Assembly: GCA_016783545.1 (NCBI GenBank)
Contig: JADHWJ010000003.1
Coordinates: forward strand, 36,174-100,173
Length of the DNA: 64,000 bases
Origin: Candidatus Aenigmatarchaeota archaeon
GTDB taxonomy: Archaea; Aenigmatarchaeota; Aenigmatarchaeia; QMZP01
Reading direction: 5' to 3'
Position 1 is the stretch's first letter. Each line of letters starts with the position of its first letter. Made by a program: the position numbers and the translations under genes. This document shows, one piece after another, positions 1-64,000 of the stretch. The notes below the pieces were generated by a model. That model saw only the letters and a list, made by a program, of their open reading frames with translations. It made no database searches and was not told where the DNA came from.

Positions 1-7
1 TAAAGGA

Positions 8-2185
8 TTAGCTTGACCACACAACAACCGTTATCTTATTACTATTATGGGAAGAACCACCTGTTGTAACCGCTTTCAGATAGACTTCAATAATACCCTG
101 ACTATCTATTAAATACCCTGGATCTACATAAGGATAGTATAGATTACAATCTGTAAAGTCAGGTGATAAGCATCTTTCTCCAGGGTTTTGTAATTGTGGG
201 TCATAATAACCACCAAACCATCTCAGTTCTCTTAGATCACTATCTATAAAGCCAACATCAGTATCCCTCTCAAACAATACCTGTACTCTATAATCCAGAC
301 CGTCTAAAAATTCAAGATCGAACATACCTGGATTTAAAACAGCTTTAGATAGATCAACAAATAATCTATAGTAATCTAAAGCAACTTCTTTAGTATAGAA
401 AACTTCATCAATATATCCACCACTACTATCTGTTATTATAATCTTTGGTAGATAATCATCTATGTTTACAAAATTTCCTCTTGTAACACATTGATTTGAA
501 TCAATATCACATCTACCATCACATAGTGTGGTAGTATGACTGAGTTCATTGCCATCACAATCATATACTCTAAATCCTTGTGTGTATTTCCCACCGTCTG
601 TTGCAGCGCCAACACAGTCATCATAATAACGTTCTGTGCAAGCCGCAGCGCCATCATCATAATCTATGCAGCTTGAACATGTGAATTCACATCTTCCTGT
701 CAACTTATTACAGCTATAGTCAGATCCTAAAACAGCTGAACATGAATCACAGCCTGGTAATATACCACCACAACCATTATCAAAATCATCATCACCGCAT
801 TCAACTTCTGTTCCTATGAAATCATCACATGTTTTGCATTCTAAACAGTCTCCAGATATACAATTAAATCCTGCGGGGCAGTCACCACTAAGACCACCAC
901 AGCTCAAATATCCGCATTCAGGATCCATACCGCACTCATTATCACCACAATCGGGATCACAGCATATACCACCTATATCCATTCCAACACCGCATTCACA
1001 TTGCCCGCCAATACAAACAAAACCAGCACTAGAATCACATGTCCCACAAGAGCCACCGCAGCCATCGTCTCCACATAACTTGCCATCGCAATTTGGTACG
1101 CATGGTATTTTCTCACACTTGTTACTGACACACTCATAACCATCATCACAAGAACCACAATCAAGTTCCCCTCCGCAGCCGTCATCAGACCATGTTCCAC
1201 ATTCCAAGCCTAGACCACTGCAACTCAATGGATTAGCACAAACACATTCATATACCTGAATACCTGTAGGCTTTGTAACTTTCTTGCATATATCTCCATC
1301 ATCACAGTTACCGCAATTAATTGTACCGCCACAGCCATTAAGTAATGATCCACAATACATCGGAATATCACGTGTCAGGCAATCAGCAACTGTCAATGGC
1401 TCGCAAACACATCGGCCACTTATACAACTGGACCTTGGATTATCGCAGGTACCGCAATTAATTGTACCGCCACAGCCATCACTATATGGTCCGCCACACT
1501 CTCTTCCTAATGACTCACATGTAATCGGTTCAGTGCAATCACATACACCTGTTTCTTGATTGCAAGACTCTCTCGCACCTGGACACTCTCCATCAAAATC
1601 CCCACAAAGAAGCTCTCCGCAATGATCAGTACCGCATTCCCTGGTTCCGCAGTCTGGCTGGCATTCGCAATATCCGAACTTAAAATCAGTCTTTTTCTCG
1701 CATTTATTGCCTTTACAACTTAGGGCACCATCTCCCTGGGTATTAGCAACCCAGCCTTCAGGGCAGTCCAGCTTTTTGCTAACCATCTGGAATTTACTAC
1801 CTTTCCGCTGGCAGTAACCTTCTTCAATTGTATTGCTATCTATCTTTTTGTCAGCTATACACTTCCATTTCCATTTGCCTTTTTCTTTCACCTTTCCACA
1901 GACAATTCCACCATAGAACTCATCATTCCCTAAAGTAAGGGTTTTCCTTGGATTACCCTTGGAAGCATTATCAAATTCAAAACTACCCATTGCTAAATAA
2001 TTATAATCTCTGCAATTATCGCCTCTCACCTTCATTCTAAACTGACCTAAAGGATCTGTTAGATCAATACCCAATTCATCAGCAAAAACAATAATAGAAA
2101 CAAATGCAACAGCGACTATTGCTATTATAGCTATTGGTAATAATTTTTTTATCTGAGTATTTTTCACTACTTTCTTTTTTAGCAT
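8..2185 (-). CDS. Cysteine-rich membrane-anchored surface protein
   Basis: Predicted exported protein of 725 residues held by one N-terminal membrane helix (about residues 14-36, preceded by several lysines). Residues about 130-530 contain dozens of cysteines in repeated modules built on DDGCGG, ECG and CGxC signatures, which suggests a chain of small disulfide-stabilised units. The last 190 residues have few cysteines and look beta-rich. No catalytic motif is seen. Such cysteine-rich repeat proteins are common on surfaces of small archaea, so a role in cell contact or envelope structure is inferred only. It is complete, with a stop near the window edge, and is divergent from the Nudix gene across about 95 bases. 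Confidence 0.75.
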   Translation of the reverse strand: MLKKKVVKNTQIKKLLPIAIIAIVAVAFVSIIVFADELGIDLTDPLGQFRMKVRGDNCRDYNYLAMGSFEFDNASKGNPRKTLTLGNDEFYGGIVCGKVKEKGKWKWKCIADKKIDSNTIEEGYCQRKGSKFQMVSKKLDCPEGWVANTQGDGALSCKGNKCEKKTDFKFGYCECQPDCGTRECGTDHCGELLCGDFDGECPGARESCNQETGVCDCTEPITCESLGRECGGPYSDGCGGTINCGTCDNPRSSCISGRCVCEPLTVADCLTRDIPMYCGSLLNGCGGTINCGNCDDGDICKKVTKPTGIQVYECVCANPLSCSGLGLECGTWSDDGCGGELDCGSCDDGYECVSNKCEKIPCVPNCDGKLCGDDGCGGSCGTCDSSAGFVCIGGQCECGVGMDIGGICCDPDCGDNECGMDPECGYLSCGGLSGDCPAGFNCISGDCLECKTCDDFIGTEVECGDDDFDNGCGGILPGCDSCSAVLGSDYSCNKLTGRCEFTCSSCIDYDDGAAACTERYYDDCVGAATDGGKYTQGFRVYDCDGNELSHTTTLCDGRCDIDSNQCVTRGNFVNIDDYLPKIIITDSSGGYIDEVFYTKEVALDYYRLFVDLSKAVLNPGMFDLEFLDGLDYRVQVLFERDTDVGFIDSDLRELRWFGGYYDPQLQNPGERCLSPDFTDCNLYYPYVDPGYLIDSQGIIEVYLKAVTTGGSSHNSNKITVVVWSS

Positions 2186-2281
2186 TAATATATACTTTGG
2201 TTTTTATTTTATTTAAATATGATAAAGGGATTTCGAATTGGTGAAGCATATTAATTAAAAGATTCAATTCCAAGTTTTAGT

Positions 2282-2725
2282 ATGCCTAAAATAGGTCCTG
2301 GTGTTGGAGTAGCTGCAATGATTGTAAAGGATGGGAATGTGCTTCTTGGTAAAAGGCATGATGATCCTGAAAAAGCTGATTCTCTTATGCATGGTGAAGG
2401 TACATGGACAATGCCTGGCGGTAAATTGGATTTTGGTGAAGGCCTTATCAATGGTGTTTGCAGAGAAGTATCTGAAGAAACCAGTTTAGAACTGGATAAA
2501 GAAAAGATTAAATTGTTTAGCATTGGAAATGAGATAGTACATGATGCTCATTTTATAACACTTGGCTTTCTTTCTAAGGACTTTCAAGGTGAAGCTGAAA
2601 TAATGGAACCTGATGAGATAACAGAATGGAGGTGGTTTCCATTGGATAGTCCACCAGAACCAATGTTTCCACCAGCTGAGAAGATGTTAAAGAACTATTT
2701 AGACAAGGAATTGTATAAACACTGA
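2282..2725 (+). CDS. Nudix hydrolase
   Basis: Small soluble hydrolase of 147 residues expected to cleave nucleoside diphosphates linked to another group. The Nudix box is clear at residues 46-68: GG at 46-47, Glu53, then REVSEE at 61-66, which supplies the metal-binding glutamates. The hydrophobic N-terminal strand (VGVAAMIV) and the WRWF segment near residue 119 also fit the fold. The MutT/ADP-ribose type cannot be separated by eye, so the substrate is left open. It stands between a divergent surface-protein gene and a convergent zinc-ribbon gene, so context gives no pathway. Confidence 0.9.
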   Translation: MPKIGPGVGVAAMIVKDGNVLLGKRHDDPEKADSLMHGEGTWTMPGGKLDFGEGLINGVCREVSEETSLELDKEKIKLFSIGNEIVHDAHFITLGFLSKDFQGEAEIMEPDEITEWRWFPLDSPPEPMFPPAEKMLKNYLDKELYKH

Positions 2726-2727
2726 TT

Positions 2728-2892
2728 TTAATTGCTCAGAACTGACTCTTCGTCCATATCTATTTCTTCTCTGCCTGCAACAACCCCGAACTTTGAGAAA
2801 ATAGAACTACATTGCGGACATCTGAACACATCTGGATCAGTCTCCCAATTCTTACCCTTAGTTCCGCAGAAAGGACAATTATTATTAAACAT
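2728..2892 (-). CDS. Small zinc-ribbon protein
   Basis: A 54-residue protein with two CxxC knuckles, CPFC at residues 6-9 and CPQC at 25-28, spaced as in a rubredoxin-like zinc ribbon, followed by an acidic tail (EEIDMDEES). It probably binds one zinc ion. The stop lies two bases beyond the stop of the convergent Nudix gene. It sits directly upstream of rpl32e on the same strand, at the 3' end of the polymerase and ribosomal run, so a nucleic-acid-linked role is plausible but not shown. The fully open frame, the ATG and both cysteine pairs support a real gene. Confidence 0.75.
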   Translation of the reverse strand: MFNNNCPFCGTKGKNWETDPDVFRCPQCSSIFSKFGVVAGREEIDMDEESVLSN

Positions 2893-2921
2893 GCAAATCA
2901 ATAAACTATATTGTTAATTAA

Positions 2922-3236
2922 CTATTTATTCTTTACATGGAGTCCTTGTTTTTCTGCATTTTTAAGGATTTCCAATCTCTTTTTCTTCCCAACACCAGAA
3001 GCAATTAATAGAATACCTTTCTTGTCTGTTTTTTTAAGATCTGAAACATTAAAAACTCTGAATATTTTCTTTCCACCAACTGTTCCTCTTATAGAACTTG
3101 GTTTTTTATAGCCTACTATAGGCATCTTTCCTCTCCCTTTTAATTTTTTCTTTAGTTTGTTATCTAAGCCCCTTGGCTTTCTCCAAACTTTTTTTAGTTT
3201 TTTGTTACTCTGTTTTGCTCTTTTGAATATTTTCAT
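2922..3236 (-). CDS. rpl32e: 50S ribosomal protein eL32
   Basis: Ribosomal large-subunit protein eL32, found in archaea and eukaryotes. The WRKPRGLDNKLKKKLKGR segment (residues 18-35) and the MPIVGYKKP block that follows are the family signature. At 104 residues it is short for the family, lacking part of the usual N-terminal extension. It is the last ribosomal gene of the minus-strand run. The endonuclease gene ends six bases upstream of its start, so eL32 translation probably depends on read-through from the uL6 transcript. Confidence 0.93.
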   Translation of the reverse strand: MKIFKRAKQSNKKLKKVWRKPRGLDNKLKKKLKGRGKMPIVGYKKPSSIRGTVGGKKIFRVFNVSDLKKTDKKGILLIASGVGKKKRLEILKNAEKQGLHVKNK

Positions 3237-3242
3237 AATAAC

Positions 3243-4349
3243 CTAGTTGTTTTTATCCTTGACAATATGTTTTGAATGACGCCATGCCGTTGATGTAGAT
3301 ATATTTAGTTTTTTTCCTATACCAGAATAGCTTAGCTCATTTTTCCTCAATTCTATTATTTTTGATTTCAACATTGAAACTTTCCAATTCGGAGTTTGAT
3401 ACATTTTATATCCATTAATTAAATTATACAAGTTCTCTTTTTTTCTTTTTATATTGAAATTAATACATTTAGCAAAATTTTCCAGTGGTCTTCTTGATTT
3501 AATAAATACACCAACTTTTCTAATACTTAGACCATCAATACCAACATCTTTTAGTAAGGAAGCTATCTCTTTTTTACCAATTTCATTTCTAGAACATAGA
3601 ACCACACATTTTGTAGTATCGTAATTGGCAACAGATCCCTGAGAATCGGCCATTCCTTGGAGATATTTTGCTTTAATGTTTTTTGAAGCCTTTTTGATAA
3701 CTTCTGGTATATCCCAAGTTTTTTCTTTAAAATTAGCATTATAATTTAGAATATCGTCACATACCGCTTTAGATTGTAAAATGCATTTATAATGTATTTT
3801 TGTATCACCTCTTCTCATTTTTAGTTTTACGATTTTAGGTTTTATTCCATACGTAATATTTAAACATAGACTGAAATATTTAATAAAATCCAAGTCAGTA
3901 GCTTCAAGGGCAACTCTATGAACTCCATTGTCTTTCCTATACTCAATAAAACCATCTCCAGGTCCAACAACACCTAAAACATAAGCCTTTTCAGAAGTTA
4001 ATTGATGATGTTTGTAGTTTAAAATTTTTTTAGGATCTCCTCGTTTTTTTAGATTAATATCCTCTTTATGTAAATGTCTTTGAACTGTAGAAAAACTAAA
4101 ATCACAGTTTTGAGCTATCTGATTTATTGACCATCCTTTTTTATACAATTCGACAAACCTTCTATGTAGGTATATGTTAACTGCATCCTTTGGGGATATC
4201 CTAAATCTTACATTCTTTTTTAATAAATTATTCCTTACACTAGTCTTACTCATACCTATTTTTTTGGATATTTTATCTGTTCCCAGACCCTTTTTATATA
4301 ACAATACCATCGATTTCTGTAAGCCTTCTGAACTTTTCTTATTGATCAT
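3243..4349 (-). CDS. LAGLIDADG-type homing endonuclease with HTH domains
   Basis: Free-standing homing-endonuclease-like protein of 368 residues. Helix-turn-helix segments lie near residues 15-45 and 60-95 (GWSINQIAQNCDFSFSTV). Two dodecapeptide motifs follow, AYVLGVVGPGDGF (about residue 120) and KYLQGMADSQGSV (about 230), each with the acidic residue expected for metal-dependent cleavage. A third HTH closes the C-terminus (SYSGIGKKLNISTSTAWR). The ATG at 4349 was chosen because it overlaps the uL6 stop by 11 bases. It lies between rpl6 and rpl32e without breaking either, so it is not an intein. Family known; target site unknown. Confidence 0.85.
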   Translation of the reverse strand: MINKKSSEGLQKSMVLLYKKGLGTDKISKKIGMSKTSVRNNLLKKNVRFRISPKDAVNIYLHRRFVELYKKGWSINQIAQNCDFSFSTVQRHLHKEDINLKKRGDPKKILNYKHHQLTSEKAYVLGVVGPGDGFIEYRKDNGVHRVALEATDLDFIKYFSLCLNITYGIKPKIVKLKMRRGDTKIHYKCILQSKAVCDDILNYNANFKEKTWDIPEVIKKASKNIKAKYLQGMADSQGSVANYDTTKCVVLCSRNEIGKKEIASLLKDVGIDGLSIRKVGVFIKSRRPLENFAKCINFNIKRKKENLYNLINGYKMYQTPNWKVSMLKSKIIELRKNELSYSGIGKKLNISTSTAWRHSKHIVKDKNN

Positions 4350-4890
4350 GTTCAATCTCCTTAGCTTTCTGAGTGAGCCAGCAGCCATCCTGGAAAACCC
4401 TTCTGTCATAACCTCTTACAATTGTTAACTGCTCAATTTTTGCAGCTGCCTGTCCCACAGTATCTCTGTTGATACCTGAAATTACTACTTCATCCTTTTG
4501 TATTTTAACATCAACACCTTCTGGCAGGCTAACCTTCCTTGGTTTCTTCTCTCCCATGAAATTGTTAATTATGAATTCATTACTCTCTGTACTTAATTTA
4601 ACAGGAAAATGCGTATATACCATTTTCATCTTTGCTTCGAATCCCTTTTCAACCCCAGCAAGCATGTTATTCAGGTGTGCGGCCCATGTACCTAATATAG
4701 CCTTTATTTTCTTGTTTTTTTCTTCTGTACTAATTTTAATATTATTTCCCTTTACAGAAAGCTTTACAAGCGGGTGATTAAATATTCTTTCAATTTCGCC
4801 TTTTGATCCTTTTACAGCTACTTTTTTCCCTTCCTGCTTCACATCTATTCCTTCTGGAATAACGATCTCTTTCTTTGCTATTTCTGGCAT
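4339..4890 (-). CDS. rpl6: 50S ribosomal protein uL6
   Basis: Ribosomal protein uL6, 183 residues, normal archaeal length. It has the two repeated alpha/beta halves, with VAVKGSKGEIER near the N-terminus and VVISGINRDTVGQAAAKIE near residue 135, the usual rRNA-binding region. The ATG at 4890 (MPEIAKKE) is preferred over an upstream GTG. The C-terminus is intact and its last codons overlap the endonuclease start, so the insertion did not truncate the gene. It lies downstream of rpoA2 on the same strand, an arrangement that mixes polymerase and spc-type ribosomal genes. Confidence 0.95.
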   Translation of the reverse strand: MPEIAKKEIVIPEGIDVKQEGKKVAVKGSKGEIERIFNHPLVKLSVKGNNIKISTEEKNKKIKAILGTWAAHLNNMLAGVEKGFEAKMKMVYTHFPVKLSTESNEFIINNFMGEKKPRKVSLPEGVDVKIQKDEVVISGINRDTVGQAAAKIEQLTIVRGYDRRVFQDGCWLTQKAKEIEHDQ

Positions 4891-4935
4891 GATTATCACT
4901 TTTACTTTAATAATTAAAATAAATAGCTTTTAAAC

Positions 4936-6057
4936 TTATTTTTTCTTTTTTTCAGGTATTCTACCTATAAGCTCGAAACTGCCTGTGCCTATAGGAGCAA
5001 CCTGGTTCATCATTATATTTTCAACTGTTCCTCTTAAACCATCACTTTCACCAGATATAGAAGCGGCTATAAAGTGTTTCTTTGTTTCTTCAAAGCTGGC
5101 CCTCACAAGAATTGAAGATTTCTGACCTGAAATACCATACCTTCCTATTGCTCTTATATCTCCTTCAAATGTCATTAAATCTGCAAGTATCATTACATAT
5201 CTCACATCTACACCAAGACCCTGCTCTTCCATTGTATATCTTGCTTCATTGATTATGGAATTTCTTGCGGCCTCAATACCTAAAACAGAATATATTTCGA
5301 ATATGTCATTTGAAAATGTCTTTGTTGTGTCAACTCCTTCCACATTAAATACCTTTTTCAGATTAGATCCCAGAGTATTGATTACCCATTCATCACCCTC
5401 TTTTAGAACAATGACCTGTGTTATTCCCTTTATACCAGCTATATGAGTTTCCAAAAAATTATATTTGAGCTTGTAAAGGCCTGCAATATCCTTTTTCTTT
5501 AATTTCACTATTATAACATTTTCTTCTTCATCAACATCTACCAGACCATCTCTTACTTTGAGTTTCTTTTTAAGAGTTTTCATCTCTATACCATATCTTT
5601 TTAATTTAGACATATCTGGCTTACATTTTACCCACAGATCTGTCATATCAACTGTAGTTGTTTTTACAACATCCTTTACTTTTACTTCCTTTATCTGCTC
5701 TGCTATTTTCTTTACTTTTTCTATGTCCTGGAATTCCTGTAATATGTATATCATCATGCTCGGTGTTGTTGGTGATTTCCTCGCATCAAATATCTCTATC
5801 ATTCTTGGAAGTCCTAGTGTTACCTGTATACCTGCTGTACCTGCGAAGTGGTATGTTCTCATCGTAAGCTGAGTAGCAGGCTCTGATAGGGACTGTGCTG
5901 TAATAACACCAACAGGCTCTTCTGGTGAGTATTTATATTCTTTGTAAAGTTTAATTACTTTTTCTTCTATCTGTTTCCTTTCTTTTTCAGGTATTTTTTC
6001 GTCTTCAAAATATTTCTTGACTTCTTTCTCAATTTTTTCTGGAAGTTTAATTGTCAT
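4936..6057 (-). CDS. rpoA2: DNA-directed RNA polymerase subunit A''
   Basis: C-terminal part of the largest polymerase subunit (about 373 residues), carrying the jaw and the end of the trigger-loop region. [20 protein letters not shown] followed by RTYHFAG is the highly conserved trigger-loop block shared with bacterial beta'. The ATG at 6057 is preferred because AGGTGA lies six bases upstream across the rpoA1 stop; a GTG at 6066 would overlap that stop. It is translated after A' in the operon rpoH-rpoB2-rpoB1-rpoA1-rpoA2. It is a natural split subunit, not a truncation. Confidence 0.97.
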
Positions 6058-6062
6058 ATATC

Positions 6063-8555
6063 TCACCTAATCTCTAGTTTATTTTTCCAATCAAATACAC
6101 CCCAATCTGATTTTGATGGATCTATTCCATCCTCACCTGCTTTGAATTGTATGATTTCACCATATGAGTTTTTGATTGTTCCGTCGTCTTTAACCTTTAA
6201 GTCCTGTAAAGCATTAACAAGTCTTCTTTGCATGTAACCTGACTTTCTTGTTCTCAGTGATTTATCCATCAGACCTTCTCTTCCGTTCATAATGTTCCAG
6301 AAAAGCTCAAAAGGTGTAAGACCCTTCTTAAAGCTACTTGAAACAAAACCATGACTTATTGGAGAAAGATCGCCTGCCATTATATGAGGCAGTGTTCTTC
6401 TATGATATCCCCTTGATATCCTTTTACCCAATATTGTCTCTTGACCCACTACAGCAGTCATCTGAGTTGAATTTATAATAGAACCTTTAGCCCCGGATAT
6501 GGCCATATGTATAAGATCGTTTTCTATTATATTATCACTCACTATGTCGCTCGCTCTACTAACACCGTTTGCAAGGGCATTCATTATCTGTGCTTCCAAT
6601 GATTCTTTTGGTGTCATTCCTGGAAGAATCTTTATTTGCTTGTTATTGAATTTCTTTATGAGATTATTAGACTCCTGGATTGCTAAATCTATTTCATTTG
6701 TTATACCATTTTCTGCTTTAGTAGGAAGATCTAAATCTGAGATGCCTATAGACATTCCTCTTTTAGTTAGATAAGAAACCGCAAGTTTTCCTGTCTGGTC
6801 TATGAAATCCTTTAACGTATCACTATCAGTATATGTTTGGAATGCCTTTAATATTTTTCCTTTCATAGCGCCAACAGATGCAGCGTCAATAGTTCCTGTT
6901 TTTATCTTTCCGTCTTTTATTCTTACCCATGAATCATATTCACATTCCTCTTCAGTACAGGTAATGCAATTTTTGCATCTTTTTGCTTTAAACCCAGGCA
7001 TTGAGAACCCTTCTGGTAAAAGCAGGCTGAAAATTTCCTTTCCAGTGAAAGTGTCTTTTTCAGGCAATTCAACATCTATATCAGCATCTGCAAGTAACTG
7101 TGCTGCTGCTTCTTTAGATAATACAACATCCTCTTTTGTGAGAAGATATATACCAGAAATTTGATCCATGTCAAGACCTATTGCAGGTCCTCCAAATTTA
7201 GGTGACATTATATTATTTTTAACTTCCATCAGCATGGTAGCTTCTGTTCTTGCCTCATCTGTCTGTAAAACGTGAATATTCATCTCGTCACCATCAAAGT
7301 CGGCGTTATATGGTGGACATACCTGCATCGTCAATCTAAATGTTTTGTATGGCATTATTTTCACTCTGTGAGCCATTATAGAAGCTTTGTGAAGAGATGG
7401 CTGTCTATTGAACAGAATTATATCATTATCTTTTAATTGTCTCTCAATTACCCAGTCCAATGCAATGGTTTCTAATATTTCTTTTTTGTTTGTCTTTGTA
7501 ATTTTTATTCTCCTTCCGTCAGGTCTTACAACATAATTAACAAGATTATTTTTGAAGAGATTTTTTATATACAGCATATTTGTTTTTGTTACATATTCAG
7601 GTATTGTTAGTTCTTTTGCAACAATTTTTGGAATACCGACTTCATTTATTGATATTTTAGCATCTGGTGATATTACTGTTCTTGCGCAGAAATTCACTCT
7701 TTTACCAAGAAGATTTCCTCGTATCCTGCCCTCTTTTCCTTTCAGTCTCTGAACAAGACCTTTCAAAGGACGTCCTGATCTGTGCCTTGCCAAAGGAGTT
7801 CCACTAAGTTCATTGTCAAAATATGTGGACGTGTGGTATTGCACTAACTCACAAAGATCGCTTATTATAAACTCAGGAGCACCAATTTCCATATTCTCTT
7901 TAAGACTTTGATTTATTCTTACTATATCAACAAGCTTATGTGTGAGGTCATCCTCTGACCTTTCACCGCCCTCCAATGTTATGGATGGCCTTGTTGTTAC
8001 TGGAGGTATTGGAAATAATGTGAGAATCATCCATTCAGGTCTTCCTCCACCAAAGCCTATTTTCTTTAGATCAACATTTGGTATGTTTTCAAATCTTTCC
8101 CTTATATCAACAGATGTAATCTCTTCCTTATCTTCATAAAAAGTATATGGTTTTGAGAACTTTATTTTCTTCTGAAGTGCTTTACAGTGCGGGCATTTGT
8201 TTGGCTGTTCAAATGATTTTGAATTTTTAACTGCTTCGATCATTATCTTGTTGCACTTTCTGCATGTCACTTTTAGTAATTCAAAAGTTGATTTTATGTA
8301 AAGAACATTCAAAATAGGTTTTGCAAGTTCTAGATATCCAAAATGCCCTGGGCATTCATCTATCCCACCATTGCAGGTTCTGCATTTTAGACCTGGGTCT
8401 ATCACACCCAATCTTGGATCCATTACACCACCTTCTACAGGATACCCATCTGCATCGTATAGTTCAGATGTAACTATTCTGACTTTTCCCATATCCTTTA
8501 TCTGATCAGGTGAAATTAGCCCGAATTTCATGGATTTTATTCTTGATTCAGCCAT
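6063..8555 (-). CDS. rpoA1: DNA-directed RNA polymerase subunit A'
   Basis: Catalytic largest-subunit N-terminal part, 830 residues. NADFDGDEM at about residues 415-423 supplies the three aspartates that hold catalytic magnesium. Zinc sites are visible at C58/C61/C68/H71 and C98/C101/C121/C124, and a further cysteine cluster ([13 protein letters not shown]) lies near residue 530. It forms the active-centre cleft with B'. It starts one base after the rpoB1 stop. The subunit ends where archaeal A' usually ends, and A'' follows. Confidence 0.98.
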
Positions 8556-8556
8556 A

Positions 8557-10344
8557 TTAAAGCTCCTCTGTTTTTATCTTAGGATATATTCCTAACGATT
8601 TCAACTCATCCAGTGTTAGCTTAAAAGCATAAGATGTTTCAACCCATGCAACATCACTCTTCTTGCATAAACTACAATATGATTTATTCTTTATAACATC
8701 AAAAGTTGCAACAAACCCACAGCCTTTACATATTGGTATATCTACCTTGTCTGAATCAAATCTTTCCTTAAGGGTAAGTGCAGCACCATGTCCGATTAGG
8801 CACTGTTGCTCCATCTCACCGAGTCTGAGGCCACCCCTCTTCGCCCTACCTTCAGTTGGCTGCTTTGTCAGAAGTGTAACAGGTCCTCTGCCCCTTACAT
8901 GAATCTTGTCAGTTACCATATGATCAAGCCTTAGATAATATGAAATGCCAGTAAATATCAGAACTTTCAATATCTCCCCTGACTTTCCATTATACAAAAC
9001 CTGTTTACCATCATTTCTGAAACCAAGACTTTTCATTGATTTTCTTATTTCTTCTTCGCTTGTATAATTGAATGCAGAAGCGTTTATATGTTCTCCGCTA
9101 TATGCGCCTAGTTTCCCGCCTATAATTTCCAGTAAATGACCAACTGTCATTCTGGAAGGGATTGCATGTGGATTAAATATTATATCTGGAACAACACCTT
9201 CTCTTGTAAATGGCATATCCTCATGAGGTATCATAAGACCTACAATACCCTTCTGGCCGTGTCTTGATGCAAATTTATCACCAATTTCAGGAATTCTTTG
9301 ATCTCTTATTTTCATTTTTATAAGCTGGTTTGCATCTGGTGTTTCAGTGATGAGCACTGTATCTACTATACCCCTTTCTCCATGTCTGACCGACAATGAC
9401 GTTTCTCTTATATTCTCTATATCAGCTATAAATTCTTCAGAAGTGAGAAATCTCAATGGGCTTGTTCTTCCAATTAAGATTGAATCAGATTCTACTTTTG
9501 ATTCTGGGTTTAAAATACCATCTTCGTCAAGATCTTTATATGCGTCTTCACCTCTATGTCCCATTATGCCTGGTTGAGGGACACATATATCATCTTCCTG
9601 ACCACCCCAATATCTCTTTTTCATTGCATCATATGTTCTGAAATAGAATGATCTGAACAGGCCTCTTTCAATAGATGATTTATTCAAAACAATAGCATCG
9701 TTTACATTGTAACCTTCATGGCACATTACTGCTATAACCAAATTATGCCCGCTTGGGAATCTTCTCAATATATCACTTGTAATAGTATTAACAAGTGGTA
9801 CCTGCGGATAGACAAGTATATTGAATTTTGTATCTGTTCTTAGAGTAAAATTAGTGGCAGGTATACCAACAGACTGACCAATCATTTTTGCACCAAAATT
9901 TATCCTATCGCCCCTACTAAACTCTGGATATGGTATCAAGGTTGTTGGAACACCGAGTATGCCTATGGGATCTATTTCAAGATGTGTGTGCTTATTTGTC
10001 AATTCGTTTTCATTTATTGCAATAAAGGTGTTTTCTTCCTCATCTGCATCCAGATATTCTATAATACCATTTTCAATAAGATAATTCCATGTTATTTTTT
10101 CCCGCTTTAGTTTATCCAATAAAACAGGTGTAAGTTTTGGTTTTTTATTTTCAACTATTATCAAAGGCCTTCTTGCTCTTCCATGTTCTGTGTTTATCCT
10201 TATTTCATCATGTAATGGAAAATATGAAATATTTACCTGTGAAAGCAAGGAATTCTGCCTTCTCTTCTTTCTAATATTTGCTGCCATCTCTGCTGGTTTG
10301 CTTGTATGCCCTATCCACTTTCCATTAAAATATATATCAGCCAT
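8557..10344 (-). CDS. rpoB1: DNA-directed RNA polymerase subunit B'
   Basis: C-terminal half of the second-largest polymerase subunit, 595 residues. KFASRHGQKGIVG is the conserved active-centre block, GGLRLGEMEQ lies in the C-terminal clamp, and CKGCGF with CSLC forms the zinc site near the C-terminus. The B'/B'' split is typical of many euryarchaeal and DPANN genomes and argues against Sulfolobus-like relatives, where B is one chain. It sits one base downstream of rpoB2 and one base upstream of rpoA1, so the subunits are co-transcribed. Confidence 0.98.
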   Translation of the reverse strand: MADIYFNGKWIGHTSKPAEMAANIRKKRRQNSLLSQVNISYFPLHDEIRINTEHGRARRPLIIVENKKPKLTPVLLDKLKREKITWNYLIENGIIEYLDADEEENTFIAINENELTNKHTHLEIDPIGILGVPTTLIPYPEFSRGDRINFGAKMIGQSVGIPATNFTLRTDTKFNILVYPQVPLVNTITSDILRRFPSGHNLVIAVMCHEGYNVNDAIVLNKSSIERGLFRSFYFRTYDAMKKRYWGGQEDDICVPQPGIMGHRGEDAYKDLDEDGILNPESKVESDSILIGRTSPLRFLTSEEFIADIENIRETSLSVRHGERGIVDTVLITETPDANQLIKMKIRDQRIPEIGDKFASRHGQKGIVGLMIPHEDMPFTREGVVPDIIFNPHAIPSRMTVGHLLEIIGGKLGAYSGEHINASAFNYTSEEEIRKSMKSLGFRNDGKQVLYNGKSGEILKVLIFTGISYYLRLDHMVTDKIHVRGRGPVTLLTKQPTEGRAKRGGLRLGEMEQQCLIGHGAALTLKERFDSDKVDIPICKGCGFVATFDVIKNKSYCSLCKKSDVAWVETSYAFKLTLDELKSLGIYPKIKTEEL

Positions 10345-10345
10345 A

Positions 10346-11812
10346 TTATTTTCCTTTTATATACTCCATTATTTTTTCATTATCTCTCTCTGATAACCCT
10401 GGTGTGATTTCAGAGAACATTGCCAAATGCTTTCTAAGACCTATACTAGAACCTTCTGGTGTCTCTGCCGGGCATATTCTTCCCCACTCAGTTGGATGTA
10501 TCTGCCTTGCCTTGAAATGCTCCTGTGTTGATGTCAAAGGTGATACTACAGACCTTAAATGAGAAATTGTTTTTATATAAGAGCTTCTGTCCAATCTTTG
10601 AGAAACACCTGTTCTTCCTCCAATCCAATTACCTGTTGCCAGGCTCGAAAGTATCTGTTTTGTAACAGCATTTGTTTCTATAACACCCTGTATACTTGGT
10701 TTTTTTCCTCTTTTCAAAAGTTTTTGATAATTATATGTCATCTTAGCAAGTAATCCCCATCTTCCCAGAAGTATTGATCTGAATAACTGAGCAAGCAGCT
10801 CCCCTGACATAAGAAGTCGTTTGTTGTTATAATGATCTATATCATCATTCGGTATTTTTTTAAGAGAAAGTAATATAACCTTCTTTATTATCTTTGACAT
10901 TATCAGCGCTTTTTCTATTCTATTTTCTTTCTCTTGGCCTATATGAGGAAGGAGATACTTATCCAAAATCTGATTTACTCGCTCTTCTCTATAATCTTCT
11001 GTTACCTTCAGTTTTCTTCCTATGGAATCTATTGCTTCTTTCGAAGTTGTGGCTTCGCATTGGTAGAAATTTATGAACATCTCATTCAATAATTTCTGAT
11101 CATTTGATATCTTATTACATATGTCCCTGTCTGTTTCCAAACCCAATGCTTTCAATAATGTAACTATCTGAAGTTTTCTTAGATTTGCAAAGGATATTGT
11201 TATTTCCCCATCAGGCTTTCTTTCAATTATATGCCTCTGTCTAAACCCAGATTTTTCAGAATTCATTCTCACAGATATTTCATTACCACTTCTTTCAAAT
11301 ATAGGCTTATTGGAGGTTATTTCCTCTATCAGAACAATTACCCTCTCTGTTCCATTAATTATAAAGTAACCACCTGGATCATCAGGATCTTCTCCGTTCT
11401 CAATGAGCTCGTTTTTGCTAAATTCTCTTGTTGAACAAAGACCTGATTTAACCATTACTGGAAGATCTCCCACATGCACCCTTTCAGGTCTTTCCTGTAT
11501 ATCGTTTATGATAGGGGCTATATCAACAAATATTGGGGCTGAATATGTAAGATTTCTTATCCTTGCTTCATTTGGAAATATAAGTCTTGTTGAACCATCT
11601 GGCTCTTTTATAGCAGGCTTTCCTATAAACACCTTGCCAAACTTCAGTTTCATCCCGCCTTCTTCTGGATTAAGCTCAACCTCTCCTATCTCATCTATTA
11701 TTTTCTGCATACCAACGTTTACAAACTGATTAAAACTCTCTATCTGGAAGTTAATCCATCCTCTTTCCTTTTCATACGCATTTAACAAGGGCAATATAAA
11801 CATATCTATCAT
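10346..11812 (-). CDS. rpoB2: DNA-directed RNA polymerase subunit B''
   Basis: N-terminal half of the second-largest subunit, about 488 residues, with the protrusion and lobe domains. GGYFIINGTERVIV is a family hallmark, and the C-terminal segment RQIHPTEWGRICPAETPEG matches the fork-loop region. The ATG at 11812 (MIDMFILPLL) has GAGGT just upstream; an ATG at 11803 is a close alternative and a TTG at 11833 is less likely. It continues directly into rpoB1. Confidence 0.97.
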   Translation of the reverse strand: MIDMFILPLLNAYEKERGWINFQIESFNQFVNVGMQKIIDEIGEVELNPEEGGMKLKFGKVFIGKPAIKEPDGSTRLIFPNEARIRNLTYSAPIFVDIAPIINDIQERPERVHVGDLPVMVKSGLCSTREFSKNELIENGEDPDDPGGYFIINGTERVIVLIEEITSNKPIFERSGNEISVRMNSEKSGFRQRHIIERKPDGEITISFANLRKLQIVTLLKALGLETDRDICNKISNDQKLLNEMFINFYQCEATTSKEAIDSIGRKLKVTEDYREERVNQILDKYLLPHIGQEKENRIEKALIMSKIIKKVILLSLKKIPNDDIDHYNNKRLLMSGELLAQLFRSILLGRWGLLAKMTYNYQKLLKRGKKPSIQGVIETNAVTKQILSSLATGNWIGGRTGVSQRLDRSSYIKTISHLRSVVSPLTSTQEHFKARQIHPTEWGRICPAETPEGSSIGLRKHLAMFSEITPGLSERDNEKIMEYIKGK

Positions 11813-11829
11813 ATACCTCAAATATAGAT

Positions 11830-12066
11830 TCAACCTTCTACAACAAATCTATAATAAATCGCTTTTCCTGATGTCGGAGACTTTCTTGTTATTCTTATTA
11901 AATCACCTGGTTTTGCGCCTATCACTTTTACAACAGAATCTGATACGCTTATCCTAGGTAATTTTTCCTTCTCTATGTTGAATTTCTTTAAAACTTCTCT
12001 TTTTTCTTTAGATGAAAGAATTTCATGTTTTGGAACTAATTGATGTTTTAATATCTCTAAATTCAT
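11830..12066 (-). CDS. rpoH: DNA-directed RNA polymerase subunit H
   Basis: Archaeal counterpart of eukaryotic Rpb5 C-terminal domain, 78 residues, which binds near the downstream DNA channel. The pattern LVPKHEILSSKEKREVLKKF, then LPRISVSDSVV and the KPGDLIRITRKSPTSG block identifies it. It is the first gene of the polymerase operon, with a strong GGAGGAG ribosome-binding site three bases from the ATG and a small hairpin immediately before it. The normal archaeal gene order (H, B'', B', A', A'') supports the call. Confidence 0.97.
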   Translation of the reverse strand: MNLEILKHQLVPKHEILSSKEKREVLKKFNIEKEKLPRISVSDSVVKVIGAKPGDLIRITRKSPTSGKAIYYRFVVEG

Positions 12067-12074
12067 ATACTCCT

Positions 12075-12091
12075 CCGATCAATTCGATCGG
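12075..12091. promoter_or_regulatory. Leader hairpin beside the rpoH ribosome-binding site
   Basis: A 17-base inverted repeat, CCGATC-AATTC-GATCGG, ends within the GGAGGAG ribosome-binding site of rpoH as read on the minus strand. If it forms in mRNA it would hold the first bases of that site. Control of translation of the polymerase operon is inferred from position only. Confidence 0.4.
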
Positions 12092-12137
12092 CTCAAAAAT
12101 CCTCTCTTTTGGAGAAGATGGATGCGACTTTCCCACT

Positions 12138-12149
12138 CTTATATATTAT
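12138..12149 (-). promoter_or_regulatory. TATA box of the RNA polymerase operon
   Basis: On the minus strand ATAATATATAAG stands about 72 bases before the rpoH ATG. It is a good archaeal TATA match and leaves a leader of about 45 bases that contains the hairpin. The gap between rpoH and the upstream gene is otherwise empty. Confidence 0.5.
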
Positions 12150-12188
12150 GAGCCAATGAATATAAACATTTAATGATTTCTAATACTT

Positions 12189-13199
12189 TTATTCTTTACT
12201 TAATAATTCCAGTTCTTCGTCTCTTATCTCTTTAATAAATGGAACATATCTCTCTTCAAACATATCAGGATGTATTCTTCTCAATCTTTCAATTGCACCA
12301 ATATCTCCGTTTCCTCGGAATGTTTCAAAGAGTTCTTCAATTAATCTCGGTTCTTTTTGATAACCACTTTTAGATGCAATAACACACGGTTCTGTATGTG
12401 TTACTATTTCAAGTTCACCTGTTTGCTCATCAACAACCCACCACCAAGAATGCTCAGAACCATCACCACTTCTCTTGTCCCTTAGGCTTTTTCCTGTTTC
12501 TGTGACTTCGCTCATGACATTACCGCAGCCATATTCAATTTGCGCTTCTATTGCACCAAAACCCTCAACCACTTCGCCTCCAATGCCTTTCTGCCAAAAG
12601 AAATCACCCAATATATGGGGACATACTGTAACACCTATAATGCTTTTACCGTATTTTTTCATATCAGCTATTGTTTTGAATCTCCTATCCTTTGTCACAA
12701 GATTAAATATAACAGGCTTGAACTTGAGTGTCATTGCAGCCTCATACCCTGCCCTATGTAATTCTGATTCCATCAATGCTTCCCGCTCTTCAGCTGATGT
12801 TCTAAAGCTCCCGTTAAGAGCCAGCGGTGTTAGATCGCTTTCATCCATAAGAATATCATATCCAGAGCCTATCGCCATATCTATAACACCCCTTTCCAGC
12901 CATTTTGGATGGTCTTGTGGATAGAATAATGCAACGCGTTTCGCTCTGTCAGCATATTCAGGATTGTCTGTGAAAAGGGCAAACTTTGGAGCATGATTCA
13001 CCATTTTTCCTTTAACATCCCTTCTACATTCTTCGCCTGTGAGAGGAGCCAATCTTTCTCCACTGATTTCATCTGGGTTGTATAAGCAAATACCTGCTTC
13101 TCTGAGAAGCTTAATACTTCCTCTATAATGATCACCAACAGCGATTACAACATTCAGATTACCAAAAGGACTATATTCAGGACATTTGTTATTTTTCAT
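12189..13199 (-). CDS. HisG-like phosphoribosyltransferase family protein
   Basis: 336-residue protein resembling ATP phosphoribosyltransferase (HisG), a type II periplasmic-binding-like fold. Matching blocks are RGSIKLLREAGI near the N-terminus, the PKWLERGVIDMAIGSGYDIL segment (HisG: DIPxYVxxGxxDxGItGxD) and the later GFGAIEAQIEYGCGNVMSEV and TETGKSLRD region. It is much diverged and longer in places. No other histidine gene is in the window. It starts one base after an AbrB-ACT regulator, so the pair is probably one operon controlled by a small ligand. Histidine synthesis is possible, but a different phosphoribosyl reaction is equally open. Confidence 0.55.
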   Translation of the reverse strand: MKNNKCPEYSPFGNLNVVIAVGDHYRGSIKLLREAGICLYNPDEISGERLAPLTGEECRRDVKGKMVNHAPKFALFTDNPEYADRAKRVALFYPQDHPKWLERGVIDMAIGSGYDILMDESDLTPLALNGSFRTSAEEREALMESELHRAGYEAAMTLKFKPVIFNLVTKDRRFKTIADMKKYGKSIIGVTVCPHILGDFFWQKGIGGEVVEGFGAIEAQIEYGCGNVMSEVTETGKSLRDKRSGDGSEHSWWWVVDEQTGELEIVTHTEPCVIASKSGYQKEPRLIEELFETFRGNGDIGAIERLRRIHPDMFEERYVPFIKEIRDEELELLSKE

Positions 13200-13200
13200 A

Positions 13201-13596
13201 TTAATCTAAAATCTCCATCTTCTTAACAACTCCGGAATTTAATATTTTTTCTTTAATAGTCTCCATTTCTCCATTTAGTTCTGAAATATCAGTTATTATG
13301 TCCCACTCAGCTGTCTTTCCTCTAACCAATGTCCTACTTTCGCTCATGACTATGTTAACACCGTATTGAGAGAATAAATCTGCAATTTTTGCAAGACTTC
13401 CAGGAGCATCGTCAATTAGAATTCTAATCTCAGCTGTTTTATCTCTTAACAATGGCAAAAGTTTAACCTGTGAATTCTCATTATCTGGTATCAATATAAT
13501 TTCTGTACCATCATCTGCCTTTAATACATCTCTAATATGTTTTGGAATAAGTATCCTGCCCTTTTGATCCAATTTTGTAATATTTGAATTTTTCAT
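13201..13596 (-). CDS. AbrB/SpoVT-type DNA-binding protein with ACT domain
   Basis: 131-residue regulator. Residues 1-47 form a swapped-hairpin AbrB/MazE domain (KLDQKGRILIPKHIRDVL). Residues about 57-130 form an ACT domain (APGSLAKIADLFSQYGVNIV), which in many proteins binds amino acids. It is therefore a likely ligand-responsive transcription factor. The HisG-like gene follows one base downstream, which suggests co-regulation and perhaps feedback by a product. A 14-bp palindrome lies just downstream of a TATA box in its own promoter, a good place for autoregulation. Confidence 0.85.
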   Translation of the reverse strand: MKNSNITKLDQKGRILIPKHIRDVLKADDGTEIILIPDNENSQVKLLPLLRDKTAEIRILIDDAPGSLAKIADLFSQYGVNIVMSESRTLVRGKTAEWDIITDISELNGEMETIKEKILNSGVVKKMEILD

Positions 13597-13636
13597 AATT
13601 CCCTGAACACAATACTTGCAATTTAGAATTTATGTA

Positions 13637-13650
13637 ACTATATATATAGT
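13637..13650. promoter_or_regulatory. Palindrome at the AbrB-ACT promoter
   Basis: A perfect 14-bp palindrome with core CTATATATATAG lies between a TATA-like element (CTTTATAAG on the minus strand, about 13658-13666) and the regulator's start codon, near the expected transcription start. AbrB-family proteins often bind AT-rich symmetric DNA. The function is inferred. Confidence 0.4.
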
Positions 13651-13688
13651 ACAAAAGCTTATAAAGTTTTCCCACAAATGGGGGATTT

Positions 13689-14600
13689 TCATACGTTTTT
13701 GATAAAATTCTTTATCGTATGTTTGGAATATCTTTGAATCAGCAATTCTGCTTTTTTTATCAGGTTTTCTTTATTTTTCTCCAAATCATGTCTTACAAGA
13801 GCTGTTGGTCCGGGTTGTTTAGGAATAATTTTGATTCCTTTTTCTGTTTCCAGCATATCGTTTTCTTTTTTATTTTTTCCGAGTATTATCTGACTTTTTT
13901 CAAAATGCCTTCCTATTGAAAGCAATCTGATATCATTATATACCAAAGTCTTCTTGTTCAAAACCTGTTTTAGTTTCTTGCAGTATTCTCTTTCACATAA
14001 AAGACATCCTCCAGCTGGATGTGGATAATCTATTTTATATTTCTTTGCAAGCGCTATTTGATTCTTTCTCTGCCTACCTCTAATATCAAAAAGCTTTTCT
14101 CTGTCTATCAAACCATCTTTCTCAGCACTGGTTTCTGGAAGAAGTTTTGCTGAGAGCGGTCTTAGCACTTCAACTCCAGCTTCCCTTTCAATTAAACTCA
14201 GTGCTCCTTTATTCTGGCTAAGCGGTCTCTCTCCGAGAACCTCTCCGGTTACAATAACCTGATTTCCTTTGAGGTGTTTCTTTGCTTTTTTCAACATGAA
14301 AAGATGACAATCTATACACGGATTCAGTGCTGTTCCCCTTGAGAATTTTGGTTTTCTCAGTATATTGATATATTCTTTAAATAATCTACCTTTTGTACAG
14401 TCAACGATATTCAGCGTTATTCCATGCCTTTGGGCGAACCTTGTTACACAAAACCTGTCTGAACAACACCCTCCACCAAAGGGAAGAACAAAGAACATTG
14501 CTTCAATGTTTTCTTTTCCTAGTTGTTCTTCTAGGATTTTACAAGCTAGTCTGCTGTCCAGTCCACCTGAGAGTAGTATTAGGGCTTTGGTATTAACCAT
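13689..14600 (-). CDS. PP-loop ATPase related to tRNA thiolation enzymes, with NFACT-R-like C-terminus
   Basis: 303-residue protein with an N-terminal PP-loop (LLSGGLDSRLA, residues 9-19), which adenylates a substrate. Cysteines follow in GGGCCSDRFC, NPCIDC and GGCLLCEREYC. The block GRQRKNQIALAKKYKIDYPH is typical of TrmU/ThiI-like proteins in archaea and some bacteria, and LSIGRHFEKSQIILGKNKKEN resembles the NFACT-R domain fused to that group. A role in sulfur modification of tRNA is likely; the exact base is unknown. It lies just downstream of the tRNA-Lys gene, but the two are not clearly co-transcribed. Confidence 0.7.
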   Translation of the reverse strand: MVNTKALILLSGGLDSRLACKILEEQLGKENIEAMFFVLPFGGGCCSDRFCVTRFAQRHGITLNIVDCTKGRLFKEYINILRKPKFSRGTALNPCIDCHLFMLKKAKKHLKGNQVIVTGEVLGERPLSQNKGALSLIEREAGVEVLRPLSAKLLPETSAEKDGLIDREKLFDIRGRQRKNQIALAKKYKIDYPHPAGGCLLCEREYCKKLKQVLNKKTLVYNDIRLLSIGRHFEKSQIILGKNKKENDMLETEKGIKIIPKQPGPTALVRHDLEKNKENLIKKAELLIQRYSKHTIKNFIKNV

Positions 14601-14648
14601 AGAAAATAATTAACGAGTTGTGTTTAAAAATAAGTGGGCCCGAAGGGA

Positions 14649-14686
14649 TCTTCAGCTCTGCTGAAGGTATGTGTTTCAGCAAAACA
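14649..14686 (-). other. tRNA-Lys intron 4, in the T-loop (59/60)
   Basis: 38-base intron with a textbook bulge-helix-bulge: outer helix GGG/CCC from the T-stem, central helix TTCA/TGAA, bulges AAT and GAT, and a long inner helix (GTTTTGCTGAA with TTCAGCAGAGC). Splicing restores TTCAAAT exactly. Confidence 0.88.
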
Positions 14687-14708
14687 TTTGAACCCTCGAC
14701 TCTCCGGT

Positions 14709-14756
14709 GTCTTCTCTGTCATCGCGGTTATACCGCTAAACACGCTTTTAACTGAT
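14709..14756 (-). other. tRNA-Lys intron 3, canonical position 37/38
   Basis: 48-base intron. Outer helix is CCGG/CCGG, central helix CTTT/GAAG, and bulges are TAA and ACA. It holds an inner hairpin GCGGT-ATA-ACCGC. Its first bases can also pair with the anticodon loop. Confidence 0.8.
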
Positions 14757-14763
14757 TAAAAGC

Positions 14764-14784
14764 TTCACCGGGATTTAGCACCCT
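14764..14784 (-). other. tRNA-Lys intron 2, in the anticodon stem (30/31)
   Basis: 21-base intron. Helix CATC/GGTG (one G-U) lies between bulges CGA and AAG, with inner helix GGG/CCC and outer helix AGAG/CTTT. Removal joins TCCG to G and so completes the anticodon stem TCCGG. Confidence 0.75.
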
Positions 14785-14799
14785 CGGATGCTCTAACCA

Positions 14800-14821
14800 T
14801 TTCAGGGAGTTATTCGCTCCA
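14800..14821 (-). other. tRNA-Lys intron 1, in the D-loop
   Basis: 22-base intron. The 4-bp helix TCAG/CTGA is flanked by three-base bulges TCT and AAT, and the inner helix is GGAG/CTCC. Cutting after the second base of each bulge restores the D-loop AGTCTGGTTA. The outer exon helix is weak, so this is a relaxed motif. Confidence 0.75.
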
Positions 14822-14838
14822 GACTGAGCTACGGGCCC

Positions 14839-14927
14839 TCTTTATATTTATTTAATAACTTATAGGATTTATAAGAATAAAACAGTTTTATAAACATCTT
14901 CTTAATATATATAATAAGTCAAAACGC
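14839..14927. promoter_or_regulatory. Divergent promoter region between two tRNA genes
   Basis: An 89-base AT-rich spacer between the 5' ends of tRNA-Lys (minus) and tRNA-Asp (plus). TATA-like elements are present for both directions: AAATATAAAG near 14841-14850 read on the minus strand, and TTTTATAAAC near 14886-14895 on the plus strand. Confidence 0.45.
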
Positions 14928-15029
14928 GCCCCGATAGTGTAGTGGTTAATTTTAGTTGCTTTGCAACTAAGAGTCAATGCATAAGGCCCTGTCACGGCCT
15001 TGACGCGGGTTCAAATCCCGCTCGGGGCG
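14928..15029 (+). tRNA. tRNA-Asp(GUC) with D-loop intron
   Basis: Acceptor GCCCCGA pairs with TCGGGGC, with discriminator G at 15029. The anticodon arm is AGGCC-CTGTCAC-GGCCT, giving anticodon GTC. The T-arm is GCGGG-TTCAAAT-CCCGC. The D-arm forms only when bases 14950-14977 are removed, leaving stem GTGT/GCAT and loop AGTGGTTAAT. The mature length is 74 nt. It is divergent from the tRNA-Lys gene. Confidence 0.9.
14950..14977 (+). other. tRNA-Asp intron in the D-loop
   Basis: 28-base insertion dominated by the hairpin TTTAGTTGC-TTT-GCAACTAAG. A central helix GGTT/AGTC (with G-U pairs) sits between two AAT bulges, so a relaxed bulge-helix-bulge can form. Cutting both bulges after the second base restores a standard D-loop. 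Confidence 0.7.
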
Positions 15030-15064
15030 CTAAAACTTATTAACAAGGAAACCCTAATCTTATT

Positions 15065-15532
15065 ATGATTCTTTTTCATGCAGGGATATCAATAATTGTT
15101 GGTATTACAGCTGCCATAATAGCATATGCGATTTATAGAAAAGCATCAGTCTCTTTATGGGCATATCTTGCTGGATTTCTTCTTGACCTACCTATTTTCA
15201 TTCTCATACCGTTCAAAGTTTCAAATTTGGACAATCTGCTTTTATTCAGCCATACAGCAGGCATATTTATCTGGCCAGTTATTTTGGTTATTCTGGATAT
15301 TTTCCTCATAGAGGCTCAGTTATTGAAATATATAGTCGCTCTTTTGAAACTCATTCATTTGGGAATCTCAAACAAGAGTGTAAAAAGATTGGAAAAGATA
15401 GATGGACTTTTGGAAAGGCTTGAAGAATACCACATTATTCCAGCACCAATAAGGCTTAGCAGAGTTTACATTGTCGGTGTCATGGCAGGGGTAGTTCATC
15501 TGGTAATTAATCTTGCTATAGGTGTGCTTTAA
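15065..15532 (+). CDS. Integral membrane protein of unknown function
   Basis: 155-residue membrane protein with about four hydrophobic helices (residues 5-25, 30-48, 55-85 and 130-153). A charged amphipathic stretch lies between the third and fourth (KSVKRLEKIDGLLERLEEY). Small motifs AGFLLDLP and LFSHTAG recall the membrane-bound hydrolase-like DUF457/YdjM group, in which Asp and His lie at helix ends, but the match is weak. It begins about 35 bases after tRNA-Asp, is convergent with the next gene, and stops three bases before that gene's stop. I do not recognise the family firmly. Confidence 0.65.
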   Translation: MILFHAGISIIVGITAAIIAYAIYRKASVSLWAYLAGFLLDLPIFILIPFKVSNLDNLLLFSHTAGIFIWPVILVILDIFLIEAQLLKYIVALLKLIHLGISNKSVKRLEKIDGLLERLEEYHIIPAPIRLSRVYIVGVMAGVVHLVINLAIGVL

Positions 15533-15535
15533 ACA

Positions 15536-17353
15536 CTATCTAAATTTTATTCTAAAACCGAAAAATAGAAAAATAGCGACAATGAGAATTATAATAGAAC
15601 TGGAAATGACAGGATTTTCTGCAATTTTTATTATTTCGCCTGTCATGTCAATAGGTGTGTCTGTGATATTGAGTGTTGTGTTTATTGGCATGATTACAGG
15701 AACTTGCCTTGGTTCCTCTTCTATGCATACATCTTCAGAGCATCTGTATTCACATGTTTTTTCTTTAATCCAATCAGTTCCTTCATAACACATCATTAAG
15801 TCATTTTCAAGACAGACTCTAGAAGTTGGATAACATATTAGTTCAGTTAGATTCTCAGTTATGTTCTTGGTTTTGTTCTCAGTTATGTTCTTGGTTTTGT
15901 TTTCTATGCGAAGAAAGACTGTTCCCCCGCCAGAGGAACAGGCACCGCAATCAGTCGAACAGGAAGAACATCCTTCTCCGTTGTTACAAGAGCCATCACC
16001 GCAATAAGTAGCTAGGTTTCCAAACACACCAAAGAAACTAAGATGTGTTGAATTTGTTTCTACATAATTAGCTGTTTCATTGACAATTGTATTCATCTCC
16101 TCCCAGAAGGTTTCGTTGTAGAAATATATCTTAATACCACTTTCATCAATTCCTGATATTTCAGCATCTGTATAATATATTCTTATAAGAACCCAGCTCA
16201 GATTATTCGATGTTTCGTTATTGGTTTCTATTTCAATATATTTCAAACCGTTTAGACCTGATATATTTTCAAGTGGATTCTGGTCATATTTTAAAACAGT
16301 TAAATAAGATGTAAGGTTTTCTTTAACAGAAATGTTAAGAGTGGTATTAGTGCTATTTTTAGCATCTAAAAAAGAACTTTGATTTTCTACCAATCTAATT
16401 GAATCATTGGCAAACACACTATCTGCTTTTTCAGATACCACAAAAGCTTTTGTCCTATTTACAGAATTACCAAACATATCAGAAGCAAACGCAAAGATAT
16501 AAAATGTTCCATTATTGGTTGCATTCCAATTTCCAGAGAAAACAGAGTTGTTCTCTTTCAAAGGAACTTCAGTAATTGTTTCTGTTTCATTTTTTATTAC
16601 AACACTTACAGATGTTTTATTAAGAAAGCTCTCATTCGCATATATGATTATTGTCATGTTCTGCCCCGGTCTTGCTAGATTTGTTGCAGTGATTTCTATC
16701 TCTGGTGAAATTGTATCGTTTACTGTGCAATTTATAGTTCCAGAAGATAGCAGGTTCCCGGAAGTATCAGAAACAGAACCTGTGATTGTTATATTTGTAT
16801 TATTTATCTCAATATCATCCTCTAAGAATAAAGTCACGCTATTTCCTGAAGCATTTAGACTGGTTATATTATATTTTGTACTGAAATCTGAGATATTAAA
16901 ACTTGAATTATCCAATAACTCACTGAATATTAATACTAATGTTCTGAAATCTGAAGCTAAGCAGGAATCCATGATTGGGGATATTCCATCCATTGGTGTT
17001 ATGTTCTGATCAAGGGCTTTATCACCACTGGAGTTTTTCACACCACCATACCATGTTGAATTATAGTAAACGGTTAGAGTTTCATTTGTTTTTAGAGAAT
17101 AATTTAATGTAAGTGTAACTATATTGCCTTTTGTAGAAGCTGATAAGATATTAAATGATTTTGAATTGTTTCCAACACCAAAATCATTTTTTTGTACAGC
17201 TGTTAGATTCTCAGTCCAATTCAGAATTATTTTATCTGTCACCGTACTGTTACCTGATAAGGAACCTGTTATTGCAAAATTAATATATGGCAAAGCAGAA
17301 ACAGTTTGCATCAGTAAGAAAATAATGATAACAAAGATCATTACTCTATGCAT
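15536..17353 (-). CDS. Large secreted surface protein with Ig-like repeats
   Basis: 605-residue protein with an N-terminal signal peptide (residues 1-20, ending VSALP), a long beta-rich, Asn/Thr/Ser-rich ectodomain with many NxS/T sites, and a C-terminal membrane helix (about residues 580-600) with a basic end. Residues 25-230 resemble repeated SwmB/Big-like domains (DKIILNWTENL, LVLIFSELLDN). A short cysteine cluster (CGDGSCNNGEGC) follows near residue 450. A 24-base tandem duplication at about 15850-15900 encodes repeated NKTKNITE. An envelope structural or adhesive role is likely. Confidence 0.75.
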   Translation of the reverse strand: MHRVMIFVIIIFLLMQTVSALPYINFAITGSLSGNSTVTDKIILNWTENLTAVQKNDFGVGNNSKSFNILSASTKGNIVTLTLNYSLKTNETLTVYYNSTWYGGVKNSSGDKALDQNITPMDGISPIMDSCLASDFRTLVLIFSELLDNSSFNISDFSTKYNITSLNASGNSVTLFLEDDIEINNTNITITGSVSDTSGNLLSSGTINCTVNDTISPEIEITATNLARPGQNMTIIIYANESFLNKTSVSVVIKNETETITEVPLKENNSVFSGNWNATNNGTFYIFAFASDMFGNSVNRTKAFVVSEKADSVFANDSIRLVENQSSFLDAKNSTNTTLNISVKENLTSYLTVLKYDQNPLENISGLNGLKYIEIETNNETSNNLSWVLIRIYYTDAEISGIDESGIKIYFYNETFWEEMNTIVNETANYVETNSTHLSFFGVFGNLATYCGDGSCNNGEGCSSCSTDCGACSSGGGTVFLRIENKTKNITENKTKNITENLTELICYPTSRVCLENDLMMCYEGTDWIKEKTCEYRCSEDVCIEEEPRQVPVIMPINTTLNITDTPIDMTGEIIKIAENPVISSSIIILIVAIFLFFGFRIKFR

Positions 17354-17417
17354 AATTCAGATTTGGGAATAAGCTTTATTAGCGTTTGCTTGTTTCATTT
17401 CAGGGGTTTTTGACGTT

Positions 17418-17457
17418 GAGGACTTTTTGATGGAAGCGGAAGCTCCAAAAAGTCTTC
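17418..17457. repeat. Inverted repeat between surface protein and RHH gene
   Basis: A 12-bp stem (GAGGACTTTTTG paired with CAAAAAGTCTTC, one G-U) encloses a 16-base purine-rich loop that can pair again. It lies upstream of both neighbouring genes, so it is more likely an operator or mRNA leader structure than a terminator. Confidence 0.4.
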
Positions 17458-17493
17458 ATTTCATTTAAATTATTTTCTTTCAATTCTATACCA

Positions 17494-17637
17494 ATGAAAC
17501 CGGTTCAAGTGAGATTAACAGAGAAGATTCTTGGAGAACTCGATAGACTAGTAAAGGAAGGCAGCTATCCAAACCGTTCAGAAGCTCTGAGAGATGCTGC
17601 AAGAAGAATGTTAATGGAATTAAGAAAATCGCTTTAA
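17494..17637 (+). CDS. Ribbon-helix-helix (CopG-type) regulator
   Basis: 47-residue protein. An N-terminal beta strand (KPVQVRLTEK) is followed by two helices (LGELDRLVKE and NRSEALRDAARRML), joined by the turn SYPNRSE, which is the classic ribbon-helix-helix pattern. Such proteins dimerise and bind short DNA repeats. It stands alone, with no toxin gene beside it. Its last 18 bases overlap the end of the convergent epimerase gene. The stem-loop just upstream could be its target. Confidence 0.8.
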   Translation: MKPVQVRLTEKILGELDRLVKEGSYPNRSEALRDAARRMLMELRKSL

Positions 17638-18447
17638 TTTTTCAATATCAGCCCATGAATCCCTGATATCACCATCTCTTTCAGGTGCATGGGTAATTTC
17701 TGAATTGCTTTTGTTTTCTTTTATTATTCTCTCTGCTAGTTCATTTATTTTTGTTGGTTTTCCTGTTCCAATGTTAAATGTTCCAGAATTGCCCATAAGC
17801 TTTATTGCAAGCTCTGCCACACGCTCGGCTGGTATGAAATCTCTTGTCTGATTACCATCACCATATATTACAAGATTTTCACCTTTCTTTGCTCTTTCTG
17901 TAAAAATGGATATAACCCCAGAATAAGGGGAATTAGGGTCCTGTCTTGGACCATAGATATTGAAAGGCCTAACTATTGTAACAGTCATATTTTCATAAAG
18001 CCTGCAATAACCTTCTGCTGCCAGCTTGCTTGCGCCATACGGGCTTATTGGAACTGTAGGGTCGGTTTCACTTATTGGGACTTTTTTTGGGTTCCCATAA
18101 ACTGCCGCAGAACTAAAATAAATAAAGTTCTTTGCGCCTGCTTTTTTTGCTGCCTCAAGCATGTTAATTGTACCTAATACATTTATTCTTGAATCTTCAG
18201 CTGGATTTTCAGTTGATTTTTGCACAGATACCTGTGCCGCAAGATGGAACACGGTCTCGCATCCGGAAACTGCTTTTATACAATCTTCTGTTTTACATAT
18301 GTCCCCTGACACAAGTTCTGCTTTGGGGCTTAAATTATTCCCATTGCTTAGGTTATCAAGAATTACCACATCGTTTCCAAGATCTATTAGTTTATCTGTT
18401 ATATACGAACCAACAAATCCTGCACCACCTGTTACTAAAATCTTCAT
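17620..18447 (-). CDS. NAD-dependent sugar-nucleotide epimerase/dehydratase
   Basis: 275-residue short-chain dehydrogenase/reductase of the extended type. The Rossmann motif GGAGFVGS opens the protein, the catalytic YGASK (Tyr and Lys) lies near residue 145, and NIYGPRQDPNSPYSGV and GDGNQTRDFI are typical of UDP-glucose 4-epimerase-like enzymes. The ATG at 18447 (MKILVTGG) is the natural start. It probably makes an activated sugar for surface glycans, fitting the neighbouring glycosylation-rich surface gene. Exact substrate not determinable. Confidence 0.88.
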   Translation of the reverse strand: MKILVTGGAGFVGSYITDKLIDLGNDVVILDNLSNGNNLSPKAELVSGDICKTEDCIKAVSGCETVFHLAAQVSVQKSTENPAEDSRINVLGTINMLEAAKKAGAKNFIYFSSAAVYGNPKKVPISETDPTVPISPYGASKLAAEGYCRLYENMTVTIVRPFNIYGPRQDPNSPYSGVISIFTERAKKGENLVIYGDGNQTRDFIPAERVAELAIKLMGNSGTFNIGTGKPTKINELAERIIKENKSNSEITHAPERDGDIRDSWADIEKLKRFS

Positions 18448-18485
18448 ATAAACTCCATTATAGAAAAAGGTTGTATACACTATAT

Positions 18486-18854
18486 TTAAGCTTTAGAAAT
18501 ATACTTTCCCTGTCTTAATGTGATTATTCTTATATCATTTACCTTTAGTTTTCTTATCAGCCCTTTATCCTGAGTAAAAACTAGATATTCGTTTCCTATT
18601 CGCACTATCTCATCATCAGCTGATTCTCCGCCAGATCTTATTATCACTACATCATTTCTTTTTAGAAGTTCTAATCCTAACTTTGCATATCCACTATCTT
18701 TTCCAGAGGTTTTTGTAATTTTTTTAAGTTCTGTTACAACAAGATCCAATGTGTATAGCTCTAGCTTTCCAAATTCTTCCCTAAGTTGCTCAAATATATC
18801 CACTTTGAATTTTCCTGGTATCAGAAAGCTATTTGTATCTAAAAGTATTTTCAT
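18486..18854 (-). CDS. PIN-domain nuclease (Fcf1/VapC9-like)
   Basis: 122-residue PIN domain. The acidic residues expected for metal binding are visible: Asp6 in DTNSFL, Asp/Glu in DLVVTEL, the SADDEI pair and Asp in FTQDKGL. The overall pattern, opening DTNSFLIPGKFKVDI, is that of archaeal Fcf1-like PIN proteins rather than a classic VapC, and no antitoxin gene lies beside it. A role in rRNA processing or RNA decay is inferred. Confidence 0.85.
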   Translation of the reverse strand: MKILLDTNSFLIPGKFKVDIFEQLREEFGKLELYTLDLVVTELKKITKTSGKDSGYAKLGLELLKRNDVVIIRSGGESADDEIVRIGNEYLVFTQDKGLIRKLKVNDIRIITLRQGKYISKA

Positions 18855-18899
18855 ACTATATATTTTCCTTTATATAGTAAATAAAAGAATGAACCAATC

Positions 18900-19166
18900 T
18901 TATAGATTAAACAATAATACCCAGACAACTACCCAAATTAGAATATAAATGAAACCACCATTTCCAAACCACCACTTAATACCTTTTTTTTCACCAACTA
19001 TTCTTTCTGTGATAAAACCTATTACAATGAGCAAGACAAATCCTATTATTATGGAATAAAGGCTTCTATACATTGAAGCTATTATTAGTGATAAATAACC
19101 CATTGCTATTGCTGCAACTGCATGAATACTTATAGCAACTCGTTGAGGTTTTAGATCTTCATCCAT
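18900..19166 (-). CDS. Small three-helix membrane protein
   Basis: 88 residues with three predicted membrane helices (about 12-30, 33-52 and 70-87) separated by short charged loops (TERIVGEKKGIKWW). No known motif. It lies upstream of the PIN gene on the same strand, with a 45-base gap. Proteins of this shape recur in small archaeal genomes; the function is unknown. Confidence 0.65.
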   Translation of the reverse strand: MDEDLKPQRVAISIHAVAAIAMGYLSLIIASMYRSLYSIIIGFVLLIVIGFITERIVGEKKGIKWWFGNGGFIYILIWVVVWVLLFNL

Positions 19167-19236
19167 AGAATCTTTTTATTGGTCGCATTTATTTAAAAAG
19201 CTTCACCAAAAAACCTCCAGTATATTCTAAACATAA

Positions 19237-19326
19237 CTATTTCTTCCTATACCTCATTTTTTTCCTTCTTTTCTTTAGCTTATGAGACTTCATCTTCTTC
19301 TTTTTTCGTTTTTTCCCTGACGGCAT
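19237..19326 (-). CDS. 29-residue basic protein, COX24/mS38-like or eL41-like
   Basis: Very small lysine- and arginine-rich protein: MPSGKKRKKKKMKSHKLKK followed by RRKKMRYRKK. From memory, its length, MPSGKKRK start and single central His-Lys match the tiny AURKAIP1/COX24-type proteins of Bacteroidota and mitochondrial mS38. The second half also resembles archaeal eL41 (RLKRKRRKMR). Either way it should bind rRNA. It is upstream of the 88-residue membrane protein and divergent from pyrF. An ATG, a stop and biased coding content support reality, but it is short. Confidence 0.6.
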   Translation of the reverse strand: MPSGKKRKKKKMKSHKLKKRRKKMRYRKK

Positions 19327-19422
19327 GAGTATCAATTATTATATTGTTAGAATGGTTTAAATAATAAGATGCATTACGCATCCATTACATAACTTTAAAT
19401 TAGTTTTAAATAAATAAAGTCT

Positions 19423-20142
19423 ATGGGAGATATTATAGAATTTGACAAAACCATAGTTCCTGCATGTGATGTTGAAACTTTGGAACAGCTTAAAAGAGTT
19501 GTTTATGCTACAAGAGAATTTCCTGGAGTTGTAGCATATAAACTAGGATTTGTCATGGGATATAGTTTTGGTTTGCCAGCCGCAGTAGGCACCATAAAAG
19601 ATGCATATTCTGAAGCTGTAGTTATTTTTGATCATCAAAAAGCCTGCACTGATGTTCCGTTTACAGGGGAGAAATTCGCAAAATTAATGGATGATTGTGA
19701 GGTTGATGCAGCTATATTATTTCCAAGGGAAAATGATGCAGTGACACAGTATGCATGGACAGATGAACTTCTTGAAAGAAAAATTGGGGTTATTGTTGGT
19801 GGTGAGCTAACTTCTAGACCAGCTACTCCTGATATAGAAAGAATATATGATAATGCTGTTCTTCAAGGTGTAACTAACTTTGTGGTTCCTGGCAACAAAC
19901 CAGAAAGGGTTGAACACTATAGAAAAAGATTTGAAGATTTTGGAATTGAGGCTGATTTATTTGCACCAGGGTTTGTCTCACAGGGTGGTGACATTTCTGA
20001 GGCCGGTCAGGTTGCAGGTGAAAGATGGCATGCCATCTGTGGCAGAGCTGTGTATAATCCTAATAAGAAAAATTTGGATGATGTCACAGAAGAAGAAATA
20101 AATGAAAGTGTAGCACAGCTTGTAAGTAGTTTAGGTGATTAG
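19423..20142 (+). CDS. pyrF: Orotidine 5'-phosphate decarboxylase
   Basis: Last step of UMP synthesis, OMP to UMP. 239 residues in a TIM-barrel pattern: VPACDVETLEQL at strand 1, VVAYKLGF carrying the substrate lysine at strand 2, and the catalytic Asp/Lys/Asp block in VVIFDHQKACTDVPF. The spacing DHQKACTD differs from the common DxKxxD and marks a divergent subgroup. FVVPGN and GDISEAG near the C-terminus fit the phosphate-binding end. First gene of a four-gene plus-strand operon; pyrE begins at the next base after its stop. Confidence 0.85.
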   Translation: MGDIIEFDKTIVPACDVETLEQLKRVVYATREFPGVVAYKLGFVMGYSFGLPAAVGTIKDAYSEAVVIFDHQKACTDVPFTGEKFAKLMDDCEVDAAILFPRENDAVTQYAWTDELLERKIGVIVGGELTSRPATPDIERIYDNAVLQGVTNFVVPGNKPERVEHYRKRFEDFGIEADLFAPGFVSQGGDISEAGQVAGERWHAICGRAVYNPNKKNLDDVTEEEINESVAQLVSSLGD

Positions 20143-20871
20143 ATGTTTGATCAAGACGCATACCATGATTTTGTATTGGATTATAAGAGTCCTGAAGGGA
20201 AGGGTGTTGTGGGATTTTTTCCAGAGAAAAGAAAACTAGCATCAGGAAGGGAATCTGGATGGTATTGGAACGGTAGAGTACTCTTAGCTTATGAAAGGCC
20301 ACTACTAAAACTTGCAGATTTTGTTTTAAGTTATTGTCAAGGGAATGGTATAATGCCTGATTATTTCTTGAATGTCCCTGAAGGAGTTAACATGCTAACA
20401 AATCATCTAAATATTGAACTTGGTGGCAGACAAGTGATGGTAAGAGCTAATCCAAAAACACATGGAGATCCTATGGATGCTCAATTTATTGGTCCTGCAG
20501 AAAAAGGTGACAAAGTTGTAATTGTAGAAGATGTTACAACAACAGGTGGTTCACTTATGGGAACATTAACAAGATGTCTGGATGCTAATTTAGATGTCAT
20601 TGCAACACTCTGCGAATGCAATAGAATGGAATGTGCTGCAGAGGGTAAAGGTGAAGAAAGAGTGGATTTTGATTTCAGTGTTGCTGAATACGTTTCACGG
20701 GCAAGACATAGAGGAGTGCAGCACCATGCTCTTACAGATGCTGAAAAAATAGTTCCTGCTGCTTTTGAACTATGGACCCCAGAAGAAGATGGTTTGAAAG
20801 AAGAAATTGCACAAGTTTTGAAAGAAGAATATGAAGACCATGGAATTATCCCAATGGAATTGGAAGTTTAA
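20143..20871 (+). CDS. pyrE: Orotate phosphoribosyltransferase
   Basis: Converts orotate and PRPP to OMP. The PRPP motif VVIVEDVTTTGGSL (about residues 125-138) is diagnostic, with the preceding flexible-loop region RANPKTHGDPM. At 242 residues it is a little longer than usual, with an N-terminal extension of about 30 residues. The ATG follows the pyrF stop with no gap, and pyrC starts 36 bases after its end, so the three are almost certainly one transcript. Confidence 0.9.
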   Translation: MFDQDAYHDFVLDYKSPEGKGVVGFFPEKRKLASGRESGWYWNGRVLLAYERPLLKLADFVLSYCQGNGIMPDYFLNVPEGVNMLTNHLNIELGGRQVMVRANPKTHGDPMDAQFIGPAEKGDKVVIVEDVTTTGGSLMGTLTRCLDANLDVIATLCECNRMECAAEGKGEERVDFDFSVAEYVSRARHRGVQHHALTDAEKIVPAAFELWTPEEDGLKEEIAQVLKEEYEDHGIIPMELEV

Positions 20872-20907
20872 CCAATCCAAATAAAAAACTTACTATTAAT
20901 TTTACTT

Positions 20908-22017
20908 ATGATAGATCCTCATGTTCATACAAGAGACAGAGACCAATCATATAAAGAAACAATAGAACATGGCCTTAATGTTGCTTATAGAGCTGGACTT
21001 TCTGGCATATATGCCATGCCAAATACATCACCTCCTGTAGCAGAAGAGGGAGATGTTCAAGAAGTTCTAGGTATTGCAAAAGCTGCTAACAGCAGAGTTT
21101 TTTATGGTGCGTTTATCGGAGTGACGCCTGATACTGAACAGGTGAAAAGAGCCACTGCTTCTCATAGAAGGCACTTCATACCAGAAGTTGAGCAAGGATC
21201 ATGGAGACAGGTAGGAACTGTTGGCTTGAAAATGTTTGCAGGTCGGTCTGTTGGCGACCTTACTGTAGCAGAGGAAGACCAGCAAAAAGCTGTATACAGA
21301 ACGCTGGCTAAAGAGGGTTTTGAAGGTGCTTTAGTAGTTCATTGTGAAAAAGAGGAATATATAAACTCAAGAAAATGGAATCCTGATCATCCAAGAACAC
21401 ACCCACTCGCCAGGCCAATGATAGCAGAAATAAATTCTATCGAAAACCAGATAGCTTTTGCAAAAGAAGCTGGTTATACTGGAGTATTACATATAGCGCA
21501 TGTATCAGCCCCAACATCTGTTACTGTAATTGAATCTGCAAAGGATGCTGGTATGAATATAACATGCGAACTGACATCTCACCATTGCATTCTTAGTACA
21601 AAGTCAATACCAAATGACAGAAGTGGTCTTATCTATAAGGTAAATCCGCCTATAAGAAACCAATTAGCGCAAAAAAATATGATTGGTCTCCTCAGATCAG
21701 GGGCAATTGATTGTGTAGCATCTGATCATGCTCCGCACATTATGGATGAAAAAACAGGAGTTGCTAAAAACGCTGAAGGAGAGCCGCTTTATATGTCTGG
21801 TTTTCCTGGTCTGCCGAACTGGCCTCATTTCAAAAGATATCTAGAATTAAATGGTTTTTCAGAAGTAGATATTCAAAGGGTAACTCATGATAACGTGGAA
21901 AGAATTTTTGGAATCAGAATTCCACCAATAGAATTCTCAGAAGAGCCTGATCTTGATCTTCATGGTGAATATCCAGTAGATGTCTGGGCAGATTTTAGGG
22001 AGGGTCTGTATGCCTAA
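20908..22017 (+). CDS. pyrC: Dihydroorotase
   Basis: Cyclises carbamoyl-aspartate to dihydroorotate. 369 residues of the amidohydrolase fold: HVHTRD at the N-terminus supplies two metal histidines, the carbamylated lysine is in VGLKMFAG, further histidines are in VVHCEKE and LHIAHVSA, and the catalytic Asp is in VASDHAPH. The C-terminal codons overlap the pyrD start by eight bases. The carbamoyl-phosphate and aspartate transcarbamoylase genes are not in this window. Confidence 0.92.
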   Translation: MIDPHVHTRDRDQSYKETIEHGLNVAYRAGLSGIYAMPNTSPPVAEEGDVQEVLGIAKAANSRVFYGAFIGVTPDTEQVKRATASHRRHFIPEVEQGSWRQVGTVGLKMFAGRSVGDLTVAEEDQQKAVYRTLAKEGFEGALVVHCEKEEYINSRKWNPDHPRTHPLARPMIAEINSIENQIAFAKEAGYTGVLHIAHVSAPTSVTVIESAKDAGMNITCELTSHHCILSTKSIPNDRSGLIYKVNPPIRNQLAQKNMIGLLRSGAIDCVASDHAPHIMDEKTGVAKNAEGEPLYMSGFPGLPNWPHFKRYLELNGFSEVDIQRVTHDNVERIFGIRIPPIEFSEEPDLDLHGEYPVDVWADFREGLYA

Positions 22018-23673
22018 TTTTTTTGGTAAAGAAATATCAGGAAGCTTTACAATTCCTTCTGGAATTATAACAACAAATAGATATACAATGGGTAGGATTG
22101 CCAGGGATGTCCCTCAAGTTGGTGTAGTTATAACAAAAAGCACAAGAAAGAACCAAAGGAAGGTTATAGGGAACCAATACTTCATTGTGTTGTACCAGGA
22201 AGACCTGGAACATTTGGAAATGCTGTTGGTTTAAGAACCAAAGGTGTGGATGCTATTGTAGAAGATCTTGCTGAATTCAATTATCACGATAGATCTTTAT
22301 TGGCTTCTATTTTTGCTGATACGCCTGAAGAAATGGCCTATGTTGCTGGGAGGCTTGAACCTTTTGCAGATGCTGCTGAATTGAATTTTTCATGTAGACA
22401 CTCACCTGGACATGGAGCAACACATGGATCTCAAGCACATACCCCTACATCAATTGGGGAATTTACCAGAGCTGTAAAAAGCAGGTTTGGAAAACCAGTT
22501 ATACCAAAATTTAGTCCAAATGATTCAAACGAAGAACTAAAAGCGAAAATAAGGGCTGCTATAGATGCAGGAGCAGACGGGATATCATTGATAAATACAA
22601 TGGGCCCTGAGGTTTTTGAGATTGATGGTCACCCTGCTCTTACAAGTGATGTTGGTGGTAGTCTATCTGGTGATGGTATAAGAGAAAGAGGATTTGAATG
22701 CACAAAAATAGCTAGGGAAGAAGTTGGTCCTGACGTTCCTCTTATAGTAACGGGTGGTCTATCAACTGCTGAACATATAAGAAAATCCAGAGCACTTGGT
22801 GCAACCCTTAATGGGATAGGAACAGCTCTTGCAGGAATGAGTACATCAATATTAGCTAAATATTTTACTGCACTAGATTTTGATCTAGAAAATGGTACTA
22901 ATACAGCAGAACAATATCTAGTTTTTAACAGATCCGGGCATAAAAAATTCAGAGTTAAGGAAAATTATAAGTATACTGATGACCTAAGCATGCTTGTTCT
23001 TGATGATGGTTTTGAGATAGAACCAGGTCAATTTGTATTCACATGGCTTCCAAAAGATATGTATAGAGAAGGGGATGGCGAGAAGCCATACAGCCTTTAT
23101 GATAATGATCCAGCAACATTAGTTGTACAAAGAAGGGGAAAACTTTCAAATGTTCTTGCAAATCTTCGGCCAGGAGAAGAATTATATCTGAGGGGTCCTT
23201 GTGGAAATCCTGTAGATCTAGATATAGAAAAAGCTATTTTAGTTGGAGGTGGAACAGGAATAGCTTCTCTTCGTTCAATAGCAAGAGCTCTAGATGAAAG
23301 AGGTGTACCAACAACAAGTTTTCTTGGTGCAGTGGATCGTGATCACATATCATTTGCTGAAGAATCTTATAATTCAGGAGATGTTCGGTTTGCGACTAAT
23401 GATGGTAGCTTTGGAAGGCATGGAAATATCACAGCATATCTTTTAGATAAGATAGGAACATTAAACCTGGAACACGGTGTATTCTTTAACTGCGGACCTT
23501 CTCAGATGATAAGAAGTGCAGAGATATTTGAAGGGCGTTACGTGGGTTCGGAGAGTATGTTTTCATCAGAAGAACAAGAGACAAGCTGCGGTTATGGTCT
23601 TTGTGCTAGATGTGCAAGAGAGGATGGACTCAGAAGTTGTGTTGATGGATATTTTATGAATCCTATTTGTTGA
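22010..23673 (+). CDS. pyrD: Dihydroorotate dehydrogenase PyrD fused to PyrK, interrupted by a frameshift
   Basis: Single reading region for catalytic PyrD (class 1B) and the electron-transfer subunit PyrK, usually separate proteins. The first segment (MPNFFGKEISGSF to GVVITKS, 22010 to about 22150) is in one frame. The rest (EGYREPILHC, then PGTFGNAVGL through the 23673 stop) is shifted by one base, so one base appears lost near 22145-22155. PyrD shows the active-site NFSCRHSPG and LIVTGGLSTAEHI. PyrK shows VGGGTGIAS for flavin/NAD and the 2Fe-2S cysteines in CGYGLCARCAREDGLRSC. A sequencing error, a real mutation or programmed slippage are all possible. Confidence 0.8.
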
Positions 23674-23878
23674 ATTTTTTGTAGGCAAGCTTTACATCAG
23701 AATCCAGTATTGTTCTTCTTCCTGCATGCCTTGCTAATTCCTCAGCATCAGCTGCAAGTTCTTTTGATATTTCTCCAACTGCTAAAGTGAACTCTTTTGT
23801 TGCTCCTTCAGACACTCTGATATTATTACTTGTTTCTTTCAATATTCTCTCAAATGTTGCCAATGGTATTTTAGCCAT
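23663..23878 (-). CDS. Archaeal histone
   Basis: 71-residue histone-fold protein without tails, the HMf type. The helices follow the expected pattern: MAKIPLATFERILKET, then AVGEISKELAADAEELARHAG, with RRTILDSDVKLAYKKF as the C-terminal strand-helix. It dimerises and wraps DNA. Its 3' end overlaps the convergent pyrD/K gene by 11 bases. Histone plus Alba in one window fits many euryarchaeal and DPANN genomes. Confidence 0.96.
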   Translation of the reverse strand: MAKIPLATFERILKETSNNIRVSEGATKEFTLAVGEISKELAADAEELARHAGRRTILDSDVKLAYKKFNK

Positions 23879-24035
23879 AAAATCACCTATTTTCCTTTTT
23901 GAATTCTTCCTTATTAATTCATTTAACTTTTAACCGTTTAAAAGGTTTTTTATCATTAAAGGTTAGAGGAAAGGTATTTAAATGTTTCTATAGTCCAAAT
24001 TAACCCATTTTTGTGTCGATTTGCTCTGAAAAACA

Positions 24036-24043
24036 TATATAAA
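24036..24043 (+). promoter_or_regulatory. TATA box of the DUF5679 gene
   Basis: TATATAAA with an A-rich element upstream, 58 bases before the next ATG. A strong GGAGGT ribosome-binding site (24090-24095) stands five bases before that ATG. Confidence 0.6.
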
Positions 24044-24100
24044 TCAAAAAACTAATTTAATTATATTCTCTTCTAAGGGAGTGTTTATAGGAGGTTTAAT

Positions 24101-24241
24101 ATGACTCAAGGATATTGCGTTAAATGCAAGGCAAAACAGGAAATGAAAGATGCAAAAGCCGTTACACTAAAAAACGGAAGAAAAGCAACAAAAGGTGAAT
24201 GTCCAAAATGCGGCACAAAAATGTTTAGAATTGGTGGTTAA
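24101..24241 (+). CDS. DUF5679 zinc-ribbon protein
   Basis: 46-residue protein matching the DUF5679 pattern: CVKC at residues 6-9, a KDAKAVTLKNGRKATKG linker, and CPKC near residues 34-37, ending KMFRIGG. It probably binds one zinc ion through the four cysteines. It is widely distributed in archaea and some bacteria, with no assigned function. It has its own TATA box and a near-perfect ribosome-binding site, suggesting good expression. Confidence 0.88.
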   Translation: MTQGYCVKCKAKQEMKDAKAVTLKNGRKATKGECPKCGTKMFRIGG

Positions 24242-24419
24242 TAATATTCCACCCTTTCAATTTATTTGGTGAAAGCACTTTGTTCTTTTAGTTATGTTTT
24301 TATTCTTTTATGAAATGTCCGTTTTTACGAAAATCAGAGCCCGGAATTCTTCTGCTTTATTTGTTTTCTGGTATTATCATCAATCCAGTCCTTGTATATT
24401 GGTAGAATAATATTTTCCT

Positions 24420-24545
24420 TTATTTCTTCTTTTTCTTACCTCTTCCGAAAAAACTCAGATCTTCATGGTCTACAACCAGTTCTGAAAATGCTGCAAATGG
24501 TATTGCTATCAGAATGACAATCCCTATAACACTCCAAGTAATCAT
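24420..24545 (-). CDS. 41-residue single-helix membrane protein
   Basis: Begins MITWSVIGIVILIAIPFAAF, one membrane helix, followed by an acidic segment (ELVVDHEDL) and a C-terminal run of five lysines. Its ATG overlaps the stop of the preceding 34-residue gene by four bases (ATGA), a sign of coupled translation. No known family recognised. A further open stretch beyond its stop has no start codon. Confidence 0.6.
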   Translation of the reverse strand: MITWSVIGIVILIAIPFAAFSELVVDHEDLSFFGRGKKKKK

Positions 24546-24646
24546 CTCTCCTGTGGAAACAACAATTGTATAAGGTCCTCTGTGATACCCATTACAAGGC
24601 CTATTATAAGAAACTCTAATAATCTATGCAGATGTTTTCTTTTCAT
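24542..24646 (-). CDS. 34-residue membrane protein, coupled to the next gene
   Basis: Basic start (MKRKHLHRL) followed by a hydrophobic helix (LEFLIIGLVMGITEDLI) containing an acidic pair at its end. The LEFLxIGxxMGxxEDLI pattern resembles short membrane proteins I have seen in other archaea, so it may be a conserved but unnamed family. It overlaps the 41-residue gene by four bases, so the two probably act together. Confidence 0.6.
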   Translation of the reverse strand: MKRKHLHRLLEFLIIGLVMGITEDLIQLLFPQER

Positions 24647-24721
24647 TGGTATAGTATTGGTCTAGATGGGATAAAAGCTTAATTCAATAATTGTTTCACA
24701 AAACCAACCGACTTCTCAACA

Positions 24722-24741
24722 TCCCTACTTTCAAGTAGGGG
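24722..24741. terminator. Stem-loop followed by T-run
   Basis: CCCTACTT and AAGTAGGG form a short strong stem, followed by TTTT on the plus strand. It may be a terminator or a leftover of an IS200/IS605-type right end, which often carries such a hairpin. The surrounding 280 bases (24647-24924) hold no gene I can support. Confidence 0.35.
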
Positions 24742-24924
24742 TTTTATTTCTGAAAATCTAAATCATAATCACCATACTAAACCACATCCAATTCCCAGAA
24801 ACTCAAATTTCCGAAAACATTTCCAGAATCAAACATTCTTTACATACCGATTTAAAGCTCTCTACGAAGGTTTCCGGAAATCCGCTCCCATTAACAATAT
24901 AAATGATCTACCCAACCTTCAAAT

Positions 24925-26052
24925 ATGAAATTAGATTTATTCGAGTTATGTTTAGCTAAGGATAATATAGATACAAGATCTTGGATTTTAGTTAGTGGTA
25001 GTGATTTAAATAAAATATTTATGGAGTTAAAAAATGAAATTCTATCCAAAATCAATGAAATTGAGTTAATAAATAAAATACTTTTCAATCTCAATATATG
25101 TATAGAATTAGTTAAATATGAAAACCCTAGAAAATTATTAAAATCTTGGATTAAAAAACAAAAACCATCAGGCTTTGACATTGCTAGTTTCACAGGAACT
25201 AGTTATGGAGATTGGAAAAAAATTGAGACCGGTAAACATTTGCCAAGTTGTCAAAAAATCAGAAAAATATCTATTCTTTTTGGCAGTCCTTCAGGGTTTA
25301 GACATAAGTGCAAAAACAATGATTTTTGTTTCAGGGCATTAGTCTGTATTTTTTCTTCATTGAATATTAATAAAAAATTCATTCCGCTTAACATTATTTT
25401 AGAAATATTAAAAATCTGGAAATGTATCTTCAATAAATCGGAATTCGAGTTTAATCAAAAGAAATTGGATATAATGAAAAATATAGATTGGTTAAAAATG
25501 AATCAGCATCGTTCTAGATCTATAAAAGCAGTGAAAAATATTGATAAAAATTTATCTAAAATTATAGGAGCGTTTGCTGCTGATGGTAATTTTTATCCTC
25601 CGGACATGATAAGATGGGAAGAAGAATATGAAGATAATATGATTGCATTATCTAGATGGTTATACTATTCATTTGGTATTGTAATTAAGGTGAAAAAATC
25701 TAATAGAGAAAGAAATAGCCACGTATTTAGGTTTCGGAATAAAATAATCTCGAGATATCTAGAAATATTCTTTAATTTCAAACCCAAGGCAAAAACTTAT
25801 TCTGTTGATGAACCAGATTGTATCAAAAAATCTTCACTTGATATAAGAAGGGGATTTGCTAAAGGTGCTTTAATGTTCGAATCTGGAGTAAATACAGATT
25901 TTAATATAACTCTTCATGTTAGAAGTAAAAAGTTTAGAGATTCTTTGGTGAATATTATTAAAACTGATACAGATGTAAAAAAATATATAGTAAAGGTTTC
26001 TACGGATTTAGAATACCTTTATCTAAGAATAAAAACAATAAACTATTGCTGA
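24925..26052 (+). CDS. LAGLIDADG-type homing endonuclease, probably truncated
   Basis: 375-residue AT-rich gene. Motif 1 is IIGAFAADGNFY (about residue 212) and motif 2 RRGFAKGALMFESGVNTD (about residue 310), both with the acidic residue expected in LAGLIDADG nucleases. The N-terminal 200 residues are Lys/Ile/Asn-rich, including an HTH-like segment near residues 88-105 (SFTGTSYGDWKKIETGKHLP). The frame stops at TGA while the sequence continues in a shifted frame, so it is probably decaying. It stands next to ftsY and has no partner gene. Base composition is more AT-rich than its neighbours, consistent with transfer. Confidence 0.72.
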   Translation: MKLDLFELCLAKDNIDTRSWILVSGSDLNKIFMELKNEILSKINEIELINKILFNLNICIELVKYENPRKLLKSWIKKQKPSGFDIASFTGTSYGDWKKIETGKHLPSCQKIRKISILFGSPSGFRHKCKNNDFCFRALVCIFSSLNINKKFIPLNIILEILKIWKCIFNKSEFEFNQKKLDIMKNIDWLKMNQHRSRSIKAVKNIDKNLSKIIGAFAADGNFYPPDMIRWEEEYEDNMIALSRWLYYSFGIVIKVKKSNRERNSHVFRFRNKIISRYLEIFFNFKPKAKTYSVDEPDCIKKSSLDIRRGFAKGALMFESGVNTDFNITLHVRSKKFRDSLVNIIKTDTDVKKYIVKVSTDLEYLYLRIKTINYC

Positions 26053-26393
26053 ATTATTTTGAAAAAGGAACTATAAAATGGAAGAGACTAAATGAATTTA
26101 TAAATGGATTTGAAGAAACTGTTGAAAATGTAGAAGTTGCTAAAAATATACTTGATGCTTCGTATCCAAAATTAAGGAAAATTTCATTTTCAGATATAAT
26201 AGAGATTATAAAAAATAAAGAAAGTTTTGATCTATATGAAATATTGGAAAAAGTAAATTTATGTAGATCAAGTCTAGGGAAAAGGATGGAACTACTAACT
26301 CGTACAAACATTTTAATAAAGAAAAGAAGAAAAAGAAATATTTACAATTTTAATGAAAATATTAAAAAATGGAGGCTTCCAAATACTAACTAA
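26046..26393 (+). pseudogene. Frame-shifted C-terminal part of the adjacent endonuclease
   Basis: 115 codons open from a TTG, with no good ribosome-binding site and an overlap of seven bases with the endonuclease stop. The sequence runs on from the same protein style (LNYFEKGTIKWKRL) and ends in a winged-helix-like segment (KRMELLTRTNILIKKRRKR). Read together, the two frames give one protein of about 490 residues, so a one-base slip near 26045 is the simplest explanation. A separate small HTH gene is the alternative. Confidence 0.55.
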
Positions 26394-27390
26394 CCAACAA
26401 CTTTGATATTTTCTTTGGATCATATTCTTCTAAATCATTATATTCTTGTCCTGTACCTAAAAAAAGTATGGGTTTTTTCAACACGAAGGCTGCAGACATG
26501 ATAGCACCGCCCCTTGTGTCAATATCTACCTTTGTCAGTATTATAGCATCGACATTTACCATTTCGTCAAACATCCTTCCCTGGGATATTATATCATTTC
26601 CAGTTAAACTATCAAGGACTAAAATCTTCATATCGGGTTTATTAACTTTGCATATTTTTTTTAATTCGTCAGCAAGATCTTTATTAACATGGGTTCTTCC
26701 GGCAGTATCAGCCAAAACTATATCACATCTATTTGCTTCTGCATATTTTTTTGCATCAAAAACAACAGCTGCAGGATCGGCATTATACTGGTGCTTTATC
26801 ACTTTCATACCTAATTTATTGCCATGAACCTCTAGCTGTTCTTGAGCTGCACTTCTAAAAGTGTCAGCTGCAGCGAAAACAAATTTGTATTTTTTCTTTA
26901 ATTTATATGCTAGTCTCCCTATACACGTCGTTTTTCCTGCACCATTAAATCCGAGAAAAACAAATAGAGCAGGTCTTTTTTCAGATTTTGCTTTTTTAAT
27001 CACATCTTCAATTTTAATTTGTTTTTGATTTAGAACCTTAAAGACAGCATTTTCAAAACTTTCCCTTATAAACTCCTTTGCACTTGTTCTTTTGATAGGC
27101 TTTCCAGCAAACTCTTTTTTAAGATTTTCCTTCAGAAAATCTATTACTTCCAATGCAACATTTGCCTGCAAAAGCTCTGTTTCCAGATCTGTAAAAAAGT
27201 TATCTACATCTTTTTCAGTAAATTCCTTTTCAGTGACCTTTTTTGTTATTTTCTTCAAAAAACTGGTTTCTTTGGGCTTTGGTGGCTCCTTCAGCTCCAA
27301 GAATTCCTCTTTTTCTTCTATTGGTTCCTCTGCTTTTTTTGTTAATTTTTCAACAGATTCTCTGAGTTTCTTTTTCAATAATCCGAACAT
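26386..27390 (-). CDS. ftsY: Signal recognition particle receptor FtsY
   Basis: GTPase receptor that docks SRP-bound ribosomes at the membrane. The NG domain is complete: P-loop FNGAGKTTCIGRLA, DTFRSAAQEQLEVH, ADTAGRTHVNKDL and TKVDIDTRGGA. An acidic and lysine-rich linker (residues about 15-55) replaces a long A domain. The ATG at 27390 (MFGLLKKK) is preferred; upstream in-frame codons look non-coding. Its end overlaps the convergent endonuclease remnant by eight bases. Confidence 0.95.
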   Translation of the reverse strand: MFGLLKKKLRESVEKLTKKAEEPIEEKEEFLELKEPPKPKETSFLKKITKKVTEKEFTEKDVDNFFTDLETELLQANVALEVIDFLKENLKKEFAGKPIKRTSAKEFIRESFENAVFKVLNQKQIKIEDVIKKAKSEKRPALFVFLGFNGAGKTTCIGRLAYKLKKKYKFVFAAADTFRSAAQEQLEVHGNKLGMKVIKHQYNADPAAVVFDAKKYAEANRCDIVLADTAGRTHVNKDLADELKKICKVNKPDMKILVLDSLTGNDIISQGRMFDEMVNVDAIILTKVDIDTRGGAIMSAAFVLKKPILFLGTGQEYNDLEEYDPKKISKLLVS

Positions 27391-27440
27391 AATATAGATT
27401 TCACTAGAGGTTATAAAAACTTTGTTTTCAAGTATTCTCC

Positions 27441-28286
27441 ATGAATACCACAAAAAAGCTATATGAAGACGGTATAGAAAGATTACTTGGAGCCCAGGTG
27501 AATAAAAGAGAGCTTGCAAAAATCGTTAGAATTGAACTTAAAAAAAGATTTAATATTTCGGTGAAAGCTGAAACCGTGAGAAGAGCGTTTAGGAGGAGAG
27601 GTAGAACAAGGAAATATATAATAAGAATACTCGATGATATGGTAAGGGACCAGGACGAAAGGCTAATACCTGTTTATACTGGTCTTATAAGTAGAGATGC
27701 TTTGCCTGATCTTGAAGATTGTATTAAAGTCTTGCATTTTAGAAGCTATAGAGCAATAGCATGTGCAGTTGCAGAAGAGACAGGTATTCCACTTGACACC
27801 GTTATCAATAGTATAGGAAAAAAGAAAAGTTATGGATATATAAGAAGAGAGATAGTTCAATATCTCAAAGATTGGCTGGATTTGGCAAAATCTGGTGGAA
27901 AGCCAGATATAGACTCAAAATACACTGGTGTTAGAACAAGCATAATAAAATCGATGATGCGACTTCTGATTGAAAATGGAGAATATCCTACGAATATTGC
28001 TGTATGTAGATATGTTGCTAAAAAACATGGGTTACGTGCTGAAACAATATATGAAAAATATTTTCTCTGCAAAGGCGATTATGCGCCATTGGATGTATAT
28101 GAAGAGCTTAAAGAAAGAACCAAAGGAGTGAAGCTCTATGACATGACACTCGGTGGATATATGAAAGGTGATAAAATATATCACCATGTATTTGGAGTGG
28201 GTGTTGTAAAGTCTATCAGACCACAATCAATTGACGCTGAATTTGACGGTGATATGAAAAAGCTTGCTATAAACTATGAAATCTGA
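27441..28286 (+). CDS. HTH protein with PcrA/UvrD Tudor-like C-terminal domain
   Basis: 281-residue protein of unknown function. The N-terminal 60 residues look like a DNA-binding helix bundle (KAETVRRAFRRRGRTRK). The middle repeats a similar helical unit (TNIAVCRYVAKKHGLRAETI). Residues about 240-281 (GDKIYHHVFGVGVVKSI) match the small beta-barrel at the C-terminus of UvrD/PcrA helicases, which contacts RNA polymerase in bacteria. It is divergent from ftsY and upstream of the lipid genes. A nucleic-acid or polymerase contact role is inferred. Confidence 0.55.
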   Translation: MNTTKKLYEDGIERLLGAQVNKRELAKIVRIELKKRFNISVKAETVRRAFRRRGRTRKYIIRILDDMVRDQDERLIPVYTGLISRDALPDLEDCIKVLHFRSYRAIACAVAEETGIPLDTVINSIGKKKSYGYIRREIVQYLKDWLDLAKSGGKPDIDSKYTGVRTSIIKSMMRLLIENGEYPTNIAVCRYVAKKHGLRAETIYEKYFLCKGDYAPLDVYEELKERTKGVKLYDMTLGGYMKGDKIYHHVFGVGVVKSIRPQSIDAEFDGDMKKLAINYEI

Positions 28287-28335
28287 ATATTTGGGGTAGT
28301 AAAGGTTAATAAATATTAACTTGTAAAAAGGTTCT

Positions 28336-29364
28336 ATGATTGAGATACCGAGGTTGATTTTGATAGAAAAAGGGGCTATAAACAAGCTTCCTGAAGTCCT
28401 GCAAAAACTGGATATTAAAGGAAAGGCTTTGATAATTGTAGATGAAATAACAAAGGATATTGCTGGTAATAAGATAAAAGAAAGCTTGGAAGGCTCTGAT
28501 TTTGTTATGATAAAAAGTTCCAGAATGGAAGATGTCGAAACAATCAAAAAAGCTGCAGAAGGGTTTGATTGTATAATAGGTGTTGGTGGTGGCAAGATAT
28601 TGGATACCAGCAAAATGGCTGCAATGGAAACAGAAAAACCTTTCATATCATTCCCGACAGCTCCTTCGCACGATGGTATATGTTCAGAGAATGTCTCTTT
28701 AACCGTTGATGGAAAATACCAATCATTAAAGGCAAGAGTTCCTTTTGCATTAGTAGCTGATATTGATATAATAAAAAAAGCTCCATATAGAATGATTGCA
28801 TCTGGGGCAGCAGATCTTGTTGCAAAATATACAGCAAATTTTGATTGGAAGCTTGCAAAGGATAAGCAAAACGAAGAATACAATGATTATGCAGCAGAGC
28901 TTGCATTAGCTTCTGCAAAGATTGTCAAAGATAATGCAAATGATATAAAAAATCTTACTGATAATGGTATAAAGAACCTTGTATGGGGCCTGGTTATATC
29001 AGGCATTTCAATGTCAATGATAAGTAGCTCAAGACCTGGTTCAGGTGCTGAGCATATGTTTTCTCATGCTTTGGATGCACTATGTTCTGAAAAGGGTATA
29101 AAAGGCGCTCTACACGGCGAACAGTGTGGATTTGGTTCCATATTAATGGGACATCATCAAGGAGAGAACTGGGGGGAAACCAAGGAACTTTTGGAAAAAA
29201 TCGGGGCACCTACAACTGCCAAGGATTTGGGCATTGAAGAAGAGATACTAATTGAAGCGCTGTTAAATGCAAAGAACATAAGGGATAGATATACCATCCT
29301 GGATGAAAAACCATTAGACAGGGAGAAAGCAAGGGAGATATTAATAAAAACAGGAGTTATTTAG
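28336..29364 (+). CDS. egsA: Glycerol-1-phosphate dehydrogenase
   Basis: Makes sn-glycerol-1-phosphate from dihydroxyacetone phosphate, the step that sets archaeal lipid stereochemistry. 342 residues of the iron/zinc dehydrogenase fold: GVGGGKILDTSK binds NAD(P), and metal ligands lie in SGAADLVAKY, GAEHMFSHALD and LHGEQCGFG. FPTAPSHDG is characteristic of the EgsA/AraM group. GGGP synthase follows 28 bases downstream, so the first two dedicated steps of ether-lipid synthesis are paired. Confidence 0.95.
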   Translation: MIEIPRLILIEKGAINKLPEVLQKLDIKGKALIIVDEITKDIAGNKIKESLEGSDFVMIKSSRMEDVETIKKAAEGFDCIIGVGGGKILDTSKMAAMETEKPFISFPTAPSHDGICSENVSLTVDGKYQSLKARVPFALVADIDIIKKAPYRMIASGAADLVAKYTANFDWKLAKDKQNEEYNDYAAELALASAKIVKDNANDIKNLTDNGIKNLVWGLVISGISMSMISSSRPGSGAEHMFSHALDALCSEKGIKGALHGEQCGFGSILMGHHQGENWGETKELLEKIGAPTTAKDLGIEEEILIEALLNAKNIRDRYTILDEKPLDREKAREILIKTGVI

Positions 29365-29392
29365 CTTTTTAAACATATTTCTAAGAGATAGT

Positions 29393-30172
29393 ATGAAAGT
29401 CTTTGAATATATAAAAGAGAAGAGAAAAATCACACCTCTACATTTTACACTCATAGATCCTGATAAGCAGAGCCCTGAACAGGCAGGAGAATTTGCAAAA
29501 AAGGCAAAAGAATCTGGTTCAGATGCCATAATGATAGGCGGCTCACAGCCTGATCTGCTTATGTATCTAGATGAAACTGTTAAAGAAGTGAAGAAACGTG
29601 TTGGAGACATCCCTGTTATACTTTTCCCATTTTCCCATTCAGCGCTTTCAAAACACGCAGATGCTGTGTTCTTTATGAGTCTTTTGAATTCCAGATCAAC
29701 ACAATACATAATAGAGGAACAGATGAGGGGTTCTGTTGTCATTGCAAAACATGCAATTGAACCGCTTTCAATGGCATACCTGATAATAGAATCTGGAAAA
29801 CCAACATCAGCTGAATTTGGTGGAGATGCAAAGCCCATCCCAAGAAAAAAGCCGGAATTTGCGGTTGGCTATGCACTTGCTGCAAGATATTTTGGCATGA
29901 AATTTGTTTATTTGGAAGGTGGCTCTGGTGCTGAAAAACCGGTCACAACAAAAATGGTTGCAATGGTTAAAAAAGCTGTTGGGGAAGATGTTTTTGTTAT
30001 TGTTGGTGGTGGTATAAGGGATTCTGAAACAGCAAAATCATTAGCAAGCGCAGGTGCGGATATTTTCGTTACTGGAACAATAGGTGAAGAAGATCCTGAA
30101 AAATTCAAAGAGATAATAAAGTCTATAAAAGAGGGTTCTATAACAAACCTTGACGATTACGTTACACATTAG
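29393..30172 (+). CDS. Geranylgeranylglyceryl phosphate synthase
   Basis: Prenyltransferase joining geranylgeranyl diphosphate to glycerol-1-phosphate, forming the first ether bond. A PcrB-like TIM barrel of 259 residues: HFTLIDPDKQSP and AIMIGGSQ near the N-terminus, VYLEGGSGAEKPV and IVGGGIRDSETAKSLASAGA near the C-terminus bind the phosphate. It directly follows glycerol-1-phosphate dehydrogenase and is followed, 29 bases on, by the first gene of the surface-protein cluster. Confidence 0.95.
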   Translation: MKVFEYIKEKRKITPLHFTLIDPDKQSPEQAGEFAKKAKESGSDAIMIGGSQPDLLMYLDETVKEVKKRVGDIPVILFPFSHSALSKHADAVFFMSLLNSRSTQYIIEEQMRGSVVIAKHAIEPLSMAYLIIESGKPTSAEFGGDAKPIPRKKPEFAVGYALAARYFGMKFVYLEGGSGAEKPVTTKMVAMVKKAVGEDVFVIVGGGIRDSETAKSLASAGADIFVTGTIGEEDPEKFKEIIKSIKEGSITNLDDYVTH

Positions 30173-30201
30173 CTTTTTAAACATTATATTAATTTCTAAA
30201 T

Positions 30202-31899
30202 ATGATACCATCAGAAGATGAGCTCTATAGCATATCAAAAGATATTATGGGACAGGGACTCTTAAGAATAAGGAAACCCTGGTTTAAAAGGGTTCATAGA
30301 GTGGAAAAGGTAATCCCGAAAAGGCATAGAGAAAGCACATTCAGGGATTGGTTTGATCCTCTTTTTACAGGATTTTTTACAGGATTCATGGCATTTGCAC
30401 CTCTTGGTTTAGAAGCCGGGCCATTGAAAGGAAGTGTAAAGAATTACAGGAACAGACCAGTTGCAGAGGCAATAGTATATGCAAAACAGCCCAGAGGCGG
30501 GATAGTTGATATTTCAGAGACAGACATATCCGGCAATTACAGACTGGACCTTGAGCCGAGTGATTATATAATAAAGGTGTTTTACAGAGGGAAAAGATTC
30601 AGCAAGTCTATCAGAGTGCCCTCTCTTTTTCCTGGCCAAGAATTGGAAAATCAGGACATATCAATTGATGCGGACACTGACACTAAATTACTAGCAGAAG
30701 CCAGCTCATTTAAAGACTATTTCAAGGTCTATGTGCTTGACACAAGACCAAAAAAGGTTGTTTTCTGTGAGACTCCATACGCAAGCAAAGACGGCTATGA
30801 ATTTACAGGAAAAGGCTATATTCTCCTTGCGGGTGATGATGGTATTAATTTTGGAAGCTCAAATCTTCTTTTCAATTGTAATGATATGGGAAAGGTTAGG
30901 AAAAAAGCGTACACGCCCCCAGATGATATGGAAAAGTTTGCTGATGTTCTTTTTGATCTTGGGCTTGGAATGGCAGTGCCAGGAGGCCCGATAAAATATG
31001 CAGTTACAGTTCCAATAGAGCTATCAAAAATTGCGCGCCCTAAAGAGGGTGTAAGATTCGGAATGAAACCTGAGGATTTTATAAGAAGAACTAGGGGAAG
31101 GACACCGTTAACACGCCCATGGGATGTTCTTCGTGTGCAGAGAGCTGCTTCAGACGCTGGATTAAGGGCAGGATATTATTGCTCGCCTGTTGAACTTGAA
31201 TTCGATGTTGGCGGAAACGGCAATATAGAAGTCTATGCGCTTGCTGCCTGCCATAAGATGGGAAAGAGAGGAAGGGAATGGACTGGGATTAATTGTGATT
31301 TTGATATTGGAAATGGTGTTGCAAGTGAACCGATTGTCAGTAAATCAGGTCTTCAGCATCTTGCAAGAGTTGACAAGTTTGGATACCATTACCCAAATGG
31401 TGTTGATATGGTTGGTGGTGATTATAGATACGATTTCACTGACCCTGAACAATCTTGGTGGGCGCTTATAGAAGCAGCTTCTGCAAAAAATTCTGAATTA
31501 TTTTGTTCATTACTAAGCGAAAGTTTGAAGAGAACAAATGAAAAAGAGATTAGAACATTAAAAAGTATGGGTAGTCGTAGAAGGGCTTCTTCGTTCAGGC
31601 CTTTTCCGAATTATTTTAGAATAAGCTCGAGTGTGCCAGCGAGTTCTGTGAGAAGCTTAAGAAATTATGTTGAATTCAAGTACTCTGGACCTGATTCAGG
31701 TCCGCGCGTAGAAAAAGCAGGTTATATGATAATTGATAAAAAACATGATCCGAGTAAATGTGTTCTGACAACTACAATTGAAACAGAAGACCCGGACGCA
31801 TCTGGCCTAAGAAATCCAAATGCACTCAAATACCATTTTTTCAATGAATTTACATTTGTAAAAGAAGATGGGATATGGAAATTATACAGCCAAGAATAA
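30202..31899 (+). CDS. Large protein with carboxypeptidase-regulatory-like domain
   Basis: 565 residues. A hydrophobic stretch (TGFFTGFMAFAPLGLEAG, about 52-70) could be a membrane helix after a basic cytoplasmic start. Residues 72-140 form a beta-sandwich of the CarboxypepD-reg type (VAEAIVYAKQP, DISGNYRLDLEPSDYIIKV). The rest, with several Cys and Trp, is unknown. It opens the long co-directional run of membrane-anchored proteins. No catalytic motif is seen; a surface structural part is the best guess. Confidence 0.55.
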   Translation: MIPSEDELYSISKDIMGQGLLRIRKPWFKRVHRVEKVIPKRHRESTFRDWFDPLFTGFFTGFMAFAPLGLEAGPLKGSVKNYRNRPVAEAIVYAKQPRGGIVDISETDISGNYRLDLEPSDYIIKVFYRGKRFSKSIRVPSLFPGQELENQDISIDADTDTKLLAEASSFKDYFKVYVLDTRPKKVVFCETPYASKDGYEFTGKGYILLAGDDGINFGSSNLLFNCNDMGKVRKKAYTPPDDMEKFADVLFDLGLGMAVPGGPIKYAVTVPIELSKIARPKEGVRFGMKPEDFIRRTRGRTPLTRPWDVLRVQRAASDAGLRAGYYCSPVELEFDVGGNGNIEVYALAACHKMGKRGREWTGINCDFDIGNGVASEPIVSKSGLQHLARVDKFGYHYPNGVDMVGGDYRYDFTDPEQSWWALIEAASAKNSELFCSLLSESLKRTNEKEIRTLKSMGSRRRASSFRPFPNYFRISSSVPASSVRSLRNYVEFKYSGPDSGPRVEKAGYMIIDKKHDPSKCVLTTTIETEDPDASGLRNPNALKYHFFNEFTFVKEDGIWKLYSQE

Positions 31900-31936
31900 A
31901 AACTAATTTTTAACTTTAGAGAGCGAATAATAAAAC

Positions 31937-32464
31937 ATGGCAGATAATCTTGTTATATCAATAATGTTGACAGCGGCTGCACTTGTATTTATAACGATTG
32001 CTATTATTTTTGCCGTAACATATATTCCTGATGTTATATCCGCCGGCTGCTGGATGAGCGCCCAGCAACAGACCAAACAGTTTGTCGGCTGGTATGTTGA
32101 AGGCCCTGGAAAAGGCGTCTTTACAAAAGAAATCAAAGATCTTCACAGAGAACTGAACCTTGGGGACTGTGTTGAAAAAACAATATTCACAAACAGCCCT
32201 GAAGTCATGTGCAATGATGTAAACATAGTGGCCAAGTGTCCTGCTGATAAGAAAGGCTATATCATCACCTGCAGGGATTCGTCTACAGGAAAGGTTGAGC
32301 AATTCTTCAGAGGTGCGCAGAATATTTGTGTGGGATTTTCAAAGCCTATTGACAAGGAACTGGAGCTAGAGGGCAAGAAAAAGTGGTGCGTTAGCATAGA
32401 CCTTATTGAAAGAAAATATAAAATCTCAGCAGAGGTGGGAGAATGTATAAGAGAAAAGGACTAG
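31937..32464 (+). CDS. Membrane-anchored protein of the surface cluster
   Basis: 175 residues. An N-terminal hydrophobic helix (residues 5-35) is followed by a soluble domain with about eight cysteines (AGCWMSAQ, LGDCVEKT, VMCNDVNIVAKC, YIITCRD), probably disulfide-bonded outside the cell. It overlaps the next gene by 22 bases, so translation is coupled. Family not recognised. Confidence 0.6.
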   Translation: MADNLVISIMLTAAALVFITIAIIFAVTYIPDVISAGCWMSAQQQTKQFVGWYVEGPGKGVFTKEIKDLHRELNLGDCVEKTIFTNSPEVMCNDVNIVAKCPADKKGYIITCRDSSTGKVEQFFRGAQNICVGFSKPIDKELELEGKKKWCVSIDLIERKYKISAEVGECIREKD

Positions 32465-32823
32465 TACACTCGATGATGCTTGCAGCATTTGCATTGATTT
32501 TGGTATATTTTGTTCTTACTCTTCTTGGAACAAGACCTTTCTGGTCCAATTACAATGAAGCTCAGGCAAAGATAATAGCTCATTCAATATCATCCGGTGT
32601 CTCAGTGCTTTCTGTTTCAGACGGTTCTATAACAGAGGAGCTGGAAAGGGAATGGGACATAACAATATCAGATAAGGAAGTAGAGGTTACTTATCAGAAG
32701 GTTAAAAGTGGAAAAGTCAAGCTCAATACAGATTTTGATCTATCAGATATGAAACTGGAAGCTGTGAAAAAGATTGTTATAGAAAGAACTGAATCTGGCA
32801 TCAGAATAAGGGAGGTAGCATAA
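32443..32823 (+). CDS. Pilin-like membrane-anchored protein
   Basis: 126 residues: short basic start, one helix (MLAAFALILVYFVLTLLG), then an exported domain of about 90 residues with alternating strands. The layout, a single N-terminal helix and a small beta-rich head, resembles archaeal pilin-like subunits, but no prepilin peptidase site is clear. It overlaps its neighbours at both ends, so it belongs to a tight operon. Confidence 0.6.
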   Translation: MYKRKGLVHSMMLAAFALILVYFVLTLLGTRPFWSNYNEAQAKIIAHSISSGVSVLSVSDGSITEELEREWDITISDKEVEVTYQKVKSGKVKLNTDFDLSDMKLEAVKKIVIERTESGIRIREVA

Positions 32824-33203
32824 TGCCTGAACAGAATACACTAGTAAGTGGCTTTAATGATATAATTTTCGTGGCTTTTGTTGTAGCCCTTATAATCTAT
32901 GTAGGGATTAATTTTACAGACCTTCAAGTTAAAATGGATCAGACATTTGATGTTGCTGAAGTAAAGCATATAGCACATCTGGCTGAAAACTGCCTGAAAG
33001 GCGGCAATGATTATATTGATCTGGATGATATTAACATGGAGAACTGCATGTTTGACGCTGATCTAATGATAATAACAGATGCTATTACAGGAAAAGAAAA
33101 GAAAGAGGGATGGAATATTATAGGCAGCAGGAGCCATAGGATTGCTGTCAACATAAAAGCTGGTGATGATATACATCCGGGGTGGTTATATGTGGAGTTC
33201 TAG
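32823..33203 (+). CDS. Pilin-like membrane-anchored protein
   Basis: 126 residues, with a helix at residues 12-30 (IIFVAFVVALIIYVGINF) and an exported head with two cysteines (AENCLKGG, MENCMFDA). The ATG shares one base with the previous stop and the end overlaps the next gene by 14 bases. Size and shape match the preceding protein, suggesting related building blocks. No known family. Confidence 0.6.
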   Translation: MPEQNTLVSGFNDIIFVAFVVALIIYVGINFTDLQVKMDQTFDVAEVKHIAHLAENCLKGGNDYIDLDDINMENCMFDADLMIITDAITGKEKKEGWNIIGSRSHRIAVNIKAGDDIHPGWLYVEF

Positions 33204-33633
33204 GAAAGGTATTTACGGCATATTTTTCATAGTTACCATAGGGGTGGCGATGATGTTTTTTTTCATAGCCATGCACACTATTGGGCTGGGTAATATTCTC
33301 ACACTAAGCAAAACTATCATGCTCTCAACCGAGCTTGATGAAAGAGGTTCTTTCTTATGCACATTTATGAATTCAGAAAAAGACGGTATAAAAAATATGG
33401 AGCTTCTTGCTAATCTCTATATTGACTCCACACTAAATACAGAATTTCTTGAGGATATGGTTGATAAAATTTATGGGCCTTACTGGCAGATGAAAATCCA
33501 ACATTCCAGCGGTGAGATTGTTCTGGGAAGGGAAGAGATAGATGATGATGCTATGGGAACAACTATTGATATTCCCATACCAGGTGCTGGAAAATCAGGG
33601 GCTACAAAATCTAAGGTGGTTTTCAAGATATGA
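33190..33633 (+). CDS. Pilin-like membrane-anchored protein
   Basis: 147 residues. The ATG at 33190 was chosen because GGGGTGG lies just upstream. Basic start (MWSSRKGIYG), one helix (IFFIVTIGVAMMFFFIAM), then an exported domain containing the segment ERGSFLCTFMNSEKDGI. It overlaps both neighbours. The sequence around ERGSFL and the later beta-strands resembles other one-helix proteins of the cluster in layout, not in clear identity. Confidence 0.6.
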   Translation: MWSSRKGIYGIFFIVTIGVAMMFFFIAMHTIGLGNILTLSKTIMLSTELDERGSFLCTFMNSEKDGIKNMELLANLYIDSTLNTEFLEDMVDKIYGPYWQMKIQHSSGEIVLGREEIDDDAMGTTIDIPIPGAGKSGATKSKVVFKI

Positions 33634-34595
33634 AAGGCTTCATTGACCCGAACGTGTGGATACTAATCGGAGCAATGATTATCTGCGGACTTTTGGTGCT
33701 TGCATTAATGTCGCTTAAATTTTCCAGTGTTAAAAGGATCACAGAAGATGTCACGCTTGAAGAAGACAAATATACAATGGTCTATGCAATGAATGCTGCA
33801 AACCTATATGCAAAAACCTCCCTGAATTATGCTGTCTATCAGGCATGCTATGACACCTTGAGAAATTCTGAAGTAGGGTCTGAGGAGCAGTTTGAATCAG
33901 CTCTTGGAAACGCTGTTAAGAACAATCTAAATACATATCTATCAGACTATCGCTTTCTTGAAGCATATGTAGTGAAATTCCCAAGTCAGGATATGAAAAT
34001 AAAAATCGAGCCTGATAAGATAGAACTGAATTTAGATGGTAATCTTGTCATGGAGAAAACAAGGGTTGTTGAAAAAGTTATGAAAGAAGAGATAAAACTG
34101 GAAGGTGGTGCTTCTTTGGAAGTGGTTGTGGAAATACCATGCCTTGATACATATCAAATCGGTGTTAGGGAAGAGGATGGTGTAGCAAAAGATCTGAAAA
34201 TAGAGCTAATCAATGCAAAATTAGCGGCTGGCCTTGAAGATACATTTTCTGCTGATGTTGGTAGTGATATTGACTGCGATGCTGTTTTTGAGAGCGCATT
34301 CGGAACAAAAAAGCATGCAAAAGATACTCTGAGAGCAGAACTGGAATCCAGAATAGAAAAACTAAGCACTGGGACAATAGCACTTGAACTAAAGGACCTT
34401 AGTCTTATTATTAAAAATGCAGGCGGGCATACGTCTGATGATGAGACCATATGTGATTTTAATTATGAGATAAAAGCAGACATCCTTATGACTGTTGATG
34501 TTTCAGATGAGAAAACATATCCTGTATGGAACGGAAACGCTATTGCATTTGAAAGACTGATATACCAAACCCTACTAGTAATTATATATCCTTAG
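33630..34595 (+). CDS. Membrane-anchored protein of the surface cluster
   Basis: 321 residues with one N-terminal helix (WILIGAMIICGLLVLALMSL) and a long exported region containing four cysteines (AVYQACYDTL, EIPCLDTYQ, DIDCDAVFE, ETICDFNYE). Its start overlaps the previous gene by four bases and its end meets a small minus-strand gene. Family not recognised; by position it is a larger subunit of the same assembly. Confidence 0.6.
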   Translation: MKGFIDPNVWILIGAMIICGLLVLALMSLKFSSVKRITEDVTLEEDKYTMVYAMNAANLYAKTSLNYAVYQACYDTLRNSEVGSEEQFESALGNAVKNNLNTYLSDYRFLEAYVVKFPSQDMKIKIEPDKIELNLDGNLVMEKTRVVEKVMKEEIKLEGGASLEVVVEIPCLDTYQIGVREEDGVAKDLKIELINAKLAAGLEDTFSADVGSDIDCDAVFESAFGTKKHAKDTLRAELESRIEKLSTGTIALELKDLSLIIKNAGGHTSDDETICDFNYEIKADILMTVDVSDEKTYPVWNGNAIAFERLIYQTLLVIIYP

Positions 34596-34744
34596 ACTGT
34601 TTTGAACATACTCTGAAGATTCCCAAAGAAGCTTTTTACAGCAACAAGCGCATCACCGCTTTTGCTGGACACTATCATTATCAGCATCAAAACCACTACA
34701 AGAATGACAATTGCGAAAACAATTATCTTTAATGGCATCTCCAT
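34592..34744 (-). CDS. 50-residue single-helix membrane protein
   Basis: Starts MEMPLKIIVFAIVILVVVLM, followed by a short charged tail (FFGNLQSMFKTV). It is the only minus-strand gene inside the plus-strand cluster and is convergent with the 321-residue gene, overlapping it by four bases. It could be a small accessory subunit. An upstream extension to 34819 is possible but unlikely. Confidence 0.45.
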   Translation of the reverse strand: MEMPLKIIVFAIVILVVVLMLIMIVSSKSGDALVAVKSFFGNLQSMFKTV

Positions 34745-34799
34745 AATTAATATTGGTAATGGTTTAATAAATATATAGGGCTCTGACCAATTATTAGTT

Positions 34800-34901
34800 A
34801 TGAAAGGTAGTTCATTCAAACTTCTTTTTGATGTAATACTAATTGTGATAATCCTTACAATAATAAGTTATGCTATATTAACGATGACGGAGGTAATATG
34901 A
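34800..34901 (+). CDS. 33-residue membrane peptide of the surface cluster
   Basis: One helix (LLFDVILIVIILTIISYAIL) with a basic start (MKGSSFK). Its stop overlaps the ATG of the next gene by four bases, and a GGAGG site for that next gene lies inside its last codons. The tight coupling supports it as real despite its size. Confidence 0.55.
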   Translation: MKGSSFKLLFDVILIVIILTIISYAILTMTEVI

Positions 34902-35056
34902 AAGGGGAAATAAGTGCAAAAATGTGGTGGATATTAGGGATTATAGTGCTTACTGTTATCCTGATAGTTGTTTTTTCAGGAAGCTTTAGTAATTTTTTTA
35001 GTAAGGCCGGACCTTACATGGCAAATCTATTCAAAATGATTTCATTTGGTGGTTAA
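34898..35056 (+). CDS. 52-residue membrane peptide of the surface cluster
   Basis: Helix at residues 10-27 (WWILGIIVLTVILIVVF) with a short amphipathic tail (SFSNFFSKAGPYMANL). It is preceded by GGAGG and followed without a gap by the 760-residue gene, so the three are translated as a unit. No known family. Confidence 0.6.
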   Translation: MKGEISAKMWWILGIIVLTVILIVVFSGSFSNFFSKAGPYMANLFKMISFGG

Positions 35057-37339
35057 ATGGCTGAAAAGACGTTTGAGATAATTGGCTTTATGATATTTGC
35101 ACTTGTTGCTATACTGATTCTTGCATATTGGATGTACGGTCCTGATGGTATAGCGCAGTTTCTTGGCTTTGATCCATTTGAGCCTCTCGAAAAGCTCTTT
35201 GCCCAGTTCTTTGGCGGTTCAAAGGAAATGGTGGAATATCAGAAAGCAAAATATTCAGCAAAGGCTGTATGGTGCGCGGTTATGGTGGCGTCGCGGGGTA
35301 ATATAAATGATCCATGTCTGGCTGAGTTTACAGAGGAAATAAAAAATGGGTTTAAGGTCGGTGACATGGAAAAGGAGAACCATATAATACAGGCAACAGG
35401 CAAGGCAGATGCAAGGAGCAAATGCACAGTAAAATGCACAAGGGATAAGATAGGCTGCAAGCCTGAGATAGTGCCGAAGGAAGGCACAAATGAATTCGAA
35501 TGTATAATAAGATGGAGTAAGACAGGAATGTCAGGTGGAGCGTTTTTCAAGCCAGTAGGCCTGGCAGTGGCGCCTGCAATACCCACAATAGACACTAATA
35601 AAGAACCTGAATATGATGAGGATTATGTTGGAGCAGCCAATATTGAATGCAGGGAACTTGGCGGCACAAAAGCAGTTGATTTCATTGATACAACAGACAA
35701 AGATGAGGCAAAGACAGAATGCAATGAAATGTTTGGGGACAAGGCCATGGCAGAGATATATGAAGCCGGTGTCTACAGGTGCATGGTACCTGAGGTCAGC
35801 TGCACTATTGATGAATTCATTCTTCCGCAAAGGATTACTGATGCAGAAGAACATATTGCGCATTATGGAGACCCATTGTATCTGATTTATTGGGAAGAGT
35901 TCCCAAAGGAGTGGGACACATGGACATATGAACCTGACTGGAAGATGCATCTATTAATAGGTACAATCTCTGTTTTCCCGTTCGGCAAGATAGGTGGCAT
36001 GCTTTTCAAAGGCAGTGTTAATATAGCAAAAGGTGGGAGGGCAGCAACAGCCCTTGCTGCCTCGCTTAAAACAGCACCAGGTGTGACAGATGATGCAGCA
36101 AAGGTTGTAATTGCTACACTAAAATCTGGTGGTGGGAAAGTTACAGACAAGTCTCTGAAAGCTGCGATAAGAACCGCTATGCCAGGAGCATTAGGCCCAC
36201 AGATAGATGATATTGCTCTAGCAGCCAGCAAGAGCATGGGCAAACACCTAGGCTATGGTGGCGTCAAGGAAATATTAAAGAGAACATTCTCAGCGCACAT
36301 GGCAAGAAAGCTTGTAAAATATCCATTAAAACATCCGATAAGGGTTTTGGGTAAGTTTGTTGCAGGGGAGGCAGCACTTCTTTTGGTAAACCTTGTTGAA
36401 AGCATGTCCCATAAATATGAGCCAGTGGGCAATTCAATTGTTCTGAAGATACCTTTCCTTGACCCTGACAACTTTGAGCTGACAGAAGGCTGGGAAGGAA
36501 AACCTGTAGTGGTTAAATGGAACCCTGGCGCATTTGGTTTTGAAAAAACAACAAGATTCCATCTTGTTTCCCCATGTAAGATCTCAAAGCTGGACATAAC
36601 TCAAAAATATGTGGAATGCAGCAGCTATTCCTATAATTGGAAAGAAAAGGCAACAAAATGCACATACGCTGACCCAGACGAGTCTGATTGGGGAATTGAA
36701 GAGGTTTCAAGCATTGAAAAGTCCAGGATGTGCAGACTGAAAAGCCTTGCTGGTATAGACACTGAAAAACTGGACAAGACCAACACAAGGGATTTCATAC
36801 ATGAACTGTTTTATAAGGACTATAGTGTAGAAACAATAGACATTGAGATTGGTGATGAGGTTGTCTCAAAGAAAATTCCATTAACAGAGCTTCCTTCTGA
36901 AGATGACACGCTTGGTATGTCAATAAGCACAAGAATGAATGGGAATGATATCATATTCAGAGACGCAGACGGCGACGGATTCCTTGACACTTTCACTGTT
37001 CTCGGCTGTCAGGCACCTGCTATAGAAGTATGGGCAGATGTCGGAGGTGTTGCATCGTGGGGAGAAATGGACGGTGATTATGATGATAATTATTGTTTGA
37101 ACAGAAAATATGAGGTTATAGAAAAACCCACAGTGTTCTTGAAGAATGTGGCACTCTATATTGGAATGGGTGGTGGTTTAATTGTTGCTGGTGTTAGCGG
37201 CATTGCTGGGTTCTTTTATCCACCAGCATGGTTGGTTACTGCAGGCTCTATGAAAGTTTTCACTGCCAGTGCAATTGCATCTGGTGTTTTTGAGATTGCT
37301 CAGGGAACCTATGAATATACAGGTATATGGCCAAGTTAA
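35057..37339 (+). CDS. 760-residue membrane protein with Ca-binding-like loop
   Basis: Largest protein of the cluster. One N-terminal helix (FMIFALVAILILAYW), a cysteine-rich section (about residues 110-270, such as CTVKCTRDKIGCK), a helix-rich middle (residues 300-460), an EF-hand-like DADGDGFLD near residue 636, and two hydrophobic helices at the C-terminus. The starting ATG touches the previous stop. It may be the scaffold or tip of an envelope structure. No family recognised. Confidence 0.6.
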   Translation: MAEKTFEIIGFMIFALVAILILAYWMYGPDGIAQFLGFDPFEPLEKLFAQFFGGSKEMVEYQKAKYSAKAVWCAVMVASRGNINDPCLAEFTEEIKNGFKVGDMEKENHIIQATGKADARSKCTVKCTRDKIGCKPEIVPKEGTNEFECIIRWSKTGMSGGAFFKPVGLAVAPAIPTIDTNKEPEYDEDYVGAANIECRELGGTKAVDFIDTTDKDEAKTECNEMFGDKAMAEIYEAGVYRCMVPEVSCTIDEFILPQRITDAEEHIAHYGDPLYLIYWEEFPKEWDTWTYEPDWKMHLLIGTISVFPFGKIGGMLFKGSVNIAKGGRAATALAASLKTAPGVTDDAAKVVIATLKSGGGKVTDKSLKAAIRTAMPGALGPQIDDIALAASKSMGKHLGYGGVKEILKRTFSAHMARKLVKYPLKHPIRVLGKFVAGEAALLLVNLVESMSHKYEPVGNSIVLKIPFLDPDNFELTEGWEGKPVVVKWNPGAFGFEKTTRFHLVSPCKISKLDITQKYVECSSYSYNWKEKATKCTYADPDESDWGIEEVSSIEKSRMCRLKSLAGIDTEKLDKTNTRDFIHELFYKDYSVETIDIEIGDEVVSKKIPLTELPSEDDTLGMSISTRMNGNDIIFRDADGDGFLDTFTVLGCQAPAIEVWADVGGVASWGEMDGDYDDNYCLNRKYEVIEKPTVFLKNVALYIGMGGGLIVAGVSGIAGFFYPPAWLVTAGSMKVFTASAIASGVFEIAQGTYEYTGIWPS

Positions 37340-37383
37340 AGCTTATAAACTCTTTGTCTAATTATTTAATTAACTAATAGATG

Positions 37384-37416
37384 TGCATGGACACACTGTT
37401 TTAAACCAGCCATGCA
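37384..37416 (+). promoter_or_regulatory. Hairpin in the leader of the 82-residue gene
   Basis: TGCATGG pairs with CCATGCA around a second small stem (CTGttTTAAAccAG). It lies 10 bases before the first possible ATG. A translation-control role is inferred from position. Confidence 0.35.
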
Positions 37417-37425
37417 AAATAAAAA

Positions 37426-37674
37426 ATGGAGGATAAAACGATAACAATGGTCGAATTTGAAACAATTAAAGCAGAGGAAGTAAAGTTCGGTAAGAACAAC
37501 TTTTTGGAAATTGCAAGAAAGAAAGCAAAAACAGAAGAAGGCGAAAATGAATTCATTGCAGTTACAAGAGGATTCTTCCTTCCAGACGGACAGAAGAGAT
37601 TCAAGAAATCTCTTGCAGTTCCTGACGAAAAAGAAATTAAAGAATTTGTTGCAAAGAAAATAATGGAAGTATAA
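37426..37674 (+). CDS. Small soluble protein of unknown function
   Basis: 82 residues, charged, without a membrane helix: VEFETIKAEEVKFGKNNFLE, a central strand pair (FIAVTRGFFLPDG) and a C-terminal helix. The first ATG at 37426 has no ribosome-binding site, while GGAGGA lies within the first codons, so translation may instead begin at 37447 (MVEFET). The sequence looks like a compact conserved domain. It lies after the surface cluster with an 86-base gap containing a hairpin. Confidence 0.6.
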   Translation: MEDKTITMVEFETIKAEEVKFGKNNFLEIARKKAKTEEGENEFIAVTRGFFLPDGQKRFKKSLAVPDEKEIKEFVAKKIMEV

Positions 37675-37764
37675 GGCTTAGGCCTTTTATTTGTGAAATT
37701 TTTTCTTTTTATTTTATTTCTAATTTAGGTCGAAGCTCTATCGTTCAAATTATCATAATTTGAG

Positions 37765-39066
37765 TTATTCAACATCTCCAGAACTATACGTATTTTTGAT
37801 TCTGTATCCTGTATCTACTTTATATTTTGCATCATTATCATCCTTGTATTCCCTTGATTCTTTCTCTTCATACTTTTCCTCTTCCTTTTCATCTGAAGCC
37901 TCAGATGCTAACGGAATATTTCTTTTTTCCTCAAATTCCATATCTATATCACATTCTGATGCATAACTTAAACTTGTCTTAAATTCCCAAACCAGTTCCC
38001 CTTCATTAGCTGATACGCATCTAAGTTTGCAATCCCAACCACCAAAATATATCATATTATTATAAACAGCAATACCAATTGTTTCATATTCATTTGTTTC
38101 AAACTTCCAAACAAGCTTTCCGGCCATTGTCAAGCAATAGAAATTCTTGTCACATGCACCAAAGTATATTTTATTATTATAAATTGTAGGGTATGCATAG
38201 AGCATGTTCCCTGTTTTAAATTTCCATTTTATCTCTCCATTAGTTGAAACAGCATACAGATTATGATCATATGAACTAAAATAAAGAATATTCTCGTAAA
38301 CAAGTGGTGTTGATATTATTGCACCACCAGTACTAAACTTCCAAATTAATTTACCATTATGAGATATTGCATAGAGGTTATGATCTCTACTTCCAAAATA
38401 AATACCATTCTCATCTATTGCTAAACCCCAATTTATTTCATCACCTGCAGTAAATTTCCAAATCAATTTACCATCAAGACTTAACACATAGAGATTATGA
38501 TCCCAAGAACCAAAATATATATTATCTTTGTATATCTTTGGGGTCATTATAGAGCCTTTTGTATGAAATCTCCAGAGTTCTTTTCCTGTCTTTGAATTAA
38601 GAGCATAGAAGACGTCATCTTTTGATCCAAAATAAACAACACCCCTATATACAATTTGATTAAATAACTTACTGTTCGTATTGAATTTCCAAATAAGCTT
38701 TCCAGTTTCTATATCCACAGCATACATCAAACCATCAAAACTACTAAAATATACAATATCATCAGCCAATGCGGCTCTATCTCCTACTAATGGTCCTTTA
38801 GTTCTAAATCTCCATAATTCTTCTCCTGTTTCAGCATCAACTGCATAGAAATTATGATCACATGCACCGAAATATAGAACACCCTTATGGACTACTGGTA
38901 TATAATTAACACTACCACCTGTTTTAACACCCCAAAATACATCTTTGTTGGCTTTTTTAACTATTGCCCATTCAGCTTCTTCTTGAACTTCTTCTAGAAT
39001 AGATCTGTCTATTTCAATACTTGTTTTGATCTCTGGTACAGTGGTATCTGATTCAAAATATTCCAT
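37765..39066 (-). CDS. PQQ-like beta-propeller repeat protein
   Basis: 433 residues with about eight repeats of the type GxLIWKFxTG, IYFGSxDHNLYA, the PQQ/WD-like beta-propeller. No signal peptide or membrane helix is seen, so the protein looks cytoplasmic, unlike most exported PQQ-repeat proteins. No cofactor-binding motif is seen and the role is probably scaffolding. The C-terminal 50 residues are acidic and lysine-rich (EASDEKEEEKYEEKESREYK). It is convergent with the 82-residue gene. Confidence 0.85.
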   Translation of the reverse strand: MEYFESDTTVPEIKTSIEIDRSILEEVQEEAEWAIVKKANKDVFWGVKTGGSVNYIPVVHKGVLYFGACDHNFYAVDAETGEELWRFRTKGPLVGDRAALADDIVYFSSFDGLMYAVDIETGKLIWKFNTNSKLFNQIVYRGVVYFGSKDDVFYALNSKTGKELWRFHTKGSIMTPKIYKDNIYFGSWDHNLYVLSLDGKLIWKFTAGDEINWGLAIDENGIYFGSRDHNLYAISHNGKLIWKFSTGGAIISTPLVYENILYFSSYDHNLYAVSTNGEIKWKFKTGNMLYAYPTIYNNKIYFGACDKNFYCLTMAGKLVWKFETNEYETIGIAVYNNMIYFGGWDCKLRCVSANEGELVWEFKTSLSYASECDIDMEFEEKRNIPLASEASDEKEEEKYEEKESREYKDDNDAKYKVDTGYRIKNTYSSGDVE

Positions 39067-39180
39067 ATATTACTTTTCTCGATCAGTCTAAAAAAGATTT
39101 CAATTTTTTCTTTTTATTTTATTTTTCTTATCGAAAGAATATTCTTGTTCTTAGTTTTTCGTAGACATTTTTGTGATAGT

Positions 39181-39211
39181 GGAAGCTGGCCGAACTTGTG
39201 AGGTCAGCTCC
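39181..39211. terminator. Hairpin pair between two minus-strand genes
   Basis: GGA-GCTG-CC pairs with GG-CAGC-TCC (one bulge and one G-U) and is followed by TTTTT. A second stem, GAGCTTTTTTC with GAAAAATCTC on the minus strand, overlaps the stop of the 519-residue gene and is the better terminator for it. Confidence 0.4.
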
Positions 39212-39241
39212 TTTTTGCTTGAGATTTTTCTTGAAAAAAGC

Positions 39242-40801
39242 TCAGTCTACCTGCATCTTATCCATTAAGAACTGTGTTATGGTTTTGTAGTTGGCTCCTG
39301 TAACAGGATTATGCATTTTGCTCACCCTTTCTTTTACAGTATTTTCATAAGGGCCTTTTTTCACAAAAATATGGAAAAATTTACTCATACCAGAGTTTAC
39401 TTTGCTCCCACCTGATTTTATTTTTTCTCCTGCTTTTTTCAGGTCAGCGTGTTTTTCAGGTTCTTCATCTTCAAACATCTTTTCAACCTCTTTCTCTATC
39501 TCTTCCTCTCTCTCGCTCGAACCTATTATTTCATTTATGTATTTTGTGAAAACCTTCTCTCTTGCATACAGCTCAATAAGGAAAACAAGCATTACATTCT
39601 GTGACATCTCATAAGCTGTTATAGGCATTATCATTGCATTATCTGATTCAAAACCTTCTGGAGGGGGTGTTCTTACAAGACTCAACATAAATTTTATATC
39701 AAAAAGCATGTAGTAAAACCTGTGCGGATCAAGCGGTTTGCCGCCAACACTAGTTTTCATTATTTTTTCCACTTCTTCGTCGCTTATCTCAATATCATAA
39801 TACTTCTCAATCTTTTCCTTCCATTCATGTGCAAAATCATCATATGGGTTCACAAGCCAGCCATCTTTCCCATAAACAATTGATTCAGGTTTTCCTCTTT
39901 CAGCCGGGCCATAACATTTATACGCCCATAACCTCACGCCCATATCTGCTTGTGACTGACCAAATCCTGGTGTTACATATGGATTCTGCAAAATTTCAGT
40001 TGGTTTTGCCTCTGCCTTTTCCCTTATCATTTTGAACTTTGCTATATATGGTTTCAGCCAATTCTTATATTCATCAACTGATCTCTTCCTTGCTTCCACA
40101 AGAGTCTGTATCCTTGCATACCTTTCCTTTACTGTGGGAAAGAAAAGCGCTTTCCATTCTTTGAAAAGATCATTTTTTGTCTTCAGGACAGTGGCTTCTG
40201 CCATAGAAACATCCAGCTCTTTCCTTATATCATCCCTTTCTGTCAGTTCCTCTTTCATTCTAATGAAATCTGTTATTATGGTTGGCCATCTTCTTGCCAT
40301 TGTTACCAATGAATATCCTTCTCCTGTATGCACATCAACCCTGTCAAGAAACAGGCTTCTTAGAATATGTTCATCTTTTTTTGCAGCTTTGAAATAATCA
40401 AGCATCTCTTTATACCTTCTTGCATCATGATTTAGTAATTCAAAGTCAGCAACAGCCTGGGTTGCAGAAGTAAGTCCTGTCTTTATTGCCTGCTCTAGTT
40501 TCTGCTTCTGCGCAATGGTTATGTTATAGTATTCTGCCCATGTAGGTGTTACTTCTATGTATTCATCTATTTTCTTTACAGTAAAGTCCCATTTTGGAAG
40601 TTGATATATTAAAGAATAATAAATATTGGAGCCTCCTCCCCTGAGCGCTGTAAAATCAAGTATCATGTTCATTTCTTTTGGTCTTATAAAAAACATATCA
40701 CCTTTAGCGCCTGGCGGGCTTTTGAACAGATCATCAACTACAAGTTTGTCCGGATTGATAAATTTAGATTTCTCTATTTTTTCATCAGTCATGTTATCCA
40801 C
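39242..40801 (-). CDS. 519-residue protein of unknown function
   Basis: Soluble, helix-rich and charged, with no membrane segment. Features seen are an N-terminal beta-containing part (residues 20-80), a long coiled-coil-like middle (residues 150-260), an aromatic stretch (VRLWAYKCYGP) and an acidic helix (EREEEIEKEVEKMFEDEEPE) near residue 425. It begins 23 bases after the stop of the 170-residue gene, so they are likely co-transcribed. Cytoplasmic partner of the surface cluster is a guess from context. Confidence 0.55.
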   Translation of the reverse strand: MDNMTDEKIEKSKFINPDKLVVDDLFKSPPGAKGDMFFIRPKEMNMILDFTALRGGGSNIYYSLIYQLPKWDFTVKKIDEYIEVTPTWAEYYNITIAQKQKLEQAIKTGLTSATQAVADFELLNHDARRYKEMLDYFKAAKKDEHILRSLFLDRVDVHTGEGYSLVTMARRWPTIITDFIRMKEELTERDDIRKELDVSMAEATVLKTKNDLFKEWKALFFPTVKERYARIQTLVEARKRSVDEYKNWLKPYIAKFKMIREKAEAKPTEILQNPYVTPGFGQSQADMGVRLWAYKCYGPAERGKPESIVYGKDGWLVNPYDDFAHEWKEKIEKYYDIEISDEEVEKIMKTSVGGKPLDPHRFYYMLFDIKFMLSLVRTPPPEGFESDNAMIMPITAYEMSQNVMLVFLIELYAREKVFTKYINEIIGSSEREEEIEKEVEKMFEDEEPEKHADLKKAGEKIKSGGSKVNSGMSKFFHIFVKKGPYENTVKERVSKMHNPVTGANYKTITQFLMDKMQVD

Positions 40802-40824
40802 ACTTGCCCAGATTTTTTATAAAA

Positions 40825-41337
40825 TTATTCGTCTTTGATTTTATTATATATTTCTTTGAGCTTTTTTTCGAAAAATGAAATAGAATGCCTACATTCTTCA
40901 TTATATTCCTCCCTTTTCTTATGATAGAATGCCCTGTGCCAGAATGTTCTCATCATTTCATAGAAAAGGCTTCTCTGCCAGATAGTGTCCTGAGGATATT
41001 CACTTCTGAGAACACCCTTTACCTTTATGACAGCATTACCTGATTTTCCACTCTGTTGACCAGAGAGATCAAAACTTATATAAAAATAAGAAAAAAGGTC
41101 CAAATCTTTGTGAAGCCACCACCTAACTTTGAATTTTTCTCCCTTTTCTATTTTTCCCCAATTATGCATTGTTTCCTGTATATCCGCATCTGTTGCATTA
41201 AAAACCGCTTTTATCAACTCATACACTTCATTATATAATTTTGAGACATTTGGCCCAACAAGCCTTAGTTCAACTGAGCCTGGATCCTCTTCAAAACAAT
41301 TGTCCTGCAAAACCAGCTTAGTTCTAGCAAATACCAT
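40825..41337 (-). CDS. 170-residue protein, paralogue of the gene at 41611
   Basis: Soluble domain with a beta-sheet core and a C-terminal amphipathic helix. It shares a pattern with the divergent gene at 41611: a GPxxxxxxK block, then F...D....W, then FSYFYISFDLSGQQSGKSGN matching a WIYIRVQGDKGKTNN block, then FYHKKREEYNEECR matching FYNKVKRRLLERCT. This suggests distant duplicates. No known family recognised. It is upstream of the 519-residue gene. Confidence 0.55.
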   Translation of the reverse strand: MVFARTKLVLQDNCFEEDPGSVELRLVGPNVSKLYNEVYELIKAVFNATDADIQETMHNWGKIEKGEKFKVRWWLHKDLDLFSYFYISFDLSGQQSGKSGNAVIKVKGVLRSEYPQDTIWQRSLFYEMMRTFWHRAFYHKKREEYNEECRHSISFFEKKLKEIYNKIKDE

Positions 41338-41386
41338 ATAAACACCTTCAGGCAGAGATTAACATTGCCCTTTGAATGGGAAATTT

Positions 41387-41401
41387 GTTGATAATATCAA
41401 C
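41387..41401. promoter_or_regulatory. Palindrome between divergent paralogues
   Basis: GTTGATA-A-TATCAAC, a perfect 15-base inverted repeat midway between the two divergent transcripts starting at 41337 (minus) and 41438 (plus). It is placed as a shared operator would be; no candidate regulator lies next to it. Confidence 0.45.
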
Positions 41402-41437
41402 TATACTATTTATTTAACTTTAGATAAATAAATTAAT

Positions 41438-41608
41438 ATGTGGGGTTTTTTAGGAATTGTCGTTGGAATACTACTAATATTGATAGGTGGATTCCTTATG
41501 TTTCTATTTCCTGGAGCACCTGAACATCAGACAGAAAGCTTTTCACTTGTTGGTGTTGTGCTGGGTTTCATACTCATAGTGATAGGAGGACTGTTAATCT
41601 TTTTGTGA
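41438..41608 (+). CDS. Small two-helix membrane protein
   Basis: 56 residues forming two glycine-rich helices (FLGIVVGILLILIGGFLMFL and VGVVLGFILIVIGGLLIFL) joined by a short loop with an acidic/His segment (PGAPEHQTES). The two halves are alike, so this is probably an internal repeat. The stop overlaps or abuts the next gene's start region, indicating coupling with the 172-residue gene. Confidence 0.6.
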   Translation: MWGFLGIVVGILLILIGGFLMFLFPGAPEHQTESFSLVGVVLGFILIVIGGLLIFL

Positions 41609-41610
41609 TT

Positions 41611-42126
41611 ATGGCAGTGATAAAAATAATTGATGAATGCCTTGCCCCTGATAAATTCATACATTTTGATTACTCTGGGCCAGATCCGTGGGGAGTGGCA
41701 AAGAAGATATCTGAATCTGCGAGAGGATTCTTTCATCTGGGAGCATCTGCATTTTATTTTGACAGAATTAACTGGGATATAAGCGGAGACCCTGTATCAT
41801 TCTGGGGACTCTGGAAATGTGAAATACCTACCAGCAGATGGAGCACTATATGGATATATATAAGAGTGCAGGGCGACAAAGGCAAGACCAATAATGTTGG
41901 AAAATTCACAATGAGAATGAATGCTGAGATTATAACACAGTTTGAAGGCTGGAAGCTATTTTTAAGACCATTATACAATCTTTATTCATACTTATTTTAT
42001 AATAAGGTAAAGAGAAGGCTATTAGAACGATGCACTGGCTTTGTTCTTGGATTCAGAAATGAGATAAAAGAGCACTTTAATGTACAGACAACAGAAATAC
42101 CAAGTGCCCAGGCAGAATATGGATAG
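41611..42126 (+). CDS. 172-residue protein, paralogue of the gene at 40825
   Basis: The ATG at 41611 (MAVIKIIDE) was chosen over a GTG at 41605 that overlaps the preceding stop. The layout mirrors the 170-residue gene: strands with WGLWKCEIPTSRW, a glycine-lysine turn (QGDKGKTNN), then a helix ending RRLLERCTGFVLGF. It lacks a membrane segment. Function unknown; its pairing with a membrane peptide and with a divergent homologue suggests a two-sided regulated locus. Confidence 0.55.
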   Translation: MAVIKIIDECLAPDKFIHFDYSGPDPWGVAKKISESARGFFHLGASAFYFDRINWDISGDPVSFWGLWKCEIPTSRWSTIWIYIRVQGDKGKTNNVGKFTMRMNAEIITQFEGWKLFLRPLYNLYSYLFYNKVKRRLLERCTGFVLGFRNEIKEHFNVQTTEIPSAQAEYG

Positions 42127-42140
42127 CTTTTGAGATTAAA

Positions 42141-42626
42141 ATGCCCATACTAAGTCTTAACATACCTGAAAGAAGAAAATCTGTTCTTATAGGTAAGAAT
42201 GGGTCTGTTAAAAAAATGATAGAAGAAAAGACAAAATCCAAAATTACAATTGGTAATGGTGTAGAAATAGAAGGAGAGAATCCATTAATTGCAAAAGATA
42301 TTGTACAGGCCATAGCAAGAGGTTTTGATTCTGAAACAGCGCTACTGCTTCTGGATGAAGACAACTGTCTTGAAATGATCAGTTTGGAAGGAGAAAGGGA
42401 AAATACAAGAAAAAGACTTTTTGCAAGGGTTATAGGCAAAGACGGGAAGATTAAAAAGTTTATTGAGAATTCAACAGATACTCACATAACCATTTATGGA
42501 AAAACTGTTTCCATTATTGGGGAATGGAAAATGGTTAGCATAGCAAGGAAAACTGTTGAGATAGTCCTGAGTGGAAAACCATTTTCAGCAATGAAAGCAT
42601 TTTTAGAAAGAGAGTTAAAGGGATAG
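42141..42626 (+). CDS. KH-domain RNA-binding protein, Dim2/Pno1-like
   Basis: 161 residues with two KH domains. The first carries LIGKNGSVKKMIEE (residues 16-29), the second VIGKDGKIKKFIENSTDTHI (about 99-118), both with the GxxG loop for single-stranded RNA. The order and length fit archaeal Dim2/Pno1, which helps mature the 3' end of 16S rRNA and stimulates initiation factor 2. It starts 14 bases after the previous gene but is functionally distinct. Confidence 0.88.
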   Translation: MPILSLNIPERRKSVLIGKNGSVKKMIEEKTKSKITIGNGVEIEGENPLIAKDIVQAIARGFDSETALLLLDEDNCLEMISLEGERENTRKRLFARVIGKDGKIKKFIENSTDTHITIYGKTVSIIGEWKMVSIARKTVEIVLSGKPFSAMKAFLERELKG

Positions 42627-42657
42627 ATTTATTAGGGCATGTATACAAATATATTTT

Positions 42658-43077
42658 ATGCCCATGTTTATAACACAACTGGTAGCATTAAATGCAACCA
42701 ATGTTATTACACCAGTTACAATCCTTGCAGTTGTTTTTGCAGTAATTATTCTTTTGAAAGCTGTTATGGGAATTTGGAGACCTCAGACAAGACTAAAATT
42801 CGCAAAGGCTGTTTGGAAAAGATCTGAATTGTTGTCTGCTACCTGTCTGTTATTTTTAATAATCATAGGTTATTTTATTCTGCTTGAATTAACAATAGTA
42901 CAGGTGGCTGCTGTGATGTTATTTACAACAATCCTCATGGGTCTTAATATGGCAGCATACCCAAAGGCTATGGAAAAATTAATAAATGAAGTTCTGAGGA
43001 AGAGAAGCAGGTTCTGGGCATCCATGATTATCTGGGTTGTAATTGCATTGTGGGTTCTGTACGCAGTTTTTGTTTAA
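42658..43077 (+). CDS. Integral membrane protein of unknown function
   Basis: 139 residues with four predicted helices (about 15-38, 55-75, 80-95 and 115-137). Basic loops (RPQTRLKFAKAVWKRSE and KLINEVLRKRSRFW) suggest cytoplasmic loops between them. No known motif. It sits between the KH protein and a rhomboid protease on the same strand. Confidence 0.65.
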   Translation: MPMFITQLVALNATNVITPVTILAVVFAVIILLKAVMGIWRPQTRLKFAKAVWKRSELLSATCLLFLIIIGYFILLELTIVQVAAVMLFTTILMGLNMAAYPKAMEKLINEVLRKRSRFWASMIIWVVIALWVLYAVFV

Positions 43078-43144
43078 ATTTTTATTTTATTCTGTCATAT
43101 AAAGGGGATAGAAATATAATAACATATCAAACCAATATTATTTT

Positions 43145-43894
43145 ATGGAAGAATCCAAAAATTCTGGAAATAAATTAACATGGATTCTTATTGCAATCAA
43201 TGTCATAGTTTTCGAGTTGGTTTTTAGCCTGCCTGAAGCTACCAGGGAACTGGTTTTTGAAATGTTTTCTTTCTCTTTTGGGAACATGTTCCAGATATGG
43301 AGATGGTTTAGCTCATTATTTCTTCATGTAGATGCAAATCATCTGTTCTTTAACATGCTTGGGCTTTATTTTTTTGGAAAGGTCCTGGAAGAAGATTTAG
43401 ACAGGAAATGGTGGATTGCTATTTATTTTGCTGCGGGCTTGCTTGGAAATTTTGCATTTATGTTCACGAGTATGTCACCTGTTATAGGTGCATCTGGATG
43501 CATGTTCGGTTTAATGGGAGCTGCAATGTTTTTGAAACCACTGAAAAAAATACACCTATATATTTTTCCTTTACCACTGGGAATAATAGCAATAATACTT
43601 GCTATTTTTGAAAGCCTGATGACTGCAATGGGAAGTGTTGGACAGGTAGCAAATATAGCACATGTTGCAGGATTGATTACAGGAGCAATATTTGCATTTT
43701 TTCACTCACCTAAACAGGCTGCAAAAGGTATTATGTTCTTGGTAATACTGATGGTTTTGCTCATGTTACTAATCCCGTTCTTCCTTTTGATAACAACAAT
43801 AGGTGGGGTTATATTGGGTGTGGTAGAATCAATAGTTGGATTTTTCCTTTACGGTATTGCCAATATTATCTCGTTTTTATGGACACTTTTCTAA
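43145..43894 (+). CDS. Rhomboid family intramembrane serine protease
   Basis: 249 residues, at least six membrane helices. The catalytic serine is in GASGCMFGLMGA (helix 4) and the histidine in ANIAHVAGLITGAIFAFF (helix 6). WRWFSSLFLHVDANHLFFNM is the conserved L1-TM2 region with the oxyanion-supporting His and Asn. It cleaves membrane proteins within the bilayer. The C-terminal 60 residues add one or two extra hydrophobic helices. Its end overlaps the convergent rnp1 gene by 29 bases. Confidence 0.92.
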   Translation: MEESKNSGNKLTWILIAINVIVFELVFSLPEATRELVFEMFSFSFGNMFQIWRWFSSLFLHVDANHLFFNMLGLYFFGKVLEEDLDRKWWIAIYFAAGLLGNFAFMFTSMSPVIGASGCMFGLMGAAMFLKPLKKIHLYIFPLPLGIIAIILAIFESLMTAMGSVGQVANIAHVAGLITGAIFAFFHSPKQAAKGIMFLVILMVLLMLLIPFFLLITTIGGVILGVVESIVGFFLYGIANIISFLWTLF

Positions 43895-44135
43895 TTCTGT
43901 CTTCTGGCCTTCCAACAAGATCATTTCCTTTAACAGGTATCCAATCAGCATCCAAGCATCGAATAAAAAATTCTGATTGCTCCTTTATCAGTGTTTTTGA
44001 ACCAAAATCTGTATCTAGAACAAATGTGTTTCTTGTTTCGTCTATGAATTTTCCTCTAATACCTATCATATTAGAATTTGTAGAACTAATTATTTTTGCT
44101 TCAAGGCCTATTAATTCATCTCTGAGTATTTGCAT
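43866..44135 (-). CDS. rnp1: RNase P protein component 1 (Rpp29/POP4)
   Basis: 89-residue Sm-like beta-barrel that stabilises the RNase P RNA specificity domain. Matches are ELIGLEAKIISSTNSNMIGI and the later GKFIDETRNTFVLDT block. It closes the minus-strand ribosomal run after eIF1, which is its normal place in archaeal S10/spc-type clusters. In the usual order rps17 would follow; here a convergent protease does. Confidence 0.95.
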   Translation of the reverse strand: MQILRDELIGLEAKIISSTNSNMIGIRGKFIDETRNTFVLDTDFGSKTLIKEQSEFFIRCLDADWIPVKGNDLVGRPEDRIRKVSIKTR

Positions 44136-44184
44136 ATTTTATTAATTGTATCATTAGTTGAAATGTTTAAGAGCCTTTTCAACA

Positions 44185-44493
44185 TCAATTAACTTCTATT
44201 TGATCCTCAGCAAAGCCTAGTTTGACAAGAAGGGTTTTTATTTTATCTTTGTGATTTCCCTGTAATTCTATGTTTCCATTGTCGTTTATTGTTCCACCGC
44301 AGGCAAGTTTTGTCTTTAGTTCCTTTAGAATTTGTTTTTTGTCCACGTCTTTTTCCATTCCATCAATAATTGTTGTGAACTTGTTATATCTTCTTTTCAC
44401 AAGATACACTCTTATTGTCTGTTCCTCTCTTACCAAAGTTTCGCACGTGCAAAATTCTTCACTGAGTCCGCACTTAGGACATACACCATTCAT
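44185..44493 (-). CDS. Translation initiation factor 1 (SUI1)
   Basis: 102 residues. The N-terminal CPKC and CTC cysteines (CPKCGLSEEFCTCE) form a small zinc-like knuckle, followed by the SUI1 fold with YNKFTTIIDGM and CGGTINDNGNIELQGNH. It binds the 30S subunit and discriminates start codons. The ATG overlaps the uL29 stop by four bases, so the two are translated together. Confidence 0.95.
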   Translation of the reverse strand: MNGVCPKCGLSEEFCTCETLVREEQTIRVYLVKRRYNKFTTIIDGMEKDVDKKQILKELKTKLACGGTINDNGNIELQGNHKDKIKTLLVKLGFAEDQIEVN

Positions 44494-44690
44494 TTGCTTT
44501 TTTCACCCTTTAATGTTTTTATTCTTGCAATTGTTTTTTTAATCTCTCTTATTCTACCAGGAGAAGTTGTAGAAGCACCTACAGAAATATTTGCTTTTTC
44601 TTTAGAGAGCTCAAGCTGCAATTCGTTTAATCTCTTGTCGAGTTCTTCTGGTTTCATTTTCCTTATATCAACAGGTCTTAGAATAGCCAT
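44490..44690 (-). CDS. rpl29: 50S ribosomal protein uL29
   Basis: 66 residues, two antiparallel helices. LRPVDIRKMKPEELDKRLNE and SPGRIREIKKTIARIKTL are typical. It surrounds the exit tunnel. Its position between uS3 and eIF1 follows the archaeal standard order. The end overlaps the eIF1 start. Confidence 0.95.
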   Translation of the reverse strand: MAILRPVDIRKMKPEELDKRLNELQLELSKEKANISVGASTTSPGRIREIKKTIARIKTLKGEKSK

Positions 44691-44732
44691 AACACAAAAG
44701 TATAATTTTATTGTTTTAAATATTTAAATGCT

Positions 44733-45482
44733 TTATTTTACTTTCTCCTTAGTTTTCAGGGGCTTGGGTTTCTTCAATATTTTCTTAGTTGGTTTCTTTA
44801 CTACATTCTTAGTTGATTTCTTCACAGATTTCTTCACAGTTTTCTTCTTCGTTTTCCCTTTCTTAGAAGCGCTTTCCTTTACTTTGGGTTTAGAAGGAAC
44901 TATTTTCTTCATTTTGAATTCAGACCTTACACCTCTCATTATTTTTACTGTAATACCTATTATGCCTGGATTTGTCTGCGCTGTTTCAAAACCAGAATCA
45001 ACAAGCTCTTTCACAGGCTGACCTGCCTGTTTTATGTAACCTTCTATAAATTTGGATCTCATTGCTTTTCCACCAGAGACTTTTCCAGAAATTATTATTT
45101 GCACGCCAATAGCACCTGCGTCCATAACCCTCTTTAATGTAAGATTTCCTATTTTTTTGTAATTGTATCCCCTTTCGAGTGAAGATGAAATCTGCTTTGC
45201 AACTATCTTTGCATCTAAATCAGGATTTTCTATAGCCTTGACATCAAGCTGCGGATTCTCAATATCAAAATTGTCTCTTATTGCATCTGTCATCTCATTT
45301 ATCACAGAACCACCCTTACCTATTATTCTGCCTGGCTTGTTTGTATAGATAACTATTTTTATACCAAGTGGTGTTCTTTGCAGTTCTATTTTAGAATAAT
45401 CCCCTAGAGGGAATTTTTTTCTAATAAAATCATTAATCTGAGCTTCTTTAAGTCCTTGTTTTACAAAAAAATCCTTGAGCAT
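44733..45482 (-). CDS. rps3: 30S ribosomal protein uS3
   Basis: 249 residues. The KH domain contains IYTNKPGRIIGKGGSVINEM, and the C-terminal domain follows with the conserved GVQIIISGKVSGGKAMRS. A lysine/serine-rich tail of about 50 residues (KKTVKKSVKKSTK) extends beyond the family core. It sits at the mRNA entry site. It starts one base after the uL22 stop. Confidence 0.96.
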   Translation of the reverse strand: MLKDFFVKQGLKEAQINDFIRKKFPLGDYSKIELQRTPLGIKIVIYTNKPGRIIGKGGSVINEMTDAIRDNFDIENPQLDVKAIENPDLDAKIVAKQISSSLERGYNYKKIGNLTLKRVMDAGAIGVQIIISGKVSGGKAMRSKFIEGYIKQAGQPVKELVDSGFETAQTNPGIIGITVKIMRGVRSEFKMKKIVPSKPKVKESASKKGKTKKKTVKKSVKKSTKNVVKKPTKKILKKPKPLKTKEKVK

Positions 45483-45483
45483 A

Positions 45484-45867
45484 TTATTTTACCTCCAATA
45501 CGAACTGTATATTCGTTACCTTTCTTCTCTGTCTTCTTACCTTAAACCTTCTTGGTCTCCAAAACCTGAAACCTTTATGAGCAGAAGCATGTATGTGTAA
45601 TTTTGATGGGTCTAATCCCTTAAACTCCGCATTGTTTTCAGCAGACTGTAAAATATTCAAAATCTCTTTTGAGACGTTTGTGTAGTATTTACCTCTCAGG
45701 CTTCGTTTCTGTAAAACCAAATCTTGAAGTAATCTCTTTCCTTTGTCCAGTTGTTTTCCTGTTATTTCATCACATATAACTGCACTGCTTTTTGTTGAAA
45801 TCCTTAATCCACTACCAAAAACTTTCACTGATTTCTTGGGATTTGGTTCGTATGTATATTTTAACAT
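45484..45867 (-). CDS. rpl22: 50S ribosomal protein uL22
   Basis: 127 residues, shorter than the common archaeal 150 or so. SAENNAEFKGLDPSKLHIH and the GFRFWRPRRFKVRRQRRKV loop, which lines the exit tunnel, identify it. Between uS19 and uS3 as usual. Confidence 0.94.
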   Translation of the reverse strand: MLKYTYEPNPKKSVKVFGSGLRISTKSSAVICDEITGKQLDKGKRLLQDLVLQKRSLRGKYYTNVSKEILNILQSAENNAEFKGLDPSKLHIHASAHKGFRFWRPRRFKVRRQRRKVTNIQFVLEVK

Positions 45868-45877
45868 ATTTTTCTCC

Positions 45878-46258
45878 TTACTTCAATGGTACAAATTTGG
45901 ATGATTTTGTTGCACCGAAACCTGGTGATGAATGCTTAACTGGTTTTCTTGTCATTGCAAATTCACCAAGCCTGTGACCAAGCATTTCTGTTTTAATCTC
46001 AACTGTCACATATTCATTTCCATTATAAACTCCTATTTTAATGCCAAGCATTTGAGGTATAATAATCATTTCTCTGTTTTTTGTTCTATGAAACTTCTTT
46101 GGGTCTGCTTCTATTTTTGCGAGCAGTTTCTTCTGTATTTCTGTAAACCCTCTTTTCAGGCTTCTTCTCTGCCTTGCTGGAATAATCTTTCTGAATTCTT
46201 CTATCTCCATATTTGCAAGCTCTTCTTCACTCTTACCTTTCATCTGAAATTTTGCCAT
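45878..46258 (-). CDS. rps19: 30S ribosomal protein uS19
   Basis: 126 residues. The ATG at 46258 is taken because it follows the preceding stop by one base and has GGTGG upstream; a GTG at 46270 is the alternative. [22 protein letters not shown] is characteristic of the C-terminal half (written here in part). It contacts the A-site finger region of 16S rRNA. Confidence 0.94.
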
Positions 46259-46259
46259 A

Positions 46260-46628
46260 TTAAACACCACCCGGCACTCCTGCCATTACAGAGCCACCGC
46301 CTCTCGCAGTTGATTTTTGACGTTCAACTATTAATTTACCATCAACATAATAACTACCGCTTTTTGGTATTTTATGCATCGCTGTTTCTTCTATCTCTGC
46401 AAATGCGTTTTCCACTGTTTTTTGAGCATAATCATCTCCCCAAGGATTTGGGTCTCTTCTAACATTACAGACTTTGCACCAAGTTTCAGGTGATCTGCTT
46501 GGATGCTGGGTCATTTTAAAACCATCTGGAACCTGATCATTGAAATGATCTAGACAGTATACATGTTCATCTGTAGCATAGATACCATCATCATCTGCTT
46601 TGCTGACAACTATTTTAATTCCTTTCAT
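46260..46628 (-). CDS. Unknown 122-residue protein inside the ribosomal operon
   Basis: Lies exactly where uL2 and uS19 genes normally touch. It contains an acidic N-terminus ([20 protein letters not shown]), a Cys/Trp-containing core ([19 protein letters not shown]) and a glycine-rich end. The two close cysteines plus another at residue 25 could bind metal. The start follows the uL2 stop by two bases and the stop is one base before uS19, so it is translated as part of the operon. I do not recognise it. Confidence 0.65.
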
Positions 46629-46630
46629 AT

Positions 46631-47296
46631 CTACCTCTTCTTTCCTGTCCTTTTTGGTGCAATATGACCAACCTTTCTTCCAGGCGGAGCATTTCTTGAA
46701 GCAGGTGACCTTGACCTACCCATACCACCACCACCAAATGGATGGTCAACCGAATTCATTGCTTTTGCAGTGGTTCTTGGATATAATTTTCCTCTCCTAT
46801 GCATAGCAATCCATCTTTTACCTGCTTTTACCCATGGTTTTTCTTTTCTACCTTCTCCAGCAGGAATTCCAATACTTGCCATACATTCTGGATGCACTTT
46901 TAACATTTTCTTTGATGGGAGCATTAATATACATTCTTTTTTTGTCTTTGATATTAAAGTTGCAAAGCTACCAGCTGCTCTGCAGAGCTTTGGCCCTGAG
47001 TTTGGCCTTAACTCTATACCAAAAACCTTTGAACCTTCTGGTATTTCTGATAATGATAAAATCTTTCCTGTTATATCCTCACCAACCGCTATTCCCTCAG
47101 GTGCAATTATATAACCCTGAGTTTTGTCGTCATACTCTATCTTTGCTAGCGGAGATGCCATTAGTTTGTTTGCAAGTATATCAACTACTTTTCCGTTCTG
47201 CTTTTTATATTCAATCTTAGGCCTAAAGGAATATGTAGGCACCCTGTAAGTTGAAGTACCTCTTCCTCTTCTCTGAGAGATTATTCTTTTACCCAT
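46631..47296 (-). CDS. rpl2: 50S ribosomal protein uL2
   Basis: 221 residues, slightly short. It starts MGKRIISQRRGRGTSTYR, and the peptidyl-transferase-proximal loop with the essential histidine is in NSVDHPFGGGGMGRSRSP. It starts seven bases after uL23 stops. Its neighbour downstream is an unknown gene instead of uS19. Confidence 0.96.
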   Translation of the reverse strand: MGKRIISQRRGRGTSTYRVPTYSFRPKIEYKKQNGKVVDILANKLMASPLAKIEYDDKTQGYIIAPEGIAVGEDITGKILSLSEIPEGSKVFGIELRPNSGPKLCRAAGSFATLISKTKKECILMLPSKKMLKVHPECMASIGIPAGEGRKEKPWVKAGKRWIAMHRRGKLYPRTTAKAMNSVDHPFGGGGMGRSRSPASRNAPPGRKVGHIAPKRTGKKR

Positions 47297-47303
47297 AATT
47301 CAC

Positions 47304-47723
47304 CTAAAGCATTCCCATTCTTGAAGCAATATCTGCAGCTTCATGGTCTGGGTGTAGTTTCACATATGCTTTTTTGTCACCTTTCATTGTTTTTAGTAAA
47401 TTAACTTTCAGAACTTTTACATTAAATCCCTTTTCAACAGCTTCTTTGATAATTGGTTTTTTGGAATTTTTATCAACTATGAAAACAAGAGTATTGCCCA
47501 TCTCTACCATATTCATTGACTTTTCAGTCATACTTGGATGGCTAAGAACATTCCATGGATTATAATCAGGTTCTTTTCCTTTTGAGTTTTTTTCTTTTTT
47601 CTGCTCTTTGGATTTGTCTTCTTTTTTCTGTTTCTCTATTCCTTTATCTATCATTTTGTCAAGTTCTTTATCAGACATCTTATCTTTTGTCTGCTTGGGT
47701 TTCTGTTCTTTTTTTGCTGGCAT
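47304..47723 (-). CDS. rpl23: 50S ribosomal protein uL23 with charged N-terminal extension
   Basis: 139 residues from the ATG at 47723. The first 55 residues are Lys/Glu-rich (KEDKSKEQKKEKNSKGKEP) and absent from ordinary uL23. The core starts VLSHPSMTEKSMNMVE and ends KAYVKLHPDHEAADIASRMG, the exit-tunnel docking site for SRP. It opens this operon here; the usual uL3 and uL4 genes are located elsewhere in the window. Confidence 0.92.
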   Translation of the reverse strand: MPAKKEQKPKQTKDKMSDKELDKMIDKGIEKQKKEDKSKEQKKEKNSKGKEPDYNPWNVLSHPSMTEKSMNMVEMGNTLVFIVDKNSKKPIIKEAVEKGFNVKVLKVNLLKTMKGDKKAYVKLHPDHEAADIASRMGML

Positions 47724-47838
47724 AGATATCACATGTCCAAGAAAATATAGCAGAAGGAGAAATTTCAGACTTTATCAGGTCTGTGACTTTCTACCCTTCT
47801 AACGGTTTTTCTCGGGCAATTAAATAATTAATACTCTG

Positions 47839-47854
47839 TAGGTTTATAAACCTA
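47839..47854. promoter_or_regulatory. Palindrome at the boundary of two minus-strand genes
   Basis: TAGGTTTATAAACCTA, 16 bases and fully self-complementary, overlaps the stop of the 470-residue gene and lies about 110 bases upstream of rpl23. It could serve as an operator, a TATA element or a terminator stem. Confidence 0.35.
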
Positions 47855-49264
47855 TCGGCCGTATCTGGCTATTCTTTTAAGAATCTGTTTATTAGGGGCA
47901 TCTATTCGGTCTATTCTTCTTTCAAATCCTTCTGCATCACCAGGATAGTAACGTTCTAGTGCCTCATGATAATCATGTATCATGGAATTTGGTATTGGAA
48001 TTGTTGTTGGTATGAAAACCCTGTACTCTGTATTTCTTCTTGTACTATCATCAAATTCAACTTGGTCAAGGAACAACTCTTCAAATGGATGTAAATAGGA
48101 TACATCATCCATATCTCTGAAAGGGTCAACAGGACCAGATTCTCGATACTTTCTATGTATACAGACAGGTGGATATCCACCCTGTCCTCTTTTATCAGCC
48201 CTCATTATCAATCTCAGGCTTTCGCCTTTCTTTTTGTATTCCATTCCAACGACCTCGAATGGAGAGTCTTTTTTCTCAATAACAAAACCTTTTTTCCTGA
48301 ACCATCTTGTACTTTCAAACTGTCTATCAAGATTCCTAAACCATCCTTTCAGGTCAACAGGAACTGCTGGATTAGAATGTTCAAAAATATATTTATTTGC
48401 AACAACTTCAAAAGCTGCTTTTCCTTCACGAATTGCATTGACTAATCTCATATCATATAACCATGGATTTTTCAGAAGTTCTTTTCCGATTTCAAAGTAT
48501 GTTCTTTTTCCTTTGAAGTAACTATAAAGAACATCCATCATCAAATGTGCTGTGTCAGGCAGCTCTTCGCCATATTGATCCCAATATAATTGAGCAACAT
48601 CTTCCTGAGGATCAATTGGGTGGAATGGGAGGAAAACATCAGTCTTCATTCGCTGTTTTGTTGCCTGAAGATTTCTCACAGCAGCGGGATTATGCCTGGC
48701 AAAAAGAGCTAGAGTGGCAATATCTGCGCAATAGATTTGCAATCTTTCATTGACCTCTTTCATTTCAGTATAATCAGCATCGCCACAGCTACAATCCAAA
48801 TTACCAAGTAATGGGCCGCTCTTTTCATAGGGCCCTGTTATTGCTACATGTCTATATGAACCCAGACCTCTACTATCGCTTTTTTTATGAACATCAGAAC
48901 TTAGAACTTTTCCGCCAGCATGTGGACCTGAAGACTGACCTGCATTCATGGCTTCTCCATTACCAACATTCCAGAGATTTAGTGCACCTTTTCTTGTTCT
49001 TATTGCATCTAAAAGTTCATCCCTAACCTGAGGTGCTTCAGCTTCAGAAAAATCTGTCTCAAAAAGCCCGTTTTCAGGATGTTCTCTTCTATCTTCAAAC
49101 CATCCACTAAACATACCATCTAATCTGTTTGGTCTTGTAAGAAGTGCTCTTGCTACAAATAATCTTTCTGCTGGAATAAGGGGTTTGTTTTTTCTTTGTT
49201 TGTTTGTCAGTGCAACTCCGTATGTTCTTCCTGTGAATTCAGGGTATCTTAAAGCATATGTCAT
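47852..49264 (-). CDS. 470-residue protein of unknown function
   Basis: Soluble protein with no membrane helix. Seen features: SSGPHAGGKVLSSDVHKKSD (residues 112-131), which resembles an Ala/Gly-His phosphate loop but is not a recognised motif; LDCSCGDADY near 155; and a Trp/Arg-rich middle (KGWFRNLDRQFESTRWFRKK). The C-terminal region has PIPNSMIHDYHEALERYYPG. It is divergent from a TrmB regulator across a striking GC palindrome and may be its target. No family recognised. Confidence 0.5.
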   Translation of the reverse strand: MTYALRYPEFTGRTYGVALTNKQRKNKPLIPAERLFVARALLTRPNRLDGMFSGWFEDRREHPENGLFETDFSEAEAPQVRDELLDAIRTRKGALNLWNVGNGEAMNAGQSSGPHAGGKVLSSDVHKKSDSRGLGSYRHVAITGPYEKSGPLLGNLDCSCGDADYTEMKEVNERLQIYCADIATLALFARHNPAAVRNLQATKQRMKTDVFLPFHPIDPQEDVAQLYWDQYGEELPDTAHLMMDVLYSYFKGKRTYFEIGKELLKNPWLYDMRLVNAIREGKAAFEVVANKYIFEHSNPAVPVDLKGWFRNLDRQFESTRWFRKKGFVIEKKDSPFEVVGMEYKKKGESLRLIMRADKRGQGGYPPVCIHRKYRESGPVDPFRDMDDVSYLHPFEELFLDQVEFDDSTRRNTEYRVFIPTTIPIPNSMIHDYHEALERYYPGDAEGFERRIDRIDAPNKQILKRIARYGR

Positions 49265-49342
49265 AATATCACATATTTCTTGTATTTAATAGCTTTTACA
49301 GCTACTGATTTCTTGATTTTTTGCATATATTAACAAACCATC

Positions 49343-49354
49343 CCCCCTAGGGGG
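49343..49354. promoter_or_regulatory. GC-rich palindrome between divergent promoters
   Basis: CCCCCTAGGGGG stands out in a very AT-rich intergenic region. It lies just upstream of a TATAATTA box serving the TrmB gene and a few bases from an AATATATGC element facing the 470-residue gene. The position is right for a TrmB operator. Confidence 0.55.
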
Positions 49355-49392
49355 TATAATTAATTAATCTTATAAGTAAAAAAATATAAATT

Positions 49393-50157
49393 ATGAGTAT
49401 GGAAGCAGATGTTCTAAGAAGAATAGGATTGACTGGTGGAGAGGTAAAAGTATATCTAGCTCTTTTAAGCATAGGTCAAAGTTCTGTCGGACCTATTATT
49501 AAAAAATCTGGTATTTCCAGTTCTAAGATATATGTTGTTCTTGATAGGCTTGCAAAGAAAGGCCTTGTGACGCATATAACAGAATCGAATAAAAAACAAT
49601 TCAAGGTCAGCTCACCAAGAAAAGTCTTTGACTTACTGGAAAGGAAAAAATCCGAAATAAAAAGACAGGAGAGGGAATTCAGCAAGATTTTACCAGTGCT
49701 TTTAGAAAGAGAAGGTAAAAGAACAAAACCACATGAAGCGCAAATATTTGAGGGATATGGTGGGGTTAAGACATACTTTAATAATCTTTTAAATGATATG
49801 GAAAATCGTGGAGAAAGACTGGTTTTTGGAGCAAGGTCTGATTATTCTGTTTCAAAACCTGCAAAAAGATTTTTTGAAAACTATCATAGGAAGTGGGTAA
49901 AGGCAGGCCTTAGAACAAGAATCATATTTAATAGTGATTTTAAAGACACTGGATCAACCAAATTCTTTGAAAAAGCAAATCTAACACAGGTAAAATACCT
50001 ACCGCAACACACACTATCTTCTATTGGTATTCAAGAGGATAGTATAGACATTCTCATCTGGACAGAAGAAACAGTAATAGTTTTTGTTATAAAAAGTAAA
50101 GATGTTGCAGACAGTTTTAAAGCATATTTTGAAATTCTATGGAAAGCCGCTAAATAA
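49393..50157 (+). CDS. TrmB family transcriptional regulator
   Basis: 254 residues. An N-terminal winged helix (LTGGEVKVYLALLSIGQSSV, then SGISSSKIYVVLDRLAKKGL) is followed by a coiled linker and the TrmB middle domain (FEGYGGVKTYFNNLLND). TrmB proteins sense sugars in other archaea, but the sugar-binding C-terminal domain is not evident here. It is divergent from the 470-residue gene and 35 bases upstream of the FHA gene. Function as a local regulator is likely. Confidence 0.88.
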   Translation: MSMEADVLRRIGLTGGEVKVYLALLSIGQSSVGPIIKKSGISSSKIYVVLDRLAKKGLVTHITESNKKQFKVSSPRKVFDLLERKKSEIKRQEREFSKILPVLLEREGKRTKPHEAQIFEGYGGVKTYFNNLLNDMENRGERLVFGARSDYSVSKPAKRFFENYHRKWVKAGLRTRIIFNSDFKDTGSTKFFEKANLTQVKYLPQHTLSSIGIQEDSIDILIWTEETVIVFVIKSKDVADSFKAYFEILWKAAK

Positions 50158-50192
50158 CGTTTTTAAGCAAAAAATTCAATTATAACTCATTA

Positions 50193-50957
50193 ATGGTTAA
50201 AAGTGGTAATATGAATGTTCCAACAAAGAATTTTTGGACAATGACGAGTATGAAAAGAGGCGGCATGGCTAATATAGCCGAAAGTATAGGCGGTAATGCT
50301 GGTTCTATAGATGGTTTTGCCTTTGAAGCACATAATTTTTATTATAGTCCAGAAGACGGTGAAATTCAGGTTTTCTATGAAGGCAAAACACCAAGAGATG
50401 TTTTATCATTGGGGCATGGGACAGTTACATGTGCACATGACATCAAATCCCAATTATTCAAACTTGTGCATGTTGACATGAGCCATGGAAATCAGCTGGC
50501 CTTGGATAATATGAGAGAGACTATAAGGCTGTACAACGAACAATTTGAAGACCATTTGGTTCAATGGTACAGAAGCACAGAGCCCAAACTATGCACAGGA
50601 GGTGTTCGATTTTCTTTTGAATCTGGCACACTCAGAACAACAAAAAAAGGGGAAGAAGCTGCTATAGTTCCTCACAATGGTGCAATAACGATTGGAAGGA
50701 GTAGCGAAAATGACATCGAAATACCAGAAGAGCCAAAGCCTGGAGAAGAGGGTCACAACGCAATTCTTCGTGAAAGGTATGAATCTGTCTCAAGAAGACA
50801 CGCTGAACTAAGAATCAAAGGTGATGATTATTTCGTAAAAGACCTTGGCAGCACGAATGGAACAAATGTTTTTGGGCTTCCAATAGGGGATTGTGAATAC
50901 CCATTGGAGAGGCTAAGTTTTGTTAGCCTTGGTGGATATAATTTATTCTTTGAATAA
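50193..50957 (+). CDS. FHA-domain protein
   Basis: 254 residues. The C-terminal FHA domain (residues about 155-254) shows IGRSSENDIEIP, the SRRHAELR core and DLGSTNGTNVFG, which bind phosphothreonine. The N-terminal 150 residues contain RGGMANIAESIGG and LSLGHGTVTCAHDIKSQLF, a globular domain I do not recognise, with hints of a PP2C-like Gly/Asp pattern. FHA partners (Ser/Thr kinases) are not in the window. It converges with rpl4. Confidence 0.8.
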   Translation: MVKSGNMNVPTKNFWTMTSMKRGGMANIAESIGGNAGSIDGFAFEAHNFYYSPEDGEIQVFYEGKTPRDVLSLGHGTVTCAHDIKSQLFKLVHVDMSHGNQLALDNMRETIRLYNEQFEDHLVQWYRSTEPKLCTGGVRFSFESGTLRTTKKGEEAAIVPHNGAITIGRSSENDIEIPEEPKPGEEGHNAILRERYESVSRRHAELRIKGDDYFVKDLGSTNGTNVFGLPIGDCEYPLERLSFVSLGGYNLFFE

Positions 50958-51743
50958 TTATTTTATTTCCTTTGTAGCATCTTCTGACCAAATGCAAATT
51001 CTTCCTGGGTCTCCGCCAGGAGCAAGATCTTGAACCCTTAATTTTTTCAGAGAAACAACATCAATACCAGCAATATTTCTTCCTGCTTTTAATATTCCTT
51101 TATCATCCTTTACTATTATGATTGGCCCTTTTTTTCTTGTATATTTTCTTCCCCTACGTGTTCCTTTTCCAGGCCTTACTTTTTTCTCTCTGCACCTGCT
51201 TAGCTCGTTCTTTAAACCGATTTTTTCCAGAAGATTTTTTATATCCTTTGTTTTTTTCAATGACTCTATCTTACTTTCAATAACCAGAGGCAATTCGTTT
51301 ACTTCCTTTATTTTATGCCCTCTTTTCTTTACAATCTCTTTATTTGAACATGCTGAAATAGCAGAATAAAGGGCAGCTGTTTTTTCTTTTTTATTAACTT
51401 TCTGCTCCCAATTCTTTTCTGATTTTGGAGGATGTGCTTTTCTTCCCTTTGTTGCCTGAGGAACTATCCTTGCCGCAAAACCGAGAAAACTCGCATCATG
51501 TATTCTCTTCATTCTTGCCATCTCTCTGTTCATCATTGAATGCCTGATTCCTCTTCGTCCATGATAATGAGCAGATGTTCTCATTCCTGCAGTTTTGTTT
51601 GCACCATATGCTTGCCTATCATCATTCCTTTCTGAAAGAACTGCTTTTTTTATAATATCCTCTCTAACAGGCTTTGAGAAAGCACTGGCTAAATTTATCT
51701 CGCCTTTTTTTGCTCCAGTTACACTATAAACCACGGTTTTCAT
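50958..51743 (-). CDS. rpl4: 50S ribosomal protein uL4
   Basis: 261 residues, archaeal length. The tunnel loop includes GANKTAGMRTSAHYHGRRG, and the C-terminal GRKYTRKKGPIIIV and LAPGGDPGRICIWSEDA blocks are typical. It stands alone in the minus direction next to a plus-strand rps13 operon, separated from uL3 and uL23, which is unusual. Its start region faces the rps13 promoter with a 22-bp palindrome between them. Confidence 0.95.
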   Translation of the reverse strand: MKTVVYSVTGAKKGEINLASAFSKPVREDIIKKAVLSERNDDRQAYGANKTAGMRTSAHYHGRRGIRHSMMNREMARMKRIHDASFLGFAARIVPQATKGRKAHPPKSEKNWEQKVNKKEKTAALYSAISACSNKEIVKKRGHKIKEVNELPLVIESKIESLKKTKDIKNLLEKIGLKNELSRCREKKVRPGKGTRRGRKYTRKKGPIIIVKDDKGILKAGRNIAGIDVVSLKKLRVQDLAPGGDPGRICIWSEDATKEIK

Positions 51744-51785
51744 AATATCACTTTAAATACTCAATATTTATATAATTAACTAATA

Positions 51786-51807
51786 TTTAAGTTATATATA
51801 ACTTAAA
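51786..51807. promoter_or_regulatory. Palindromic divergent promoter of rpl4 and rps13
   Basis: A perfect 22-base palindrome centred on TTATATATAA (flanks TTTAAG and CTTAAA). Because it contains a TATA element in both directions it could drive rpl4 leftward and rps13 rightward. It is 43 bases upstream of the rpl4 start and about 140 bases upstream of rps13. Confidence 0.5.
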
Positions 51808-51883
51808 GATAGGTAATAGGTCAGTTGATCCTTAGATTGACAGAATATATCGAGTGAATAAATCTGTCTTTTACATGGGTATG

Positions 51884-51926
51884 ACCGAGGAATCATTGCA
51901 AGTATATGCAATATTATTTCTTCGGT
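51884..51926 (+). ncRNA. Structured leader of rps13
   Basis: In the 137-base leader of rps13 a hairpin can form: ACCGA pairs with TCGGT, and further in ATTGCA with TGCAAT around AGTATA. Upstream, GACAGA at about 51840 pairs with TCTGTC at about 51863. It may be an autoregulatory site for a ribosomal protein or a small RNA. No family is recognised. Confidence 0.35.
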
Positions 51927-51944
51927 TTATATATTAAGATAATT

Positions 51945-52490
51945 ATGTCAAAAAAAGAATCTCAAGAAAAATCTGGTAAAGAAAAGGAAACTCAGCAAAA
52001 GCCAAAGGAAAAAAAAGCATTTGTGGAAAAGAAAGTATTTGTAGAAAATATTGTAAGGCTTGTTGAGACAAACCTAGATGGAAAAAAGACAGTAAAAGTA
52101 GGTTTAAGGGACGTACGGGGAGTTTCTTTCATGTTTGGGAATACCATTTCTAATCTCTGTGGATTTGGTGATAAAAAAATAGCTGAGCTTAGTAATGAAG
52201 AGAAGAAAAAGCTTGAGGATATGATTCTTAATCCTGGTAAATATAATATACCTTCCTGGATGCTCAATAGAAGGAAATCTGAAACTGGTGAAGACAAGCA
52301 TATCACTGTTTCTACTTTACAATTAACAACAAACATGGATATTAACGAACTAAAGAAACTAAGGTGCTATAAAGGTGTAAGACATTCTCAGGATCTTCCT
52401 GTAAGAGGACAGAGAACAAGAGGAAGCTTTAGAAAGGGTAAAACAGTTGGTGTCAGAAAAAAGGCTGTTCCGTCAGGAGGAAAGAATTAG
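51945..52490 (+). CDS. rps13: 30S ribosomal protein uS13
   Basis: 181 residues. The first 30 residues are Lys/Glu-rich (KESQEKSGKEKETQQK) and not part of the family core. The core starts FVENIVRLVETNLDGKKTV and ends HSQDLPVRGQRTRGSFRKG. The ATG at 51945 has AAGATAA upstream; the longer open frame into the leader hairpin is rejected. uS4 follows with one base between. Confidence 0.95.
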   Translation: MSKKESQEKSGKEKETQQKPKEKKAFVEKKVFVENIVRLVETNLDGKKTVKVGLRDVRGVSFMFGNTISNLCGFGDKKIAELSNEEKKKLEDMILNPGKYNIPSWMLNRRKSETGEDKHITVSTLQLTTNMDINELKKLRCYKGVRHSQDLPVRGQRTRGSFRKGKTVGVRKKAVPSGGKN

Positions 52491-52491
52491 T

Positions 52492-53079
52492 ATGCGAAAA
52501 CTAAGAAAAAAATACAAGAATTCAAGGTCCCCTTGGAGTGCTGAAGAGTTAGAGAAAAACAAAGAGATTTTGAGGATATATGGTCTAAAGAAAAAGAAAG
52601 AGATTCTAATTGCAATGGAAGTTCTAAGGAACTTCAGAAGAAGGGCCCGAAACCTGATTACAACCAAAGATGAGGAAAAGAAAAAGATGCTTATAGATAA
52701 AGTTGTTGGTCTTGGACTATTAAAAAAAGGTGGAGATTTGGATGATATTCTTGCACTTAGTATAAATAATATTTTGGATAGGAGACTTCAGACAGTTGTT
52801 TTTAGGAAAGGCTTTGCAAAAACTGTCAAACATGCAAGACAATTAATAGTTCATGGATATATTGTAATTAACGATGAGAGATTATCTTTCCCAGCATATC
52901 TTATTCCTGTTTCAGAAGAAGCTAAAATAGAAGTTATTGAGATTGTTAAGAAAAAGAAACCAGCTGAGAAGCCTAAGAAAAAGGCAAAACCAACTGAAAA
53001 ATCTAAAGAAGAGAAACCAGCTGAGAAGCCTAAGGAAGAGAAGGTAGAAGAGAAACCAGCTAAGGAGGAATCCAAATGA
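52492..53079 (+). CDS. rps4: 30S ribosomal protein uS4 with Lys/Glu-rich C-terminal tail
   Basis: 195 residues from the ATG at 52492 ([10 protein letters not shown]). The S4 RNA-binding domain lies at [14 protein letters not shown] and [19 protein letters not shown]. The last 45 residues are repeats such as [20 protein letters not shown], absent from normal uS4. The end overlaps the uS11 ATG by four bases. Confidence 0.95.
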
Positions 53080-53687
53080 AAGAAAATAAAGATGTAAAGA
53101 AAAAAGAAGCTCCTGTAGAGAAAGTTAAGGCTGTAAAGAAAAAGGAAGTTTCTATAGAGAAAAGCAAAGTTGTGAAAAAGAAAGAAGCTCCTATTAAGAA
53201 AAGTGAGATTGAAGGGAAAAAGGAAATTCCTCAGATGCAAAGAAGGCCAAGGAGAGATTTCCAGTCAGATAGATTTTCTGGTAGAATGAATACTCCTACA
53301 AAGAAAGAGAAGTGGGGAATAGCGCATATATTTTCTTCAACAAACAACATAATAATTCATATTACAGATATAACAGGTTCTGAAACAATTGCGAGAATTT
53401 CTGGAGGCATGGTTACAAAAAAGGATAAAGACAAGGGTGCTCCATTTCCGGCAATGATAGCTGCAAGAAAGGCTGCTGAAATAGCAAGAGAGAGGGGTCT
53501 TAATGGAGTTGATTTGAAAATAAGAGCTCCTGGAGGCATAAAGAAAAGGATTCCTGGACAGGGTACACAACCTGCTATAAGAGCAATAATAAGAGCTGGC
53601 CTTAGAATAGGAAATATTCAAGACGTTACACCAATCCCGCATGACGGATGTAGAAAATCCGGCGGACGGCGTGGACGGCGTGTATAA
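53076..53687 (+). CDS. rps11: 30S ribosomal protein uS11 with repetitive N-terminal tail
   Basis: 203 residues. The core, [20 protein letters not shown] to [15 protein letters not shown], is normal uS11, which lines the mRNA exit. The first 75 residues are repeats of the VKKKEAP type and are not found in the family, so they were probably generated by repeat expansion. It is followed by an endonuclease gene in the opposite direction instead of rpoD. Confidence 0.95.
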
Positions 53688-53689
53688 GC

Positions 53690-54895
53690 CTATTTATTTA
53701 GAAAATACTTTGCTTGCATTTCATCTGCGATTGTATAGATTTTTGATTTTCCAGTTCTCTCGCCTTTCTTATTCTTTCTGAAACCAACAAACGTAATTAT
53801 TCCTTTATCTATAAGACCGTCTGTATTCTGATCTCCAGAATGTACACCATTTATGAGATTTGATACACTTGTAGCTCTTATATTTAATTCAAAAGCAAGA
53901 TCTGTGATAGATTTTGGATCATCTAAAAGAGATTTGATAATTAGTTTCTTGGTCTCATTTGGTTTTCTTTTATACCATCCACGAGATTGTCTCTTTACTA
54001 TGAATTCAACTGCTTTCTGTTTATATGATAATGGAAATTCTATATTTTTATGTAAATTTTTTATTGATTTGCTTGAGAATTTCCAAGCCCATTCAAGTAA
54101 TTTTTTATTTGTTATTCCTTTTCTTATCCTTGGATTTTCTGGAAATCTGCCAACATTATAATGTGCTTTAGCTATCTCCCAAACATCTTTACACAATTCA
54201 CCATTACTTAGAGAAAATCCTATTCTATCACCGACCCACCCTTCATCAACTATTGCAGATTTTATTATTTCGTTAGCAATGTTTTGGTCTTTTATAGCTA
54301 ATCCCTTTAAATTTTCAGGTATTCTAGCCTCCATACTCTTAAATGAATTTACTTGAAAAATTTCATTAACTATAAAGCCAATAACCCAAGGGAAATATAA
54401 CTGTTTGTCATTATCCATAAAGTTGGTCTGAACCATTCCAAAATTTTGTAATCTGTTATTATGATATTCTAATAATTCATTTTGCGGTGCCATGAAATAG
54501 CAACCTTTTGGTCTTGCTGATCCATCAAAAATTAAATGAGAATACACATAAACCAAATCTTTTAACATGAATGGAAATCTTGGGTAATATATCCTTTTAT
54601 CTGCATGAGTACCTATTGATATTATATTCTTTTCAATATTCCTAATAGAAAACATAATATCTTCAATAAAATATTTCTTTCTAAGACTTTCCAATAATTT
54701 GACAGGAAATCTATTTCTACTGTTGAAAAGCCTTGCACCTTTCCAGTCTTCTATGCCAATAACTCTACCAAAACTTAATTTACTTTTTAGATGCTCTTTA
54801 TTAAGTATTGCTTTGCAAAATCTACTACAAAAATCTGGTCTTAATTCTATTAGAACCCCTTCCGGTAAATCATTAAAATGAAATTTATACTTCAT
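53690..54895 (-). CDS. LAGLIDADG-like endonuclease with C-terminal HTH
   Basis: 401 residues from the ATG at 54895. LVYVYSHLIFDGSARP (about residue 115) and IIKSAIVDEGWVGD (about residue 218) look like the two LAGLIDADG helices with their Asp residues. The C-terminal 70 residues hold an HTH with SITDLAFELNIRATSVSNLI. It is convergent with uS11, the stops two bases apart, and lies at the edge of the ribosomal block. Free-standing, with neither host intron nor intein visible. Target unknown. Confidence 0.75.
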   Translation of the reverse strand: MKYKFHFNDLPEGVLIELRPDFCSRFCKAILNKEHLKSKLSFGRVIGIEDWKGARLFNSRNRFPVKLLESLRKKYFIEDIMFSIRNIEKNIISIGTHADKRIYYPRFPFMLKDLVYVYSHLIFDGSARPKGCYFMAPQNELLEYHNNRLQNFGMVQTNFMDNDKQLYFPWVIGFIVNEIFQVNSFKSMEARIPENLKGLAIKDQNIANEIIKSAIVDEGWVGDRIGFSLSNGELCKDVWEIAKAHYNVGRFPENPRIRKGITNKKLLEWAWKFSSKSIKNLHKNIEFPLSYKQKAVEFIVKRQSRGWYKRKPNETKKLIIKSLLDDPKSITDLAFELNIRATSVSNLINGVHSGDQNTDGLIDKGIITFVGFRKNKKGERTGKSKIYTIADEMQAKYFLNK

Positions 54896-54983
54896 GCCAT
54901 ACAATTAATTTCCTTATTTAAATACTTTTAGGTATTTAGTATTCATTAGTAATCTTTAAATACTATCAAAACTATTATAATTC

Positions 54984-55130
54984 ATGGAAAAAGTAAAAAC
55001 ATCTGTAACTTTAAGCAATGAAATTCTAGATTGGATCGATAAAGAAATTGAGAATAGAAAGTTTGCAAGTAGAAGCCATGCTGTTGAATATTGCATAAAT
55101 AAAATAATGAAACTGAATAAAACCATTTAA
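54984..55130 (+). CDS. Ribbon-helix-helix regulator
   Basis: 48 residues: strand KVKTSVTLSNE, then ILDWIDKEIEN and RSHAVEYCINKIMK helices, the CopG/Arc pattern. It stands between a minus-strand endonuclease and the 133-residue gene upstream of rpl3. A repeat AAATAC...GTATTT upstream could be its operator. No toxin is next to it, so a plain repressor is more likely than an antitoxin. Confidence 0.75.
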   Translation: MEKVKTSVTLSNEILDWIDKEIENRKFASRSHAVEYCINKIMKLNKTI

Positions 55131-55181
55131 AAACTTAAATATATAGTAATTAACTAAAAATGATGATAAGAGGTATAGATT

Positions 55182-55583
55182 ATGTCAACATTTGAAATTT
55201 TTCAAAGCAAATTAGCCGAATTAAACAGAAGATATACAAGCGAACCAGAAGTATATGCATCTACAGCTGATTATCTATATGGTTGGGAAGATACAGGAGA
55301 AAGATGGAGAAAAGGAGATATTGGCGGAACTGTACTTAAGAAACAGATAAATCAAGTCAGTGAAATCTATGTTTTTGTTGGTTCCAGAATAATGGTTAAA
55401 AGAGATGTTGGTGTTATGTTTAAAACAATGAAAGAAACAGACTGGGACATGTTTGGTTCCTATTGTGCATGTGATATATATGCCACATTATCTAAAGTTG
55501 AATCTGCAATAGATTCAGCAGAAGAAGCATGTTTAGAAGCAATGGATGAAGAACCTGTAACAGTGGAGGTAGCACATGGCTAA
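55182..55583 (+). CDS. 133-residue protein of unknown function upstream of uL3
   Basis: Soluble, acidic, rich in Tyr and Met (EVYASTADYLYGWEDTGER). The C-terminus has CACDIYATLSKVESAIDSA. A GAGGT site lies before the ATG. The last eight bases overlap the rpl3 start, so uL3 is coupled to it, an unusual arrangement. No family recognised. Confidence 0.6.
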   Translation: MSTFEIFQSKLAELNRRYTSEPEVYASTADYLYGWEDTGERWRKGDIGGTVLKKQINQVSEIYVFVGSRIMVKRDVGVMFKTMKETDWDMFGSYCACDIYATLSKVESAIDSAEEACLEAMDEEPVTVEVAHG

Positions 55584-56538
55584 AGGACATAAACCAAGAG
55601 CTGGTTCAAGAGCATACTGGCCTAAGAAAAGAGCAGCAAGGATTTATCCTAGAATAAGATCTGCTCCGAAAACAAAAGAAGCAATTCCACTTGCATTTGC
55701 TGCGTATAAAGCAGGAATGACACATGTTACTTATACTGATACAAAGGAAGGTTCACCTACACAGGGACAAGATATATCAAAGGCTGTTACTATTTTTGAT
55801 TGCCCTTCTCTGGTTGTATATGGATTCACGACTTATAGAAAAACACCGTATGGCTTTAAATGTACTGGGCTTGTTATTTCTGAAAAACCTTCTAAAGACC
55901 TTGAAAGGAAAACAAAATTACCGAAAACTTCTTCTAAAATTGAAAAAGACTTGGAAAATATTTCTGACATTAGACTTCTTGTTCATACAAAACCAAGGGA
56001 GGCTTTGGGAAAGAAAAAACCAGAGATATTCGAAGTTCCTATTGGCGGGGAAAAAGAGGAAAAACTGGAATATGCCAAATCAAAACTTGGGCAAGAAATA
56101 AAAATAACTGATGTTTTTAAATTAGGTGAATTCATTGACGCAAGTGGTATTTCAAAGGGAAAGGGTTTCCAAGGACCTGTTAAAAGATTTGGAGTTAAGA
56201 TAAGGGGAAGGAAACATACAAAAAAGAGAAGGCATATAGGTGTTCTTTCTGCAAGAAATATTGCAAGAGTTCTTCCAAATTCAGTTGCATATGCAGGTCA
56301 GCTTGGTTTTCAAAGAAGAACTGAATATAATAAAAGGATTTTGAAAGTTGGAGAAAAGGGTGAAGATGTTAATCCAAAGGGCGGGTTCATCAATTATGGT
56401 CTAGTTAAGAATTATCTGATTATAGAAGGTTCTGTACCAGGACCAAGAAAAAGATTAATTATTCTAAGAAAAGGTATGAGAGCAAAAAAAGAACAGCCAG
56501 TAGAACTGAAAAAGATTTCTTTAGAAAGCCAGCAGTGA
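55576..56538 (+). CDS. rpl3: 50S ribosomal protein uL3
   Basis: 320 residues, typical archaeal length. It starts MAKGHKPRAGSRAYWPKKRA, and the core FIDASGISKGKGFQGPVKRF and the later LGFQRRTEYNKRI are definitive. It reaches the peptidyl-transferase centre. Normally the first gene of the S10 operon; here it follows the 133-residue unknown and is separate from uL4. Confidence 0.96.
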   Translation: MAKGHKPRAGSRAYWPKKRAARIYPRIRSAPKTKEAIPLAFAAYKAGMTHVTYTDTKEGSPTQGQDISKAVTIFDCPSLVVYGFTTYRKTPYGFKCTGLVISEKPSKDLERKTKLPKTSSKIEKDLENISDIRLLVHTKPREALGKKKPEIFEVPIGGEKEEKLEYAKSKLGQEIKITDVFKLGEFIDASGISKGKGFQGPVKRFGVKIRGRKHTKKRRHIGVLSARNIARVLPNSVAYAGQLGFQRRTEYNKRILKVGEKGEDVNPKGGFINYGLVKNYLIIEGSVPGPRKRLIILRKGMRAKKEQPVELKKISLESQQ

Positions 56539-56543
56539 ATTTT

Positions 56544-56777
56544 CTATCCGCCGCCTTTATAAAAAACTAAATCGACCATAAACACTGAAATAGGTACCAT
56601 GAATGCGAAAACAACAGCAAGAACAACCGTTATAAAGGGATCGATTTCAAAAATAATTGAATAATAGATACCATAACCCAATAAAAGAAAAACTATAACA
56701 ACTGTCACAAGAACCATTATCTTTTCAATCACTGAATAATATATGCTCTCTCTTCCCTTCTCTGGTTTGGGTCTCAT
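56544..56777 (-). CDS. Small two-helix membrane protein
   Basis: 77 residues from the ATG at 56777 (MRPKPEKGRESIYYSV). Two hydrophobic helices (IEKIMVLVTVVIVFLLLGYG and FITVVLAVVFAFMVPISVFM). The start overlaps the eIF1A stop by four bases. Function unknown; coupling to eIF1A may be coincidental compaction. Confidence 0.6.
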   Translation of the reverse strand: MRPKPEKGRESIYYSVIEKIMVLVTVVIVFLLLGYGIYYSIIFEIDPFITVVLAVVFAFMVPISVFMVDLVFYKGGG

Positions 56778-57067
56778 ACATATCCTTTGCGTCTTAGCCA
56801 ATCTGCTTGAGTCTTTGTATATATCCAAGCAACATCTCCCTTTTCATCTGGCTCTATTGACCATGGCTTTATAAGAACTATAAAACCAGCTCTTATGTTT
56901 ATTCTTTTCCTGAATTTGCCTGGTATTCTGCACATTCTTATCTTTTCATCTGTACATCTAACCTTGAATCTGCTTGCACCTAGAACTTCCTCTACCTCTC
57001 CGATTATTTCATCGTCTCTGGGCAGGCGCACTCTCACTGGACCTTGCTGTTGTTCCATAAACATCAT
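56774..57067 (-). CDS. Translation initiation factor 1A
   Basis: 97 residues, OB-fold: VEEVLGASRFKVRCTDEK, RMCRIPGKFRKRINIRAGF and LIKPWSIEPDEKGDVAWIY. It occupies the A site during initiation. Three closely spaced ATGs exist (57067, 57064, 57058); MEQQQGPVRV from 57058 is an equally good start. It is followed by the small membrane protein. Confidence 0.95.
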   Translation of the reverse strand: MMFMEQQQGPVRVRLPRDDEIIGEVEEVLGASRFKVRCTDEKIRMCRIPGKFRKRINIRAGFIVLIKPWSIEPDEKGDVAWIYTKTQADWLRRKGYV

Positions 57068-57092
57068 TTGTTTGCTCTATTTAAATGCTTCC

Positions 57093-57554
57093 CTAAAACC
57101 TATATCCAAGACTCAGAACAATCTCAGCCGGATCATTAGTTGGTTGAATTTTGAATATTGAAGCTTTGACAGGATTTTTTATACTATTCAGTATAATAGG
57201 GGAGATTCCCATATCATCTATCATTTCTAATTTGTATATTGTATTTTTAGATAAGTAATTATCCAATACTACTTTTATCTCCTCAATATATAATTCTGGA
57301 CTATCTAGGTATCCCTTCTCATTCAGTATAAACAACATATCTTCTGCATGGAACTGTAGCTTTGTTCTATCCCATTGAGATTCAGAAGCAGGTATATGAG
57401 AAAGCTGCAAAAGAAGTATAGTTGCTACAAGAACTATGACTATTATTTCCACAATATGCATGAAACCTTTTAGAGGCCGAGGCCTTCTTTGGATAAATTG
57501 GTTATCAAAAGTTTTCAATACTAAAAACCTATTGAAACTAAAACCTTTTCTCAT
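57093..57554 (-). CDS. Membrane-anchored pilin-like protein
   Basis: 153 residues. A basic start and then RPLKGFMHIVEIIVIVLVAT form a helix with a glycine and a glutamate near its start, reminiscent of archaeal prepilins, although the Glu is one place away from the usual +5. An exported domain of about 100 residues follows. It may be related in type to the one-helix proteins of the 31-35 kb cluster. Confidence 0.55.
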   Translation of the reverse strand: MRKGFSFNRFLVLKTFDNQFIQRRPRPLKGFMHIVEIIVIVLVATILLLQLSHIPASESQWDRTKLQFHAEDMLFILNEKGYLDSPELYIEEIKVVLDNYLSKNTIYKLEMIDDMGISPIILNSIKNPVKASIFKIQPTNDPAEIVLSLGYRF

Positions 57555-57585
57555 ATTAACTATTTAGAGAAATTGAGTAATATAT

Positions 57586-58893
57586 TTAACTTAGAATTTT
57601 TCTAACTGGTCTCAATTCCAAAAACCCAGTATCGTCTATATCTCCAAGAAGCGGCTCCACCCATTCAACAAAATCAGCATTCGGCTGATTTTCAGTATCA
57701 AAGAACTCTCTAGGCACTAGTTTTACTAGCTTCTCCCCAGGTTTTGCAACATCAGAAAGCTCAACTGGTTCATATGATACTTCGTATGGTTTTGTTGATC
57801 TCCTAACAATGCTTATCATCTTTCCTGCTTCTCCCATTTCAAACACTAATCTCACTGCTTCTCTTCCTACCATTTCAGCCTCAGTGTCATCAATATCAGA
57901 AAAAACACCATTAAATGATCTCTGCCCATAGCCAAGTGAATTCGCAACTATTCTGGCACCTGTTGCTTTCTTCAATCTGGGTGCAAGAAGTTTTGCCAAT
58001 GACATGTCAGAAAGCACAGCCCTTCCTATAGCATCCCTTCTCATCTGGAACATTGAATCTACATCAGTACCTTCATTGAAGCTCTTTATAATATCATTTG
58101 CGAGTTGTTCGCCCCACTCACCTTTGCCGTTTCTAGCACCTTCAGAGACAACGACCTGAAGAAGCCCCTCTTCTCTATATCTTTCTACAACTAATTCAAC
58201 AAACTCATTAATATCCATTGGGTTTTCTGGAGTAATTATTAGAGGGTTATATCCGCGCGCTCTGCACTTTGCAGCTGATGCAGCAACCCATCCGGCATTT
58301 CTTCCCATGACATCGTTTATATCTATTGTATTTCCATTTGAACGTGCATCAAAATATGTTCCAAGTACATAGTTTATATCAAATGTTGCTATTGATGGGT
58401 AACCAGGGCAATGGTCTGTCAAAATAAGGTCATTGTCCACTGTTTTCGGTACATGAACAATCCAGAGCTTGTAATCTCTCTCTTCTCCGGCTTGGCTTAA
58501 GACCTGTGCTGTTTCAGCTGAGTCTCCTCCGCCTATTGTAAAAATATATCTAATATTATGTTCTCTAAGAACATTAATTGCACGATCGATATCTTCTTCT
58601 TTTCTTTGAATCTGGCCATCAATTTTTTCTGTAAGTTCGTGTCTTGTTGTACCTAAAGCAGAGCCAGGTGTGTCCTTAACAAGACCAAGATCAGAATTTA
58701 ATAAATCAGTAAAATTTTCATCAAGAATTCCTCTTACTCCATGAAGACTTCCGTATATACCTTGCAAAACATGACTCGGTCCTTCCGCATAACCCATTAA
58801 TTCATCCACAACACCATACAAGCTGTAGTTTATCACCCTTGTTGGCCCGCCTGATTGAAAAACAAGCGCTTTTCCAGGAATTAGATCTTTCAT
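57586..58893 (-). CDS. 6-phosphofructokinase, pyrophosphate-type
   Basis: 435 residues. Starts GKALVFQSGGPTRVINYSL, with GGGDSAETAQVL for phosphate binding and VPKTVDNDL where ATP-type enzymes have PGTIDND; the Lys in place of Gly predicts PPi as phosphoryl donor. GYPSIATF is in the fructose-6-phosphate region. Converts fructose-6-phosphate to the bisphosphate reversibly. No other glycolytic gene is near. It is 86 bases from the next gene upstream. Confidence 0.85.
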   Translation of the reverse strand: MKDLIPGKALVFQSGGPTRVINYSLYGVVDELMGYAEGPSHVLQGIYGSLHGVRGILDENFTDLLNSDLGLVKDTPGSALGTTRHELTEKIDGQIQRKEEDIDRAINVLREHNIRYIFTIGGGDSAETAQVLSQAGEERDYKLWIVHVPKTVDNDLILTDHCPGYPSIATFDINYVLGTYFDARSNGNTIDINDVMGRNAGWVAASAAKCRARGYNPLIITPENPMDINEFVELVVERYREEGLLQVVVSEGARNGKGEWGEQLANDIIKSFNEGTDVDSMFQMRRDAIGRAVLSDMSLAKLLAPRLKKATGARIVANSLGYGQRSFNGVFSDIDDTEAEMVGREAVRLVFEMGEAGKMISIVRRSTKPYEVSYEPVELSDVAKPGEKLVKLVPREFFDTENQPNADFVEWVEPLLGDIDDTGFLELRPVRKILS

Positions 58894-58979
58894 AGTCTCT
58901 CCAATAGAATAGATTGAAAAAGAAGTTTTTTAAGCCTTTGTCTATAGAAAATATCTTAGTATATCTCATATATTGACTA

Positions 58980-59543
58980 TTACTCTTCAACCATTTCAAT
59001 AAGTCTTTTATTTTTGTATTTTAGATATTCGCTCATTGAAGCAAATACATCTCCCATGCGTTCCACAACACCATCAACTATTCTCTGATAATTCAACTGG
59101 AAGAAATTTGTTCTTTCTATTGATTTTCTCCATCTCAGAAAACTTTCAAACTCTCTTTCAATAAGAGTATATTTGGCATACCCAACCTCAATAGCTATTG
59201 CCTGAAAATGCTCTCTTAATCCAGTCTCATCAAAACCTCTTGGAGCAGCATGATCCGCTAATGCATGCATTGCTGCAAATTTTCTATAAAATTCTGGTGT
59301 TCTACATGTAACAAAAAACATTCCTCCAATTGCACCTGCATGTTGTTCATCATCAAGAATTTCTCCTAATTCATTCCCTTCTACCATGGCTGCTGTTACA
59401 GGTAATTTTCTTTTTCCGACATAAACATCTATAACAATCTTTTCACTTTCAGTATATAATTCCAATGCACTTTGATAGGGGCTTTTATGTTCTTGTCTTT
59501 GCCTCTGTTCAAGAATTGGCACCAATTCTAATCTAATAGCCAT
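58980..59543 (-). CDS. 187-residue protein of unknown function
   Basis: Soluble and helix-rich, with ELYTESEKIVIDVYVGKRK near the N-terminus and a conserved-looking FYRKFAAMHALADHAAPRG block whose two His might bind metal. No family recognised. It lies upstream of the phosphofructokinase gene on the same strand, which may place it in carbohydrate metabolism; the evidence is only adjacency. Confidence 0.55.
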   Translation of the reverse strand: MAIRLELVPILEQRQRQEHKSPYQSALELYTESEKIVIDVYVGKRKLPVTAAMVEGNELGEILDDEQHAGAIGGMFFVTCRTPEFYRKFAAMHALADHAAPRGFDETGLREHFQAIAIEVGYAKYTLIEREFESFLRWRKSIERTNFFQLNYQRIVDGVVERMGDVFASMSEYLKYKNKRLIEMVEE

Positions 59544-59583
59544 AAAAAATACTTTTATTTAAAATTTATAAACCATTTTCCAA

Positions 59584-60954
59584 TTATAAATCCTCAAAAG
59601 CAGCACCAATAGACAGTATTTTATCCTCCTGTAAATGATCTCCCATTATATGAAGACCTATTGGAAGGTTGTTTTTCTCTCCACAAGGGAGATTAACATG
59701 GGGTATTCCAGCTAAATTTGGCGCAGAATTGAGTATATCCATCATATACTGCTCCAAGGGGCTCATTTTGGCTATATCTGACAGTTTCGGCGCTATTACA
59801 GGCATTGTAGGTGCCAGTAAAACAGCATGTTTTTTGAAGGCATTTTTGAACTCATTTATGATCATTGTTCTTACTTTTTGCGCTTTTAGGTAATATTGGT
59901 CTCTATAACCAGCCATTCTGGCAAAAGTTCCTAGTAAAATCCTTCTTTTTGCCTCTTCTCCAAAATACTTGCTTCTTATTTTAGAGAAATATTCATTGAA
60001 ATTTCCTTCTATATTTTCTTCTGCACCATACCTTAATCCAGAGAATTTTGCCAGGTTTGTGCTTGCTTCTGAAGTGGCAATTATATAGTATGCTGCCAGG
60101 GCATGTTCTGTCATTTTCAGTTCTATTTCCGAATAGGTTGCGCCTAGACTTTCCATTTTTTTGATTGCATTCCAGACTGTTTTTTCCACATCTTTATCCA
60201 GATTTTGAAAATATTCTTTTGGTATGCCTATTTTCAAGCCCTTCAGATTCCCATTCAATTTATATTCTTCTGGCTTTTTGTTTATTGAAGTGGAATCCTT
60301 TGGGTCATGTCCTGATATGACTGAAAGTCCTAAAGCAACATCTGAAACAGTTTTTCCCATTAAACCAATCTTATCCAATGAGTTTGCATAATCAATAAGA
60401 CCATATCTTGAAACCAGTCCATATGTTGGTGTTAAACCAACAACGCCACAGAAACTCGCAGGACAGCTTATGCTTCCGCCAGTTGATTCAGAAATAGCTA
60501 TATGAGGAAAGTTCAATGCTTTTGTCAGGCCTGCTGCACCACCAGAACTACCACCACAGCTTCTTGTTGGATCTATTGGATTTTTTGGTACACCAAAACC
60601 TGAGTTTACAGAAAATGTTCCAAAACCGAACTCGTCTTGAACGGTTTTTCCAATAGTTATTCCTCCAGAAGTTTTTATTCTCTCTGAAACAGTTGCATCA
60701 AAAGGTGATATGTAACCCTCAAGTATTTTTGAGCCTGCTGTTGATTGTATGCCTTTTGTACAAATACAATCCTTAAACGAAACCGGAAGTCCTTTTAATT
60801 TTCCTTCTCTTTTTTTAGGAATCTCTTTATTCAGTGTAACAAAGTAATTGTATTTTTTCTGAAGGGTTTCCAGCTCTGAATGCAATTTTGAATAGAATTC
60901 TTCTATATTCAGATCTGTTTTAAGGAACTCCTGAACTGAAATATTATGATTCAT
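59584..60954 (-). CDS. gatA: Asp/Glu-tRNA amidotransferase subunit A
   Basis: 456 residues of the amidase-signature family. The catalytic triad is seen as Lys61 (VSFKDC), Ser136/137 in CGGSSGGAAG and the nucleophile Ser161 in STGGS. The subunit hydrolyses glutamine and passes ammonia to the misacylated tRNA held by GatB. GatB and GatC are not in the window. Compared with typical GatA, the motif is SESTGGSISCPASF, not GSDTGGSIR, a mild variation at residues next to the nucleophile. Confidence 0.9.
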   Translation of the reverse strand: MNHNISVQEFLKTDLNIEEFYSKLHSELETLQKKYNYFVTLNKEIPKKREGKLKGLPVSFKDCICTKGIQSTAGSKILEGYISPFDATVSERIKTSGGITIGKTVQDEFGFGTFSVNSGFGVPKNPIDPTRSCGGSSGGAAGLTKALNFPHIAISESTGGSISCPASFCGVVGLTPTYGLVSRYGLIDYANSLDKIGLMGKTVSDVALGLSVISGHDPKDSTSINKKPEEYKLNGNLKGLKIGIPKEYFQNLDKDVEKTVWNAIKKMESLGATYSEIELKMTEHALAAYYIIATSEASTNLAKFSGLRYGAEENIEGNFNEYFSKIRSKYFGEEAKRRILLGTFARMAGYRDQYYLKAQKVRTMIINEFKNAFKKHAVLLAPTMPVIAPKLSDIAKMSPLEQYMMDILNSAPNLAGIPHVNLPCGEKNNLPIGLHIMGDHLQEDKILSIGAAFEDL

Positions 60955-60985
60955 GCTTTTAATTTAGTTTAGTAAAATATAAAAT

Positions 60986-61321
60986 ATGTTGAAGATACCA
61001 GCATCTTTAAGGCAGAAAAAGAGATATGTTTATTTTAAAATATATTCTCAGAACAAAATACCATATGAAAATCTAAGGAATGCGATATGGAATATATTTT
61101 TGGATTATCTTGGAGAGCTTGGCACAGCAAAAGCAAATATAAGGATTGTTAGAAATCTCTGGGATCCGAATGAACAGAAAGGTATAATCAGATGCTCACA
61201 TAGGCATGTAGATGAAGTAAAGATTTGTCTGGGACTTTTGCACCAAATTGGTGATGAGAAAACTGTTTTTCAGACCCTAAGGGTTAGCGGAACTATTAGA
61301 GGCGCTATGTCAACGAAATAG
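60986..61321 (+). CDS. rnp2: RNase P protein component 2 (Pop5/Rpp14)
   Basis: 111 residues in the ferredoxin-like Pop5 fold: SLRQKKRYVYFKIYS, AIWNIFLDYLGELGTAKANI and IIRCSHRHVDEVKICLGLL are typical. It cooperates with Rpp30 near the catalytic RNA core. It is divergent from gatA by 31 bases. Confidence 0.92.
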   Translation: MLKIPASLRQKKRYVYFKIYSQNKIPYENLRNAIWNIFLDYLGELGTAKANIRIVRNLWDPNEQKGIIRCSHRHVDEVKICLGLLHQIGDEKTVFQTLRVSGTIRGAMSTK

Positions 61322-61395
61322 GCATCTAGTCTTATACGCTATTGATTATCAGTATAGATGGAACTGAGAATATTAAAATAAAAAATAATATGAAA

Positions 61396-61833
61396 TTATT
61401 TTGCTAGTTTTATATCAATTACTGAAATATTTAGTCTTCTTCCTTCGTTATCTGTTATTTCATCTGTTGATACGTTTACTGTGGATTTCAGGTCCTTCAT
61501 GAACTTGTTTCTGACAGCTTCTGCAACATCCACTGCTCTTGATATTGATCTTCCTCTTGATTTTACATGGACTTCTGTCTGGTCGTTGTTAAACTGTGTT
61601 ATAACTGCCATTACATAAGACATTGTTGGTTTCTTTCCTACGAATACAACATTGTCGTCTGCTCTTGACCTCCTAAAAGTTCCTTTGGAACTTTGGGACC
61701 CGGAAGTTTTAGCCGCGAGAGAAGCTTCGCTTCTCTGTGCGCCAGATCTCTGATCTGAGCGTTCTTGGGTTACTGGTTTCTCTGCTTTTTTTGTTTCCTG
61801 TTTCTTTACTTCTGCTTTTTTAGCTTCTGTCAT
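61396..61833 (-). CDS. Chromatin protein Alba with long disordered N-terminus
   Basis: 145 residues from the ATG at 61833. The Alba core begins NVVFVGKKPTMSYVMAVITQ, where the second lysine is the usual acetylation-equivalent position, and ends RRLNISVIDIKL. About 60 residues before it are Lys/Glu/Ser/Arg-rich (EKPVTQERSDQRSGAQR), not present in ordinary Alba of about 90 residues. It binds DNA and RNA as a dimer. The tail may add nonspecific binding. Confidence 0.93.
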   Translation of the reverse strand: MTEAKKAEVKKQETKKAEKPVTQERSDQRSGAQRSEASLAAKTSGSQSSKGTFRRSRADDNVVFVGKKPTMSYVMAVITQFNNDQTEVHVKSRGRSISRAVDVAEAVRNKFMKDLKSTVNVSTDEITDNEGRRLNISVIDIKLAK

Positions 61834-61889
61834 ACTCAAATTCCTCCTATTGTTTGAATTTAGTATAGTTAATATTAATAGTAACATTT

Positions 61890-62096
61890 TTAAGTCTTTT
61901 GTTTGTATTTTTCATCAATAATACATTTCCCACAGCCACCAGATTCACTAAAAAAACATACATATCCATCATCTCTTGGTACCCATTCTCGCATCACTAC
62001 AAAACTATATGCAGGACATCTCTTTTCAAATGGCACCAAACCCTGAAATATTATATTACCTTGGAAATTATCAGGAACGTCTATTTGTATTCTCAT
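61890..62096 (-). CDS. Small protein with CGKC motif
   Basis: 68 residues: IQIDVPDNFQGNIIFQGLVP, later VCFFSESGGCGKCIIDEKY. The cysteines around C-G-K-C and Cys26 could bind zinc. It follows the 72-residue gene by five bases, so they form a pair. No family recognised. Confidence 0.55.
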   Translation of the reverse strand: MRIQIDVPDNFQGNIIFQGLVPFEKRCPAYSFVVMREWVPRDDGYVCFFSESGGCGKCIIDEKYKQKT

Positions 62097-62101
62097 AATA
62101 G

Positions 62102-62320
62102 TTAATCTAATTCTCCTATTCTTTCAATATGAAATGTTACATTATACCCCTCTTCATTCTCCAGTGGTTCTAACATTCTCCCTCTTTCTATCACTGTTTT
62201 AAGATAATCTCTAAGCATTTTTGCCAAAAAATCAGGATCATCTAATTCAGAATCACCAATCTCTTTTGTTAAAGGTGATATATCTCTTGCATCACTATCT
62301 ACAGTAACTTCATATATCAT
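62102..62320 (-). CDS. 72-residue protein of unknown function
   Basis: Small, acidic protein (DARDISPLTKEIGDSELDDP), with no motif. It ends five bases before the gene with a CGKC motif and may be co-translated. Upstream lies the divergent 98-residue gene with AT-rich spacing. Confidence 0.5.
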   Translation of the reverse strand: MIYEVTVDSDARDISPLTKEIGDSELDDPDFLAKMLRDYLKTVIERGRMLEPLENEEGYNVTFHIERIGELD

Positions 62321-62389
62321 AATTTTATATGATATGTTTATTTTTAAAGGTTAATTTTGAGTTTTTATAACTTATTTCTAATTGATATT

Positions 62390-62683
62390 ATGTCCAGAGT
62401 GCCAAGTAAAGAGAAATTAAGAAAATTGGGGGCAGAAGCTACTAGAATTCTTGAAGATGAATTAAGAAGAGCTGGTATTAAATATGATTATGCTGAAGCA
62501 ATTGTTTATGATAAAAGAACAGTTGGTGTGCAGGGTGATGAGAGAACCTGGGTTCATGTTGCAGAAGTAGAAGTGAAAGATAACGGAAAACATATATATG
62601 ACACTGATTTTCTAGGAGATCTTAGCACAAGATTAACAAATGAAATGAGAGATGTTAACAGAGTTGTTTATGCTCTTATTTAA
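62390..62683 (+). CDS. 97-residue protein of unknown function
   Basis: From the ATG at 62390 (MSRVPSKEKLRKLG). A helix (KLGAEATRILEDELRRAGIK) is followed by a beta-rich part (YAEAIVYDKRTVGVQGDERT). No family recognised. It is the last gene before the repeat-rich tail of the window. Confidence 0.55.
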   Translation: MSRVPSKEKLRKLGAEATRILEDELRRAGIKYDYAEAIVYDKRTVGVQGDERTWVHVAEVEVKDNGKHIYDTDFLGDLSTRLTNEMRDVNRVVYALI

Positions 62684-62709
62684 TTTTATATTTAACTCAA
62701 GTAGTTACA

Positions 62710-62772
62710 GACCGCCATTGCACTTAACATCGAAGTTATGATTAGTTTCTGCCTTTAAACAAAGCGGCGGCC
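62710..62772 (+). repeat. Left repeat flanking the toxin-antitoxin module
   Basis: Contains a 23-base box, GACCGCCATTGCACTTAAC plus ATCG, which recurs at 63666 with one change. AAGTTATGA follows, and GCGGCGGCC at 62764-62772. Inverted counterparts of the last two lie at 63360-63368 and 63295-63303, so the toxin-antitoxin pair is framed by imperfect inverted repeats. Confidence 0.65.
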
Positions 62773-62802
62773 GATTTATTAATCCGTAATACAAATTTTA
62801 TT

Positions 62803-63057
62803 ATGGCTTACAGAGTCATAGTCTCACCAACTGCGGAGAAAGACCTGAAAAAATTTAACATTGAACTGCAAAGAAGATTTTTCAAGAAAATAAAGAAACT
62901 TAAAGATTATCCAGATATTTATGGCAAACCGCTTAGATGGCCACTGACGGGAAGATGGGAACTAAGATTTGAAAAACGATGGAGAATCATCTATATTATC
63001 GATGAATCAATCAAACAAGTAAAAATAGTTTCCATCCTACACAAGGATGATTTCTAA
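62803..63057 (+). CDS. RelE-family toxin
   Basis: 84 residues, RelE/ParE fold: SPTAEKDLKKFNIELQRRF, then LRWPLTGRWELRFEKRWRII, where the Arg and Lys are the usual RNA-cutting residues, and IVSILHKDDF at the end. It should cut ribosome-bound mRNA. Unusually, its partner lies tail to tail on the opposite strand, overlapping its stop by four bases, instead of upstream in one operon. Confidence 0.85.
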   Translation: MAYRVIVSPTAEKDLKKFNIELQRRFFKKIKKLKDYPDIYGKPLRWPLTGRWELRFEKRWRIIYIIDESIKQVKIVSILHKDDF

Positions 63058-63248
63058 ATTCCAAACTCTTTTTTAACAGTTTCCAGTGATTTTCCTTTGC
63101 CCTCAGCCAATTCCTTTTCTCCCTGCATAATTTTCTTCATAGCCTTAGGGCTGGATAGAATATCAATTGTAGACTTCATGCTTTCATATTCATCAAGGGA
63201 TATAGTAACCCATTGAGTTTTATGTTCACCGTGCATTAACTTTTGCAT
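63054..63248 (-). CDS. Phd/YefM-like antitoxin
   Basis: 64 residues. The start at 63248 (MQKLMHGEHK) has GGTG upstream and a TATA element (ATTTATAAAC) further upstream. WVTISLDEYESMKSTIDILS is the YefM-type helix, and the C-terminus KGKSLETVKKEFGI is the toxin-binding tail. It should neutralise the RelE homologue on the opposite strand. The convergent layout means the two genes are not co-transcribed. Confidence 0.75.
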   Translation of the reverse strand: MQKLMHGEHKTQWVTISLDEYESMKSTIDILSSPKAMKKIMQGEKELAEGKGKSLETVKKEFGI

Positions 63249-63294
63249 GTTTTCACCAATAAATAATTGTATTGAGTTTATAAATGCTTTAAGA

Positions 63295-63380
63295 GGCCGC
63301 CGCTCCCTAGTAAGGCTGAAATTAGGACGCAACGAGCGGTTTACTCAGCGAGTGAAGTGTCATAACTTTTTGTTAAGTCC
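63295..63380 (-). repeat. Right repeat, inverted copy of the left element
   Basis: On the minus strand it reads GGACTTAACA followed by AAAAGTTATGA and ends at GCGGCGGCC, matching the left element in order and orientation. Between lie other palindromic stretches, including GAGCGG/CCGCTC. The outer ends GCACTTAACA and GGACTTAACA could be terminal inverted repeats of an element of about 660 bases. Confidence 0.6.
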
Positions 63381-63402
63381 AGCCGCTCATCAAACAATAA
63401 AA

Positions 63403-63627
63403 TCAAGAATGCGGCGTAGTGGTGGTCGGAGGATTACAGAATGAATCAAAAGCTTCTTCAACAAGTTCCAAGGCATAACCAGTTATTTTTCTTCCATTGA
63501 CAAGAAAATCTTCACTATCAGTACCTAATTTAACTGTTACTGATTTTCCTCTATATTCTGCTGGGATTCTTTCATCATCTGGGAAAGTAATATCAGATTC
63601 CCAACTCATTGCATATTGTTTACCCAT
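63403..63627 (-). CDS. 74-residue protein of unknown function
   Basis: MGKQYAMSWESDITFPDDER followed by a small beta-rich domain (YRGKSVTVKLGTDSEDFLVN). An ATTTATAAATTT box lies about 20 to 30 bases upstream. The C-terminal end runs into a repeat region (NPPTTTTPHS) and may be non-native. It looks like a cassette-borne gene; no family recognised. Confidence 0.5.
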   Translation of the reverse strand: MGKQYAMSWESDITFPDDERIPAEYRGKSVTVKLGTDSEDFLVNGRKITGYALELVEEAFDSFCNPPTTTTPHS

Positions 63628-63665
63628 AATAGCAATTATCTGTTAAATTTATAAATACATAAACC

Positions 63666-63857
63666 GACCGCCATTGGACTTAACATCGGGCTTAAAAGAA
63701 GTTTTGATTTCCCTCGTGAGCAAATTTTTCTCTCGAAAATTACGGCAACCCAAATTTTCAGAGCTAGGAAAATTTGCGATAGAGCTGGAAATCAAAATTT
63801 GGGGAAATTGGAGTGCTGAGGCTCCGATTTCCCTTTTAAGCCCTGTTATACGAATCC
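63666..63857 (+). repeat. Long palindromic element with the 23-base box
   Basis: Starts with GACCGCCATTGGACTTAAC, one change from the box at 62710. TTAACA-GGGCTTAAAAG at the left pairs with CTTTTAAGCCC-TGTTATA at 63833-63850. Inside are further inverted pairs, TTTTGATTTCC with GGAAATCAAAA and CAAATTTTC with GAAAATTTG. No protein is supported in this stretch (63628-64000). The core elements ACTTAAC and GTTATAC resemble the simple sites of integron attC elements, but the inner region is long for one. Confidence 0.6.
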
Positions 63858-63903
63858 GACGGAATGAACGAAGTTCATGGAGGAGGACTCGAAGGTGAGC
63901 GAG

Positions 63904-63929
63904 GAAAATTTTACAGCTGTAAAATTTTC
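63904..63929. repeat. 26-base perfect palindrome
   Basis: A fully self-complementary 26-mer centred on ACAGCTGT with AAAATTTT blocks at both ends. It follows another hairpin (ATGAAC-GAA-GTTCAT near 63866-63880), part of the run of structure at the window's end. Terminator, replication-linked or recombination use is not known. Confidence 0.6.
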
Positions 63930-64000
63930 ACTCCTGCGAACCATCGAGGTATGACGCAGAAAGAAAAAGCCCGATAAATTTATATATGACTGCGACCATG

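Follow-up and report, generated by a model that had tools for sequence, protein, structure and literature searches.

A compact cluster of genes for small exported proteins in a Candidatus Aenigmatarchaeota archaeon, contained in a 64,000-nucleotide stretch of DNA (the window), probably represents, on sequence comparison, the pilin part of a split DPANN type IV pilus or Tad-like system. That the machine is of the type IV pilus/Tad-like kind appears very probable from the same comparison. An earlier note on this DNA had described an envelope assembly recalling a pilus, a resemblance that is borne out by the conserved gene order and by cognate motor orthologs. The note had also found no assembly ATPase, prepilin peptidase or polytopic core; these are in fact encoded on two other contigs (C14 and C16), and what had been taken for an uncharacterised machine without an engine would rather be the pilin half of a split system. 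The parts are present in the genome, are orthologous to copies that are linked in relatives, keep their order there and include proteins with prepilin-like leader motifs.

The host genome of the window is archaeal, about 0.89 Mb in size and 70% complete, and egsA and GGGPS lie upstream of the first gene considered here (Table 1). Within the B-C-D-E-F run, successive genes overlap by 22, 1, 14 and 4 bases, H and I overlap by 4 bases, and J abuts I; the coordinates thus confirm that the cluster genes exist and overlap tightly, by 1-22 bases, as previously noted. The note took this tight coupling to suggest a fixed stoichiometry, for which overlaps by themselves are an insufficient basis. The ten-gene extent proposed for the cluster holds for B to J only: A lacks both a predicted helix and a relative among the loci compared, and its membership is doubtful rather than established. 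The peptides of 33, 50 and 52 residues are likewise present, with the correction that the 50-residue one (G) is encoded on the minus strand.

Table 1. Genes of the cluster and of its upstream neighbour A, in window coordinates
Gene	Length (aa)	Coordinates	Strand	Features
A	565	30202-31899	+	carboxypeptidase-regulatory-like domain below cut-off; membership doubtful
B	175	31937-32464	+	N-terminal helix, Cys-rich exported domain; opens conserved B-C-D-E-F order
C	126	32443-32823	+	pilin-like; leader MYKRKG
D	126	32823-33203	+	pilin-like
E	147	33190-33633	+	pilin-like; leader MWSSRKG; scaffold motif DIPIPG near C terminus
F	321	33630-34595	+	pilin-like; leader MKG
G	50	34592-34744	-	one-helix peptide; overlaps end of F
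H	33	34800-34901	+	one-helix peptide; leader MKG
I	52	34898-35056	+	one-helix peptide; leader MKG
J	760	35057-37339	+	large, N-terminally anchored, Cys-rich; marker of system

A single hydrophobic helix is located at the N terminus of each of B-F, H, I and J. In the case of J, which had been read as a multi-helix protein, this N-terminal helix is the one that is sure, and further hydrophobic stretches lie near residues 299 and 698; its EF-hand-like loop is real, consisting of an acidic DxDxDGxxD loop (FRDADGDGFLD) that is partly conserved in the J family. Five cysteines are invariant in the B family. The G family comprises hydrophobic peptides of ~50-150 aa that adjoin J in relatives, and G is a candidate small (Flp-like) pilin. 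I (52 aa) is also a candidate small pilin; no relative of it was detected in the profile search of relatives, and none of H, which at 33 aa is too short for the profile search used. No Pfam family scored above cut-off for any of A-J, and NCBIfam gave no match for the window proteins. Profile searches of the PDB returned no match for J and A, and for E the M23 part as the sole match. AlphaFold2 models, each from a six-sequence input alignment, are of poor quality, with a pLDDT of 48.6 for E and 32.7 for J, too low to support a pilin fold.

The cluster is widely kept among relatives. J is present in 42 of the 145 relatives searched, and 38 of those 42 fall within the taxonomic order, in which it is found in 38 of 41 genomes. 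Iterated profiles recovered the run of B, C, D, E and F with its order unchanged at about 20 loci, and the same profiles on further contigs added about ten more genomes. Altogether, the complete or partial B-C-D-E-F order occurs in 32 genomes (the window's and 31 others), counted once per genome for the whole or part of the run, several runs ending at contig ends. Conservation in relatives, which had been set beforehand as a test of the cluster, therefore extends well beyond the strain and, as judged from the order kept in the 31 other genomes, is beyond chance.

The window genome contains four T2SSE matches, among them the cognate assembly ATPase, a protein of 745 aa on contig C14 (L065:5663-7900) that is unlinked to the cluster. 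It scores 59.6 bits against the T2SSE cut-off of 24.9, matches CpaF and FlaI in the PDB, and is 60-65% identical to its cluster-linked counterparts in relatives; the genome search for a matching ATPase that the earlier note had advised was thus successful. An archaellum was considered and rejected, the C14 ATPase reaching 112.5 bits against a FlaI cut-off of 550. Contig C16 encodes the platform, a polytopic protein of 678 aa with about 9 helices, which is 51-58% identical to the platforms located beside the ATPase in relatives and scores 16.9-19.8 bits with T2SSF, below the Pfam cut-off of 25.2. Adjoining the platform is a prepilin peptidase (Peptidase_A24, 279 aa, 31.9 bits against a cut-off of 26.5); the archaeal prepilin peptidase model PF06847 gave no match in the search of the window genome. 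A coiled-coil protein (C16:41196-41537), located 6 kb from the platform and peptidase, is 31% identical to its counterpart beside a linked locus (L030; E 2e-12), and is accompanied on C16 by a UBA-like protein and a five-helix protein, all three of which also flank the linked locus in relatives.

In that linked state, seen at five loci (L030, L033, L037, L039 and L058), the ATPase and platform genes lie directly upstream of J, the small peptides and B-F, whereas at L034 a platform without the ATPase lies directly upstream in cis. Two other families (f2 and f5) include genomes with the linked order from ATPase and platform through J and the small peptides to B-F. Since the motor parts of the window genome are orthologous to these linked copies but reside on other contigs, the missing engine is explained by gene dispersal. 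Additional T2SSE ATPases and TadC-like proteins or pilus loci are encoded on C17, C4 and C12, and for this reason the proposed pairing of cluster and motor in the window genome is one by orthology and not a proof.

Of 109 B-F members, 74 carry a [KR]G leader, which is found in 6 of 39 further one-helix proteins and in none of 44 proteins with several helices. In the window, a K/R-G leader precedes the helix in C, E, F, H and I, and no clear one is seen in B, D, G and J. A K/R-G motif in this position is also a feature of archaeal prepilins (class III leader).

These parts suggest a machine in which B-F would be cognate pilins or minor pilins, J a large accessory envelope protein, and the motor would comprise the VirB11/CpaF-like ATPase of C14 together with the TadC-like platform, prepilin peptidase and coiled-coil protein of C16. 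The A24 peptidase would cleave the K/R-G leader. G, H and I, the short helical peptides, would be polymerised into a filament by the ATPase and platform, the base and tip of which would consist of B-F together with J. Joint assembly, the identity of the major pilin and the positions within the filament are what we infer for these products. Tip subunits would serve as exchangeable sockets, on which murein hydrolases would be presented in relatives.

Specifically, a murein-cutting domain is found on C, D, E or F in 21 of the 32 genomes with the operon (at least one in each), counts that combine Pfam scans of the members, genome-wide matches, profile scans and an ORF map. E is the main hydrolase socket, with an M23 peptidase in 17 genomes and an M15 peptidase in 2, and these 17 are among the order's 20 M23-positive genomes. 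C bears an SLT transglycosylase in 9, probably 10 genomes, F bears SLT in 2, VanY in 1 and PG_binding_1 in 1, and D bears SLT in 1 (L030). A glycan cutter and M23 occur together in ten genomes, and at one locus (L056) SLT, M23 and a wall-binding domain are distributed among three subunits. The M23 zinc-ligand motifs are complete in 6 of 8 aligned domains, HLD replacing HLH at L039 and L058, and by sequence the catalytic motifs of the hydrolase domains appear mostly intact. Contamination is unlikely, the hydrolase genes lying within the archaeal operon and sharing its archaeal N-terminal part. In a concatenated B-F tree, the group with appended hydrolases is separate with full support, and the window is placed weakly (28-67). 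In two families the enzyme precedes the conserved DIPLPG motif, and in a third it follows it; this placement on either side of the motif, together with the occurrence of both M23 and M15 at one position, suggests that the hydrolase domains were gained more than once. In relatives, C would be the socket for a glycan cutter, E for a peptide cutter, and F sometimes for a binder or second cutter, and the armed tips would most likely act on a bacterial wall, that of a partner or of prey, by binding or breaching it.

This arming is not shared by all. Pfam detects no hydrolase domain in A-J of the window, and the window genome, which is 70% complete, contains no M23 or SLT match genome-wide, so that the hydrolase role cannot apply directly to the window species. 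Its sockets would be bare, which points to contact or adhesion as the likely role there. Similarly, the one-helix neighbours in Nanohaloarchaeota and distant Aenigmatarchaeota carry no murein hydrolases and bear CARDB, cellulase and invasin domains instead; murein arming is therefore not general.

Dedicated transglycosylases and M23 proteins are common in bacterial envelope machines. By analogy with what such machines do with murein, the hydrolases of the armed relatives could remodel the archaeon's own wall for passage of the pilus, and the presence of one Mur_ligase_M match each in 13 of 61 genomes might be taken to favour this reading. The matches are at most single, however, are also found in the controls M. 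jannaschii and H. volcanii, and are absent from six M23-armed genomes (G002, G007, G017, G020, G023 and G027), and a PBP transpeptidase was found in 0 of the 61 genomes, with bacterial controls positive in 10 of 10. Self-directed remodelling was accordingly rejected as highly improbable. With no PBP transpeptidase and a Mur ligase that is at most single, a murein of their own is unlikely and bacterial murein is the plainest substrate; the target of the hydrolases is thus probably the bacterial wall. Whether the armed relatives target murein at all is, in our estimate, evenly balanced.

The ATPase, platform and peptidase described above are common to type IV pili and type II secretion systems (T2SS), and the cluster contains many one-helix subunits that look of low abundance, its candidates for a major pilin all being very short. 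It could therefore be a T2SS-like pseudopilus secreting soluble proteins, the one-helix genes encoding pseudopilins and the murein-cutting domains being cargo or in transit. We consider this unlikely: the hydrolases are covalently part of conserved subunits, before or after the same scaffold motif, an arrangement that display fits better, and, to our knowledge, no outer-membrane secretin is to be expected in single-membrane archaea. That the window's own family mostly has the cluster beside FtsY, egsA and GGGPS and not beside an ATPase would agree with an independent surface complex, such as an adhesin array, that merely happens to lie beside a motor in a few relatives. Such a complex seems quite unlikely, given that the same orthologs occur in two linkage states, with a direct order from the motor through J and the peptides to B-F in f2 and f5, that K/R-G leaders are enriched in the B-F members, and that similar arrays of ATPase, platform and one-helix genes are found in Nanohaloarchaeota. 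The pilin part of a split pilus remains the preferred reading of the cluster, within which the filament and its bacterial target are what we infer. Its fullest extension, that Aenigmatarchaeota possess pili with wall-cutting tips, gained multiple times and at different places on the same scaffolds, as a means of attaching to bacteria, invading them or preying on them, is held tentatively, at somewhat below an even prospect.

Published work describes two pilus loci of DPANN archaea that encode CpaF, TadC and coiled-coil proteins (Hamm et al., 2024, PMC11291902); the second of them, locus 2, was reported from Nanohaloarchaeota, Aenigmarchaeota and other groups. Compared by description and not against that paper's sequences, locus 2 resembles the present system in its CpaF-like ATPase, TadC-like platform and divergent coiled-coil gene, all three of which are present in the window genome. 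Filament proteins (FlaF and PilA) are named in its figure legend for locus 1 only, whereas the present analysis groups B-F, J and the short peptides with the core and adds subunits that bear hydrolases; neither the one-helix set nor such subunits were found in the main text of that paper. Tad clusters of Nanohaloarchaeota and Undinarchaeota likewise have a TadA-like ATPase, a platform and a prepilin peptidase, but no pilins could be annotated in them (PMC9563170), and the window cluster supplies candidates for Aenigmatarchaeota. Archaeal type IV pili share a secretion ATPase, TadC and a prepilin peptidase with the machine proposed here (Makarova, Koonin and Albers, 2016, PMC4858521). Their census of 168 genomes, in sections of which Woesearchaeota, Parvarchaeota and Micrarchaeota go unmentioned and no murein hydrolase subunits are noted, describes many short-lived pilin families, one nanoarchaeal ATPase clade without findable cognate pilins, and motor and pilin sets that are paired modularly, with pilin genes away from motor genes, a pattern that the present cluster resembles in both respects.

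With regard to the hydrolases, archaeal enzymes that kill bacteria also include M23 and other murein-cutting domains aimed at bacteria (PMC12352652). These are free, secreted and equipped with their own wall-binding domain, whereas here they are mostly domains of pilin-like subunits; that study filtered out proteins without a wall-binding domain, and pili go unmentioned in the sections compared. SLT-type domains are also known in DPANN from large proteins resembling murein transglycosylases in Woese- and Pacearchaeota, for which the authors suggested bacterial hosts (PMC8204110); those are single proteins of up to 3000 aa, in contrast to the small pilus subunits of a conserved operon described here. 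Among open-licence papers, the literature search returned none joining pilin, M23 peptidase, archaea and peptidoglycan. Provisionally, the cognate one-helix set and the hydrolase heads appear to be new, the ATPase, platform and coiled-coil part having already been published.

A DPANN pilus motor for which the papers compared name no filament proteins thereby gains a putative cognate one-helix set, which makes the machine testable. Cultivated DPANN are described as dependent on archaeal hosts (PMC11291902). Should the armed versions prove active against bacteria, they would constitute an archaeal contact weapon or drill against bacterial walls, and would bear on what uncultured Aenigmatarchaeota live on.

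Of two putative beta-propeller-like proteins with repeated YFGSxDxxxYA-type motifs, one adjoins the cluster and the other lies on the contig carrying the unlinked pilus ATPase of this genome (L065). Other pilus-like loci are found on further contigs of the same genome (C4, C12 and C17). In many relatives, an intein (TIGR01445, 3.7e-13) splits the pilus ATPase at residue ~480-483, with split ATPase matches also present in genomes G005, G008, G010, G011 and G034, among others. In Nanohaloarchaeota and distant Aenigmatarchaeota (L107-L155), the one-helix proteins adjacent to the motor bear different heads, namely CARDB, cellulase GH5, invasin domain 3 and crystallin-like domains.

Coordinates of the features flanking the cluster, of repeat proteins and of other pilus-related loci
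Feature	Sequence	Position	Remark
FtsY, egsA, GGGPS	window	26386-30172	upstream of cluster
A (565 aa)	window	30202-31899	carboxypeptidase-regulatory-like domain (below cut-off); between GGGPS and B
Beta-propeller-like protein	window	37765-39066	
Beta-propeller-like protein	L065	2675-3964	
Pilus-like locus	C17	38000-42300	ATPase, two TadC-like genes, pilin-like genes
Pilus-like locus	C4	7297-10179	second pairing of an ATPase with TadC
Pilus-like locus	C12	65634-66976	single TadC adjoining MKG-led pilin
Pilus ATPase	L137	9932-13777	intein-bearing
Pilus ATPase	L153	3230-9238	two inteins

Gene A, a doubtful cluster member, has no counterpart in the relatives' loci that were compared. FtsY, egsA and GGGPS also lie upstream of the cluster in several other members of this archaeon's family (L025, L036, L052 and L059), and together with the cluster they form a conserved neighbourhood.
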